Assembly (NCBI GenBank): GCA_000499405.2
Contig: HG738137.1
Span: 4,898,001 to 4,962,000, forward strand
Source: Onchocerca volvulus
Lineage: Eukaryota > Nematoda > Chromadorea > Rhabditida > Onchocercidae
DNA: 64,000 nucleotides
Direction of reading: 5' to 3'
Position 1 is the first letter of the stretch. Every line of letters begins with the position of its first letter. Of this stretch, positions 1 through 64,000 are shown one piece after another. The notes below the pieces were generated by a model. That model made no database searches. It was not told the origin of the DNA and saw nothing but the letters and a program-made list of their open reading frames with translations. A program made the translations under genes and the position numbers.

Positions 1-912
1 GAACTGGAAATCTTTAGACTTAATTCAACAAATAGCATAACTTCTCCTTATATCTCCTCATTAACTTACTATATATAATTAGACAGTTATTTGTCATTCT
101 TCTAACAATCCTTATAAAGGCTAACAGTGGAATATTTATATTTTGAATGTTTCCTATACTATCAATTCTTTACTTTGCAGATAATTCTCAATAGAGATTT
201 ATGTACTTGTTGGAATATATTTCGTTGTGAAGATGTGTGAACTTTCGATTTTGTTCTTTCTTTCCGATCCAGTGAATTGCCTGACACATTTTGCAATTTT
301 TTTTTTAATGATAATAAAACATTGGCGGAAAAAGTTCTGCTTGGAAATGGAAAATTTGGACTAAAAAGTTCTATTTTTAATAAAAAGTTAATATTTATTG
401 CTAATGTGATATTCTATATTTTATATATTCTAGATCAATAGTTCACTAGTTTTCGATCAATTAATATTGCTTCAATATTTATGCTTTATCATTATGCGGA
501 ATCGTTGTTATCTTACTAATCGAAAGTCTGTGCATTACTGATGGGCTAAGACATTTTTTCTATTCCAAAAAAATAAGTTACCACTTATTTTGAAGTAAAA
601 ATTATGATTATTCATTGGCTGGAAATTGAGAAGATGGAAGGGAAAGTTTGCTATAAATGTTATAAAATAATAATATTATGGAGATTGGGAAAGTAAGAAC
701 GATGTTCGCAGATGGACTTTTTCTCATGCTGTCGTAAAAAAACAACTAGAAAGAAGCCATATCATTTGTCTCAATATCTCATTTCCAGATTTCATCATTC
801 CGAAAAACACTAGTTTCCTTCTAATTTTTTATTATAAAATCCTTACTTGGCTATTTTCTATTGCTTCTTCACTATCTTGATGAATTTCCCTGATTTTTTC
901 TTCTTTTATTTC
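1..912. other. AT-rich intergenic DNA, no gene recognised
   Basis: Very AT-rich sequence with short homopolymer runs and stops in all frames. On the minus strand about 835-915 there is a short open stretch rich in Glu, Lys and Ile, just upstream of the deformylase fragment; it could be more transferred bacterial DNA but is too short to assign. Nothing else is supported. Confidence 0.5.
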
Positions 913-1085
913 TCGCTAAAAACTGTAGCTAAAGCAGGTGGTTGGCTTGCAAGATGTATTCAACATGAGATAGATCATTTAAATGTATACTATATATTAG
1001 ACATTTGTCTAAATTAAAGTATGATATGACTATGAAAAAGCACAAAAAGTTAAGAAGCGCTTTGATTAATAAAGATTTGGAATTA
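913..1085 (+). pseudogene. def: Peptide deformylase fragment, Wolbachia-type, frameshifted (nuclear insertion)
   Basis: Seen: codons from 913 read S-L-K-T-V-A-K-A-G-G-W-L-A-R-C-I-Q then HEIDHLN, the metal-binding third motif of peptide deformylase (HExxH context), ending at 984. One base is missing at 985-986; in the shifted frame the reading continues as ILYIRHLSKLKYDM and a Lys-rich tail. Known: bacterial, especially alphaproteobacterial, deformylases continue after the HExDHL motif with a G-x-L-[YF]-x-D-x-L-S-x-L-K-type C-terminus, unlike the animal mitochondrial enzyme. Motifs 1 and 2 (GxGLAAxQ and EGCLS) are not visible upstream, so only the C-terminal third is present. Inference: decayed lateral transfer from a Wolbachia endosymbiont, not a working gene. 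A spliced animal deformylase exon is less likely because of the bacterial-style tail and the frameshift. Confidence 0.7.
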
Positions 1086-1999
1086 GTAAGATTCTACCTC
1101 GAAGAGAGAGAGAGTGTTGATTGTAGGCTAACAGAGGGCAAAGAAGAAAAGAAAGTAAAGGAGGGAAGAGGGAGTAAGCTTGTACAGTCCACTTCCAGGT
1201 GAGTGGGTAATTGAGCAAGATAGTTTGCAAACAAGTGTAACAGTGTGAGTGAACTATGAAGTGCAGTTGTTCACGTGTGAAGCTGCTGCAGGTGCAAGAC
1301 GACATACCGTTTTGTGGCGCAATTGGAATGTGCTTGATAAAATGTTGAGTGCAATAAAGCTAAAGTATATATAAGCAACGCTGTGTTGATTTTTGAAGTT
1401 AAAATACATTATATTAGAGCATTACTCTATGCAACTTGTGGGATTGAAAGCACTTTATGCAAATTTCTAACTTAAAACAACGAGTGAAACTATTATGAGT
1501 GAGTGGAATTTTCGCTTTATAATCCCTCCCATTTAATTTTCTTATTTGGAGTTTTTAACTTTCATTTGTAACAATACTATTTGGAAATACTGTTCAGATC
1601 AATTATTGGCTTGATTCTGATTTAAATCGATTTTTAATTAGTTTTTAATTGCTAAAAGAGTCAGATCAAATTTATGACCATTGAAAATGGAGTTAGAATT
1701 CCAAGCCACTGAAAAAAAAATTATTTGATATTATGAAAGTGTTGCAAAAAGACCTTTCCTGTTGGCTTTTCAAACATCGATGTACATGTGTAAACATTTA
1801 TGTATTTTGGATCTGTTTGTGAAGTTTTTAAATTTAAACTAATTCAGAGAATTCTGGTTAAATGGAAATTATTAAATAAACGGAAGAAGTTCATATTGTT
1901 TTATAATTTTTATTCTGTTTTGCGATAATAAAGATAATTAAGGGAAAATAAACATTGGGCTTCTCAAAGCTTCTCAAAGAAAGCTCAAAAATTCCTCGA
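1086..1999. other. Intergenic DNA, no gene recognised
   Basis: The open frame that follows the deformylase tail runs to about 1202 with low-complexity Glu/Lys codons and no recognisable domain. The rest is AT-rich with no splice-coherent coding signal on either strand. Confidence 0.45.
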
Positions 2000-2480
2000 A
2001 ATGCGGAAGATGTCGGTGGAAGTCGAAAGATGTAATTAATTGTGTATAGAAAAAGTTAAGTAATCGAAAAATTGACGAATGCAGAAAAATGCAATCATTG
2101 TAAACAAGGAATATCAAAAGATCAAGTAGGCGGAAAATGTTGGCAGAGCCTAAGGATGAACATGTTTATTGCCCAGATCTGCAAGTAAACAAAGAAAAAT
2201 TAACCAATTGTAAGATGAAACATTAAAGTTCAAGTAACTTTATCTCAACGGTTTAAAAGATCAGGACTTTGAAGCGAAGGTCAGTTCAGTTACAATTTAA
2301 CTTCAAGAACAATTCGACGGAAGTGCGAACGACAATTCAGCCGTATGAGCGATAGTTCGGCAAGAACAACAACAATTATGGAACAAAAAGAAAACGACAG
2401 TTAGAAAAGTAAGATATGATATCGTAGTAATCACTTAGAGATCGTTTAGTACCTTCATACCTTTGATTTCATTTAATCCC
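2000..2480 (+). repeat. Dispersed repeat, partner of 21430-22090
   Basis: This stretch shares an ordered series of blocks with 21430-22090: a short GTAATTA-GTGTATA-type block, a 'gatcaagta/gatcaaata' block, a 'ttaaaagatcaggactttg' block matching 'ttaaaaggtcaggattttg', and a 'cagttcagtt' block. No long open frame remains in either copy. It looks like the non-coding remnant of a dispersed element, possibly the leader of an LTR retroelement; the family is not identified. Confidence 0.45.
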
Positions 2481-5400
2481 TAATTGTATAAATGCGATAC
2501 TGTGTACAATATCATATCAGCTCTACTGTTGATTTAGCGGAAACCGAAAAAGGAACCAATTTCCGAACAATAAAAGAAGAAACAAGAGCATCTTTTCTCC
2601 AAATACAATGATTTCTCGACAGAAGAGTGAACTTACAGAAATCTTGGAAATTCTTTTCTTTCTTTCTTCTGTTGAAATGATCCATTTGGCTTATTTTTTT
2701 TATTGGCCAATTTGATTTTCCTTGTTTGCAAAGAAAGATGAAGCAAAAAAATGGACCATTCTCTTTTCGAAAGCATATTCTCAGTAGCTTCGAAAAATCA
2801 GATAGAATGTCTCGTATTCTGTAAGTTACGATGCCAGACGAGAATTCATTACAGAATGATGTCACTTTTGTAAATCATCCAAAGTTTTCATATTATGAGA
2901 ATTATAAGGGTTAATTTATTAGTTTTCTGGTTTATTGCTTATTTATTTGATTATTTCATATCTGCAGATGAAGAAAAGTTGAATTGCAGAGAGCATATGG
3001 ACAAATTGGTATTAACTGAATAAAAATTCGGTTACAAAAGGGAAAAATCAGTTCCAGTGATGGATTTTATAAAATTGTTTGCTCAAACATGGATAATTTA
3101 TTCTTCGGTAATTATTGATTTGCAAAGTAAGTGGCAGATATTAATTATTCAGAGAAACAAAAAATGCTCTCTCAATCATCCGTGGAAAATTGTTGAATAA
3201 AAAAGAAAGAAACTGTAAAATGCTATTCAGAGAAAGTAATCTCACTAAAACAATTGTGCTATGCAATCTGTTGAATGTATGGCTGAGATTTGGAACTGTA
3301 AAAATCATTTAATCGAATTACAGATAAAGATTTAATTAAGAAAGATTAATGAGAATGAAAGAAGGAAAAAATGGTATAAATAAAATCAAAGAACAAAAAT
3401 TAATGATGAAAGAAATCAAAATTCAAGAATTTGCGAGATATAAATGGGAAAAATGGAAAAAAAAAGATGGGAAGGACTAATACTTCATTTTTCATAGAGT
3501 TTTACATACATCACAACTTGTTTCTAAATGGGTACTTATCACACTACTGGAATACTTTATAAAATTCGTTTTTTAAACTTTTTTATTCCTGTGCAGTATA
3601 ACATTTTCGAAGTTATTATTGCTTTCTTTCCACTGTCCAAACTGAACCTTTGCTATCTTATATAGCTTGGATTTTTCTGATAGAATGGAAAAAATTGTAT
3701 TTAGAAAATAATGGTTGAAGAAGAAAGAGGGAAAACGAGAAAAAGGGATTTATTAAGGGATTTTTCCAGTCGAGAAGAAAGAATTATATAATTTTTGATG
3801 TTTCGCCGCTTTATTTTCCTTCTTCTTTTTTTTTTTTTTTTCAACATATTGTTGGCAGATCCCATACTTTATGCTTGAGAATTTCAAATAATTCGTGAAA
3901 TTCGGAAACAACCTTATGAATTTTAAAAGTAGTGGATAGGGCAGATTTGTAAAGCTGAGAATGAATTAAAATTATGAGAGACATTATTAAGACTTCATTC
4001 TTATCAAAATTTTACACACATATGTCTATATATATGAAAGATATTCGTATCACTTACTGTCTTAGTATTTTAAATTGATAAATCAACATTTTATTTTCAT
4101 CTTAAATTTTTTTTCAGAACTTTTTCAATTGGGATTTAAAATTTAAGTTAGTTATATCAAATAATTCATCATGCGGTGAATTTGGCTTATTTATGTCCAT
4201 CGTTAGTACTCTTTAAATTTATATTTTAAAATTCATATTATGACACTGAAAACTACTGGAATATTTGAAACACAGGCATCCGTTTGAATAAGCTCATTTC
4301 AAAGTGATAAAGACTGCTTGAAATTCCACATCTCTTTCGATATTTTTCGCATTGCTGAGTCAATAGAATATCCACATTTTGAAATTGCTTCATGTCATCA
4401 TTAAGCAATAATACTTATTGATGAATGGAGTTCACTGATTCTCTTCAGATTTCAAAATTTCATATCCATTTAAGCATTTAAGAATAAAAATCAATGACAG
4501 TTTGGTGATCTGAATTATAATATTACAAAGCATCATTTCTGCATTGCATTTGATATAAATGATCCAGGATTCAATGGTTTCGATGAACGACATCAAAACT
4601 GATTCGTCGAATGCAAGATTCAGAAATATACTCCCGATGCCTTGATCGATATTTGATGATTGAGGAATGAAGCCTGTCTGCTAATCATTTAATATCGCTG
4701 GTGTTGATTTTTAGCAAATTCAAGCATATATAATTTCATCTCTTTTACTTTGCATACTGCAAAAATATACTTTTAATGTTAATTTAAATATCATGTTAGG
4801 AAGTACAGCGTAGTAATCTGCGTCTAATTTCAGAATGAGAAGCATCAAAATTAAACAGGCCAACGAAGTCTCTTCTAAAATATAAAGAAAGTTCTAATCT
4901 AAATTCACTGCCTTAATTTCCCATGTATTCTAAGCGTTATTTAATTTGAAGGTCACATTTTCTATAAATCTAAATCAAACATTTTTATGAACTGGATAAG
5001 ATATGAAAAAGAATTCAATTGTTATGTTGTTCTTAATATATTTCATTTTTAATACAGCTCTTTATTTCTCCTACAGCACTGAAGGAAGAAGAGTAATCGC
5101 TTCATTTGTGTTTGTCTGTAGCTTTCTTGTACATTTTGAATAAAGTGTTAAAATACACAAAAACGAAGAGAATCTATCATTGAATAAATCTGATTTTAAG
5201 TTTTATTATATATTTATGAAGGTGAATAGCGTCTCGGATAATCTGCCCATATTTAATGAGAAAAATGAAAAACAATGCATTGAAAATAAACAGAACTGCA
5301 TTGTTAACAAAAAAGGAAAAAATGTGGCTTTCGTCCAGATAACAGTCAAAATCATAAAAGTTATTCTGCTTCCGAATCTTTACAACTTGATGATCAGTCT

Positions 5401-5600
5401 TTTTGTAGACTAAAAAATATAGTATTAACGCCAGGAAGTATAAAATATAAGGAAAATTTCCGATCTCAAAAAGTATTTTGAAAATTTGATAAAACAGATC
5501 AAAACTGCAAAAGCTATACATTAATCTATGATTCAATGTTCGGTTCCTTCAATAGTAAGATTTTAGATTAATAGCTGAAGCAATCAAGCATATAATTTGA
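2481..5600. other. Gene-poor AT-rich stretch
   Basis: No splice-coherent gene seen. The minus-strand open frame at 5177-5536 (119 codons) encodes two hydrophobic stretches but is biased by AT-rich codons and matches no family I recognise. The minus frame at 2512-2865 has no domain. A polypyrimidine run lies near 3825. Confidence 0.4.
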
Positions 5601-6822
5601 AGTATTGTACAGTTCAAATCACACCTCTGAATTCTGAAACCAAAAAGAACATTTCTACTTGGAAAATGGGGGTAGAGCAATTAGTTCAATTAAGAGAAAA
5701 ATCACTTGCTTGTAACGTATCTTGCAATCGGAACAATTGCATGTAACTCGGGTGATAACGAATTGATAATCTGCTATCAGCATTACATTTAAGTCCAGAA
5801 TAGACTTATACCATATTTTGCCGCATGTGATAATGTTCTCATAACTCGCATTGACAAAACTCGCATGTAATCTTGACTGAGCCGTGAAACATTGACAGAA
5901 AATGGTCGGTCGGTTATGTTCGATTTTTCGTTTAATATAGGAAGTGGACGAAGATGGGAGTTGGTGACTGAGAAGTCTCGGGGGTTCTGGTGGTTGGGAG
6001 AGATGGAGTAGGCTGTGGGACAATGTTAGGGATTCGATGCTTTCAATTATCGATTTATAGAAATTTGTCCCACTACGCCTATTTGTTGCGCATCTTCCCG
6101 CTCGGACCATTCAAACCATTGGTTTGATAATCTGTTGCTATCGCGAGTTGACCTCTCACGCAGCTCACGTAGTTGTGATATCATTGCGGGATAGATTAGA
6201 CTTGGCGACGCTGGATGGTTACTTATAACAAAGGTTACTTAGGATTTAATGGCTACAAGTAATTTTTTTCTTGGAAATAGTATCCAATGACCACTTGTCG
6301 GGAAGATCTTTGGCATGGGATGAGTGGTACCATTCGATTCACTATGGTTACTCTCGTAATGTAATCATTATGCTTAATTCATGCGTGCAATGAGAGATTA
6401 TGGTCCAGAACTTTTGTAATTATAGCTGATTTTTTTAATTGAATCATAAAGGTACGAAAAAGCACTTCAGGAGTCAACTTTAGGCATATAGTTTTTTGAA
6501 ATATTTTTTTTTTGTATACCCGATGCTGCATTATAATCTCAATGTTTAGCTAATAGTGTTCCAGATCATTCTTGAATTTAATTCATGACTTTGTAAAGTT
6601 TTTATTTATTTTTTTCTTTTTTCTCTTTTTTTCCCTAAAAATCCATTTGTCGACGTATTTGTTGAATGTTGTATCTTAGAGATGTTTATTATATTGAATG
6701 TGTCTTCATGATATTTCGCCAAGTTTTTTCTATTGAAGTGTTATTGGTAGTACTCTGTCTACTTAAACCACAAATAACTATTCCATTTAGCAACGAAATT
6801 ATTCATTTAAAAGAAAGATCAG
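5601..6822. promoter_or_regulatory. Upstream region of the SRRM1-like gene
   Basis: Between about 5900 and 6200 the GC content is higher than in the surroundings, and a 151-codon frame is open on the minus strand (5655-6110) without any recognisable domain. This is the kind of composition seen in promoter regions here. The sequence next to the SRRM1 start (GATCAG before the ATG at 6823) resembles a trans-splice acceptor. No further element is identified. Confidence 0.3.
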
Positions 6823-7118
6823 ATGGCTGATGCAGGATTTTATCGCGGAACTAGTAGCGAGCAAGATAGTCGATTCACTGATAAGGAACGCAAATTACTA
6901 AAACAAATGCGTTTTGAAGAAGCACTCGACGAGAAGGTATTATTAATATTTTTTCCCCGAGATGAAGTAGCGTATGTACATTACAAGTCAACTAAGCAAT
7001 CATGTCTTTTTGCGTTAAAGCCGTTATTATACGAGTTTGCACGCACATTGGACTATTCACATAATATTATTTCTTTATTGATTTATTGATTGTTTAGTTA
7101 ATGTTGAATGTTTGCCTT

Positions 7119-7166
<48 letters not shown>

Positions 7167-10100
7167 GTAAAACAAAGATAATCGTTTTTGTCGAAACGCT
7201 GCTTCTTTATTTTTATCAACATAAAATTGTCCGATCTTTTTTTATAACACATGAGGTAAAGGATAAAAGGGATGTGCATTCATAGTTGAATACAAACAGT
7301 CTAAAGATTCTGAATGATATTTTCGAGTTATGGAAGGGATCAAGAAAATGAGACAGCTGACATGATGTAGTTTTTTGTATAGGCTTTGGTATTCATTTGT
7401 AAACTAACTGTTATGTTTTGAAGAGATCGTGAGTGAGTTTGTGAGGTTAAGATCTGCATGGATCGAGTGAATCTGGATGTGCTCAAGCCGTGGATTACTG
7501 CCAAGTTGAATGATATTCTGGGCTTAGAAGACGATGTTGTCATTGAATATGTATTCAGTCAGCTGGAGGAGAAATCGTTGAATCCGAAAGTGATGCAGAT
7601 CAATTTAACTGGTTTTCTCAATGCTCGACGAGCTCGGGAATTTATGGGTATCGTTTCATCATTTGCCCTAGGCTTTCTGAAATATCAATGCTTTACTTTT
7701 GTTATTAAGTTAGTGAATATCTCATGAATTCGCTCGCATTTTAAAGTTGGTGGCACAACATAGAATTTAAAATATTAAAAAACTCTCTTTAATCAATTGG
7801 CTTGGTCTCAAAGTCTGTGTTAAATATGTCATAATAAGCATATTTGCTTGATTTTGAAATTAAGAAACTAACATGAAAATTCTTTTTAAATTGATGCAGT
7901 CATGCTATTTCATTGCAGGTGAATTGTGGAGTATGTTAATCGAAGCACAAAGTAGCGAAGATGGCATTCCAGCATCACTGGTAGAAAAGAAGATGAAGGA
8001 AATACAAGAAAAAGTATTTAATCTTCTATTGAATTATATTTACATCGGATATTATATCTGGTTTTCGAATTAACAATCTTTTTATTATGTTTAGAATAGC
8101 TTTGCTTGACATTTTTTAATTTTTTTGGTTTACTTGTTTTTCCCTTAATTATTTCAAACATCTTTTTCGTGATTTTCAAAGCAGCTATGAGAATTCGTTA
8201 GAAGAGATTCAAGATAATTCTGTTTTGTCAATCCTTGTGGATTGAAATAGAAAGGAAATCGTTATTTCATCATTTTGATAGTCTTTTATATGTTCAAAAT
8301 TATACTCTTCAACAAGTTTTTTTTCTTTGACATTTTGAAAATTTTCAGGCAAAAAATATCACTATTTCGTCTTCTAACGGTGCGGCTGCCGAAGTTGCTG
8401 GATCAGATTGGAAGAATCGATACGATTCATTGACTGGTGGACGATACGGCAATCGAGAGAGCAAAATTGTCACTGAGGGTGAACGAGGCAGAAAGGATGA
8501 TGAACGACATAAAAATCATCGAGATATCAATCGAGATCGAGAAAGTGATAAAAGCAGAGAAAGCGGTCGTATCAAAGAAGATGATAGTATGATTTAACTT
8601 GGTTTTGCTTTCTATTAGCTCAAATATCAAATTATAGCCCAAGGTACGATAAAATGCAGCTCAAAGCTGACGTCATTACGTTTTCAAATTCCTTATTCAA
8701 CTGGGATTATAGTCTTCCAAAGTCTCTACTCTGCTGTTAGAGTTTATAGATTTGCAGTGTAGTTTTATAATATTTTGTTAAGCAATGTTAATTTTGCCCA
8801 CAGTTAGATTTCTCTGATTCCAAATAAGTATGATTACCGATTTTCTAGAAGGAGTGATTTTAATTTTAAATTTATTAAATCTTACGTAGATCGATAAAAA
8901 AAAAAATTTTTTTTTTTTCATTTTTTTTCCACAGTTATTTTACAATTATTTTTTAGGAATCGTTTTCAAATGAATTTAAGTTTAAACTATTTGTAGGAAT
9001 TGAAAGAAAGCGTGGTGAGGAAAAACAGTTCAAGGATGAAAAGCTGAGATCACACAGTCGTTCCCCTACACGTCGACATTTTCATGATGAAAGAATGGAA
9101 AGGAAAAAGGAACGTTATCGTTCTCCGAACAGGTATGCTGTCGAAATCAATTCATTATTAAATGTGGAGTAACACAGTTGATCTCAAATTAATTTTAGAA
9201 CTCTTTGTGATATTTCTCAAATATGCTTGGAAAAATCAAATCGAAAATATACTTGGAAGTAAATTGAACGGCAGGATTATTGTTAGTGGAATAAAAACTA
9301 CAGTAATGTACTGGGAAGTATGCTTTTTGAGAGTATATAAAATATACTTCTGAGCAGTTTGCGAGTGAAATGTTGTCCGACTTGGAATTTTCAATTCAAA
9401 TAAATTTTTTCAAGCAAAATTTTAAAATGTTTGAAGCTTCAGATCTCCACCACGCCGAAAATTTACAGAACGAAAGGAAGAGACTAGAAGACGAAGTCGA
9501 AGTAATGAACGTCGCAAAAGGTGAGGGATTGCTTAATGCTTGTAATTTGCTAATTTATTTCTATTTCAATATTATATTCATTTGTTCATTTTTGAACTTA
9601 TTTAACCGAATGAAATACTACTAAGTATTCTCGATATTCCTATTTTTACGGAAGGAAGGAGTTAACAGATTATATAAAAAATATTGAAAAATTATATCAT
9701 TTTTCATCTCAAAAGTTGGTACGAAACATCTAACGTAATTTTCACTTAAACCACACAATTATGTAGATGGCAGTCTCAAAATTTTCGATTGTAATGTAAA
9801 AACTTCGTGAATTAAACTATGGATCGGAATAGTGGCATTCTGATTAATAGTTTAGTTTCTGAAACCGAAATTTATACGAAATGCTTTAATGTAATAATTA
9901 TTGAACATTAAGGTTTGCAATATAAACATAGTTAATCATGCATAAGTGAAATTTTCAAGTGTTTATTAGTTAGTACTTTTGCTTAGTTCACTATTTTTAG
10001 AAAACGATCAGCATCAATGGATTTCGTGGACGGAAAGCAAAGGTGCGTTTTCCATAGTTCCGCTTTTCATATATCTTTTTTTACCTTCATCTCCCTCCGT

Positions 10101-10252
10101 TTCTGACTTTACGTTTTGCTAGTTCCAGAAAAAAAAAGAAGAAGCATTCAAAAAAGCATGCCAGTGATTCGGATTCAGAACGAGCCAAGAGAAGGAAGAA
10201 ACATAAAAAAGAGAAGAAGCGTAAAAAGCACAACAGTTCGGATTCTGATTAA
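6823..10252 (+). CDS. SRRM1: SRRM1/RSR-1-like PWI-domain splicing coactivator, 8 exons
   Basis: Exons by frame and splice consensus: 6823-6936, 7452-7647, 7919-8013, 8349-8586, 8997-9132, 9443-9520, 10001-10042, 10123-10252; 1029 nt, 342 residues, all phases consistent. The N-terminus (MADAGFYRGTSSEQDSRF) and the following KLLKQMRFEEALDEK match the SRRM1 signature before the PWI domain. PWI spans about residues 42-120 and includes KPWI and MQINLTGFLNARRAREFMG. The C-terminal half is a Lys/Arg/Ser-rich basic tail ending in KKHNSSDSD, much shorter than the roughly 900-residue human protein. Known: SRRM1 is a nuclear nucleic-acid-binding splicing coactivator and part of exon-junction-associated complexes; the C. 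elegans homologue is rsr-1. It is convergent with the ferredoxin gene, 424 bp away. Intron 1 carries a 43-base poly-T run. Confidence 0.92.
7120..7162 (+). repeat. Poly-T tract in SRRM1 intron 1
   Basis: An uninterrupted run of about 43 T residues, the longest homopolymer in the window. It lies inside intron 1 and is not next to the splice acceptor at 7451. Confidence 0.9.
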
Positions 10253-10676
10253 AAAGTTTTGATGGTTCCCAAGAGCAGTGTACTTGATCTGATTATTTTG
10301 TTTTAATTTTCTTGATTTGTTTTTTAATGGTATTTATTTGATAAAAATCTCCCTATCAAATATAGCAAATCATTTTAAACTCAACAAAACTTCAACAGTT
10401 ATATATCAGTCTTCGTTACCAGTAATTTAATAATATAAGAGATGATGGACTGGGCATTCACTGTCTGTATAACTTCTTGACAGGTATGTTTAGTGAACTT
10501 TTTGTAAAACCACACGCTCTATAAAGATAAACTAAATGCTCTAAATGCTTCAGTTTTCAATATACTATTTTCTGTAGCATCAAGATCAGGTTTATTTTTT
10601 CATTGTTTTGAATTCTATTGAAAGAACAACGGCGTCTTAATCCATACAATGCAGGATACTATCACAATAGGACGGT

Positions 10677-11551
10677 TCAGTCAATCGAAACTCTCGCATC
10701 TCGAACTTCGGATGGCACAATGACTTCTATGCCCGGTAGATCTTCTTTAGTTAACTTCACTTGACAACCAAGACGTGAAAAATCCGTTGCGTCAGGTGCC
10801 AAATCCAATAAATCGAGCTCATCTTCTACTGGCGAAGGCAACCTGTAAAGAATGAATTAAACACTAAATTAGGAAACTTTACTACTCAGATACTAGCTGA
10901 TTTTAACTACCTAACAATGAATCTTAGTAAGAAAGAATTGAATTCACATTAAAAGTAAGAGAGGGACTACGAAATTTGTTGAACTTACTGGAGATCTCTC
11001 CGAATTTATGGATAATGGATAACGATTTATCCCTGTTGATAAATTAAAATCTCTACAGCGAAACTCCATGATCAAAATAAACGCTATAACCTTTTATAAT
11101 GCTTTGGTTCGAGGATAACATGACACGTACAGCAAGCTAAAGTACCTTCGCATGCTCCATAACCATCAATAGGCAAATCGGCATTAACGACTACTTCATA
11201 CAATGATTGGCCTATTTTACCCACAGCTTCCAAAGTTTCACCTCTATTCTTAAAACGGATTTTCACATCTCTGCAAAATTTAAAGTCGAATTAAATTTGG
11301 AAATTAATTTTATGACATACGCACATATCAAATTATTAGATAAATTTAAATTAAGGCCAAAAACTAAAGATTCGAGACTTGTCTACATTTATGACTTATT
11401 ATCGAACTTCTCTTCCATAACCTACTTTATTGTAGAACTTCTTTCATACTTTAGGATATTAAACTTACGGCACTCCCGCTGCTAAACCCCTCCACAATAT
11501 GGACTGCGGGCAAACGGCCAATCGAATGCAATTCCGCGCAACCGTTATCAT
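10677..11551 (-). CDS. FDX2: Mitochondrial [2Fe-2S] ferredoxin (FDX2/adrenodoxin family), 3 exons
   Basis: Exons on the minus strand: 11551-11469, 11270-11091, 10842-10677; 429 nt, 142 residues, phases consistent. Cluster ligands are visible as Cys68, Cys74 and Cys77 in YGACEGTLACCTCHVILE, with the fourth at Cys114 in SRLGCQVKL. An extra Cys at 75 replaces the usual Ser. The first 28 residues are basic and hydrophobic, fitting a mitochondrial transit peptide, though short. The C-terminal LDLAPDATDFSRLGCQ pattern is closer to FDX2 than to FDX1. Known: FDX2 donates electrons for mitochondrial Fe-S cluster assembly on ISCU. The ATG follows directly on CTTATAG, a plausible trans-splice acceptor, which supports this start. 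FDX1 function cannot be excluded. Confidence 0.92.
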
Positions 11552-12968
11552 CTATAAGAACCAAAATTGATTTTGTCAAATTTCTATGCTTATAACATCG
11601 TAAACCGATACGAAGTGGATACGTTGGAAAGTAATTGACTTCATCGAAAATTTTTCAATCACTTAAATTGTTTCGAAAAATAAGGACTTGAAGCTTGAGT
11701 TCGATGCAATTCCGACCTTAAATGCAAGATTTTCCATTACTAAAACAATTGATTCACTGCCGTGACAGATAATGGAATGGTATTCAAAAAATGAACTGTG
11801 AATTCTATGAATAGAAAATGAGAAGATGCTCTAAAGCATCTGAAGTAGATTCAAACATGGTTTAATGAGGATAGGTTTTGCCAACTCTCAGTAACATAAG
11901 AAGCGGATGTAACAAGAGCTCTGAACTTCTGATGATGTTAATAGTGGTTTTCCATTATAAATTTTACTTTAAATAACACACTGAAACCGACATCTTGAAA
12001 TTGTGCTTCTCTATAACATCAAAATATATTGGATCAATAAGAGAAATAAATTCAAAAGAATTGTGAATTGTTTTATACATGAAAATTAGGCGCATTGCAG
12101 TATACAACAAATAGATTCACAAACAATAAACTCTGTTATATTAAAACTGATCATTCTCAAAATTTTCCCTTGGGATCAAGCGATAGAAATAATATAGTCT
12201 TAAAAGTGAATGGCAGCGAAGCTGTAAAAATAAACCTTACTAGATAAAATCAATGTTGTTCAATTTCATTTTTTTTATTCTTATGTAAATTCGAAGCAGT
12301 TATTCCGGTATGATAACAAACAATGAACAAAGGTAAATATTAAACAAAAAATGAAAAAACTTTAGAATCTAATTCTGAAACAGAAAAGACTCTTATAAAA
12401 TGTCTTTGCACATACAAGAATAATGGAAACGAAATGTCAGATGATTAACGGCAATGAAAATGAAATCGCAAACCAAAACATACTGGCTTTGTAAATAAGA
12501 TCAAAAGAACGGATAATAATTTCGCTACTTATAAGTAACGAATTAAGAAGCCAAAAAAACAAGTAAAGCGAAGCGCAAGCATTTAATCAAAATAAAAAAT
12601 ATCGTTTTACAGTACCATCTATCGTCAAAGTTTATATTAAAAAGAACATTTTAAACTGACATCTCAAGAACCTAAAAAATTTAAGACATTAAAAAGATTT
12701 ATAGAAATGTTACAAAGTCAACAATAAATAAATATTTTGACATAAGAAAAATCAATAAAGATGGTTATAATGTTTCTCTAGCATTATGTTGAGAAGTGCT
12801 TAGTGCGTATGAAATAAACTACTAATTTGAACACAAAATAAGTTAGGGAGGAAGGAGTTGAAAAAATTCATTTCAAATAATTTTTACAAAATATTATTAA
12901 TTTTGTCAATAATCAAATAAGATCCTAAATAAAAGCAGCTTATCTTATACAATTTCCCAACGTAATTA

Positions 12969-13213
12969 GATTATACGTAATAGTAAGTATAAATAAGTAT
13001 TAATTGCACTCAGTTAATCTATTGCTTCCTTTTACTTTTAAACAGGAAAAAACTATCCAAGATAAAAACAATCTTTTCCTTGGATTATTTTATGAGTTCT
13101 TAATATCCTTCTTCTTACTTTTTTGCAGTCAAGAAAATCCATTTTCAACAAAGAGCAATAAGATTATATGTAATAGTAAGTTTATATTAGTATTAATCGT
13201 ACTCAGTTATTTT
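12969..13213. repeat. Two direct copies of a ~50-bp AT-rich unit
   Basis: Copies at 12969-13020 and 13162-13213 share GATTATAYGTAATAGTAAGT followed by an AGTATTAATYGYACTCAGTTA block, offset by 193 bp. They differ at a handful of positions. Confidence 0.7.
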
Positions 13214-14555
13214 GCTGAAAATTTATTATGAATAATGGAAAATATAACCAGAGTAAAGAACACAATGCTCTATTCACATGTGAAAATTCATTCAGATAAC
13301 TGGGACTGTAATAAAACTCTCGGCTGGCCTGGCACAAAATACTCATAATGCCTACAGAGTTTTTTTTTCCATCAATATCGCAAAAAGCTGTTATCTTTAA
13401 ACGGTTCTCATTGCTTAATGATCTGAAAAACCAATCTTTTCATAATTTCTTTTACTATTCTTTCTCTTACAATATAAAAATTCTGATTCTAATAAAAACT
13501 TGAAGGTCTCGGGTGTAGAAATTTTAATATAAAAATCTTCATAAAATTTTGCAAAATTTTTCAATGAAGAATTAAAAATGTAAAAATAAAAATATTTTCA
13601 TGATATAAACACATTTTCACGTCTTTTCGACATTTCAGTATTTTGTAATAAATATATAAATTCTGAAAAAACGAAGAAATTAATTACCATAAAACTTTTC
13701 CCAACTTTACCGGCAAGCCAAACCATAAATTTTTCTACTTCGATTCTTCAAACATGAATATACGTATGTTCCATATCATTTTCTCCATTACATCCAAAGA
13801 GGCACATTCGGATGATAACGATAAGTAATAAAAATTCCTCAATCTGTAAGAAATAATCTAAAAAAATAATTTCATATGTTGCTAAAAAAAAAAAGAAAAA
13901 TTCAAAGTTGGACTTTAGAATGCACCGCAGTTGAATGCTAAATCGTACAGACTGATGAAAATTATGTTTTAAAAATACCTATAGTGCTCGAAGTTTCTTC
14001 GTAAAAAGTGATTAATCTCGACGAGAATATTACCTTTATGAAATCTGCATCAATTTTCAAAGCATTATAGAAGAAGCTTTCAGATAACCCATTGATTCTG
14101 TCTCGTGAAAACCTCCAACTTAATTATACAGCTTTTTTGACATACACCAGGTAAGAGCAATCGTTGAAGATGAAAATCTGTGACATGTAATTATCTTAAA
14201 AATTTAGAAAAATTTAAAACGGAATAGTGAGTACAGAATTCAATAAAAAGAACTTCATGACATACTGCAAAGCAAAAAAACTTTGCCCGCCTACCACAGA
14301 TTGCCAAGAAACAACAAAATAAAACATATTCTGACTTGACTGCTTTCTATTAAGTGAATTTACTGAAGAAAATAAAAAATTTACCAATTTAAATTTAATT
14401 TAAATATACCAATTAACGTCAAGGAATGTATTTAACTCTATAATTCACAATCCTCTCTACATACTTCTAAAAATAAAAGTATTGTGATACATACTTCATC
14501 GTAAATTTGTTTATTGTTGAATGAGTTAACTCACTGAATATAACGTGATGATTTA

Positions 14556-14645
14556 GAGACCTGATTTGACAAGAACCTAGTTTAGGGATCTGACCGAAAC
14601 CTGATCTGACTCATCTGGAAGCTAATCAGAATCAAATCAGGTCTC
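14556..14645. repeat. Inverted repeat, 14-bp perfect arms
   Basis: Left arm GAGACCTGATTTGA at 14556-14569 and its exact reverse complement at 14632-14645. The loop holds further CTGATCTGAC-like and GATCTGACC-like pieces, so the unit may be a small foldback element or decayed tandem motif. Confidence 0.65.
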
Positions 14646-15003
14646 AATGCATTACACAAAATATTATATAATGAGATGAGTCGGTGCTTTATCGAAATAT
14701 CATCTGCATCGCAGAATATTAGGATTGATCCATTACACTGGCCTCTCCCCCAAAAAATAATTATTGCACGCAACTGTTTTTTGGTAAAATTTACATCTGG
14801 AAAATTGAGTAAAGGTGTGCCCGAATCTTCCTAAAGATAAGAAAACAATATCAAAAATCAAAATCTGATAAAAGTCTCGAGAACATCAATGACATGTAAG
14901 CGGTTTGCAACTCTCTACGCGCACTTTCAAATTTGGGTAAACGGCTCTTCGACTTATAATTCACGTTACTGTACCTTCTACAAATTCATACATCTAGTGA
15001 TAG

Positions 15004-15185
15004 CTAGCGAATAAAAGTGGTAGTAGTTAAGTGATCTTTGGCCTCTCTTGAATGATTCGCGAAGACCTTGTCAACAGAATCTGCCTCATCTATTGAACAA
15101 ACACTTGACATCATCACCAGTGAACTATTCTTTTCATTTGAATATGAAGAGATGAGTCGGCGGAGAGGAGTGTGACCTTTTGACA
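15004..15185 (-). CDS. Possible terminal exon of an unidentified gene
   Basis: A minus-strand frame open over about 60 codons begins after an acceptor-like CCTCAG and ends with TAG at 15004-15006. Its composition (Ser, Asp, Lys, Asn mixed, few AT-driven residues) looks more coding-like than its neighbours. No upstream exon was found between it and the MSP-domain gene on the same strand, and no family is recognised. It may be noise. Confidence 0.22.
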
Positions 15186-15511
15186 CTGAGGTATGTGCAT
15201 CTCCTGTATCTCCATGCTTTCATCTCTTCATCTTTCAAAGATGATAATGTTGTGAGTGGACATCAGAAATATTTATCATGGGATGGCGATAGTGCGGTGA
15301 CAGAAGGAAAACTGGGAGGAAATGCGAAAGTTACACAAATAATACACATTATTCACATATTGATACATGGATGTTGTTTATTGTTAAAAATTTATTTCAG
15401 TGGATCGAAGCATATTTATCGCAAATCAATTTTTTAGAAGGAATAATTCTTTGTTGATAAGTAGGTGTTGATAGGTTGCAATCCAGAATATCCAAGAAAG
15501 AAGCGAAATAT

Positions 15512-16107
15512 TTACTGCGCCATAATGGGCAACGTAACTTCTCCGGTCGGTGGTCCTTGCTTGAAAATAGCTGAGGGGTCGGTGGCATCTGCAGCTGCCT
15601 CCTTGAACTGGATGACAAATTTGTCTTCTTTCGGTGGTCCTGCTGTACGGGTGATTTCCAGTGGAATTGCAGCAGACGGTTCAACGAATGCGTATACTGG
15701 TTTCAGACGGTAATCGTTATTGTTCGTTGACTTTACCTACAAATGAAATGTTCTTGACGGTTTCTCTTTTTCAACAAATAGATCAAAATGAAAATTTTCG
15801 AAAATTCAAAATTATACAACACCTTGAAGGCCAAACGGACAGCACTTGGATTAGCGATCTGGTGCACTGATTGTCCACCCGCAGCAGGTACTTGAGCAGC
15901 TGGTGGATCAATGTTCAATGTCGGTGGTCCGGCCGGAGGTGCAGGTGCAGGTGCACCACCTTCTGGTGGAGCTCCTCCCTCTGGTGGTGCTGGTGGTGCT
16001 GGTGCACCCTCTGGTGGTGCTGGTGCACCCTCTGCTGGCGGTGCACCTTCTGCGGGTGGTGCACCTTCTGCTGGCGGTGCACCTTCTGGTGGTGGAGCAT
16101 CACCCAT
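15512..16107 (-). CDS. Small MSP-domain sperm protein with Pro/Ala-rich N-terminus
   Basis: Two exons, 16107-15823 and 15736-15512; 510 nt, 169 residues. Residues 1 to about 60 are repeats of E-G-A-P-P-A and related units. From about residue 63 comes a single MSP (immunoglobulin-like) domain: TLNIDPPAAQVPAAGGQSVH, then VRLAFK across the intron to VKSTNNDYRLKPVYAFVEP, LEITRTAGPPKEDKFVIQF and a C-terminal GEVTLPIM. Known: this arrangement fits the nematode sperm-specific SSP/MFP1 group, single-domain MSP relatives that in Ascaris modulate MSP fibre assembly during amoeboid sperm motility. Expression in the male germline is inferred from the family. The repeat keeps several overlapping frames open, which are shadows. 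A TATA/initiator pair lies upstream, and TTGCAG 17 bases before the ATG looks like a trans-splice acceptor. Confidence 0.9.
15945..16105 (-). repeat. In-gene GC-rich minisatellite coding the Pro/Ala tract
   Basis: On the plus strand the unit GGTGCACCTTCTGCTGGC and close variants (about 15-18 bases) recur, encoding GAPPAE and GAPAPPE blocks on the minus strand. Unit length is a multiple of three, so copy changes would preserve the frame. Confidence 0.8.
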
Positions 16108-16336
16108 TGTATGTTAGATTATCCTGCAATGTTGAAATTTAAAAATACCTCTTCCATTTCGGTTAAAAAGCAAGAAATCAGAAAATAACAATTGAGCAAT
16201 ATGAAGTATTCCCGGGATGGATCTCAAGAGTTTAACTCCCAAAAGTCCATCATAATTTATCCCCCTCGCTACCCTTGCACCAAATAAATACTAGCAATAA
16301 CAAGCAGCACATTACACGACCTTTATGCGCTCTGAC

Positions 16337-16378
16337 TGAAGGAAAACTGAATGTTGGATTTGAAATTGCCTTTATATA
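16337..16378 (-). promoter_or_regulatory. Candidate TATA box and initiator for the MSP-domain gene
   Basis: On the minus strand TATATAAAGG (plus 16369-16378) is followed about 30 bases downstream by TTCAGTCAG (plus 16337-16345), a good initiator match. It lies about 230 bases upstream of the ATG, leaving room for an outron or long leader before the TTGCAG site near the start. Position only; no expression evidence. Confidence 0.35.
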
Positions 16379-17404
16379 ATTGTGCCGAAACTCCTCTAAT
16401 TATGCAACTTTTTTATATAAAATAAGCAAATATTCCAACCATGCTTTAGCAAAAGTAAATTTGCCTAATTAGGAATCCTCGGACATATTCTATATCAGTT
16501 TCTGTAGATGTCTATCGCCATGTGTGTGTAAAGGCGTTGATCATGACAATTGAATACATCGTCGTGTATTCTATGAGAATTATGAATTTTTGGATTGTTG
16601 AGATGCGAGATAACAATTATCATAAATCATCCGATATTCATTCCCGATTGCGTGATGACAGGATTGGCTAGTGATAGCTGGTATGGAGATAATTCTGCAT
16701 GCAATTGATGGATGCACCTGATAAGATAATTTCTGTGAAAATTGAAATACTTTTTCTCAGAACTATTCGTTTATGTATATTCTTGAATAGTTAGCATGTC
16801 AGCACGTTTAATACCTGACTTGATAAATAATCGACCCTGTAACCATTCATTTTAGATATTCAATTTCACATCGACAATTGGTTAGATCCATATTGGATAG
16901 AATTAATTTCATATATTACGTCGAAAAATTCGTCGAATAAATTTATTGAATTGATTCAAATTATTGGAATGAATTTATAAAATTTTATTGCGTACTGAAG
17001 TGATGCCTGCAAATTATGTTATTTTATTTAATCTATGATTTTGAGGGTACATTAATTAGTGAAGCAGATGCGGTCTTCTATCAAGGACTGCCTTCACTTT
17101 CTATTTAACCAAATACTTCTTTTCATGTTAACGTACTCCTCGTAGTACCATAACATAATCAGTGTTCAAAAGATGAGGAACAGTATTCTCATGAATTGAC
17201 CATCACGCTGTGCATGTTGCGAATTGAATGTGAGCCCTGAAATAACTCCTGTTTGAAGAGAATAAGGTAATGGAAAGATGGGACATCGACATTCTTACCA
17301 AAGCATTGCATCTTTCCCGATGTATATTTTGGAAATTCTTTGAAACTGTCTCTGCCTCTTCTTGGCAGCATTATGATTAAAGAAATGGGAGATGAAGCTG
17401 ATAG
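16379..17404. other. Divergent intergenic region, MSP gene to kinase gene
   Basis: The MSP-domain gene leaves to the left and the kinase to the right, so both promoters should lie here. AT-rich with several GATAA motifs; none is specific enough to call. No coding signal. Confidence 0.4.
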
Positions 17405-17546
17405 TGTTAAATTTAGCATTTCGGTATTAGAAATTTCGAATTTCCGCTCTAGCTTTTCATCTATTATTTTTGAAATCACGAACGCCAAATTGTTGTATGT
17501 ATCGATTTCTATAAATTCGCAGTTTAATGAAAATTAACAGATTTCC

Positions 17547-19886
17547 ATGGACGATTACGAGAAAATATCAGTAGTAGGACGCGGGGCTCATGGAGTTTGT
17601 TGGCTCTGTCAACGAAAAGATGATATTTTCCGACAAAAAGTTATTATCAAAACAGTGGCTTTAGAAGGACTCGCGCAAGAGGAACAGAATGCCATCATGG
17701 GTTAGTTTTTCTATCTTTCTTGGATTTCTGGTCATTATTAAAGGGCAAGCTTTCATTCAGTATTCTTTATGGTCCTTCACTGTTCTTTCAAAATTTTTAT
17801 CAGTTCTGCAGTATCTGTTTCTAATTTCATTTGAGGATAATTTATGAAATGGATTATGAATATTAGATATTTCATCTCTCAAGACCATGAATACTACTGC
17901 TATATACTATCTAAAATGAGTTCAGCAAACAATAGATATGTATGTGTTTTTTTAATAATTCCAAGCCTTTTTATGCTAAGTATTTCAGGCGAAGTAACCT
18001 TATTGAAGCGCCTTCATCATCCTCACATTATTGGATATTATGAGTCGTTCAAGGTTCTTCTATTTATTGATCGCTAGAACCAGATCACTTAAATTGTATT
18101 CCATTTTCTTTCGAACAAAAATTAAGTATTTTTAACATATTTTATTAGAAATATTTGGCAGTTTTGAATTCGCCTTTCGATGACAATTTGATTATTTTTA
18201 CAGACCGAAAATGCTTTTTCCATTGTCATGCAATATGCTGAAGGTGGAACAATGGATAAAATGATTTCAGAACAAAAAGGAATTAAATTTGCTGAGAGTA
18301 TCGTACTCAATTATTTCACACAGGTGATCTTTGCTAACAGATGAGAAAATTATTAAAAAAACGAAATTAAAAGGATGCCGTTGCATGTCCTAAAATCTTT
18401 TGGGGACTGAATTTTAAGAAAAAACATAAGCATTTTTGCCGGTGCACAAATCTTTGGACGAACTCTCTTTCTTTTCATAGTTTATAAATTTGAACATAAA
18501 TGAATTGAAATTATCAAAAATTTCAATTTCACTTCTGTTTTCTTGAATCAGCGGTCATAATACTACAACAGATATCAGTTACATGCAATTTCTGCTGTAG
18601 TCATTGTTATTTTCACATTTTCTTTACTGTTTAATGAAGGGTCGGAAAACTTTTATTGACAAAATATTTGCAGGTTGCCATTGGACTTGAATATATGCAT
18701 TCTAAGCAAATACTACATAGGGACTTGAAAACACAAAATATTTTGTTAAATAAAAAACGAACTATTGTTAAATTAAGTGATTTCGGAATTAGTAAAGAAT
18801 TGTCTACAAGAAGTTTAGCATCGACGATTATTGGCACACCGAATTATCTTTCTCCAGAAATCTGTGAAGGTAATGTTGGATTTCATATTTCGTTCCTTTT
18901 TTGTTTTCTTTTTGTTTGTTCGGTATTCTCCTATTCTACTTCTTATATAATCCATTTTCAGCTCTACTTTATTTATAACAAGCTGAAAATTAAATTGCTT
19001 GAGAATTTAAGGCAGAGCATACAATCAGAAAAGCGATTTATGGGCTTTGGGCTGTGTATTATATGAACTTGCTGAATTAAGACGAGCATTTGATGGCGAA
19101 AATTTACCGTCAATCGTTATGAAAATCACAAAAGTACGTATCATTTTTCATGGATCCATATTTATTCATTAAGATGAATTCTTGTTTCTGTTTTTTGTTC
19201 ACAAATCATATATGAAACGAAATGTAATCATGCCAGTCTGAATTTGTCTCTACAAGAATCAGATTTTTTTTTTTATTTTTAAGGGAAGGCATAATCCAAT
19301 CTCTGAACATTGGAGTGATGATTTGAAGCAGCTGGTAAATTCTATCTTGGATGTTAATGAGAACAAAAGGCCCCTTCTCAAAGGTTTGTTTTAAAAATAA
19401 CCATTGTAAAATAGCAATGGTTATAAAATAGCATTTTGCATTTTGTAAAATAGAAAAAAAAAGTAGCATTTTGCAGTTCAAGGAACTTTTCGCTAAAAGT
19501 ACAAGCTTTATATGATGAAAGGACGTCATCTGCAAAAAAAAATACGAAAATTTCGTTCACTTTTTCACCCACATCTGATATTTTAATCCGTTGCGAATGT
19601 TTCTGTTCCTTAACTTTTTATTAAAATAGAAGTTCAGCGGAATTCATTATTTTTCTCACCTTAAATACAATTCTTCAAGTTTTCCAAAGTTTTAATTTTC
19701 TTTTGAAAATTGAAACAATTTGCAGAGATTCTTACATGTCCATTGATCTTACCTGTTTGTCTGGCAATTAATTTGGATCTTGGTGCGTTACCTTCTTCGC
19801 CGCCTAAAAAAACTCGTCAGATTGCCTCTTCGAATAGTAGCATTTTACGGACGCAACCTGTAGGGGTAAAAACTATATCTTATTAA
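17547..19886 (+). CDS. nekl-2: NEK8/9-type protein kinase (NEKL-2-like), copy A, 7 exons
   Basis: Exons 17547-17700, 17989-18053, 18204-18323, 18674-18869, 19012-19133, 19284-19383, 19726-19886; 918 nt, 305 residues, phases consistent. Almost the whole protein is kinase: glycine loop GRGAHG 11-16, Lys35, HRDLK with Asp130, DFG 149-151, then GTPNYLSPE, and SDLWALGCVLYELAELRRAF, a stretch typical of NEK8/NEK9. No RCC1 repeats follow; the tail after the kinase is about 30 residues. Known: C. elegans NEKL-2, the NEK8/9 homologue, is kinase-only and acts in epidermal endocytosis during molting. AACAG six bases before the ATG could be a trans-splice acceptor. All catalytic residues are present, so this copy is likely active. 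A further 3' exon after the ACGCAACCTG stretch is possible. Confidence 0.87.
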
Positions 19887-20690
19887 ACAGATGAAATTTG
19901 TGGAATAGTTACGACCAATACAAATTATATATCTTTGTTGGAAAATCAATAATAAACCGAATCTTGTATTTTTTTTTCTTTTTTCATTAATATGTTGTAA
20001 AAATAAATGAAATGTCGCGTAACATCAATGGATTTTATGATTCGATAAATATTAGCTTTTGATTTAAATTTTTCCGCTTTATATTTTCCAATTTTCTCTT
20101 TGGTTTGTTATAATGGAAGGATGTTCCTTTGCATATCTCTTCAAAGGGATCATTTTTCTTTATATAAGCAAATGATATTTGCTTTCAAATATTCTTCAGA
20201 TCCAATTGCTTATATGGAAAAATGATCCCTTTGAAGGCATATGCAAAGGAATGTAATAATATCGATATAATATGTGGTATAGATTGAGTTACTAGATAAT
20301 AAGCGAAATATGAAGTATAGACCAATAGAATCAGATTCCATAGGTAATGCTATGGACTGCAAGAACTTTTTCCTAAATAAATTTCGAATCACTTGCAAAT
20401 CTCATTTATTCATTGAAATTCGACTTGTGTATTTAGATAAAAATCTGCTTAGAAAATCCTTCATTAAATGAACTTAGAGAGCCATTTCTTTCGGCGAAGA
20501 GATTAAGAGCGATTCGACTAAGAAGTTAAGAAAGATAATTTTTTTGGCCGAAGACTACAATTGAGACAATACTAAGGTAGCAAAAGACTCATCGATACAA
20601 CAATATTTAAACCTGAAGTTCTTTTATTAAATAGTCAAGAGAATTCTATCACATGATATTATAGAAAAAGGTGATTGGTTCCATTTTCTT
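19887..20690. other. 3' flank of kinase copy A, duplicated sequence
   Basis: Non-coding. The part from about 20250 to 20680 is nearly identical to 25637-26080 behind copy B. Contains the inverted repeat at 20120-20255. Confidence 0.6.
20120..20255. repeat. Foldback: inverted copy of copy-B flank sequence
   Basis: Left arm about 20120-20176 (GATGTTCCTTTGCATATC, then TTCAAAGGGATCATTTTTC, then TATATAAGCAA) and right arm about 20208-20255, its near-perfect reverse complement, with a loop of about 30 bases. Unit B has the left arm only (24735-24800), running on into unique sequence. The right arm matches the reverse complement of unit B's 24735-24805. Confidence 0.75.
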
Positions 20691-20732
20691 CAATAATGCT
20701 GTTTGCGGAAAGTTGATTTTATTTATGTTGGT

Positions 20733-21033
20733 GTGACAGAGACGAGTCCTTTGGTAGAAAAGATTTATTGATTGATGGAAGAATAACTTTTGTAATAAAC
20801 AATATCAGAGAATATCCAGGTAAACTGATCACTGGATTATTCTTTACTTTGTTGCCAGCTCATGGCACCAACAAATTATCGGAAAAATTGAATTATTGAT
20901 GTGATAGAGATGAATTCTTCTGCAGAAAGTTTTGTTTATAGACGGAAGAGTGATTCTTCCTTCACAGCACAAACAACTATTTGAGAATATCCGATCAAAT
21001 TGATCACGAGATTATTTTTTCCGTTGTTGTTCC
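20733..21033. repeat. Two diverged tandem copies of a ~168-bp unit
   Basis: Copies at 20733-20865 and 20901-21033. Shared blocks: GTGAYAGAGAYGA, GCAGAAAGT/GTAGAAAAG, GAGAATATCC, AACTGATCAC and GATTATT...TTTTGTTG. The first copy ends in CCAGCTCATGGCACCAACAA, reminiscent of a primer-binding site, but no retroelement coding region is present. Confidence 0.55.
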
Positions 21034-21128
21034 TAGAGAATCTTTGATAAACGATCTGCTGCTATCGCTGTGTCGTTGCTGAGTCATTGTAGAGAAACTG
21101 ATTCTGCTCCAAAATCCGAATTTTTTAA

Positions 21129-21343
21129 TCTTAAAATCGTAAGGATGGGTCTTTTTCGATATTCAATAAAAAATGAGTTATTCGGTTGCTTAGATTACCA
21201 TATAAAGAGGTATATGGTAATTTTTTATAAATATAAAAAAATACACAGTTATCGAATTTAACCATGAGTTGATGGTTTGGTGCCAGCACAGAATTCCTCA
21301 AATGGAAGTAATTATTCACAGCGTTCGAATATGATAAAGTCAA
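21129..21343 (+). repeat. Dispersed repeat, partner of 51505-51721
   Basis: Runs from CTTAAAATCGTAAGGATGGG to CGAATATGATAAAGTC and aligns over its whole ~215 bp, same orientation, with 51505-51721 in ZC3H18 intron 4. Conserved blocks: TTTTTCGATATTCAATAAAA, AAATATAAAAAAATACRCAG and AATTCCTCAAATG. It runs directly into a second repeat family at 21346-21400. Confidence 0.75.
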
Positions 21344-21429
21344 AAAATTTAGTCCGCTCTCTTATTTTTAGTTGTCACGGACATGACATTAGAAAATGAT
21401 GTAAGGCTGAAGAAGACTCCGTCTAAAGG

Positions 21430-22090
21430 CATTGGGTTTTTTCGATCGAGGATGTGAGCGAAAGCCGAAAAATGTAATTAGTTGTATATAGATAAGAATG
21501 TCTAAAGGTCAAGCAGCGGGGAGATGTTGACGAAGGCAAAGGATGCAATCATAATGAACAAGAAATGTGAAAGATCAAATAGCGCCATGACAATTATTGT
21601 GAACGAGAAGTACTAAAGGTCTAGTGGCGCGAAATAGTTTCAAGGAAATAATAAATATGTTTGCCGCCAAAACGCTCCGATTCACAGATAGGCAAAGTGA
21701 GTCGACTAATCATGAAGCGATATGTTGGATCAGATAAGGGGGGAATCTCAGAAGAATTTAAAAGGTCAGGATTTTGGAGCAAGGGGATAATTAAGGTTCG
21801 GAGTTCAGTTCAATACAGTTCAGTAGCAGCAGATGGATGCAATTCGACAATAGCAGCAATTTCGAGGATAATTTGTCTGGTAGGAGCCACAGTTAAGCGA
21901 CAAAAGCAAAAATTCAGTTGGAGCAACCGCAGTGGTGGAGCGAAGAACGACTGTTGCAAAAGGCTAGGTACAATATCATAAACATTTGGATGGCTGTTCG
22001 TACCCTTTGATTATTTGAAGCCTTTGCTGACCTTGCCGCGTCACAATAGCAAGAAGAAACAATATCCAATCTAACCGAACGATAAACCAG
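21430..22090 (+). repeat. Dispersed repeat, partner of 2000-2480
   Basis: See the entry at 2000. The 106-codon frame at 21661-21981 lies inside and has no domain. This block together with 20733-21400 separates the two kinase units, so the spacer between duplicates is largely made of repeats. Confidence 0.45.
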
Positions 22091-22109
22091 ATTACACAAA
22101 GCTGCAGTA

Positions 22110-25100
22110 TCAAATTTAATATTTTGGTATTAGAAATTTCAGATTTCCACTAAAACTTTTTATCTATTATTTTTAAAAACACGAACGCTAAATTGTTGTA
22201 TTTGTCGATCTCTATAAATTCGCAGTTTAATAGAAATTAACAGATTGCCATGGACGATTACACGAAGATATCAGAAGTAGGACGCGGGGCTCATAGTGTT
22301 TGTTGGCTCTGTAAACGAAAAAATGATGTTTTCCGACGAAAAGTTGTCATCAAAACAGTGGATTTGGAAGGACTTACACAAGAGAAACAGAATGCCATCA
22401 TAAGTTTGTTTTTCCCATCTTTTTTGGATCTCTAGTTTTTATTGTAGGGGCAAGCTTTTACCCAATATTTTTTATAGTCCTTTATGATGGTACTTTTAAA
22501 ATTACTACCCTGCAGCAGCTTCTATTCTTATTTGAAGATAATTTATAAAATGAATGTTAGACATTTCATCTCTCAAGACATGGGTTCAGCGAAAATTAGG
22601 TATGATAGTTCATCTTTTTTAGTAATTTCAGGCCTTCTTATGCAAGTATTTCAGACGAAGTAACCCTATTGAAGCGCCTTCATCATCCTCACATTATTGG
22701 ATATTATGAGTCGTTCAAGGTTCCTCTATTTATTGATCGCTAGAACCAGATCACTTAAATTGTATTCCATTTTCTTTTGAACAAAAATTAACCAAGTATT
22801 TTTAATATATTTTACTAGAAATGTTTGGCAGTTTTGAATTCGCCTTTCGATGACAATTTGATTATTTTTACAGACCAAAAATGCTTTTTCGATTGTCATG
22901 GAATATGCTGAAGGTGGAACAATGGATAAAATGATTTCAGAACGCGAAGGAATCAAATTTACTGAAAGTATTGTACTGAATTATTTCACACAGGTGGTCT
23001 TTGCTAACAAATTAGGAAATTATCTAAAAAATGGAGTATCTTTGAGAGATTAGATTTTCAAATAGAAATATAAACATTATTGCTGGTGCATAAATCTTTG
23101 GACGAACTCTCTTTCTTTTCATAGTTTATAAATTTGAACATAAATGAATTGAAATTATCAAGAATTTCAATTTCACTTCTGTTTTCTTGAATCAGCGGTC
23201 ATAATACTACAACAGATATCAGTTACATGCAATTTCTGCTGTAGTCATTGTTATTTTCACATTTTCTTTACTGTTTAATGAAGGGCCGGAAAACTTTTAT
23301 TGACAAAATATTTGCAGGTTGCCATTGGACTTGAATATATGCATTCTAAGCAAATACTACATAGGGACTTGAAAACACAAAATATTTTGTTAAATAAAAA
23401 ACGAACTATTGTTAAATTAAGTGATTTCGGAATTAGTAAAGAATTGTCTACAAGAAGTTTAGCATCGACGATTATTGGCACACCGAATTATCTTTCTCCA
23501 GAAATTTGTGAAGGTAATATTGAATTCACATTTCATTTCTTTTTGTTTCTTCGGTTTTCTCCAATTCTACTTTTTATTTATTCATTTTCGGCTCTACTTT
23601 ATTTATAAAAAACAACAAATTAAATTACTTGAGAAGTTAAGGCAGAGCATACAATCAGAAAAGCGACTTATGGGCTTTGGGCTGTGTATTATATGAACTT
23701 GCTGAATTAAGACGAGCATTTGATGGTGAAAATCCATTATCAATCGCTACGAAAATCAGAATAGTACATTTCAGTTTTCGTGGATTCATATTTATTCATT
23801 AAAATGAATTTTTGCTCCTGTTTTTTTGTTCACAAATCATATATGAAACGAAATGTAATCATACCAGTCTTTTTGAAGAGGATTTCCATGAATTTGTCTC
23901 TGCAAGAATCAGATTTTTTTTTATATTTTAGGGAAAACATAATCCAATCTCTGAACACTGGAGTGATGATTTGAAGCAGTTGATCAATTCTCTTCTGGAG
24001 CTTAATGAGAACAAAAGACCCCTTCTCAAAGGTTTGTTTTAAGAAATACTTTCAAAAAATTTTTTTTCATTGCAAAATAGCATTTTGCAATTCAAGGAAC
24101 TTTTCGTTAAAAGCATAAGCGTTGTCTGATGAAAGGACCGTCATCTGTAAAAAAAAAAGCCTGTGAAAATTTCGTTTAGCTTTTTCACTCAACTGATATT
24201 TTGGTCTCTTGCGAATGTTTCAGTCCCTAAACTTCTGCCGAAATAGAAATTCAATTGAATTCATTATTTTTATCACTTTAAATACTATTCTTAAAGTTTT
24301 CCAAAGTTTTGATTTTCTTTTGAAAATTGAAACAATTTGCAGAGATTCTTACATGTCCATTGATCTTACCTGTTTGTCTGGCAATTAATTTGGATCTTGG
24401 TGCTTTACCTTCTTCGCCCATTTAAAAAAACTTGCAAGATTTCCTCTGCGAATAGTAGCATTTTGCGCAAGCAACCTATAAGGTTAAAAGTTATGATTTA
24501 TTAAACAGATGAAATTCGTGGAACAATTATGGGCAAGCCAGTACAAATTATGTATCTTGAAAAACCGATGATAAGCCGAATCTTCCGTTTGTTTTGCTTT
24601 AAAATATTGTAAAGATAAAAAGGTATCGCATGATATTGAATAGATTTTGTGATTCGGTAAATATATATTTATCATGTGATTTGAGTTTTTTCATTTTAGA
24701 TTTTCAATTTTCTCTTTGATTTGTTGTGATGGAAAGATGTTCTTTGCGTATCTCTTTCAAGGGATCATTCTTTGATATAAGCAATTGGATTTGAAGAATG
24801 TTTGCCATAGCAAAATTAATTGTTATAAATGCCTTCAAATGGAATTTCAAATTTGTCTTCTAGTTTAGTTAATTCATTATTGCTTTTTTTAAAGCTGTTT
24901 TTCCTATTGATTTCACTTAAAGAAATAAAATCCTAGTTTTAAGCAAAGATATGTAGTTCCAGAATATTATCATTTTAAATTGAATGTAAAACTTCAGAAA
25001 TTAAACGAGTTTTTACTGTCTTGAATGTCTGAGAATTGTTTGCTGAAACTATCAACTCGCATTTTATCTGCATATATTCATACCAAAAAATATTTAAAAT

Positions 25101-26085
25101 GTCTTTATAAGATTTTAGTTTTCGAAGTTTCGAATACTTCATCGATAAGTAAAATTCCTGAAAAAAATAAAGATCTAATAGGCCAAATGTTATGTATTTC
25201 ACCCAGCAAAAAAAAAATAATAATGTCCAAGTACTGCCAACAAAAAGATTTCCATAGATGCTAAAATTTAGTGTTGGGTTTGCTACGCAATTTGAGAGTT
25301 TTGCAATTTTTTGCGAAGTAGATTTTAAAGATTGATTTCAAATTAGTTAATTAAAATCTTGGGTTACTGAATTAAATATGTTCGAAATACAATGAGACAT
25401 CTATTCTAAAAATCTTAGATAATCAAGAAACTAGAAGATTGCTGTACTTCGGTGGCTGAAGTCATAAGTAATCAAAATTGCCCAATCATAATTATGCATA
25501 ATGGAGCACTCTTGATGATAAATGATAAGAACGACGTCTAAAGATTATTAAATGTGAAATCTAATTGTAGGCATATTTTGTCTTCAGGTTCTAATAACAC
25601 TTATCGTTTAGCCGAATCCAGTAGCCCATCAATATTGTAATAATATCGATATAATGTGTGGTACAGATTGACTTACTGGATAAAAGCGAAATATGAAGTA
25701 TAGACCAATAGAATCAGATTCCATAGGTAATGCTATGGACTGCAAGAACTTTTTCCTAAATAAATTTCGAATCACTTGCAAATCTCATTTATTCATTGAA
25801 ATTCGACTTGTGTATTTAGATAAAAATCTGCTTAGAAAATCCTTCATTAAATGAACTTAGCCATTTCTTTCGGCGAAGAGATTAAGAGCGATTCGGCTAA
25901 GAAGTTAAGAAAGATAATTTTTTTGGCCGAAGACTACAATTGAGACAATACTAAGGTAGCAAAAGATTCATCGATATAACAATATTTATTAAACTTAAAG
26001 TTTTTTTTAATTAAATAGTTAAGAGATTTCTATCACATAATGTTATAGAAAAAGATGATTGATTCCATTTTCTTCAATAATACTG
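22110..26085 (+). repeat. Tandem duplication, downstream copy (NEKL-2-like unit B)
   Basis: Counterpart of 17405-20690. Includes about 830 bp (24800-25635) absent from unit A. That segment carries a plus-strand open frame at about 25110-25262 after an acceptor-like GATTTTAG; it could be a lost 3' exon or chance. Confidence 0.85.
22250..24425 (+). CDS. NEK8/9-type protein kinase (NEKL-2-like), copy B, truncated C-terminus
   Basis: Exons 22250-22403, 22655-22719, 22874-22993, 23318-23513, 23642-23763, 23932-24031, 24343-24425; 840 nt, 279 residues. Same exon structure as copy A with all kinase motifs kept (GRGAHS, HRDLK, DFG, SPE). Differences are clustered in exon 1, the KIT/KIR end of exon 5 and exon 6. 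In exon 7 one extra base relative to copy A turns P-P-K-K-T into P-I-stop, removing the last 26 residues. Exon 1 uses ATAA|GTTTGT where copy A has ATGG|GTTAGT, changing one residue. The kinase domain is essentially complete, so activity is plausible; it may also be an early pseudogene. Confidence 0.75.
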
Positions 26086-27511
26086 ATTATAAAAAATACT
26101 AATTTCAGCAATTTTTTGTAGAAAGCTACTATTTTAGCAATTTTCCAAGTTTAAAATTTTGAAGATGGAACAGTTAATTAACAGATTGATATTGTCAAGA
26201 GATAGAGATAAAGAAACTTTCTATTATCAATCATGCCACACATAAATCAACTGTATGATTGATATTAGAAAATGGCTTGTTGAACAAATAATGTTATTGC
26301 CTCATTTTTTTCGAAAATCTCTTTCTGTAATTTTCTGGTTTCAAATGCGATTTTTGTAGATGAATAAAATAATGATTCAACAAACTCCAGTGAGATCTTT
26401 TAAACATAAAGATTGAAACAATTTCCATATTTCTCAAAATTTCCTCTTTCTCAATCATCACTCTATCCAGCATTCGATTCCTCCCATTTAATAACGAACT
26501 TTGACAGCAATGGTGCATTGTTCAGAAGTACTTACTTTACGTTTTGTCTAGATTTTTCCAGCTCTATATGGACATGAAAGGAAGGAGATCCACGAGAGTA
26601 CTGTCATTCTACTTACTTTTTTTGATGATCATTGAGGCTCTGTGTCCTTTAAGTATGAGGAAATGTTTACGTAGGCTTTCAATTGTTTCTATCTAATGTC
26701 CTAATAACTGTGCCTTTCAGACCTGTTCTGTAAACAAACAACAACGTATTTTATAGAAAAATATGAAGAAAACTGTAAAGAGGAAATACATTTGTGATGA
26801 AATTTATTTACATCATAAAAGGATAAGCTATGCATTACTTAAGATGTTTGGAGAAACTTGCATTGTGGGATTGAGAAAGAGATAGCTTTAAATTAAGAAG
26901 GCAGGTGAGACTAGTAAAGTTGCCTTTTCACAAGCTTCTGAAATATAGTTGACTTCATAGCAGTGCTTTTGGCTGGTCGGAACGAAGATCGAATTCTCTT
27001 TTAGTTACAAAAAAGAAGTCAAAAAAAAAAATAAAAAGTACGCAACCAAAATACTAATGCACAATCCCAATTCTCCTTATAAAGAATGAGAATTGCAGAA
27101 CATTTTCCTTGAAATAGTTCTATATCGCTTCACATATGCTTCAACAGCTCGATATCCTAAAAAATTTTGTAATAAAAAAAAAATTTATCATACATTATCA
27201 TTAGATAAAAAAGGAATCGCAACTGCTCGCTCCACGTTGCTTTCATTGCTTAATAAATCATCATTGTACTGTGTCATAAATTTGGGTCGTCGCAAAGAAT
27301 ACTGATTTATTGCGGACTGAAAATTAAAGTAATTCTTCAATTTTTATAAAGAAGTAAAAAATTAATGAAAGTAAGCGACGATAAAATTGAAAACCTCCAT
27401 ATCTGATCACTGGAAAAAAAATACGAACTATTGCAAAGGCAACTTCATGTCTGAATTTATTTGATGACATAAATGACTTATGCTAGATATACTTATGGCT
27501 AAATATTGATA
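24426..27511. other. 3' flank of kinase copy B and intergenic DNA
   Basis: To about 26085 this is the duplicated flank plus the unit-B-specific segment. From 26090 to 27511 no repeat or coding signal is recognised; small open frames at 26294-26518 and 27093-27305 have no domain. Confidence 0.5.
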
Positions 27512-30500
27512 TCAGCGCTTCACCTTTTCCTGAAGAGGTTCTTTATATGTTCGAAATGTGCAGCTACAGAGATACGTCGTCATATTTTTCCGGAATCGCT
27601 CATTTATGAAACAATAAGTTATCGGATTTGCGCATGCACTTATATGAGTTAGCAGTGTTATATATGCATTCACCCTTCTGTTCCACAAATGAATCTACAA
27701 AGTTCGTTTATGATTTCAAAAAGTTCGCAGCCCTTTCATCAGAAAAGAAAAAAAAAGAAAAAAAACAGCAATATTATTGCTTATAATCGGAAAATGCAGA
27801 AATCAAGACGTAGAGAAAGTAATAGAGATCCTTAAGAATGGAAGTGTCCTAATGGATGATGTATAAGAGATGTACGAAACAATTATGGTATTATCTACAT
27901 TAAAATCATGAAAACGGGTCTCGTCAAACACAAGTAGAGTTATCCTCTAAGATTTGAAACTTTTGGAACGGTTTGGTCAAGTTCAAGATTTTTTTTTTGA
28001 GTAACAATACTTAATACTTCGTTAATTGGTGGAACTGTTGACCATATTTTTTCCAGACAGCTTATAATCGATCAATTTAGGCAGCATAATTGCAATTTTG
28101 AGTTGTCTTACTTCAAATTAAAACTCCGAATATAACGAATCGCTCAAAATTTCATACCCGAATGAGATCAGTTGTTCTAATTGTGAGCCACCAAATAAAA
28201 CTCGGTGTCCAGCAGATAACGAAAGCAATAACAATGATGATTAGCATCCTAATTACGCGGCGTTTTGCTTCAATTATTTTTTCCTGAATTAATTTTTGTT
28301 ATTGAAATTCTTTGCTTTCCATTTCAAAGGTATTATTTCATCCAGGAGATAACACAGTATGACTTTCAATCGTTGAGGATATCACATTTAATTCAAAATG
28401 TCAATTTTTATTTAATTCGTTAAAGAATAGTGCAAAACAAAACCATAATATCTGTTCCTGTCAGTACTTTTTTCAGTCCCTTTTCTCTAACAGCATAAAA
28501 ACATATAAAATTTCTGCAAAAAAATAAGTATTATTCTTCAAAAATAGTAAAAAAGTTCAGGAGAAAATCCTTCTCGAAATAACAACCTGACGATTGCTTC
28601 GAAGCATATAGCCACACTCATAACTACCATATGCTTTACTGCTAGCCGATGACCGGAATGCAGAAGCGCTGTTGCTGCTGAAATTTGTAAGATTTCGGTG
28701 AAGTTGGAACTTTCCAAAAATATACGATTTTTACAATTTCCCTCTACTCGAAAGACGAAATCTCCAGCAAATTGATGATGCTAATAGAATGGATGATTTG
28801 ATGACCTGGAAGTGGCGTTTTTTCGAGCATTATATTTACGGCTTGCGCTGCATAAACTACATGAAGGAGCATTTTTTCGTCTCAAATCATTTGCCGAATC
28901 CTGCAATTGGATATATTTGAGAAAAATACAAAAAAGATACAAACTATGAAAAGCATCTAACTCATTTAATAACAATATCAAATAACAGTAAAATAGGTAT
29001 TGTAATAATGAAAATGGAACAAATAACTTTTTTTTCTTCTTTTTTTTTTTTTAATCAATTCCGCAGGTACTTCCTACAAATAAAGTATTCAAACAGTCAG
29101 AGAAACGATGAACTATCAGAATTTTCTTTGGAGAAGAAATTCAGAAATTTCTGATTTCAAAAAAGTTTAAAAAGATGATACTAGTGAAAGCAAGAATTTT
29201 AAAAATATTTGTTTTAAATATTTTAAATCATAAAATCCTATTTATAAACCATTTTATTTAATGATGATTTAAATGATAGAAGAATGTAGTTTAACTCACA
29301 TCACAAGAAATATTGTGCTTCTTATTGTTCTGCTCGAGAAATGATGAATAAATCCAACTTGGAAATGGTCTCTTCGGTTTTATAAGACCTATGTTCATAT
29401 CATTCATCATTGTCATCAAAAAAAAAGATTGTTGTTATTTGTTGTTTTTACAAATTTTATCTTTTCATTTTAATAAAAATAAGAATTTTTGATTTGGAAA
29501 AAATATTTAGATTTAAATGTTAAAAAAGTTACTTCTAAATTTAACAATTACTTGAATGGCTTTCCGTACAATTGCGACCTGTTGTTGATTTCATTTCTAA
29601 TTGATTGTTTGAATGAAGAGTTTTAATCACTTTGTAATATAAAAATAACATAATACTTAGTGGTATGAATAACAATAGCTGAAATTTCATATTACAAGAA
29701 AACTGAAAAAGATTCGTCGTAACTTAATTGTAAGCAATGAGGGAAAGAAATGTTTGTTGGCAGTGTCGAGAGACTGTGACATCTCTCCCTGAAATCTTCA
29801 AAGAAAAAGTGAACTCTGACCAGTGTTACATGAATTTGATAAAAAAAATCTATTAAAGGAGAAGCGGTTGAACGACAATTCCAATGTGTTCGATAGGGAA
29901 TAGCGTCGTAGATCACCAATGCACCAATATTACTCGCAAATGCAACGAACCAAACAAACGATATAAGTACGAACAAACGACGCTGCAAGAAAGAATCGCT
30001 TTGAAATAATATACTACAACTAATTCATAGCAAAGTTTCATTTTGTTAATGCTCATTGCTTAAAACCTAAAAAATTTTGCTGAAATTCTGCAAAAATGAA
30101 TTGGCCTAATGTTGATTTAATTTTAGCAGTTTTCATCAGAAAGCATTTAGTATTATTCATCATTTTTAGGACAAATCGATATTCCAAGAATCTGATTTAA
30201 ACTTTAGAAAATTTTCTCAGTGATAAAATCGCATTTTGAACAATACCTTTGAAAGCCAAATCATTAATTCTAGTGGACGGCATATTGCGTAGTAACGTTC
30301 GAGTGCAATTAAAACTAATGTATAAGCTGATGCGCAAACTGTTACAGCTGAAATATAAACTGTTATCGTTCTTGTGGACATTTGTCTTACTCTTACATAT
30401 CTCTTCGTTATACTTCCATCCAACTTTGTTTAAAATTATTAGAACAAAAAAAATGCTAGAATGAACTTAAAAGAATGGAAATTCGTAAAAACGAAGGGCG

Positions 30501-31398
30501 AAATATTGTTGGAGCTAAAAATAATGATGTAATAAATGTGAAGTAAGGAATTCTTTATTGGAGCAATGCCTTCTCGAACTAAGTTGCGTAAAATCGATAA
30601 TTAAAATTTCCAAAAAAAACAAAGAACTCATGAAAGTACAAAACTCACGCTGTAAGTAGGCAGCGAATTTGCACACATATGGTCCCAACAACCAACATTG
30701 TGATATTTCACTCATTAAAGTTGGTGGAATGCAAATCAGTGAACTAAACTTTTGGTACCAAATTAATTTTGTTACATGAATCAAGAAATGGTTTTTTTTT
30801 TTGTTTGTCTTTCTCAATGCAATGAAAATTAAATTATCGTGAATGTGAATATTTTAATGAGATTAACTTTGTTGAAGTTCGATCTCATATCGAAAAACCG
30901 AATTACTACAAATCAATCTTTCTTTTTTTTGCAAAATGGTTTTTCTATTATGATTCTAGAATTATAACAACTGAACAAGTGGATAATAACTGATTTCAAC
31001 TCGGCCAATTAGTGGCAGAATTTTCCCGTCTTGTTTGAAATATCTGCAATGCATATCTCGTGATGTTTCCATAATCTTTTACACTCAAATCAGATTTGCC
31101 ATTCCATAACTAACCGTAACAAATCGGCAATTGCTAAATTCAACAATAACATATCGGTGATTGAACGTGTAGTGCGTCGTTGAAGTTTAATGATAACCAG
31201 TATTATCACTGAATTGCCGAGAAGTGATAGGACGAAAATGGCGATGAAGCATAAACCAATGAATACGTTGTAACAGGTGAACTGTGGAATGCATGCCATA
31301 CCTATATTATTTCTGCCTAATTTAAGGCCATTCTCAATATGAGCAAATGAGCACAATAGTGATTTGAATGAAAGAAGTAAATGCAAGAAACTTTGCAA
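27512..31398 (-). CDS. Cholecystokinin-receptor-like neuropeptide GPCR, at least 9 exons
   Basis: Minus-strand exons: 31398-31115, 30743-30649, 30347-30247, 29982-29821, 29678-29553, 28900-28806, 28677-28587, 28283-28158, 27694-27512; 1263 nt, about 420 residues if the ATG at 31398 is used. TM1 holds LLGNSVIILV; TM2 NLAIADLL; then CWLLGPYVCK with the conserved ECL1 Cys; TM3 ends ALERYYAICRPL (ERY); ECL2 Cys is in HWNCRS; TM5 FIPLSIMLFLYY; a Ser-rich third loop; TM6 AKRRVIRMLIIIVIAFVICW with CWTP; TM7 NPITYCFINERF; C-tail with a CSC motif. The R-x-x-R-M-L and ICRPL contexts fit the CKR-1/CKR-2 (CCK/sulfakinin) group; another peptide receptor class is possible. A further exon with signal-peptide-like sequence (31804-31626) may be the true 5' end. 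An optional loop exon at 29388-29300 has the wrong phase for the model given. Confidence 0.8.
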
Positions 31399-31625
31399 TC
31401 AATTGATAAGCGATAATTCATTGATTCTTGATGGATATGGCTTGTGAGATTATTCGAATAGCGTTTAACTTCTCCAACAATTTCTATTAGTTGATGCTGG
31501 AGAGATGAAATTAATGATGAAAGAATACTGGAACCTTCTGCGAAAAAAAAAAAAGAAAAAAAAGGACTTTGTACCTACCCAAAAAAGGGACTTTGTACTT
31601 TTCGATAGTTTCATACCGAAATTAC

Positions 31626-31804
31626 CGACCAAGCAATGAATAAAAAATTGAAATGAAACTTGATCTGCAATCTTTACTTCTAATGAGTAGCTTGACTAGC
31701 ATTCTTGGCATAGGAGTAGAAGGCACAGAACACTCGTGTTGCTGATAAAAAATGATAAAAGTGACAATGAATATAACATAAAATGCAAGTATTTGAGCGA
31801 ACAT
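31626..31804 (-). CDS. Possible 5' exon encoding a signal-peptide-like sequence
   Basis: ATG at 31804 opens a frame with a strongly hydrophobic start (ILAFYVIFIVTFIIF) followed by QQHECSVPSTP, and ends at a good donor, GGTCG|GTAATT, at 31626. It lies 230 bp upstream of the first GPCR exon on the same strand. Its phase does not join directly to the GPCR exon as drawn, so it may belong to an alternative transcript, need a missed exon, or be unrelated. Confidence 0.3.
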
Positions 31805-34800
31805 TCATGAGTGAAGTATGAGAGAATCATTGCCAAAATGTGAACTTAGAAGGGAACAACAGATAGCAACAAAGTGATAGATGAAAGATCGTCGCTTGAA
31901 GGATGGATGCAACTCTGTTTTACCAAATCTAATTAACTGAAGATTCTACCCAAAAATATCATTTATATAAGTATTTTTTTTCTTTTTTGCATTGATTTAT
32001 TATCATTGATACTATTATTTTTCATGTTATGATAAAGTTTAATGATTTGAACTCAAAAATATCATCTCTCTTTCATAAGTTCTGCATGGAACTTTAGAGT
32101 TCAGGATGTATTTTGAAATTATATTTCGGAAGAGGTGTGTCGTTAACTTCGAGTTATACAAAAACCGGAATAAGTCATTCCGATTTAAAAAAAATTTTTT
32201 CTTTTTTTTTACTTTTTTCATTTCTTTTTTTCTTCTTTTTTTTTCTCAAACTTGTAAAACCATCACTGAGTATTTCCAATGTTAGACTTTAGATTAATAA
32301 ACAAGAAATTACATTATTAAAAAGTATAAAAGAATCTTAAAGATTAAAACTATAAACTCCATTCATCCGAAATATTCTTTAAACAATGCACAAGTTTCAT
32401 CGAAATCATTGTGCAAACATTTAAGCAATATTAGATTTCATAAATTATATTTTATCCTTTTCCTAACTAAAACGGCAATTAAAAACTCAAAAAAATACTT
32501 TTGACATACACTTATGAAGTAATACTGAATTCGGAATCTAACAATGAAGCCAAAAAAAAAAAAGTGGGTATTTGAAATGGCAACAAATGTTCACCCAGAC
32601 CGATTCACAAGAAAACTCTAATAATTTTACATAAAATGGAAATATTATTGTAGATAAAATTGAGTTTGACATAAGTCTAGTATTTCGATTTGCTTTTTTT
32701 TGGTAAAAATTATTTCAAACAGTATTTCTAATAAAATTATTTCCATTTAAACATATTCTCCTAGATAGTTTCAATTAAGGAAAACATTATTGAATTGATG
32801 TTTCTTTACGGCCTGCATACTTACTTGCAAATAAAACTAATTTAAGTATATTTTTTACCAAATGTATTGGAAAATGAAAGTGACAGATATTTGCCGTAAA
32901 AATCCTGTGCTATTAATATTTAATTCTCACGATATTTTATATTTTAAATAATTGTAATAGAAAAGGATTAAAAACGATTTTTTTTTTTTTAATTTTCAAA
33001 AGCTATAGTATTACTACAATTGAATTTAACCATTATATTATCAAAATTGTTGTCTAAAATTTCAAATGTTTTAGCAGCACTTTTATGTGTATCTTTTTTG
33101 GGATAAATGACAAATAGTTTTGCAACAAATTTTAAGTAGCAAAGATGAAATTTAATTTTCAAAGAAATGATAAATGCAGACAAATGAAATAAGTTTGAAA
33201 CAAATGACTTACTAGACAAACAAACAATTCGAAGATGGAACAGCTGTTTTCCCAATTGCTTAATAATTGCAAAATCTGATGGCAGTTTGATCGAAATCTT
33301 ATCGATCATATGATAAATCACTAATGTTGGCTATAATCATTATATAAGAGAAAATAAAGAATGATAAATTGTATTTATAATATTCGGATTAAAGAATCCA
33401 GACGAAAAATGCAAATGTCAATTCTTTATCTTCAACGAATTTTAATGAAGTAGAATCGTGAATGGTAGTGGTGGAATTAATTCATTTGATGCAATTCTCT
33501 ACTTAATAATAAATTTTATGAGGCATGTTTGCATGTTTATCTTGCGGTTGCGTACTTTTTGCCAAGATATGAATATTTCTTTACAATTCTATTAACTCGA
33601 CAATGAACTTCAATTCAGTTCTTAATTAATAAACTGAAAGGATGAATTTAGAGGATATAAAAATGGTCGTAAAATAGTGTTAAAAAGAAAAGGACTTTTT
33701 CCACAACTAACGGGATTAGTGAAAAATTTCATAATTAAGTGAAGGCAGCGAAAGAAATGAACAATTTTGAGTACTGAATAATCGATGCAACAATATCCGA
33801 TGCAAAGTCAATTATAAATCATCCAATATTTAACTGCTCAAACATTTTTTGTAAAGATTATTAAAATGACTGTTTGAAACTGTTTTCTTCATGAAATGCG
33901 TGAAGAACATTTTCAAAAAAAAAAAAAAAAATGAAATTGTTCAGGCTTTTTTCTGATTTCAATTGGAATTCTGTCAGTCGAAACTTATTTAAACATTTTT
34001 CATTCTTTTGAAGGAAAAAAAGAATGGATAATGTTGAATTTCTCGGTGAAAAAGAAGAAAATGTAGTTAGAATTCATCATCATTGTTACCGATTTATGAG
34101 TACCTCCATTTCATCTACTGCTATAGATCCGTATGAATTTGACCCGTGTGAAATTTGTTATCAGTCGCTATCAGTCAAATCAATGTTATTTAGCGGCGAT
34201 TATCGATAATAGAGAGTAGCGATTTGAGACCGAAGGGCTCAAAATTTTTTGCAGAAGATTTATACAACAAAAAAAAATTTCATATTATCGTCGGAAGATT
34301 CGAATTTTCGTCAAAATTTGTTCCCCGAAATTTTCACCAATTTTATCATAACTCTGTCAAACTTTTCTTGGCCAATGAATTTTTCACATGTATTCTTCAT
34401 TACAATCTTTTCTAGTCCTATTTTCCCCAATAAGTATTTCGGTATTCTACTAGCTAATTTCAGCAATTGACATTTTTTTTGGGATTGATAGTCTTAATGA
34501 ATGAAATTTTTTTGTGAGAAAAAATTCTGCTGATCGAAATATTACTTTTGAGTAAAAGAAATGATCATGGATTACAAACGGTTGCGACAATCTGGTCGAA
34601 TCACATGGGGATTAGACATTTTCAAAACAAAACAAAAAATATGGATCGATAAGTCATTGTGAATTTTTTTTCAATTTCAGGAAAATTTATAATAAAAAAA
34701 AAGAGCCAATAAAAAGAATTACTTGAAATATATTTCCTTACCTTCATTACATTACTCTTTCTGAATATTCACTGCGTCATAAATAGAATATTGTGACATG

Positions 34801-37800
34801 AATTTTAAATAAGTCTCTCTAGAAGAGATGCTTTATACGATGTCATTTGTCCAACCAAACTCAACAACAAGTCTTTCTAATCATTCCTCCACTCTTCTCC
34901 TATACTATCATTTCCATTCCACGACGAATTACTTTGATGAATTTTATTTTATCATTTTATATCCCCAAAATAAATCGCTTGAAGCAATAAAAAAGCCATT
35001 AAAAAATTTTGCTCTACAGAAAATTAATTTAAAGTTTTGAAAAAATTCACGAGCGGAAATTAAAACAGTATTATTTTAATTTCCATACTAAAAGTCTCTT
35101 TTTTAATCTTAGAGCTTTAAAATGAATACTTTTACAAATCTTTTCCAAAATCTCGTGAGCCACTATCGACCATCATATGAAGGAATAATCCTTTAAATAC
35201 ATGATCGAAGAAATTATGTGATGTGTGCATAACTTGTATAAAACTCTTACATTCGGAACCTTTCAATTTGATCACTTTCTGAATTTTCATTCATTGGGGT
35301 TTTGGAGAAATTTTAGACAAGAAATGCAATTCAAGCCAACATTTATTTTTCAGAAGCAAAATGAGTGAGTGAATATTTAGCTCAGTAGGAATTAATTGTG
35401 TCATAAAACTATAAAATAGGATCAGAAGGATTTTATAAATCATTGAAAATGAAAAAGCATTTAGGAATTCTCAACAATTTTGAGAAATATATCAATTTCG
35501 ATTACATCAATTTCCAAAATATCAATTTCGATTTTTAAGCCTATTTTTAACCAATTTGAGGACTATCATTATGAAATGTGCTATGGTGCATGAAAATTTT
35601 ATTGAATTCCAAAATTTTGCTAATGAATATATGTTTTTTTATGAATAAAATTCTGAGGAACTAAAGGAAAGCAGTGTGTTTTCATTTTCTTTCGTTAAAT
35701 TATTAGCCAAAAATTTTACTTGTACAAAGACTATTCTTAGCTTTTCGTTTAGCGCATGAATGAGTATATATTACAGTGAAATTTCCACTCAAATTCATGT
35801 CTTCTATGAAAATTTTAGAGGATGGAAATTAAATTGATTAGAATCGCTCCACTGATTGTTCGCGTGTCATCGAAGAACAAAATGATTCGTTTCAGAAAAG
35901 GTATTTAATAAAAACATACCAAACTTTTCTACAAAATTCATAACAGGAAGAAATATTGTTAAAACCGACAGACCAGTGTAATTGCGAAGGAAAGTTTAGT
36001 TTGAGGAGTTTCTTCAAAATCGTTCCTTGCAAGTCGATTGAAATAGTTTTTATACAGTTCAAATAAACAAAAAGAAAGTACTTAGAATTATCTAACTGAA
36101 TATACCAATAATGATAAGAAGAACAAATTTCTACAGCGATTCTGGGAAAATTTTGTTCAGCGACTGATCATTGATTATTGTTGGAAGTTTTCAAAGCAAA
36201 AATTGAATGAAATGGTGGAGAAAAAAGAAAAAATTTTGGAGAATTAATGTTGGTGGAAGAACGGTTGAAGCGAATGCTTGATAAAAGTGACCGTATGATT
36301 ATGAATTAACAGGAAAATTAAATGGTAATGGGATCAGGCATATAGCTAAAAGAAAAAAAAATGAAAATGACATCGACTTCATCTTAATTAACTTTTCATA
36401 TGATTCACAAAATATGAGGCCTTTTCAAATTGCAAATCAAAAAAACAAACCGATGGGAATAAGGCCTTGTTTAGTACATAAATAAAAATGAAAATGTTCG
36501 TTGTAGTTCTTCACATAACGTTGCAAGTTTTTCATCGATTTGTTTTGAAATTTTGATACAACGTTGCATTCGAACAGGCGTCCGTTTTTATGCAGATATA
36601 CCTACTTTTTTTACCTTCACACCTGGGACAGGTAAAAGTAAGTGAGTGAATTGAATTTTCTGACCATCCCTACTTCTTATATTGTTCATTTTTACACAAC
36701 GTCTCAAGTTCTTTACCGATTGATTTAAAATTTCAATGCAACGTTGCATTCGAATAGCACGTATTTCTGTATAAATAAGGCGCGTGTTTAAGAACTTTCG
36801 GATTAATTGGAGCCAGCCAAGCTAAGCGTAGCCGGATCTAGCTAAGTGAAAATATATGGACTTTAATCAAAGTCATGCTGATTTTATCAATAGCTTCAGG
36901 AATATGAATTCAATAGACAACGAAATTGGTCATGTGAATAGTTGAAGATATTGAACAGTCAATGAGAAGAGCAGGAAGGTATCAGAAAAGTGAAATATAT
37001 ATTTCTTCGCGCTTTATAACGAAAAACAAAAGCTAAAAGAGAAAAACAAGACTCTCGAGGAAAAATGTCCCTGTTAATTATATATATTGCCATATAAAGC
37101 AATAAATTAATAACAGTGGATCAATTGGTATATCTGAATATGAATTCATTAGCGATATGTGAATGGCGATTTCTCTCATATTGTCGTTTTACAATGACGT
37201 ATCAGAGCTTCTCATAATTTGTCCATAAGCATTAGTTATATTGGCGAATATATCAGTAGTAATAATAATAAGCAATTGAATCAAACAGTTAGATTTTTGA
37301 TTTATCATAACAATTATTTTGCTTCCAACTGTTGTGAAATCATTTGCCAAATAATTTCGCAATAGTTGGAAGTAATTAGTTGATAAAGAATAGATCTTTT
37401 AATTTGAAACTGAAATGAATTAATTTTAGTATTTTAACATTAATTTTTCTCATTTTCTTCGGCAAAAACTTCAGATTTCAAATCATTCCGATTTGAGCAA
37501 AATTGCTTTTTAACTTGAAAGATCAAAGCAGACTCTTATTTGCAAAAATTTCAGGAATATTATGTCTTTAGTTCGTGAAGTCACTTTGACAGATACATTT
37601 GTTGGAATCTAGAAGCGTAATGTTGTTTGTGATAGTGTAGATAATATAGGAAATTAATGAGATTGTTAAGTCAATAAGTAAAAGAAAGAGATGGCTTAAA
37701 GAAAACAAGCTTAGTAATGAATAGAAAAAATCAAATCTGAAGATGTATGGATAGTAATATTAGCATAGAAGAGCTTTGAACCGAGTTTCTACGTTTTTAT

Positions 37801-38249
37801 AATATCGAAATATTTCACTCCAAAAGGATATCTTTAGGATACCGTCTTCCGAAATTTCGTGATTATCCTCTCAAGTTAGAGGATAATTCATTGCTGGAAG
37901 ATTTCAAAATTAATATTTTATTTCAAAATTCATTTCAAATTGACATTAGATCTGTATATAAGACATGACAGTAAGTCTGTTCATTTGACATTAGATCTGC
38001 TTACATATACGTCAATCTGGTAAGAAAGAAATATAATGGTGTGAAACAAATGTAATGAAAACAATTAACAAATGAAATTCAAACTATAACTAAAAAAGGC
38101 ATGGTTTTATAAAAATACAATTATCCTACCAAATCTTTTTGAAATAATTCTTTTTCTCCTATATTAAACTTTTCACAAAAAAAAATGTCGATATTTTGAA
38201 GTACAACTACTTGTTTTCAGGTCTAAGGATTTTTCATCTTTTTTAATCT
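31805..38249. other. 6.4 kb gene-poor region
   Basis: No gene I can support. A 61-codon frame at 34024-34209 (plus) and a 110-codon frame at 32989-33321 (minus) show no domain. The only structured element is the repeat at 36512-36798. A 15-base direct repeat, TTGACATTAGATCTG, occurs near 37940 and 37987. Confidence 0.5.
36512..36798 (-). repeat. ~290-bp dispersed repeat, inverted relative to 40300-40576
   Basis: Built from two related half-units (36512-36580 and 36697-36798), each with CACA(T)AACGT near one end and CAACGTTGCATTCGAA near the other, flanking a core with GGGACAGGTAAAAGTAAGTG. The reverse complement of the whole unit matches 40300-40576 in the same order. It ends in a GCGCGTGTTTAAGAACTTT-type terminus. 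Confidence 0.7.
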
Positions 38250-39544
38250 TTAATTTTCTTTCATATCTTCATTTTTAATACCACCTGCATTTCGTTTTAT
38301 GCTTGGTTGATTATTTGGATCAAATGGATCCGGTAAAACAAGATCTGCAAAAACAATTATGAATTCATTAAATATGACAATTACATATTCTACTAACAAA
38401 TCATCTACATTTGAGAGCATTTTGGAATAAGAATAAAGTATTAAAAGAATCATTTCTGCAGCAGGTCACAAAGGAATAAAAATCAAATGGCAGATTTATT
38501 CTTTTCGTTGTATGAGTGCATCTTAGAGTCTATGAGGAATTAAGAAGAAACTAACTGAAAATTAAATAAATAAAAAAGTACCTGATTTTGACTCGAAAAA
38601 TGTATAACTTAAGATTAAATTATCCGTATATTCTAAATCTGGATCATTTACATAATCAGGATCAATATAGAAAAAAACAGGTAAATCCACCTGTTCTCCC
38701 GGATTAAGGATCTGATCCTCGAAGCAAAAACATTGAATTTTGTTGAAATAATATGCTGCCTAAAAATTAGGAAAAAGGAATCAGTGTTAACAAAACAACA
38801 ATAAATGAATAAGCATGGTCAAAACAATTTCTAAAAACGAATTTTTAAAAAAGTGCGAAAATTAAAATTGTTACCTGAAAAGGTGTGACATTATAACTGC
38901 TAATACCAACCACCGGCTTGTCTGTTGGATTATAAGCACTGTAGAAAATAAGAGCTGTCTCTCCGGGATGCACATAAATTTCTTTTTGCAACGGTTTGAA
39001 CTGCCATTTCATGGCAGAGTGAAGATCAGCATTAAAGGACACGCGTATTAATCGATTCTTGATTTTTTTCATTGATGCAACACGTTCCATATCATCAGCA
39101 ATCTACAAAAAGTACAAGGAATGATTAAATTCAAGTTTCAAAATAACTTGAAAACTGCTCCGCAAAGTATGCTAGATGAAAATCGCTACTTTTCAGAACA
39201 GTAAGTTATTCTTGATTAATAAAAAATGACATATTTGCCGAACAATATAATTAAATATCAATGATCTAAACAATCGCAAATGATGAATTTTTTACTTTCG
39301 CTAATCCAATAGTAGCGGTCTTTTCGCAAAACATTCGATATGCTGGAACGGAAAGTACTGCAAAACTGAAAAATAGAACACCAACGCTTCCCAAATAATA
39401 CATCGCATTCTTGGACCTTACACAACGCTTGGCCCAGTCCGTGAATACTCGGCATGACTGTTTTGATGGCTGATTATTGCATAATGTCAATAGCGATCCA
39501 CGACGATTTATGACACAAACAGCAGAGCGAATAAATGTTAGCAT
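38250..39544 (-). CDS. COX11: COX11 cytochrome c oxidase copper chaperone, 4 exons
   Basis: Exons 39544-39296, 39102-38875, 38759-38582, 38344-38250; 750 nt, 249 residues, phases consistent. A basic N-terminus (mitochondrial targeting) is followed by one membrane segment at about residues 49-67 (YYLGSVGVLFFSFAVLSVP) and then the CtaG/COX11 domain: FNADLHSAMKWQFKPLQ, HPGETALIFYSAYNP, YNVTPFQAAYYFNKIQ and the copper-binding CFCF at 169-172. PVFFYIDPDY and a Lys-rich tail close the protein. Known: an inner-membrane protein that delivers copper to the CuB site of cytochrome oxidase subunit I. Upstream, TTTTTTCTAG lies 35 bases before the ATG, a strong trans-splice-type acceptor, 165 bp after the stop of a small same-strand ORF, which suggests an operon. 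Confidence 0.95.
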
Positions 39545-39711
39545 CAGGAAATGGCCATAGCATATGTTATGGGATATTCCTAGAAAAAAAATCGATTTGC
39601 CATTTATTCTAATCGGAAAATCTGACTTTGTCCGAAATCGAATTTTACAAGATTTTTTCGTTTGTCATAACTACAACTGGAACACGACACTTTCACAATA
39701 TTATTATCATT

Positions 39712-39924
39712 CTAGATATCGGGTTCGATTGCAGGCAGTGATGATATACTAAGCTTAGACCATAACAGTCGAGTCTTTTCCACGCTTCTTTCAACTTGTA
39801 ACACTAGCAAATTCCTCTCCCGCAACTTGTTTTGGCAATCGACAAACGAAATAGATTCGCCCACTCCAGATAAAACTAGTGCTGATAATGGGCAATTACA
39901 TATTGTTGGCATGGTAAAAAACAT
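39712..39924 (-). CDS. Small hypothetical protein upstream of COX11
   Basis: A 70-codon ATG-to-stop frame on the COX11 strand. The N-terminal half is mixed; the C-terminal half (KLRERNLLVLQVERSVEKTR) has heptad-like hydrophobics and could form a short coiled coil. No family recognised. Support comes mainly from its position: it ends 167 bp before the COX11 start, the spacing usual for nematode operons. It could be a chance frame. Confidence 0.4.
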   Translation of the reverse strand: MFFTMPTICNCPLSALVLSGVGESISFVDCQNKLRERNLLVLQVERSVEKTRLLWSKLSISSLPAIEPDI

Positions 39925-41454
39925 GAGCGTAAATCATAGTAATCCTTAAAAAGGAATGTTGGTTTATTGTAAGTTAAAATATTTAAGAATTAAATAATTT
40001 AACCCTAAATTTAGGGTGTCAATCTGACTTGTAACAGTATGATTTAAATTTTTTAAATTTATTCTTATATCGGGTGTTGCTGTACAGATTTTCTTAAATT
40101 CTTCATCTGATAGTATTTTAAGCAAGATTGTGAATTAATAGGGATAGATTCATTATCTAGTGAGTAAGTGAGTAAGTAAGGAAGAGTGGGATAAATACAT
40201 AAAATTAGGGTACTGAGAGGTGAACCAAATTATAAGCGAAGAAATGAATTTCTAATAGGAAGCCAACAAATTTATTTGAAAACTAGCTGGAGCTTAAAAG
40301 TTTTTAAACACGCGCCTATTCGAATGTAACGTTGTTTCGAAATTTCAAATCAACCGATGAAGAACTTGATATGTTGTGTGGAAATGAACAATGCAGAAAG
40401 TAGGAATAGTCAAAAAATTTAGTCCATCCACTTACTTTTACATGTCATAGGCATGACAGGTAAAAAAAAAAAGGTATATCTATTGGGAACATGTACTTAT
40501 TTGAATGCAATGTTGTCTCAAAATCTCAAATCAATCGATGAAGAACTTGAAACGTTGTGTGGCAAATAACAACGAATATTTACATTTTTATTTGTATAGA
40601 TATAGTTAATAACACTGTAAAGATAGCGAAGAGATGAATGTATTCATACGATAGGGAAAAGAGTGAGAATAATGACCTCGAAGAGTGTACTTCTTTAAAC
40701 ATTATATCAATGCCAGGATTTGTTACAAACAACTAGCGAACCATCCACCGATGACAAGTCTCATTCTGAATTCTTTTGCACTGTATAACGGAAGATTTCT
40801 TAAATGGAATATTACTGAGAAGGAAGAAAGGAAAAAGACTGATAGCTAATTGAAAATATCCAATTATACAGTAATTTCCCATTCTTATTATCATTCTGTC
40901 GAAATTATTTTACTTCGTTATTATGGGAAAATAATATGTGCATAGATTATCGCTTGATATTATATTTCAAATCTCTATGAGCCAAGATGGTAATAGAGTT
41001 ACAATTGAATATAAGAAATCACTAAAGACAGATTCTATCTATTCTATGTAGTGGTAATTATAAAGTCATAAGATAAATCAATTATACAGAATGGACATAA
41101 AATTTTTTTAAGGAAAAAAAAAATAGAATCTGACAAGGGAGATACTAATATCTACAATATTTCCGGTACTATTTTCTTCCATGTCCATGACAATAGAGAA
41201 AAAAAAAAACTTATCTCAAATGTAAATATTTGAGCGCCCAAAATTTATTTATAAATAAAATTATAAAAGAATAGATATCTGTCAAGACAAATCAATTATA
41301 TAGACTGACTCGCATTCTCCGGCACTAGAAAAAAGCCTTCAAAAAAAAAAAAAAAAAATCCGAAATTTTTACAGAAACATATGAGAAAAGGAATGTAATT
41401 GCAGTTATGCAGAAATAATACCTATCAAAGATTACCAAATTAAGGCTCTACCTT
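39925..41454. other. Intergenic DNA with dispersed repeat
   Basis: Contains the repeat at 40300-40576, a GAGTAAGTGAGTAAGTAAG simple repeat near 40160 and an A-rich run at 41341-41358. No gene seen. Confidence 0.5.
40300..40576 (+). repeat. ~280-bp dispersed repeat, inverted partner of 36512-36798
   Basis: Starts at GTTTTTAAACACGCGCC and has two half-units each ending in GATGAAGAACTTGA and a GTTGTGTGG block. The core contains CATGTCATAGGCATGACAGG, an imperfect palindrome. The stretch TCAAAAAATTTAGTCC plus the core also occurs at 21346-21400, giving a third partial member (GTCACGGACATGACA core). Confidence 0.7.
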
Positions 41455-41650
41455 CAATATAAAAAAGATTGATAAGCCATCAACAAAGCAGCAAAAGTAA
41501 ACCAAAAAGACAGAGCATTAACACGAGGAAAAGCTATCTTAGGAGAGCCCAACTTTAAAGGTAGCATCCAATTATCAAAACAGATATAACCAAAAAAAGA
41601 AAAAAAAATCATTAAAATACTATTCATAATAAGCACAGAATTATACTCCT
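41455..41650 (-). pseudogene. cox1: Nuclear copy of mitochondrial cox1 (NUMT), diverged
   Basis: On the minus strand: YNSVL, SILMIFF, then NWMLPLKLGSPKIAFPR and VNALSFWFTFAALLM with AYQSF. These follow, in order, a nematode cytochrome oxidase I segment around the conserved NWMLPL and PR-x-N-x-LSFW motifs. The expected MPxxIGGFG stretch before NWMLPL is rearranged and the frame ends right after the YQSF block. T-rich composition fits nematode mitochondrial DNA. Non-functional nuclear insertion; more degraded than the cytochrome b copy at 54.5 kb. Confidence 0.85.
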
Positions 41651-43732
41651 GTCTACAAAAAAAAAAAATTCATTTCCAAGAATGAGATTACGAACAAAGA
41701 CGAAAAGAACAGAGGTAGGCGATTAGGCTAGTAAATCAATTGAGTATTCCTTTCGCACGGAATCATTGTTACTGATTATTTAATCGAGTATTCTTTCTAC
41801 ACGGAATTAATCAGTAGAACAATAATCAATAGAATATTTCTTAATTAGTTAATCAACTGAATATTCCTTCAGCACGAGATTACTTGGAAGAACGATGTAT
41901 CACAATAATATTAAAGCACTGCAAATAGGTGGATAGGAAAATACATGAACTAATAAACATTGATGACAGTATATACTTTGGAATGCTCATCAGGAATGTT
42001 CCTTTGATGCTCCTCTTGAGTAGAGCATCCCAAGAGTAGCATTTCAAACTAAGGATGACAATATTACCATTTATTCAAAACATTCTTGATCTAATCTTAA
42101 TTATTGATCTAAATAAGATAAATAACTCCACTATTCCAATTTAGTCCTAAAATTTGACTTCCTTCAATTAGTTCTTTTAATTCAATTTTTTCTAAACAAG
42201 TTACACCAGATGAAGCTAGTACTGATACTTCAAAAAGTTATGCAGCCTCTATCTTAATGTCTGCAAGAATGGATTACGAAATTCTCGTTCGTTACGAATT
42301 TCATTCCCATCAGAATGAGAAAATCACGAGACCAAAAAGTTATAAATATATTCATAATTCACTAATATGCGAAATAGTCTCATTTGACAGAGAACTGTCC
42401 GTTTACGGATTAGTCAATTCATGAATTTTTGCTTAAAGCGAATTAAAGACCAGTAGTTCTAAATTTTTTTCAGCTGCCTAATCACTTGTTGCATATCTTC
42501 ATAGTATAACAAAAAATAAAATTTTTTTTGCACATTTCACATGTTCATTCCAAAGATTTGAGTCATTAAAGCATTTCATTTAGGGTAAAAATTAGCAAAT
42601 TTAAGCACTTATAATAAAAACAGACATTTAGTTCTATAATGTAAGCATATAATCATAAAATATGTGACTGCTAATGTAAATATGTAAACAATTAAAAATT
42701 TAGCACCAAGTAACGAAACTTAAACCTAATATACATGATATCGCATTTGTGATTGTTGATACAAGTTGCAATTGTTTCATTTTTAGAAACTTTGAATATC
42801 AATTGAAATGTTATTAAATAAAATTGCGTGAGTGCTTTTTAAACTCCCTGATAACTCAAAAATCTATTTATTCGTCACATTAATAACTACCTAATTTTTA
42901 CATTCAAAAGAAAACAGTAATGAATAATTTCGTTTAAATGCAAGTGAAAATACGATAGGAGACGCTTTTCAAAGAAGTATAAATTCCATAGATCATCATT
43001 TTTGAAGAATCAATTTTGAGTATATGAAAACCAGATAAAATTACTCCTAACAAATAAACTAAAATTAAATCCCTTAACAATAAATACGAAAATGACATTT
43101 ATAGGTCCATTTGTAACCTTTTCACAAAATAATGATTTACGGCACAAAAAAAAAGAGGAAACTGGCAACAATTTATGATAGTTTCGCATTGATTTTATTC
43201 TTTTAAAATTCAAATCAATGGAAAGTGAGCAATTCTGAATAGAAACAATTAACGAAACTAATAAAAAACATGATAACTTTAAAAATTTAAGCTTCAAATT
43301 TTTATTTAACATTTTCAACTTTTTTAACATAAATGCTCAAATTCAAACAGCAAATGAATGAATTCAATGAAAACAAAGAAAAAATTAATTAATGATAAAT
43401 ATAATTAAAACCAATTCTCTTTTATTCCTCAATAAAGTAATTGCGAATAAACTGTTTACAAATATACATATTTCTTTTTAGTGAGATGGAAATATAGAAG
43501 TGGCATTTTTGAAGTGATCAATATCGATTACTACAGCTAGGAAACAGCGAAAGAATAATTAAGTTTGAAAAAATCTTCCTTGATTCCAAGCAAATATTTC
43601 AAGTAAATTAACTTGCAGCAGAATTAGAAATACAAAATGAACTAATTCGATCCATGTAGTGAAAACTTATATTTTAAACTTTCGGCAAATAATGAATAAT
43701 GATAACCGTCATGATTAGTTGAAAATGAAAAG
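41651..43732. other. Intergenic / 3' flank of UXS1
   Basis: Holds a degenerate repeat cluster at 41734-41880 and a possible decayed coding fragment at 42113-42260 on the minus strand. The 106-codon minus frame at 43010-43330 has no domain. No gene supported. Confidence 0.45.
41734..41880 (+). repeat. Degenerate tandem motif cluster
   Basis: TTGAGTATTCCTTTCGCACGG, TCGAGTATTCTTTCTACACGG, a partial AATAGAATATTTCTT and AACTGAATATTCCTTCAGCAC occur within 150 bp with uneven spacing, each preceded by TTAATC or AATCAA-like bases. Confidence 0.6.
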
Positions 43733-45100
43733 TTACAAATTCTTTCGCACTGCAAAGAAGATTTTCGATTTATCCTTTAATTCATTTTTTCCATCATCTT
43801 CTTTGAGCATCATTCGATCATACTCCAATTCTTCCCGAAAATAATTGATTGTCTTGATTAAGCCATCACGTACCGGAACTATAGGCTTCCAATTTAATTT
43901 TTCATAAGCTCGTGAGATATCAGGCTTTCGTTGTTGTGGATCATCTTGTTGTTCAGATTCATGAACAATACTCGAATTACTACCTACTAAATCACGAATT
44001 AACTCTGCAAATTCATTAATTGTTCTCTCTTCAGGATTTCCAATATTAACTGGATCTGTATAATTACTTTCCATCAGTCTAATTAATCCTGTCACCAAAT
44101 CGTCAACGTATTGAAATGAGCGAGTCTGTTTGCCGCTACCGTAAATGGTTATCGGGTCACCACGTAAGGCTTGCAGGATGAAATTGCTTACAACACGACC
44201 ATCGTTCATGTGCATTCGAGGTCCAAATGTATTGAATATCCGAGCAATTCGGATGTCCACTTTCTCTTGCACATGATAGGCAACCATCAACGTCTCTGCG
44301 ACCCGTTTTCCTTCATCATAGCATGATCGTGGTCCTACTGTATTTACATATCCCCAGTAGTTTTCCGGTTGTGGATGTACTTCTGGATTACCATAAATTT
44401 CAGATGTTGAGGCTAACAGTATACGAGTTTTCAATCTCCTAGCTAGACCTAGCATGTTTATAGTACCGAGAGTGTTCGTTTTGATGGTTTTCACAGGATT
44501 ATACATGTAATGTGTTGGCGATGCGGGGGAAGCAAGGTGATAAATTTCATCAACTTCAATAAGATATGAATTAACCACATCATGATGGACAAGTTCGAAG
44601 TTAGGATGTCCAATCCAATGTTCCACATTCCGTTTTCGACCGGTAAAGTAATTGTCCAGTGCGACGACCTCATGTCCCTCAAGCATCAGACGATCTACTA
44701 AATGAGAGCCGACAAAACCGGCACCACCAGTGACTAGAATCCGTTTCCGATTTGCTTCGTTTTGGTATTTTACACTGACATGACTTTCTTCGCGCGACTT
44801 TTGTAGCGTCTTAATCCTTTGCGAATTCTTTTCCAGACGAGCGAATTCCTGCTGCAGCGAATGCATTTGCATTTTAAGCTTCTCGAAGGGTGAATTATAT
44901 AAAACCAACCTCTGATTTATTTCATTTAACGGAAAAGCTTTCCATGCGGAGACATTAGGGAATGGTTGGTGTCGCAACAGATTCCATACATTAGACGGGA
45001 AATGTTGGTTACAATATGTAAACAGAATGATTAGCAGTGAACAACACAGAAGCGCTAATTTCTGGAAGCGCCAGCTGAATGACGGCAAGTTGAAACCCAT
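43733..45100 (-). CDS. UXS1: UDP-glucuronate decarboxylase (UDP-xylose synthase), single exon
   Basis: One uninterrupted 455-codon frame. Residues 16-29 form a membrane segment after a short cytosolic start, giving the type II Golgi topology usual for UXS1; residues 60-110 look like a stem with coiled-coil character. The extended SDR domain starts at about 120 with [12 protein letters not shown] (NAD-binding G-x-x-G-x-x-G 125-131), then [20 protein letters not shown], catalytic YDEGK with Tyr261 and Lys265, and [10 protein letters not shown]. Known: converts UDP-glucuronate to UDP-xylose, the donor that starts proteoglycan glycosaminoglycan linkers; the C. elegans homologue is sqv-1. All expected motifs are intact. 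The absence of introns is unusual beside its neighbours. The ATG at 45100 is preferred because it includes the membrane anchor. Confidence 0.95.
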
Positions 45101-46956
45101 CGTAAGGTTGGCTTCAGGAGGATTTCAGGATGACCTGCCCAAACTAATTGTCACCAAAGGAGACAAAAAGACAGATACTAACAACACCATCCAACACAAT
45201 TCAGACGCCATACACTAATCACTTTTTAATCTTTCAACGAGAGAAAGGAGGAATATGAAATTAGAGAGAAGCAGAGAAGAGTGGGTTAATGTAGAAATAG
45301 TATGGAAGGATATGAGAGCTGTAGTTGCGAGTGGATAAATAAATGCTTCCTGAAAAGAGAGTGGGGATGTCAAAGGTCATGGTCTTTTATGGCAAGTGTC
45401 GCCGTGTTTAAACAACAACAGAAGTATGCAATGATTCGATTGAATATCCTATCAGCCTAAGCATATATCATTATCAGTTGATAAAGGATGAAATAAAGGC
45501 GGGAGACGGGATTTCTTTATTATCAAACTTTCCGGAGAAAGAGCAAGTAGGTGGCGATTCATCTCATCTTTTCAAATTACAACATCTTGTCTTTATTGGC
45601 ATTCGCCTTCTCTTTTCTTCCTATGCCCTTTGCCCTCATAATTTTTTCGGAAAACAATTGCTTTCCCGCTTTCGCTCTTCCAGCAAAACTTCGCTCACTC
45701 TTTTTGCCCGAATGTTCTTTTATCATTATTGATCAGCGATGAATTGATGGAACTTAACATTCTAGTCACATTTATGAATCTTTTCAAGTCGAGCTTGAGC
45801 ATACGCTATTTTTAGTCGTTTGAAAATAACATGATCTGCTAAAATAACAGTCAACATAAACACTTGGCACAGTTCATCAAGCAGTGACATGCAAAGATGA
45901 GAGCTGTCAATTTGTCGATCCCAATGTCCCAGCATTTATTGTCCATGAAATCGAACTTCTTCTGGACTAATATCTTTGATTTGACCCTTTTTTTTTACTA
46001 TATATTCTGTTGGTAAAGCACCCTTGCTATTGGCTTTTTTGCAGTAGAATAAAGTTTATGCCAGAAGTGTTGTTGGCCGGAAAGTTCTAATGAAAACGAA
46101 AATTTTATTAGGCTTAGGCTTATCATTAGGACAATTCAGTATTTTTCGGCATCAATTTTAAAAAAATACCACATGTCAAACGGTCTCTTCCATTAAAGGA
46201 ATAAGGGTTGTTAGTAGAGACCGGAATTTAGCTTCAAAAATAGAAATCGAAATTTAACTTGGAAAACTTTGGAAAATATGAAAATAATATGCTGATCAAT
46301 AAGTATTTTTGGATTCAAAATCGATGTTTCGAATGTTTTACTGAAATAGCTTTAAATATAGTTTTGTTTTCATTACAGTATAAATTAAATTTTAGATAGT
46401 GTTTATTTTGCATTAATAATCTTAATGATGCGATCGATTATGACAAGAAGGCCGTTCATTATTTTCCCGAAGTAAAATTTTTTAACTGTTAGAATTTGAT
46501 TTTAAAGTCTGCAAATATTTGACTTATTTAGCAGTCACTTCTTTCATGCTGTTGATAACAATGAAAAATTCGCACTTGAGGCTGGTATGTTCCCATTTCA
46601 TTTTGAAGAACATCGATGAGTGTTTGGGATTACGAATAAATTATTAATGGACATCAGAAGGAATGATAGAAAGAACTGAACGATATGAGTCAACAGTCGA
46701 AAATAATAGAATCTCTTTTGTGTGAAGGGTTTCTATATTTGCTTGAAAAATGGGTATCAGTGAATTTCAATCTGAGCTTACTATGCGAAAAAATTATTAA
46801 ACCATCGAACGAAACAAAAAATGAATTAGCCATTTCACTTGCTACAGTATTAGGCTTATTGCAAGTTTCTATTTATCAATAATACCTTAAAGAGCTATCT
46901 CTGTTTTCGTTCCAGTACTTTGAATTAGCAGTTGCATCTACATCTCCTCGTGAAGG

Positions 46957-47070
46957 TTACCTGTGTAGATATAGATTTGCAGCATTCTGTTCAATACCAA
47001 TGGCTCTACACCATTGATAGATCTTATGAAGATTTTCCGTGCTCGTTATCCTGGCTCCACGAACATGCTA
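46957..47070 (-). pseudogene. Short coding-like fragment, unidentified
   Basis: Minus strand, after CTATTAG, about 37 codons read HVRGARITSTENLHKIYQWC and then RAIGIEQNAANLYLHR before a TAA. The sequence looks like real protein (amphipathic, Trp/Cys containing) but I cannot place it in a family. The A-tract just upstream on this strand would fit a decayed retrocopy or exon edge. Confidence 0.3.
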
Positions 47071-47098
47071 ATAGTTTTTTTTTTTTTTTTTTTTTTTT
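47071..47098 (+). repeat. Poly-T tract
   Basis: Uninterrupted run of nearly 30 T residues adjoining the fragment at 46957-47070. Confidence 0.85.
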
Positions 47099-48650
47099 CA
47101 ATAATTAAAAAGAAGTATTCCTAGGATGCAACAATCTTTAAATTTAAATGCTTTTATTCATACATTTCGTTAATAAATACAATCATTGCAAAAAATGATT
47201 AAAGTAATTTTATAATTACTTGATTCATTGGCGCTCTTTACATTGATCGGATTCCTGTAGTTGAGATTAACTTTTTCTTCACTTTTCATTGGTGAGTTTT
47301 ATCTGAACGAATTTTCATCATTCAGCTAATGCTCAGAATTTTTTGGGTTTTTACTGGATTCTCTATGCCATGCCAAAATCTTCATTGTAATTTCACTACA
47401 ACATCCTCTGAATTAAAAACTTTATTATGCACAGAATGAGTGTGAATAACATTTTAAATTTTGTGCTGACACTAATTCCTAGCTATTTAAAATAAATAAG
47501 CATGCATTCATATTCGAAAGTTTTCTACCAAAAGCCTTCATACCTGACATAATGGTTAAAGCATCCACAAACATAGGTTGATTCCGTCTCCTGATTTTAA
47601 TCCATCTAAGCATTATTCCAATTTACTCCTGCACTTTTTTGGATTAGGAAACTTATTTTACCTAAATCTCTCTTCCGTCATTTTTTTCTTTTCTAGTTAG
47701 TCTTACTCTGTTAACACAGTACTAGAAACACTTGAAATCGATGGAACCGAAAAACCGTTTATATTGCCGATTTTCAGGCAATTCTAAAATGAAGCAAACA
47801 AGTTATCAAATTTGTGATCGGCTTTATATTTAATAGAAATTTCGTTAAACATTCTGGACATAAGCGCTATAAATATAGCAACTTATTTAGGAAAAGAGGA
47901 TTTTTGTCAATTTTTGCAGAAATTTATGAATTGTCAAGAATGACTTCCGGAGTATTACGGTAATAGGTTTGCTTTGTAGCATAAATTCTCGATCCCAGCT
48001 CATTTTATGAATAATATGGCTTAAGCAAAGAGAATGATGAAATTGTAGTTGCAAGAAGTGGGCAATGGAATGTTGATTGTTTCCGCGAAATGATAGATCA
48101 AAAGTGATTCTAAACTGATCTGGCAAAGAGATATTAGAGAGATGTATTACTGTCAGTATAGAGGATTACACCAAGAATTCAGTTATTCATTTTTAAAAGC
48201 TTAGAGTTCGAAATTATTGAGATCAAAATTATGGATAACGTTTACTTCATAAGTCCAAAGAAAGGCCAGAAAATGGACATGTCCTCGTACCATAAAGAGC
48301 CAAGTTCCGTGTACTTACGCTTCTGGTACCACCAGTTCTCCTCCATCAATCGACCTTTTATCTTGTCCGTACCGCTATTAACGTACGTGTACGTGAGTGT
48401 AAATGTCCGAAATGCGTAGACAAAATTTTCTGTATATTTGTATGTACATGTTTGTATGTGTGTACGTAGGGACCGAGCAGAAGTGTAGAGAGGGGCAGGA
48501 TGTGAGAGTGTGTAGAACTGAGGAAGCATGATCGATAGTAGCAGGGCGGAGAGGCAGTGGTTGTATCTGCGAGAAGTTGGTCGGATGACATGTGGACATT
48601 ATGGTTGCCATTGCCAAGCATTATATCCGTTATTGATTTCTCCGGAGCCG

Positions 48651-48670
48651 CCTCCGATATATCTCGGAGG
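48651..48670. other. Short perfect hairpin
   Basis: CCTCCGA and TCGGAGG arms separated by TATATC. Could be a structured RNA element or chance. Confidence 0.5.
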
Positions 48671-48826
48671 ACGGAGTGGAATTCGTCGTACCCACATTGA
48701 CCCCTAATTCTAAAGTCGCCGGATGTTACCTCGACGATTCAGCTCTATCAGTCCTGTAATTGTGTCGCGTGTGCTTTTCTTCCGGTGACAAACCCACCCA
48801 CCCGGGAGGTGTCGATCGATTATCAT

Positions 48827-48846
48827 TGATTGATGGTGATTTATGG
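48827..48846 (+). promoter_or_regulatory. Two head-to-tail Pbx/Exd-Hox consensus sites
   Basis: TGATTGATGG immediately followed by TGATTTATGG. Both fit the established bipartite PBX-HOX consensus TGATTNATKR, with the two centre variants typical of different Hox groups. Confidence 0.4.
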
Positions 48847-49400
48847 TTATAATCTGATAATGCCAGTGATTATGAATTTATTAGGCTTTACTATCAACTT
48901 ATACTCGAATTCTGTCGGCCTGCTTCCTTCCGTCCTTTACCGACAAGTCTTCCTCTTCTCATTTTCGCACTGTTGTGCCTGTCCTGGCCAAGGCTCTCCA
49001 TGACGGTAATAACATCTCACATTACTACATCCTTTCTAATTAATCACTTGCATGTAAGTACATCGAATATTCTATTTTTGGCATTTAAAAACGCTCCATT
49101 ATCCCTCCAGCACTTGTCACAGTGCAAAACTGGATCTTGCACTGGATACCGCTGGATAGATGAGTCTCCTGATCTGAGGTTCACATTCTTGCGGTCAAGT
49201 TCAGACCGCATTCCAGACACGGGACATTTTTCTCGACATGCTTCCTTACATCCTGCTGTCATCTTTCCTTCGTTCCATTCAGATGCCGAAGTTGGATTTA
49301 TAGGATATAATTGGAAATTTTAGTTTGACATTTAAGTCAATGCTTGAAGTGACTTCCGGCTTTATATAAGAATGTTAGTTTATTTCCCCTCAGAATACTA

Positions 49401-49981
49401 TAAAAGAAGACAGCAAATCAGCGAGTTGAAAAGAATCTATCGACTGCAACTAATATAATTTCCCGTATTTTTTCGTGATTGCCTAGGATCATTTGGTAAC
49501 TGAGTTGATGGATTAATGGGAATGGGGGATAGAAAATATAGAATGAGGTTTATAAACTCTGAAATTAATTTAACACTTATGATTAAGAAAGTAACTGACC
49601 ATTGGATACAATTTCAAAAAGCCTCAATACTTAGCGTAATAAGTTTCCAGGTGAGTAAGACCAATGAATTGCTAAATTAAAAACAAAAATGAGTTGATGA
49701 AAAATTCCAAAGTTTATCATTACTTTTCCCAAGCACATCCTAATACTGTTACATCTTTTGCAACAAATTTGCATTTTTATACACAAAGAAAGAGGTATTT
49801 AAAATTTTCTTTTTGTAAAATTCCATTAGTGGTACATGTTGCACTTTTGAAGCGGTTGGTGCTTTTCCCAATCAGATTCGCTGAATACTTTTGCCATTGA
49901 CCTGTGAAGTGGGTAAATTATTTAGCGCGCTGTTTTCGCGACATTAAAATTAATATTGTTGCAGTACCTTTACACAACGTC
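49401..49981. other. Upstream region and leader of ZC3H18
   Basis: Promoter side of ZC3H18. ATTGTTGCAG sits 17 bases before the ATG and is a likely trans-splice acceptor. No other element recognised; the plus frame at 49694-49900 has no domain. Confidence 0.4.
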
Positions 49982-52900
49982 ATGGATGGCGTTGATATTT
50001 CGAGCAGTTCGGAAAGTGGCGATGAAAATGTATATGGAACAAACAACGATCTCATTGGTAGTTAGCATTTTGTTAATCATATTATTCGATTTGTTTAAGC
50101 ATTTAAAGGACATTTGAAGGACGAGTTTAAAGAGCATGCAAAGTCTTATAGATTCCTAGAATTCTTCAGTTTCTATTCTCGTTTGATCATCATTATCCTG
50201 CTCTTTATAAGATTTATATACAGGAAAAGAACGGTGGAGTAGTGGTAATCTTGCAATGGAATCTGATGTTGATGCTGAATTGGATTATGATGAAGAGAAT
50301 GGAGATAATGAAGAAATGGAACAAATTGAGGAGCAGTTGAAAGTATTTTTTATTTTACTTGACTCATTCGGAATTCATCGGCTGATATGAATTTTTTTTT
50401 TTAGGAAATTTGAGAAGAAACTCTTTTTCCCTCCCCTTTATTTCCATAATGAATTGTATTTTCAGATTTCATTAACTAGAAATGGATTAACGGGAGATAG
50501 TGACAAAAATGGATGTGATGGAGATTCCGTAAAACAAAATGCTGTTAGTATCGGAATTGATCGCAATGAAACTGGAAATGATGAAATCGATATAGGAAAA
50601 GAAGATATGGAGGGTGAGCTAAGTGAGGAAGGGGAAATCGATGACTTGGAAGAAGGCGAGTTAAAATCTGATGAAGATAGTGTTACGGGTTCTATACATT
50701 CAAATGAAAAATCGGCTCGAAGATCGGTAAGTTTTATATTATTATTATGCATTATCCTTCAGCCTTAAGCCGTTTTGTGATCTAATGTTCTTCAGTGAAA
50801 GTGAGTTCAATGTCATACATAAGATTTGTTAATTTTTAAAACCGAATTTTTTAAAAGCTTTCTTCCCTTCAAAGCGGTCAAAAAAGTTTTGAAATCGGAA
50901 GATAATTAGGAAGGTTTATTGTAGTACTTAATAGTACTGGTTTAGATTGTTGAGGTTAACTTAATAGTACTGGTTTAATTGCTGAGGCTGGTTTAGATTG
51001 CTGAGGCTTTGCACTAAAATAAGCTAATGCTAGAATGAGTGAGCGAAAAATGGAAGCCTTAGCTGAAATATTGAGCCAGTTGCTACGACATATGCTATAA
51101 TCTTGAACTGTTTAATCTCTTCGAGTAGCGAAATTTCTTTTGAATTGTTTTTATTTTTGACTACACGAAAACAATGATTGTCTTTGCGTTTTGAATCACA
51201 TCTGAATAAAATTTTCAGATAGATCGAAGTCGTGGAAAAGTTTTAGGACGTTCACCGCATCATTCATGGCGCGACGACACAACATCGGTTGGCATTTGCA
51301 AATTTTATCTCCGTGGAGCATGTACTTGGGGATCAAACTGTAAATATCTGCACATGAAAGAGGTACAAATAATGCAAAAGAACAAGGAAATATGTCTGTC
51401 ATTTGAATATATTTGTGATAATAAAACATTGCAAACAGTACACCATAAAAAACTTGTCTGACATATCTGACAAGTAACTCAGACTTGAGTCAAGTATGAC
51501 TTACTCTTAAATTCGTAAAAGTGGGCCTTTTTCGATATTCAATAAAAAAAAAATGTCGAATTATTTGTTGCTTAGATTAACATATAAATAAAATACGATA
51601 ATTTCTTACAAATATAAAAAAATACGCAGTTATTGAATTTAGCCACGACTTGATGGTTTAATACCAGTACAAAATTCCTCAAATGAAAGTACTTATTCAC
51701 AGCGCTCAAATACTGATAAAGCACGAAGAAGCAAAAGTAGAGAATTCGCTAAACGTATGTTTGCACTGGATTTTTAGATTACGGTGAAATCATGAATATT
51801 TTTTTCATATCAGATGGAATTTTATACTAAGATTGCTGAATAAAAAATATATATCGCTTCTTCAGTTCTTTAGTAGATTGAAATAATGGAAATATGAATT
51901 CTTGAATTTTTGTCCTTACTTCAGCTGGCATCAGTACGCTTACTGTTTATCCGTCTAGTTCAACATCGAACGAAAATGAGGGATCACACGGCAATGAAAC
52001 AGCTTGGGAGAAAGGATTACGTCAAGCGCGTGAAGTAGTTTAATCTTAATTGGAATTTTTTTTTTTTTTAAATTTCAAAGTATTATCAGATAAAAATATT
52101 TATTCAGTTAATGATAAGGGCATCGAAAAAACGAGAAGAAGAGCCTGATTTTGACCGGAAGCGGTTGGCACTTGCACCAAGTGGAGATATGGATCGACTA
52201 CGAACTACGGATGATGAATCAGACGATTCTCGTGGACATCGAAAAATGTATGTTTACTATTTGTTGAGAATAAAATTTGACTTTTGCTTTGTTTTTAAAT
52301 ATTTTCTACTTGTTTGTTTAAGATATATTCCCACATAAGCTGATGATGTATTACTTATATCATGGTAAAGCGGGAGCATTTGGTTTAATTTAATTGTAAA
52401 TGTATTGATTTTTTGTTTGTGCGTTTAATGTGAGAATTTTTTTTAGATGTCATCGAACATCGCGTTCACCGTTGTCTCGAGGTTTTGTGAGAAGACCAAA
52501 TGGTTTTATGGCTCGTACACGTGTTGATGCTCCTTGTCCGAGGTTTATGAAATATGATAGCCCGGTTGGGCCTACCGATATTACTGGTGAGTAGTATCGG
52601 ATTAACTTCTAATTATAAAATGTATTTCAAATCTACATCTTAACTTTTATTTTTTCTTTCTATTATCACTACTCACTTTTATTTTCAGGTGACCGCCATT
52701 TTGAGCTAGAACGTCGTGGTGCATATGAAAGAAATGAATTAGCAAAGCCTCGGAAAATTCCATCTTTAATAGATACGATGCTTGAGGGAAGACGTTTTGA
52801 ATTCTCAAGAAGTATATTTCGTTCTGTTTTTTTGAAATTTTTATTGTTTAATCACTATATTCATCAGTCAGATAAATAACGAAAGACAAATTGCATTTTT

Positions 52901-55900
52901 ATTCAGAATATGACTATGGACGCGATGAACCTTCCCGGTTGCCTCATAAAGGTTAATTTTTATATTACTTCGACTTCATCAAAGTGCTGAAATTGCGATC
53001 AGTAAACTTAAAATATTTAGATCTAGGACCGCAAGTTCTGTACCCGAATGGAAGACCAATTTCTCGACGACATGGACCTCCTCCGAGACGTGAAATGTTA
53101 GTTTCGAAACTTTGGATTTTCAGGATAAACATTTTTACCTCAGAGAGATTTTAATTGAATATCATTATATTTAATTGCATAGAGCTAACAGTAACATTAC
53201 CACTTATATATTAACTCATTTTGAATGTTCCTTTCAGCTCACGGCGCGATTCTCCACTTCCTAGTTCTCACTCGTCACTTTCGCGAACTCCACGAGATTC
53301 CCGGTCACCTAGTTTACATCATTCGCTATCGCCTCCAGGTAAAAGGCGTGGATCACCATTAATAGCTAATAAACGAGAAGTGAATAGAAAACGAAGCGGT
53401 GTTGTTGCTGTTGGTGGTCTCCTTTCAGGTTAATTTCTTTTACAAGAAATAATTGTTTAGTGTGTATAATTATCTTTATTCTGAATTTTTCATGCATGAA
53501 ATTATACAAATTTTGCAAATTTCTTTGAAGAATGTTAGGTGTAGCACAACTGTAACGAAATCGAAATGAACACAATTCAAGCATAAAAAATAAGTAAACG
53601 CCATGATGTGATTTAATTCACCTAAAAATCCCCTCGGATTCTAGCTGGTGATCAAATCCACGATCCGTGGGAGAGATCACATAAAAAAGGGCGAAGCAAA
53701 GACAGAGAATTGATTTCCTTAACACTTGGAGCAGAACTCCGAAAAACTCGCAGAACGAATGACAACAAGAAGCAAATACATCGTCAGGATACTGCTAGTT
53801 CGGCAAGCAGTACTTCGAGAAGGTTTATTGAACCTTTGCGTTTTATCAAAATTTACGAAGAGTTTCATTTTTTGCTTTTAACATAAAGTTTTATAGAAAT
53901 GAACTAATATATTTCTAGCATTCTCTCTACTGTTTTTTATTTTAAAAATTTGTGTAAAAGCTAACTTTTGTTACATTTTAAGGTGATTTTCTTTTTTTTT
54001 TTTTTTTTGGAATATTTTTTTTTAAACGAAATCTTGAGCTCTTTTGAGTCTAGTTCTCTTGGTTTTAGAAGCGCAAGTATAGCCTCATCAATAACTTCAC
54101 GTTCTCGATCACATTCACGAGCATCCTCAGGAAGTCGTCATCAGTCGACATTCCGTCTCTCGTTGGCATCTGCTGTTGCTTCCAGAAATCTAATTGATGA
54201 TGATGGATCTTTGAGAGCAACAGATCTTTCATCCTTTCGTATTCCAAAAAAGAAGAGGTTTTATCCAAATTTTTATAATTTAATTTTAGTTTCATATCGG
54301 ATTAGAAAAGGTTATAACTTGTAATATTGCGATTCATTTTACGATTATATTAAGTAAAATAAAGTCGAGTTGTTGTTGGAAATTGAGTTTTAAAAGAGTC
54401 GTATATTAATACTAGCTGGACCTTGTCACGCTCCGCGTGGCCGATCCAGCTAATCTGTAGGAGTCGGCCAAGGGTTTAATTTATGGTAGGTATCGTCTTA
54501 TTGATGTGTGGTTGAGTGGTATTTTTATTTATTTTTTATTAATAGGTATCGCTTTTACTGGTTATGTTTTGATTTGAGGTCAAATGAGTTATTGGGCGGC
54601 AGTAGTTATTACTAGCTTAATGACTTCTGTTCCTTATTTGGGTAAGTATTTAGTTTGATGGATTTGGGGGAGTTTTAGTGTTTGTGAGAACACTCTGAAG
54701 TTTTTTTATTCTGTTCATTTTATTTTACCTTGGTTTATTTTACCTTGGTCTTTGATAGTTTTAGTTGTTTTTCATTTGTTTTTTTTGCATTCTATAGGTT
54801 TGTTGCCTTTCTTCTCGAAATGATGGAAGCATTACATCCATTACTTTGTCGTAATTCTTCAGCAAAAGTAAAAGTTTTTCATCGTAAACGCCAGATTTAT
54901 AGCACTCTGTAGCACTTCTAAATTCGTATTCAAAATTAAATAAATCAAGAAATTTACATAACAGTGAATTCATATGGTGGCCATAACTTTCGTGGGTGCC
55001 AAATGGGTCAGGTATCATCGTTAATGGCTTGTTTAAATGCTCTTTTAGCTTCATGTAAAAAAATATTAACCGATAAATTATATTATCTTCATTTTTTTTT
55101 CACTTGTTAAACGATTAATTGATCAATTCAAAACAATCTATCGGAAATTATTGCCATACGAAGATTTGTCACTTTTGTGAAATTTTCTACTCAGATTTAT
55201 GGTTTTTTCAAATTCGCAAAAAATTTATTTAGCGGGCCGATAAATTTTCTTTACTGGTTAAATTATTATTAGTAGTTAATGAGACTAAAATCATATAAAA
55301 TTAAATGAACATTACATAAACTGTCTGTGAATTTCGCAAATCTTTTCAAATTTGTGAAAATTTAAAGGTTGTAAATTTTAGCACTCTTTGTGTTTTCTTT
55401 TTCATCTAAGTAATTCAGTAAGTATTTTATGGCACAGCCGTTACCATTAAAGAATTTTAACACTGCTTGTATTGCAAGAAAACTGATAATTATTAATTAA
55501 CTAATTAGTCGATCATCTATTTTTCTGACGTAACATGCTTATTATTTTCGATTATGAGATTTATAAAAATTTTGTTCGAAAGTAAAATAAAGTCGAGTTG
55601 GTATTGGAAATTGAACTTTAAAAGAGTCGTATATTAATATAAAATGAATAGTATGATCAAACATAATCTATTCTTTTGCAGATCCTCTCCGACAGCGACA
55701 TTGCATCGCTCTAGTACAGTCGCTGTTCGTGGCTATGGGCATTCATTTGAGCGTTCGAGCAATCAAAATAAGCGGTACACATCTTCAATTTCTCTCAAAA
55801 GGTTGACTTTTGATTATTCAGTAAAATTTAAATTTATATTATTACAATCTTAAGTCATCTATAATGGTTTCTTATTCATTAACTTGTTATTTACTGCTTC

Positions 55901-57166
55901 TCATCTAGCAATAAATTCAGACCATTATCTCCATCGCTTCACTCTGGAATCGCGCAACGTGGAACGAAAAGAGTGAAAGATGTTACTGGTCGTACCAGTA
56001 AAATTCGTAAGCACAGTGTTTTGCTTTCAAGAAAAGACGATATGTCAAGTGATGAAAGTTCATCTAGCACTTCTGGGTTAGTTATAACTAAATAATGATT
56101 GAAATTCTTTCAATCTTAAAATTGGAAATTTTGACATATATATACCAAAAATGTTATGGATATCATAAAGTTTTGTTTTATAATTGATGTGGAAAATTTT
56201 TTCTTTAAATGATCCATTGGACTAGAAACAAACTGAACAACGATTTTGGCATCACTGAAGTTGAGTAATCATACTGGAACAAAGTATAATTTAATAGCCA
56301 ACAACTATGTGAGCAAAATTTTGAAAAATGGTGAAATGAAAAATCATTTCAGTTCTTTTTTTGTTTTTTTTTTTTTTTTTTTTTTTGTTAATGATCATTT
56401 GAACGATTTTTTAAAAATGGATTATAGATGACTGTGTCAAGAACTTATAATTTAGTAATTTAAGAAGTTCAAGTAGCAGCAGTGATGATGCGGAGCCTGC
56501 CGCGTATCGTCTGAAGAAAAAAGTCGATGATGGTTTGCCTACCGAAGGGATTCCACTATCTCCGGAAGCTGTAGCAGAAGATGTTTCCAGCGATGAAGTT
56601 GAGGTGGTTTTCATTTTGCAGCCCATATAGCTGTTCGTATCTGTGTATAAAACATCTATTGAAGGATCAATCCTCTGTAAAAAAACAATTCAAGATGATC
56701 GAATAAGAGCAATCACAGTCCTTTTAGTAGGTGATCCCATAGAAGGTATACGCATAATCGAATTTAATATTTAGCAGATATCTAACTTATCGAACCTTTT
56801 TTTTTCAAAATTTCTGTTTGATCTTTAAAAATAATGCTTCAGAATGCCTCTGACACACCTGTACATGAACCAAAGAAAACTTCATCGGCTGGGAATTCAC
56901 GACCAGCTTCGAGAAAAGCAGTCGCGGAATGTCACGAGTCAAGAATCGATGGTGTGTTATGATTTTCTAAATGGCGAGGTTCTTATAGAGAACTTCGAAA
57001 TTGTTAATGGTAACAGTCTTTTTTCTTTTCTCATTTTCTGCTTATTTCAGATGACGATTATGTAGATAATGAAGCAGAAAAAGAGGAACGTCGTGCTGAA
57101 TTATTACGTCAATTGAAATGTGTTGAAGAAGCAATCGCTCGTAAACGTAGTCGGCCAGTTATTTGA
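49982..57166 (+). CDS. ZC3H18: ZC3H18 (CCCH zinc finger, nuclear RNA export/decay adaptor), 18 exons
   Basis: Exons: 49982-50057, 50224-50342, 50466-50726, 51219-51362 (or a later donor), 51925-52034, 52108-52247, 52447-52586, 52689-52811, 52907-52951, 53021-53096, 53238-53428, 53645-53822, 54069-54257, 55682-55801, 55909-56076, 56465-56603, 56843-56951, 57051-57166; about 820-830 residues. Acidic N-terminus with EEGEIDDLEEGEL, one C-x7-C-x5-C-x3-H finger (CKFYLRGACTWGSNCKYLH), ETAWEKGLRQARE and EEEPDFDRKR, a long Arg/Ser-rich middle, and a C-terminal helix AELLRQLKCVEEAIARKRSR. All are ZC3H18 signatures. Known: ZC3H18 links the cap-binding complex/ARS2 to the NEXT complex and exosome. The exon 4 donor at 51363 gives the wrong phase for exon 5; donors at 51394 or 51415 restore it. 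Intron 13 holds the organelle/endosymbiont insert. Confidence 0.92.
51505..51721 (+). repeat. Dispersed repeat in ZC3H18 intron 4, partner of 21129-21343
   Basis: Same order and orientation as the copy at 21129 with scattered substitutions and a longer A-run. Just upstream, 51447-51500, are small imperfect palindromes (CTTGTC...GACAAG, CTCAGACTTGAG) that may mark the element edge. Confidence 0.75.
54353..54411 (+). repeat. 59-bp direct repeat, left copy, flanking the composite insert
   Basis: Begins AGTAAAATAAAGTCGAGTTG and ends AAAAGAGTCGTATATTAATA; about 55 of 59 positions match the copy at 55581-55639. The two copies bracket about 1.17 kb of foreign-looking DNA inside ZC3H18 intron 13. 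Confidence 0.85.
54413..54452. other. GC-rich hairpin at the insert's left edge
   Basis: TAGCTGGA at 54413-54420 pairs with TCCAGCTA at 54445-54452; inside, CACGC-TCC-GCGTG pairs again. The GC-rich patch continues to about 54472. Base composition is unlike both the intron and the cytochrome b segment next to it. Confidence 0.6.
54485..54806 (+). pseudogene. cob: Nuclear copy of mitochondrial cytochrome b (NUMT)
   Basis: Read with the invertebrate mitochondrial code the whole 320 bases are open: LLIGIAFTGYVL, GQMSYWAAVVITSLMTSVPY, LVWWIWGSFSVCENTLKFFY, SVHFILPW and LVVFHLFFLHSIG. These are ordered cytochrome b segments. At least two conserved Trp positions are TGA (about 54575 and 54652), which would be stops in the nuclear code, confirming mitochondrial origin. 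A short internal duplication repeats ATTTTACCTTGGTTT at about 54720-54750. The 3' end fuses to the lysyl-tRNA synthetase fragment. Intact frame suggests a recent insertion. Confidence 0.93.
54799..55056 (-). pseudogene. lysK: Class I lysyl-tRNA synthetase fragment, Wolbachia-type (nuclear insertion)
   Basis: On the minus strand about 82 codons read KLKEHLNKPLTMIPDPFGTH, ESYGHHMNSLLCKFL, EYEFRSATECYKSGVYDEKL and NYDKVMDVMLPSFREERQQ. Known: PDPFGTHESFGHH, the ATECY-x-SG block and VMLP-x-x-x-EER are signatures of class I LysRS (LysK), used by archaea and many alphaproteobacteria including Rickettsiales; animals use the unrelated class II enzyme. No frameshift or stop. It is a mid-gene fragment without N- or C-terminal parts, in an intron and opposite to the host gene. 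The fragment and the cytochrome b piece share about 9 bases (GGTTTGTTGCC region), consistent with microhomology joining. Confidence 0.9.
55057..55580. other. Remainder of the composite insert, origin uncertain
   Basis: Between the LysK fragment and the right direct repeat. On the minus strand 55500-55362 about 43 codons are open and read bacterial-like, with AIQAVLKFFNGNGCAIKY then LLNYLDEKENTKSAKIYNL and a stop. Family not recognised. The rest is AT-rich without features. Confidence 0.4.
55581..55639 (+). repeat. 59-bp direct repeat, right copy
   Basis: Partner of 54353-54411, differing at about four positions. The right copy continues into normal intron sequence leading to exon 14 at 55682. 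Confidence 0.85.
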
Positions 57167-58196
57167 AGTTATTTAAACTATGATATTTTTTATCTAGTCT
57201 TTTCGAGAATTTTTGTGGTGAAGGTTTTTTGCTTTATATCTTTTATAGCATTATTTATGATGTAATTTATTTATAAAAATGTTTCTCTTCATAGAAACAC
57301 TTTTAATTTATTGCCAATTTTTTGGTTTTAAACCACCTTGCTTACGAGCGTTTTCGGTGTCGGACTTCGTATAAACATCTTACTTTTATTGAATTTTATT
57401 TTATTTTATTTTTTTAAAAGAAATTTGAAAAATTCTCTTTTTCAAGAGAAATTTTTTTGAAGTCAGTATTGACCTCTGTAGAAATCAGAAGCAAATTTTA
57501 ACGAAAATTTGAAGGCATATATCCAGTTGTTCTCATTGATTTTTATAGTGAAGTTCGAAATTAATGTTATTATTGGCTGCTGATGCAGCAAATTTCAGTT
57601 ATATCTGCTGGAAATTCTAAAATGTCCAAAAGTAATCTGTTTGAAGACAAATTATAAAAAATGTGATATCTGCTAGTGCTTCTCTCAGAATGAAAATTGT
57701 TTTTAATTATTTATTTTTTTTTTCAACTTTTTAGAACATTTGATGTTAGAAAGAATGATAGCTGTTAATATAGTAGCTACTTATTATTTCATATTAATTT
57801 CTATTTATATTATTGTTCAGCTTCTTGGTTTTTTTTTCTGCAAAATAAAATAAAAAATAAAATTTCATTGGAAACTTTTTTCTCTTTAGTTGTTTTACTC
57901 GCATTTATATATGTTTAGCGTCCAGTGTTCATTGTGAAATCAATTTTTTTTAACCTGTTAAATTCATATTAATTTTAATTGAAAATGATATGCGGATGAA
58001 ATTCGAAATGTACAGAAATAGCAAGAGTGAGTGGAATTTTCATTTTAACCCTTTACTTAATATTGATGTAACCAAAGTGAAATATCCTGAAGTATACCAT
58101 TTGTTTTCAGGTATATATTAAATTTGTTTGCGGACCAGTTTTAAATGCACTATATTTCGTATGTAGTTTGGATATATTAACTCCTAAATTTAGAAA
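57167..58196. other. ZC3H18 3' flank and spacer before POP4
   Basis: AT-rich, no coding signal; AATAAA-type signals occur (AAATAAAATAAA near 57843). CCTAAATTTAG ends four bases before the POP4 ATG and resembles a trans-splice acceptor. Confidence 0.5.
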
Positions 58197-59443
58197 ATGA
58201 GTGCCAAAGCTTCTACTTCATTTGAACCACTGAATCCACATAAAGTTTTCATCTTGGAGAAACGAATTAAAAAAGAAACCAAAATCCGTCGGCAACCAAT
58301 AAAGAATTTCATGAAGAGAAGAATTGTCAAGAGCGAGATGAAGAAATTGAAGTATTTCCTTAAATGCTTCAGATTTCTCAAGTGCACTTAAGGAACTATT
58401 ATTGATAAATTCGATTTGATTTTCTAAGAATGATATATGTAAATAAGATCTTCCCTGGAATGATCAGTTTTTAGTCTCGTGTAGCAGACTCGATTGAAAA
58501 AGTAGTTTGTTCTCACAACATAATTGTTTATAATTGCCAAATGGTGTAGCTATCACTAGAAGCTATGAGTGTAAAAGTAATGCCTAAGCTGAGATTTGAG
58601 CTTTTCAATAACGTTCAAATAAAATCCAATTTACAGCTGTTTAATTTCAGATATTCACAATTCGAACCACTCTATGAATTATGGTGTGACTATTTTAGCA
58701 CCTTAGTTGATGGATCTGGTGGTCAGTGGGATGCTCGAGTATTAAAGGCTGATTATCATGGATGCATGCTGATGGTTGCTGAAGCTGCTAATCCAGTGCA
58801 GGTGCTTTTATTATCAATACAAGGATCTGAGTGTTTTTATGTGAAATTTTAAAATTAATTGCAGTGCTTGCTATCTTCGAAGAAAAAAACAGAAAGCAAT
58901 TTTTATTGATCCTTTCTAGATTGGCATTTGTGGTATTGTAACTCGTGAAACTAGGCAAACCTTTATGCTGATCACAAAACAAGATCGCTTGCTAAGTGCG
59001 TTTTAAACGAATTTTAATTATTTCAATAAAATTTCATTTTTTCTCTTCTATGTTTCATTTTCTGCCTTGAATTTATTATTTCATTAAACACTTTTAGAAA
59101 CTGAACGAATTTTCGAAGTTGTCCTCTCCAATTTTTTGCTTCATCATTGTATTTTTAGCTATTCCAAAGCAGGATACTGTATTTCAATTTGCACTAGAAG
59201 GCAAAATATATATTTTATTTGGGAATGCATTCAGGCTAGTTTTATAAGCTTTGTTATCCATTGATTATATTCAGATTGCTTATGTTTCATTCATAAACAT
59301 GTTTCTTAAACTTTTTTCTTTTGAAAATTATCTTCATCGAGAATTTTACTGGGAAAAACCGTTTTTCTTTCAGGTTTCAACCGTCATTACGAGCAAAGAA
59401 GATATTGCGGAATCGCTCTTCAATTCCATTTTTTCTGAAATAA
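58197..59443 (+). CDS. POP4: POP4/RPP29, RNase P/MRP protein subunit, 5 exons
   Basis: Exons 58197-58351, 58651-58801, 58920-58995, 59159-59234, 59374-59443; 528 nt, 175 residues, phases consistent. A basic N-terminus (KKETKIRRQPIKNFMKRR) precedes YSQFEPLYELWCDYF, then the Sm-like RPP29 barrel: VLKADYHGCMLMVAEA, VQIGICGIVTRETRQTFMLI, TKQDRLLTIPKQDTVFQF and GKIYILFGNAF, ending RFQPSLRAKKILRNRS. Known: p29 is a core protein of RNase P and RNase MRP, binding the catalytic RNA for tRNA 5' processing and pre-rRNA cleavage; human POP4 is 220 residues, so this one is shorter at the N-terminus. The last intron needs a GC-AG boundary (CAG|GC at 59235). It is on the same strand as ZC3H18, 1.03 kb behind it. 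Confidence 0.92.
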
Positions 59444-61911
59444 TGTTTAATTTAATTTAATTTCTTTCATGTTGCATAAATTGCTCGAGTAAAAAATTAT
59501 TGCTCGCGCTTGGAAAAACATGATTTAATTTCCAAATGAAATTATGTTAAATTTGCTGCTGGACATAATTTTACTGCTCTTTCACTTTTCCTTATGTTTT
59601 GGCTGATATATAAGTTGCACTTCTGTTCTCAGAATTATGAGCAAGAGATTTAAGGATTTGCGGACTTATTACGACTCTATTATTATATTCTGCAAATAGT
59701 AGCGCTCTGAACTATCAGAAAACAGGATATTAATATCACTCATTACTGAATGAGATTAATATGAATGGGAATAATGGGTGAAATTAATGTCTTGTTTTGT
59801 TTTTTGTTTTTTTGTTTGTTTTTTTCAAATATATCTTATTGTAATTTCCAACTATATCAAATTATAAAAATGTAATTTCCAGTTATATCAAATTATATCT
59901 AAATATGTGATTTCAAATTTTATCAAAATGCAAATTATTAGATAAAAGGAAAAATCCATCGTTTAGATCCCATAATCGAATATGAAATTTAGTGAAAATA
60001 CTATGGATTTGGAGGTTCACTCTGGTCTACATGCGAGTTGCAGGTCTGGGATTTCGATCAGTATCAGTCTATAGAAAAGTCTGACATTCTCAAAATTAAC
60101 TGATAAAATGACCTGATTAAATGCGAGCTAAAAAAGAAAATTGGAAATAGGAAGCAGACGAATTAATTGCTTTGGCGCTCTTTCATCAATTTAGGCTATT
60201 CCAATCGCCATTTAGGATATTCGTACTGTTGATTCAAGTAAGCGGCAAAGAAGCGTCCCGGAACATGGCTGCAAATCCGATCCGGTTGAAATTTCGGATA
60301 TATGTTGCATGGATTTTTTTAAATCGAGAGAGGGCGGAGAAGCAAGAGGGAAGGCATGAAGCATTCGGAAAAGAAAAATAGGTCCAAAGAAAAAAGGACT
60401 GGTACGGATCTGGTTGTGCAACTGTTTCGTTTTTTTTGGTTGCTTGAAAAGAATTCGAGGATTTTCCTCACTTTGATGGAGTTGTCTGCTTCGATAACAG
60501 TGATAACACCTATTAATAATTAATTATATCCTATCTTATCTTGCCGATTTGATGATTATATTCATGACAATTATAGTGCTTCGTTACTTTTCAATACGTT
60601 AAATAGCATTTTTGCTGCGCGATACCATAAAAATATGTTTTTCTCCCAATTTTCTGACAAAGTTCAGAGGAACCTCTTGAAGTCAATCATTTTTATTGCC
60701 GAAGCATCATCTTTTATGTTTATTTAAATTGACCTTTGACACAATTCCGTAGATTGTTGAAAATAACTGGAGTATAAGAGCGTGATGAAAATCAAGAGAT
60801 AATGTGAACATTTGCTGATTTTGTGTATACTAAAAGAAATTATCCATTGTAGGATATTGAAAAACATCATAGTTTTCTGATTTCATCAGAAGATGATTAT
60901 TTTTAAACCAAAAATCTTAAATGTTTGTTTAATGTATGTTTTCGAGAGCATACTTAACAATTATTTGTGAGAATATTAATTAATTGTTTGGTAGAATTAA
61001 TTAAATGCAAAGGCCTGGGAAAGGAATATTTGAGGAATCGGTGGTTGTACACAAAAAATTGAAAGTTACTGATTTATTGTTTAAATTGTATGTTACTGTT
61101 CGTGTAAATCTCTTCAAAACGCTTCAGTGTTTCAGTGCATTTCAAAAGGCCAGAAGAATGTAAAATTCGTTATGTCAATTTTGTTAGAGTGAAATTATTG
61201 GAGAAAAGTTGCATTACAATGCTATAAATGCCAAGAAAAAGAATAGAACTTCAATTGTTACTCCAGGCTCATATTTATTCTGAACTTGCAAAGGCCTGAA
61301 CTGAATTTATTCAATAATTTATACTATAAAAAAAGAGAAATATTTAACAAGAAAAAAACATGATTCTTGGCTAAGTTCAGACCTAACAAATCTTAATGAT
61401 CAATTTACTCGGGCAGCAATGCTTTCGATCGTTGTTGCTTGCAAGCGATTCTCTATGGTGAAATGTTTGCTCGTATCGAAATGATTATAAACTTTTTTTT
61501 TCCTCAAATCCTCAATTTGCCAATTAAAAGAGATTCCAGTTATCAATCAATATTTCGAGGAACAAAAATTTTAACAGAGATAGAAAGAATTATGGAGATA
61601 GTTTGATACTGTCATGCATGATTTGCTGAATGAATCAGCTTTATAATGCTAGAGAGATAAACTTTTGCCATGTTCAATACTAAAGGATAAAATAGTACGA
61701 TTCAACGACACCATCGAGTTTCCCGAAATATTTCGCTCAAAATTCCAAATAATTTTGAAATATCGTTGAACACTTGCAGGAGAAAATATCGAATAAATCA
61801 TTCAACTATTTGCATTAAATATCCTAAATTTTCATAATTTTTAAAATCTAACTTATTTTCAAGTAGCCTCAATTTAAATTTGAATTAAAGAACTTCGCAT
61901 TATGAACACTC

Positions 61912-62008
61912 TTCTACGTGTCTCTTATTCGGCTTTCTCGTCTTTCCACGTATCTCTTATTCGGTTTTCTCGTACCTTTCCACGAGTCTCTTGTTCGGCT
62001 TTCACGTA
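61912..62008 (+). repeat. Three tandem copies of a ~33-bp unit
   Basis: Unit CCACGTRTCTCTTATTCGG followed by YTTTCTCGT recurs three times with small changes. Confidence 0.85.
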
Positions 62009-62650
62009 CTCATCCTTCAATTCAATATAATGTACTGATCAAGGCAAATCGATGAGAATCGAAGTCATAAACTTAGTCCATATGTGGAAAAATTGGAATC
62101 AGTGACAGCATACACATCATCTGTTCTACTCACTTCACGTCTCGCAAATGAAGCACATCTTTCCATCCATCCTTTCGTTACCTGGCGCCTAGTCGCCAAG
62201 CACTGTACACCTGTCCATTACCTGTCTGTTTTCATGTCTGTGTTTGTGTCTGTGTATCATTGAAGATCGTTGATGACAAGAGTGATTTCCGTGAATGTTT
62301 GTCGTAGAGCGACGACGACGACGAGGAGCGATGACGAATACATTCAGCTCTTTTCGCATTTTATTTTTGGTTGTATTATCGAAATGTATGTATATATGTG
62401 TGTGAATTCGCTTGGCGAATCATCTTTGTGGTCATTCTGAATCCCTCAAATTTGGCGCCAATCCATTCAGTTAGAATCTGTTGAACAAACTGCTTCACAC
62501 GTAATCACGCACCTCTGCACGCCATAATTTAAGCGCTTTACTTTGCTTTATGAAAATAAATTCTCGCTCTCACTTCTTCAGTTTTATATTTATATTACAG
62601 TAATATTGCATTGACCAGCACTACTTGACCATAGTGACGGTCATTTCATG

Positions 62651-62672
62651 CGGTATATCTCGCGATATACCG
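62651..62672. other. Near-perfect 22-bp palindrome
   Basis: CGGTATATCTCGCGATATACC plus G: nine-base arms CGGTATATC / GATATACCG around TCGC. Confidence 0.6.
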
Positions 62673-64000
62673 TGGAAGAAAATTTTACGATACTACCCAT
62701 CAATTCCTTGTAGATCATTTCCTTCGATTCATTTTTTAGTTATGCTGCAAATGAGATCTCTGGTCTCTACCATTCAATTTGGTACTATCTTTTCAGCTTC
62801 CTTCAGATACCTGAAAATGCGATCCATCAATTGATCCTGACCCGCTCCAACGCAGCCTAGAAATGTGGTACGTAAAGTCGGCTATTACTCTCTGAAGTGT
62901 ATACTCTAATGCTGGAAGAGGATTTTAAAATATTCCGTTGACCAGTTTGTGAAAGCTAAAAGAATATGGAATTCGTAATTCACTAAGAAACTTTGAATGT
63001 AAAACTGTTCTTTTCAGTATGAAAGAGGATTGTTTTGTGCAGGTGAAATAACTTCACCAAAATTCACCTTTAAACTCTAGTCGAAATAAATGATGCAATG
63101 TATATTTTTGATAATAGTTTGATGATTGATTTTACGGGAAGTTGTTGTCATTTCTGAATGTCAATTTTTCTGTAATCTTGCTGAAAACGAGTTATGAGAT
63201 GGTAATTGTTGTTTTCTCTTTTCTACTCTCATCCACGGATAAAATTTAAAATTCTGTTTTTCGAAATCAAAATAGAGTTTTTTTTTATTTACAAATCTCA
63301 AAATGTATCCTTCTTTCCATTCTGTCGCAACCGCCTAGCTTTCTTCAGAAAAAATCCTGGTCACTTTTTGTTTTCATAATTTTATTAAAGCAATTGGAAG
63401 CAATAGCTAAATGTTATCCAGAAATTTTACAAATATTGTTGTTGTAATCAGTGTATTAAAAATTAATTGAAGCGAAATAACAGTAAGGACATATATTATT
63501 TGCGAATCTCATTAGATTCTTTGTCGTAATATGATAATGATAGATTATCAATAATCAGATTCTTCACTTTAACCAAGCAAAAAGTGATTGGACAAAGGTT
63601 ATGCAATGAGTAAATTAAACTGTATGATTCAAGAATTAGAATATGACCATCATGACTGAAGCCTATCCATTTCATTTGTTAAATGATCAAATAATCCTTT
63701 CGGATAAACGGCTAGACTTTTTTTAGGGAGAAAAAAATGGCTATTATTACTATTTATACTATCTCTAATTTTTAATTTTTTTTTTTTAAATTTACAAAAG
63801 GAACGGAAAAAAAATCTGATAGCCATGATTTTGCCTCTTTTCTGACTTATATCCTTATCCTTTCTACTTATCTTTTGTCTCATTCAATTTTTGCATCAGA
63901 AATCCATCATTACTTTAGTTTTGCACTAGTTAACTAACTTTTAACTTCTTTCAACAGCAATTAATCACAGCACACTTTATTCATCCCATCAAGAATACAT

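Follow-up and report, generated by a model that had tools for sequence, protein, structure and literature searches.

How did mitochondrial DNA and DNA of the endosymbiont Wolbachia come to lie side by side in one intron of an Onchocerca volvulus nuclear gene? We have analyzed a 64-kb stretch of DNA (the window), which corresponds to positions 4,898,001-4,962,000 of a 28.3-Mb contig of the O. volvulus assembly (94.68 Mb, 115 contigs). A nuclear insert of 1,168 bp occupies window positions 54412-55579, flanked on each side by a 60-bp copy of intron sequence. Four pieces follow one another in it: first the 58-bp tip of a Helitron-type transposon, then cytochrome b mtDNA (322 bp), Wolbachia lysK (261 bp) and finally 527 bp of AT-rich DNA, here called U. 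A sequence-only reading of the window had described a composite mitochondrial and Wolbachia insert. Both of these pieces are real and lie in one place, but they sum to 583 bp, half of the insert, the other half being the transposon tip and U. It is close to certain that the locus is, in one form or another, a mosaic of captured DNA. The insert would now be without function, and none is expected.

The putative host intron (54258..55681, plus strand), whose splice sites were read from the sequence (GT at 54258, AG at 55680-55681), has 1,424 bp and would measure 196 bp once the insert and the duplicate are taken away. The host gene displays a single CCCH-type motif (51297) together with Arg/Ser-rich frames, which we take to fit a putative ZC3H18-like gene. 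Elsewhere in the window, the minus strand of 43733-45124 carries an intronless open frame of 463 amino acids, presumably resembling UDP-glucuronate decarboxylase.

The cytochrome b fragment (54470..54791, plus strand, 322 bp) was compared with a 13,560-bp contig of the same assembly (C115), taken as the mitochondrial genome because it matches this piece and many nuclear stretches. When a 15-nt in-frame tandem duplication not found in C115 (54719..54748, plus strand) was excluded, the fragment was identical to C115, from C115 base 2592, at 294 of the 307 aligned sites. As the sequence-only reading had it, the fragment lies on the plus strand and is open in a mitochondrial code, that of invertebrates. 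This mtDNA-derived stretch inside nuclear flanks of the 28.3-Mb contig is a numt. The 13 differences from C115 are all transitions, and 12 of them are synonymous in the mitochondrial code, an outcome (12 or more synonymous) with a probability of ~7e-5 if all 13 were neutral nuclear transitions. Most of them must therefore have accumulated on the mtDNA side since the transfer, and the nuclear copy has changed little. The window contains a second, older numt at 41455-41666, which is 77% identical to C115 394-174.

The class I lysyl-tRNA synthetase (lysK) fragment (54792..55052, minus strand, 261 bp, with the last 3 bases uncertain) was identical at 259 of 261 positions to wOo, the Wolbachia of Onchocerca ochengi. 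It was the sole match when the whole insert was searched against the wOo record, and its frame has no stop, so the proposed undamaged minus-strand lysK fragment is borne out. As a Wolbachia-derived nuclear stretch, it is a nuwt. The first 239 bases from 54792 are free of mismatches, whereas both mismatches (55031 and 55050) fall within the last 22 bases, the one at 55050 possibly lying past the true edge of the piece. The proposal was to be refuted by a lysK piece that matched nuclear and not Rickettsiales sequence; instead, identity was 99% to wOo vs. at most 89% to other nuclear lysK copies. With wOv and wOo being 99.51% identical (~4,400 SNPs), as given in PMC5310847, about one difference in the nuwt would be expected from symbiont divergence alone. 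Among the 26 matches (20 loci) of a 6.2-kb wOo stretch (L041) in the genome, the present nuwt is the closest (99%); a 33-bp match reached 97% and the next longer ones 92%. Together with the little nuclear decay in the captured DNA, this agreed with the earlier view of a fairly young insert. A nuwt from the same lysK stretch, at C5:14835001-14835439 (L008), is interrupted by ~250 bp of unrelated DNA.

The mtDNA stops at ...GCATT (54791) and the Wolbachia DNA starts at CTATAGG (54792), with no base shared and none in between. Two cytoplasmic genomes are therefore directly adjacent at 54791|54792, as in a mosaic cytoplasmic, numin-like insert. The other joins share one base (A) between tip and numt, 0-2 between nuwt and U, and ~2 between U and the right flank. 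A shared joint of ~9 bases at 54799-54807, and with it microhomology joining, had been proposed from the letters alone. Reading the junction ruled this out, since the wOo match is unbroken from 54792 and the mtDNA match ends at 54791, the simplest join being blunt. The several shared bases of microhomology-mediated end joining are absent from these joins, and the inner ones are end joining without notable microhomology. Their base-to-base joining indicates that mtDNA and endosymbiont DNA were loose at one repair site simultaneously, be it in a single event or in a second step.

The rightmost piece, U (55053..55579, 527 bp), represents 45% of the insert. It had no match in the C115 mtDNA, in the wOo record or in the Helitron family library, and was accordingly rejected as mtDNA, Wolbachia or Helitron-family DNA. 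Considered as a repeat, U yielded a single paralogue (71% identity, C2:138103-138266), found for 55440-55581 and thus for its last 140 bp only. We regard U as probably of nuclear origin.

The left edge of the insert (54412..54469, plus strand) has its terminus facing outward, next to the left flanking repeat, and its inner end meets the numt. It matches a dispersed family, with at least 40 matches, including the present locus, among 54 candidates. The start lay at most 2 bases from the A preceding CTAG in 23 of the 39 other tip matches, and 3-10 bases further out, in AT-rich flank, in the remaining 16, so the family terminus is placed with an uncertainty of a few bases. In the 19 other copies that were fetched, homology between sisters extended inward for at least ~110 bp in 18, and for more than 1 kb in many; in L014 it stopped at ~64 bp, making this a tip-only copy like the one studied here. 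The Helitron_like_N domain (PF14214), with 150 scored matches in the genome, was found 1.6-2.0 kb inward and in the same direction in three of the 19 copies (L010, L022 and L023), and opposite-strand matches occurred 0.7 kb inward in L025 and 2.2 kb inward in L014. Its presence inside longer copies supported that the family is Helitron-type. Canonical Helitrons end in 5' TC and 3' CTRR and insert between A and T. The terminus of the tip reads CTAG and not the canonical 5' TC, hence we have typed the family no further than Helitron-type; the unoccupied target site reads A|T at the insert edge. Comparison with the family library revealed no Helitron body to the right of the nuwt. Matches to this library are found in the window at 20717-22096, 36517-36835 and 40283-40558, the last stretch opening with the tip-like CTAGCTGGA at 40283.

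The two flanking direct repeats, X (54352..54411) and X' (55580..55639), are identical at 56 of 60 positions and both adjoin the insert exactly. They had been described as 59-bp, 93% identical repeats derived from a long target duplication; the direct repeats were confirmed, with a length of 60 bp. No third copy was found in the 94.7-Mb assembly, and with two copies only the repeat was rejected as a dispersed family. The flank-to-flank direct-repeat score was 48 at this locus, and none of 42 other blocks (26 numt and 16 nuwt) exceeded 29; the shuffles, a set run for those 42 blocks that excludes the present locus, scored at most 14. The test left out L120 (same place as L103), L121 and L124 (near contig ends), and L132, L139/L148 and L145 (multi-part, or no block recovered). 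Long flanking direct repeats were also present at two of the 26 other numt blocks, both of them old numts: L114, where the repeats match at 29/29 and the numt is preceded by 51 bp of other DNA, and L110, where they match at 30/35 and it is followed by 35 bp of other DNA. At L102 and L107, lower scores (14) were examined and left uncounted, that of L102 being a TA run. Such repeats were absent from the remaining 24 numt blocks and from all 16 other nuwt blocks; none of these 16 scored above its own shuffles. A 60-bp direct repeat of the target, exact at both insert edges, is the footprint of insertion at a staggered break, and we infer that the duplication arose by the filling of such a break.

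The age of the repeats is harder to reconcile with that of the insert. Their divergence per copy (4/120) compares with ~3-5 nuclear-lineage changes in 568 positions of the captured DNA, namely one replacement in the numt, perhaps one change hidden among the synonymous ones and at most two in the nuwt. Fisher's test gave p values of 0.020, 0.035 and 0.054 for 3, 4 and 5 changes, respectively, and of 0.08 with the nuwt alone (2/261). The contrast already drawn by the sequence-only reading, of a young insert between older-looking repeats with four mismatches, thus persists with modest significance (p ~0.02-0.05). It hints, but does not prove, that X and X' either differed from the outset, through error-prone filling or mutagenic repair copying, or stem from an older event, in a history of two steps.

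This genome is rich in both numts and nuwts. We have fetched all 20 nuwt loci of the 6.2-kb wOo stretch with flanks of ~0.3-1.5 kb, L145 being counted among them though it had no wOo match at the script threshold. A direct join to mtDNA was found at one of the 20, the present locus; at L141, a 33-bp mtDNA-like match 163 bp from the nuwt was judged weak and left uncounted. Two of the 20 touch the Helitron family, this locus and L136. In the latter, a nuwt of 141 bp (347-487; C5:1053046-1053186), 92% identical to wOo, is embedded in a Helitron body that flanks it on either side, with at most a few bases lost. Taken alone, L136 is unsurprising, since Helitron sequence is common (~1 kb of the 64-kb window matches the family library). 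Helitron sequence lies 127 bp from the nuwt at L146 and ~650 bp from it at L004. We have also compared 28 other numt loci, which are the best of 427 candidates (39 scored) and no random sample. Strings of separate mtDNA pieces occur at no fewer than four of them (L108, L109, L125 and L130; L116, whose own numt was not recovered by the script, was left out of this count), and the joining of loose fragments thus recurs in this genome. The young numt of L130 (1501-2250; C2:19252558 region) has two mtDNA pieces, 94% and 97% identical, in opposite orientation and with ~5 bp of overlap. At L111, L117 and L129, Helitron sequence lies at least 150 bp from the numt. L122 was considered as a second tip-numt join; its short Helitron fragment looks like the inner hairpin region and lies ~10 bp from the numt end, and we have kept it as a lead only.

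The explanation that we somewhat prefer to its competitors is that of a scar left by end-joining repair of a staggered intronic break, in which loose DNA was captured in one event. A double-strand break with ends staggered by ~60 nt would have opened the small intron; non-homologous end joining would have plugged it with a loose 58-nt Helitron tip, mtDNA, a Wolbachia fragment and U; and filling of the staggered ends would then have duplicated the 60-bp target. The pieces, their order, the inner joins (blunt or with 1 bp shared) and the exact flanking duplication are read directly from the DNA, to which this account would add a single event, an end-joining pathway and an origin for U. It is supported by the exactness of the duplication (48 vs. 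at most 29), by joins with 0-2 shared bases, by the strings of mtDNA pieces at other numt loci and by the two old numts, L114 and L110, that likewise have long flanking direct repeats. Against it, the other 24 numt and 16 nuwt blocks have no such repeats and, for a simple filling with scrap, it would be a coincidence that the filler starts at a transposon terminus beside the duplicated target. Our preference is a restrained one because the repeats are more diverged than the captured DNA, which counts against a single event.

That same divergence is what recommends the main competitor, a two-step history to which we assign a lower, though appreciable, likelihood. Here, an older insertion of the tip (or of a longer Helitron) and U would have duplicated X, and a much younger inner break would have captured the joined pieces of mtDNA and Wolbachia DNA. 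The one paralogue found for U is old (71%), as such a history would have it. However, the second break must have fallen exactly between tip and U, or have removed the DNA in between, and the Helitron body is absent from the right of the nuwt.

A failed Helitron insertion could have been the cause of the break, a refinement compatible with both the single-event repair and the two-step history, although we consider it rather unlikely. The transposon end would have become attached to the target at an A-T site; after ~58 nt the strand would have broken, and end joining would have completed the site with cytoplasmic DNA. Breaks of this kind might then admit mitochondrial and Wolbachia DNA to Onchocerca chromosomes, and the scar would be a frozen intermediate. 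The insert edge does coincide with the family terminus, the empty site reads A|T, the target expected of Helitrons, and the copy at L014 is also tip-only. Nevertheless, duplications of 60 bp are not known from Helitrons, the terminus is not base-exact (16 of the 39 other tip matches start 3-10 bases further out) and, among the 19 other nuwt loci, L136 alone touches the family, in the body and not in the tip. A paragraph of PMC12693587 associates regional helitron density with NUWTs in Onchocerca, and the transposon tip at our insert edge fits this association; it also names O. ochengi and O. lupi among the species lacking a repeat association, which gives the claim some internal tension and counts against the failed-insertion idea. 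If true, such a mechanism would account for the connection, reported as specific to Onchocerca, of Wolbachia inserts with Helitron density.

It is very improbable that the mosaic is the cargo of a mobile Helitron that captured gene fragments and inserted here. Helitrons do pick up fragments, as described in PMC6544945, and a Helitron tip forms one insert edge. Yet no further copy of the array was found in the assembly, its right edge matches no other family copy in the library, and the 60-bp duplication would be left unexplained. Least probable of all is a chimera in which nuclear DNA was fused with DNA from live mitochondria and live Wolbachia during assembly or in the library. The Wolbachia piece is indeed nearly identical to a live symbiont, but the numt differs from the assembly's mtDNA at 13 of 307 sites and by the extra 15-nt duplication, and diverged, exact-edged flanking repeats are no chimera product.

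Whether it formed in one repair event, as we prefer, or in two, the scar records how cytoplasmic DNA can enter the nucleus. Its most interesting part is the transposon tip at the edge, which was absent from the sequence-only reading. This tip turns a regional correlation into a testable question, namely whether numt and nuwt edges lie at Helitron termini beyond chance. The mtDNA-endosymbiont join connects two routes of gene transfer that are generally tallied separately, and screens keeping only sequences whose best match is bacterial, such as that described in PMC5310847, could split or miss such joins. A full-text literature search, with subscription journals largely outside it, found no case in an animal of an insert in which mtDNA is joined to the DNA of an endosymbiont.

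The locus resembles several known systems and differs from each of them. With Helitron-type (rolling-circle) transposons it shares the 58-bp edge, the terminal part of a family that carries Helitron_like_N domains in some copies, but the tip stands alone, without body or second end. Hundreds of nuwts have been reported in Onchocerca (PMC5310847 and PMC12693587), and the present one is likewise a short, non-functional nuclear Wolbachia fragment; it differs in being joined directly to mtDNA and in resembling the live symbiont more than do any of the 19 other loci matched by the wOo stretch. The new introns of Daphnia described in PMC4202315 also show that insertion at a staggered break leaves direct repeats, although theirs have 4-12 bp and are shared with the adjacent exon, whereas here 60 bp were duplicated and an existing intron was enlarged. 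A further likeness is with numins, the mitochondrial-plastid inserts of plants, in which, according to PMC6215612, two cytoplasmic genomes lie end to end with blunt or short-microhomology inner joins, mosaics accounting for up to 10% of organelle insertions. The present insert is not a numin in the strict sense (mitochondrial plus plastid), its second donor being a bacterial endosymbiont, Wolbachia, in an animal, and it has in addition a transposon tip and long flanking repeats.
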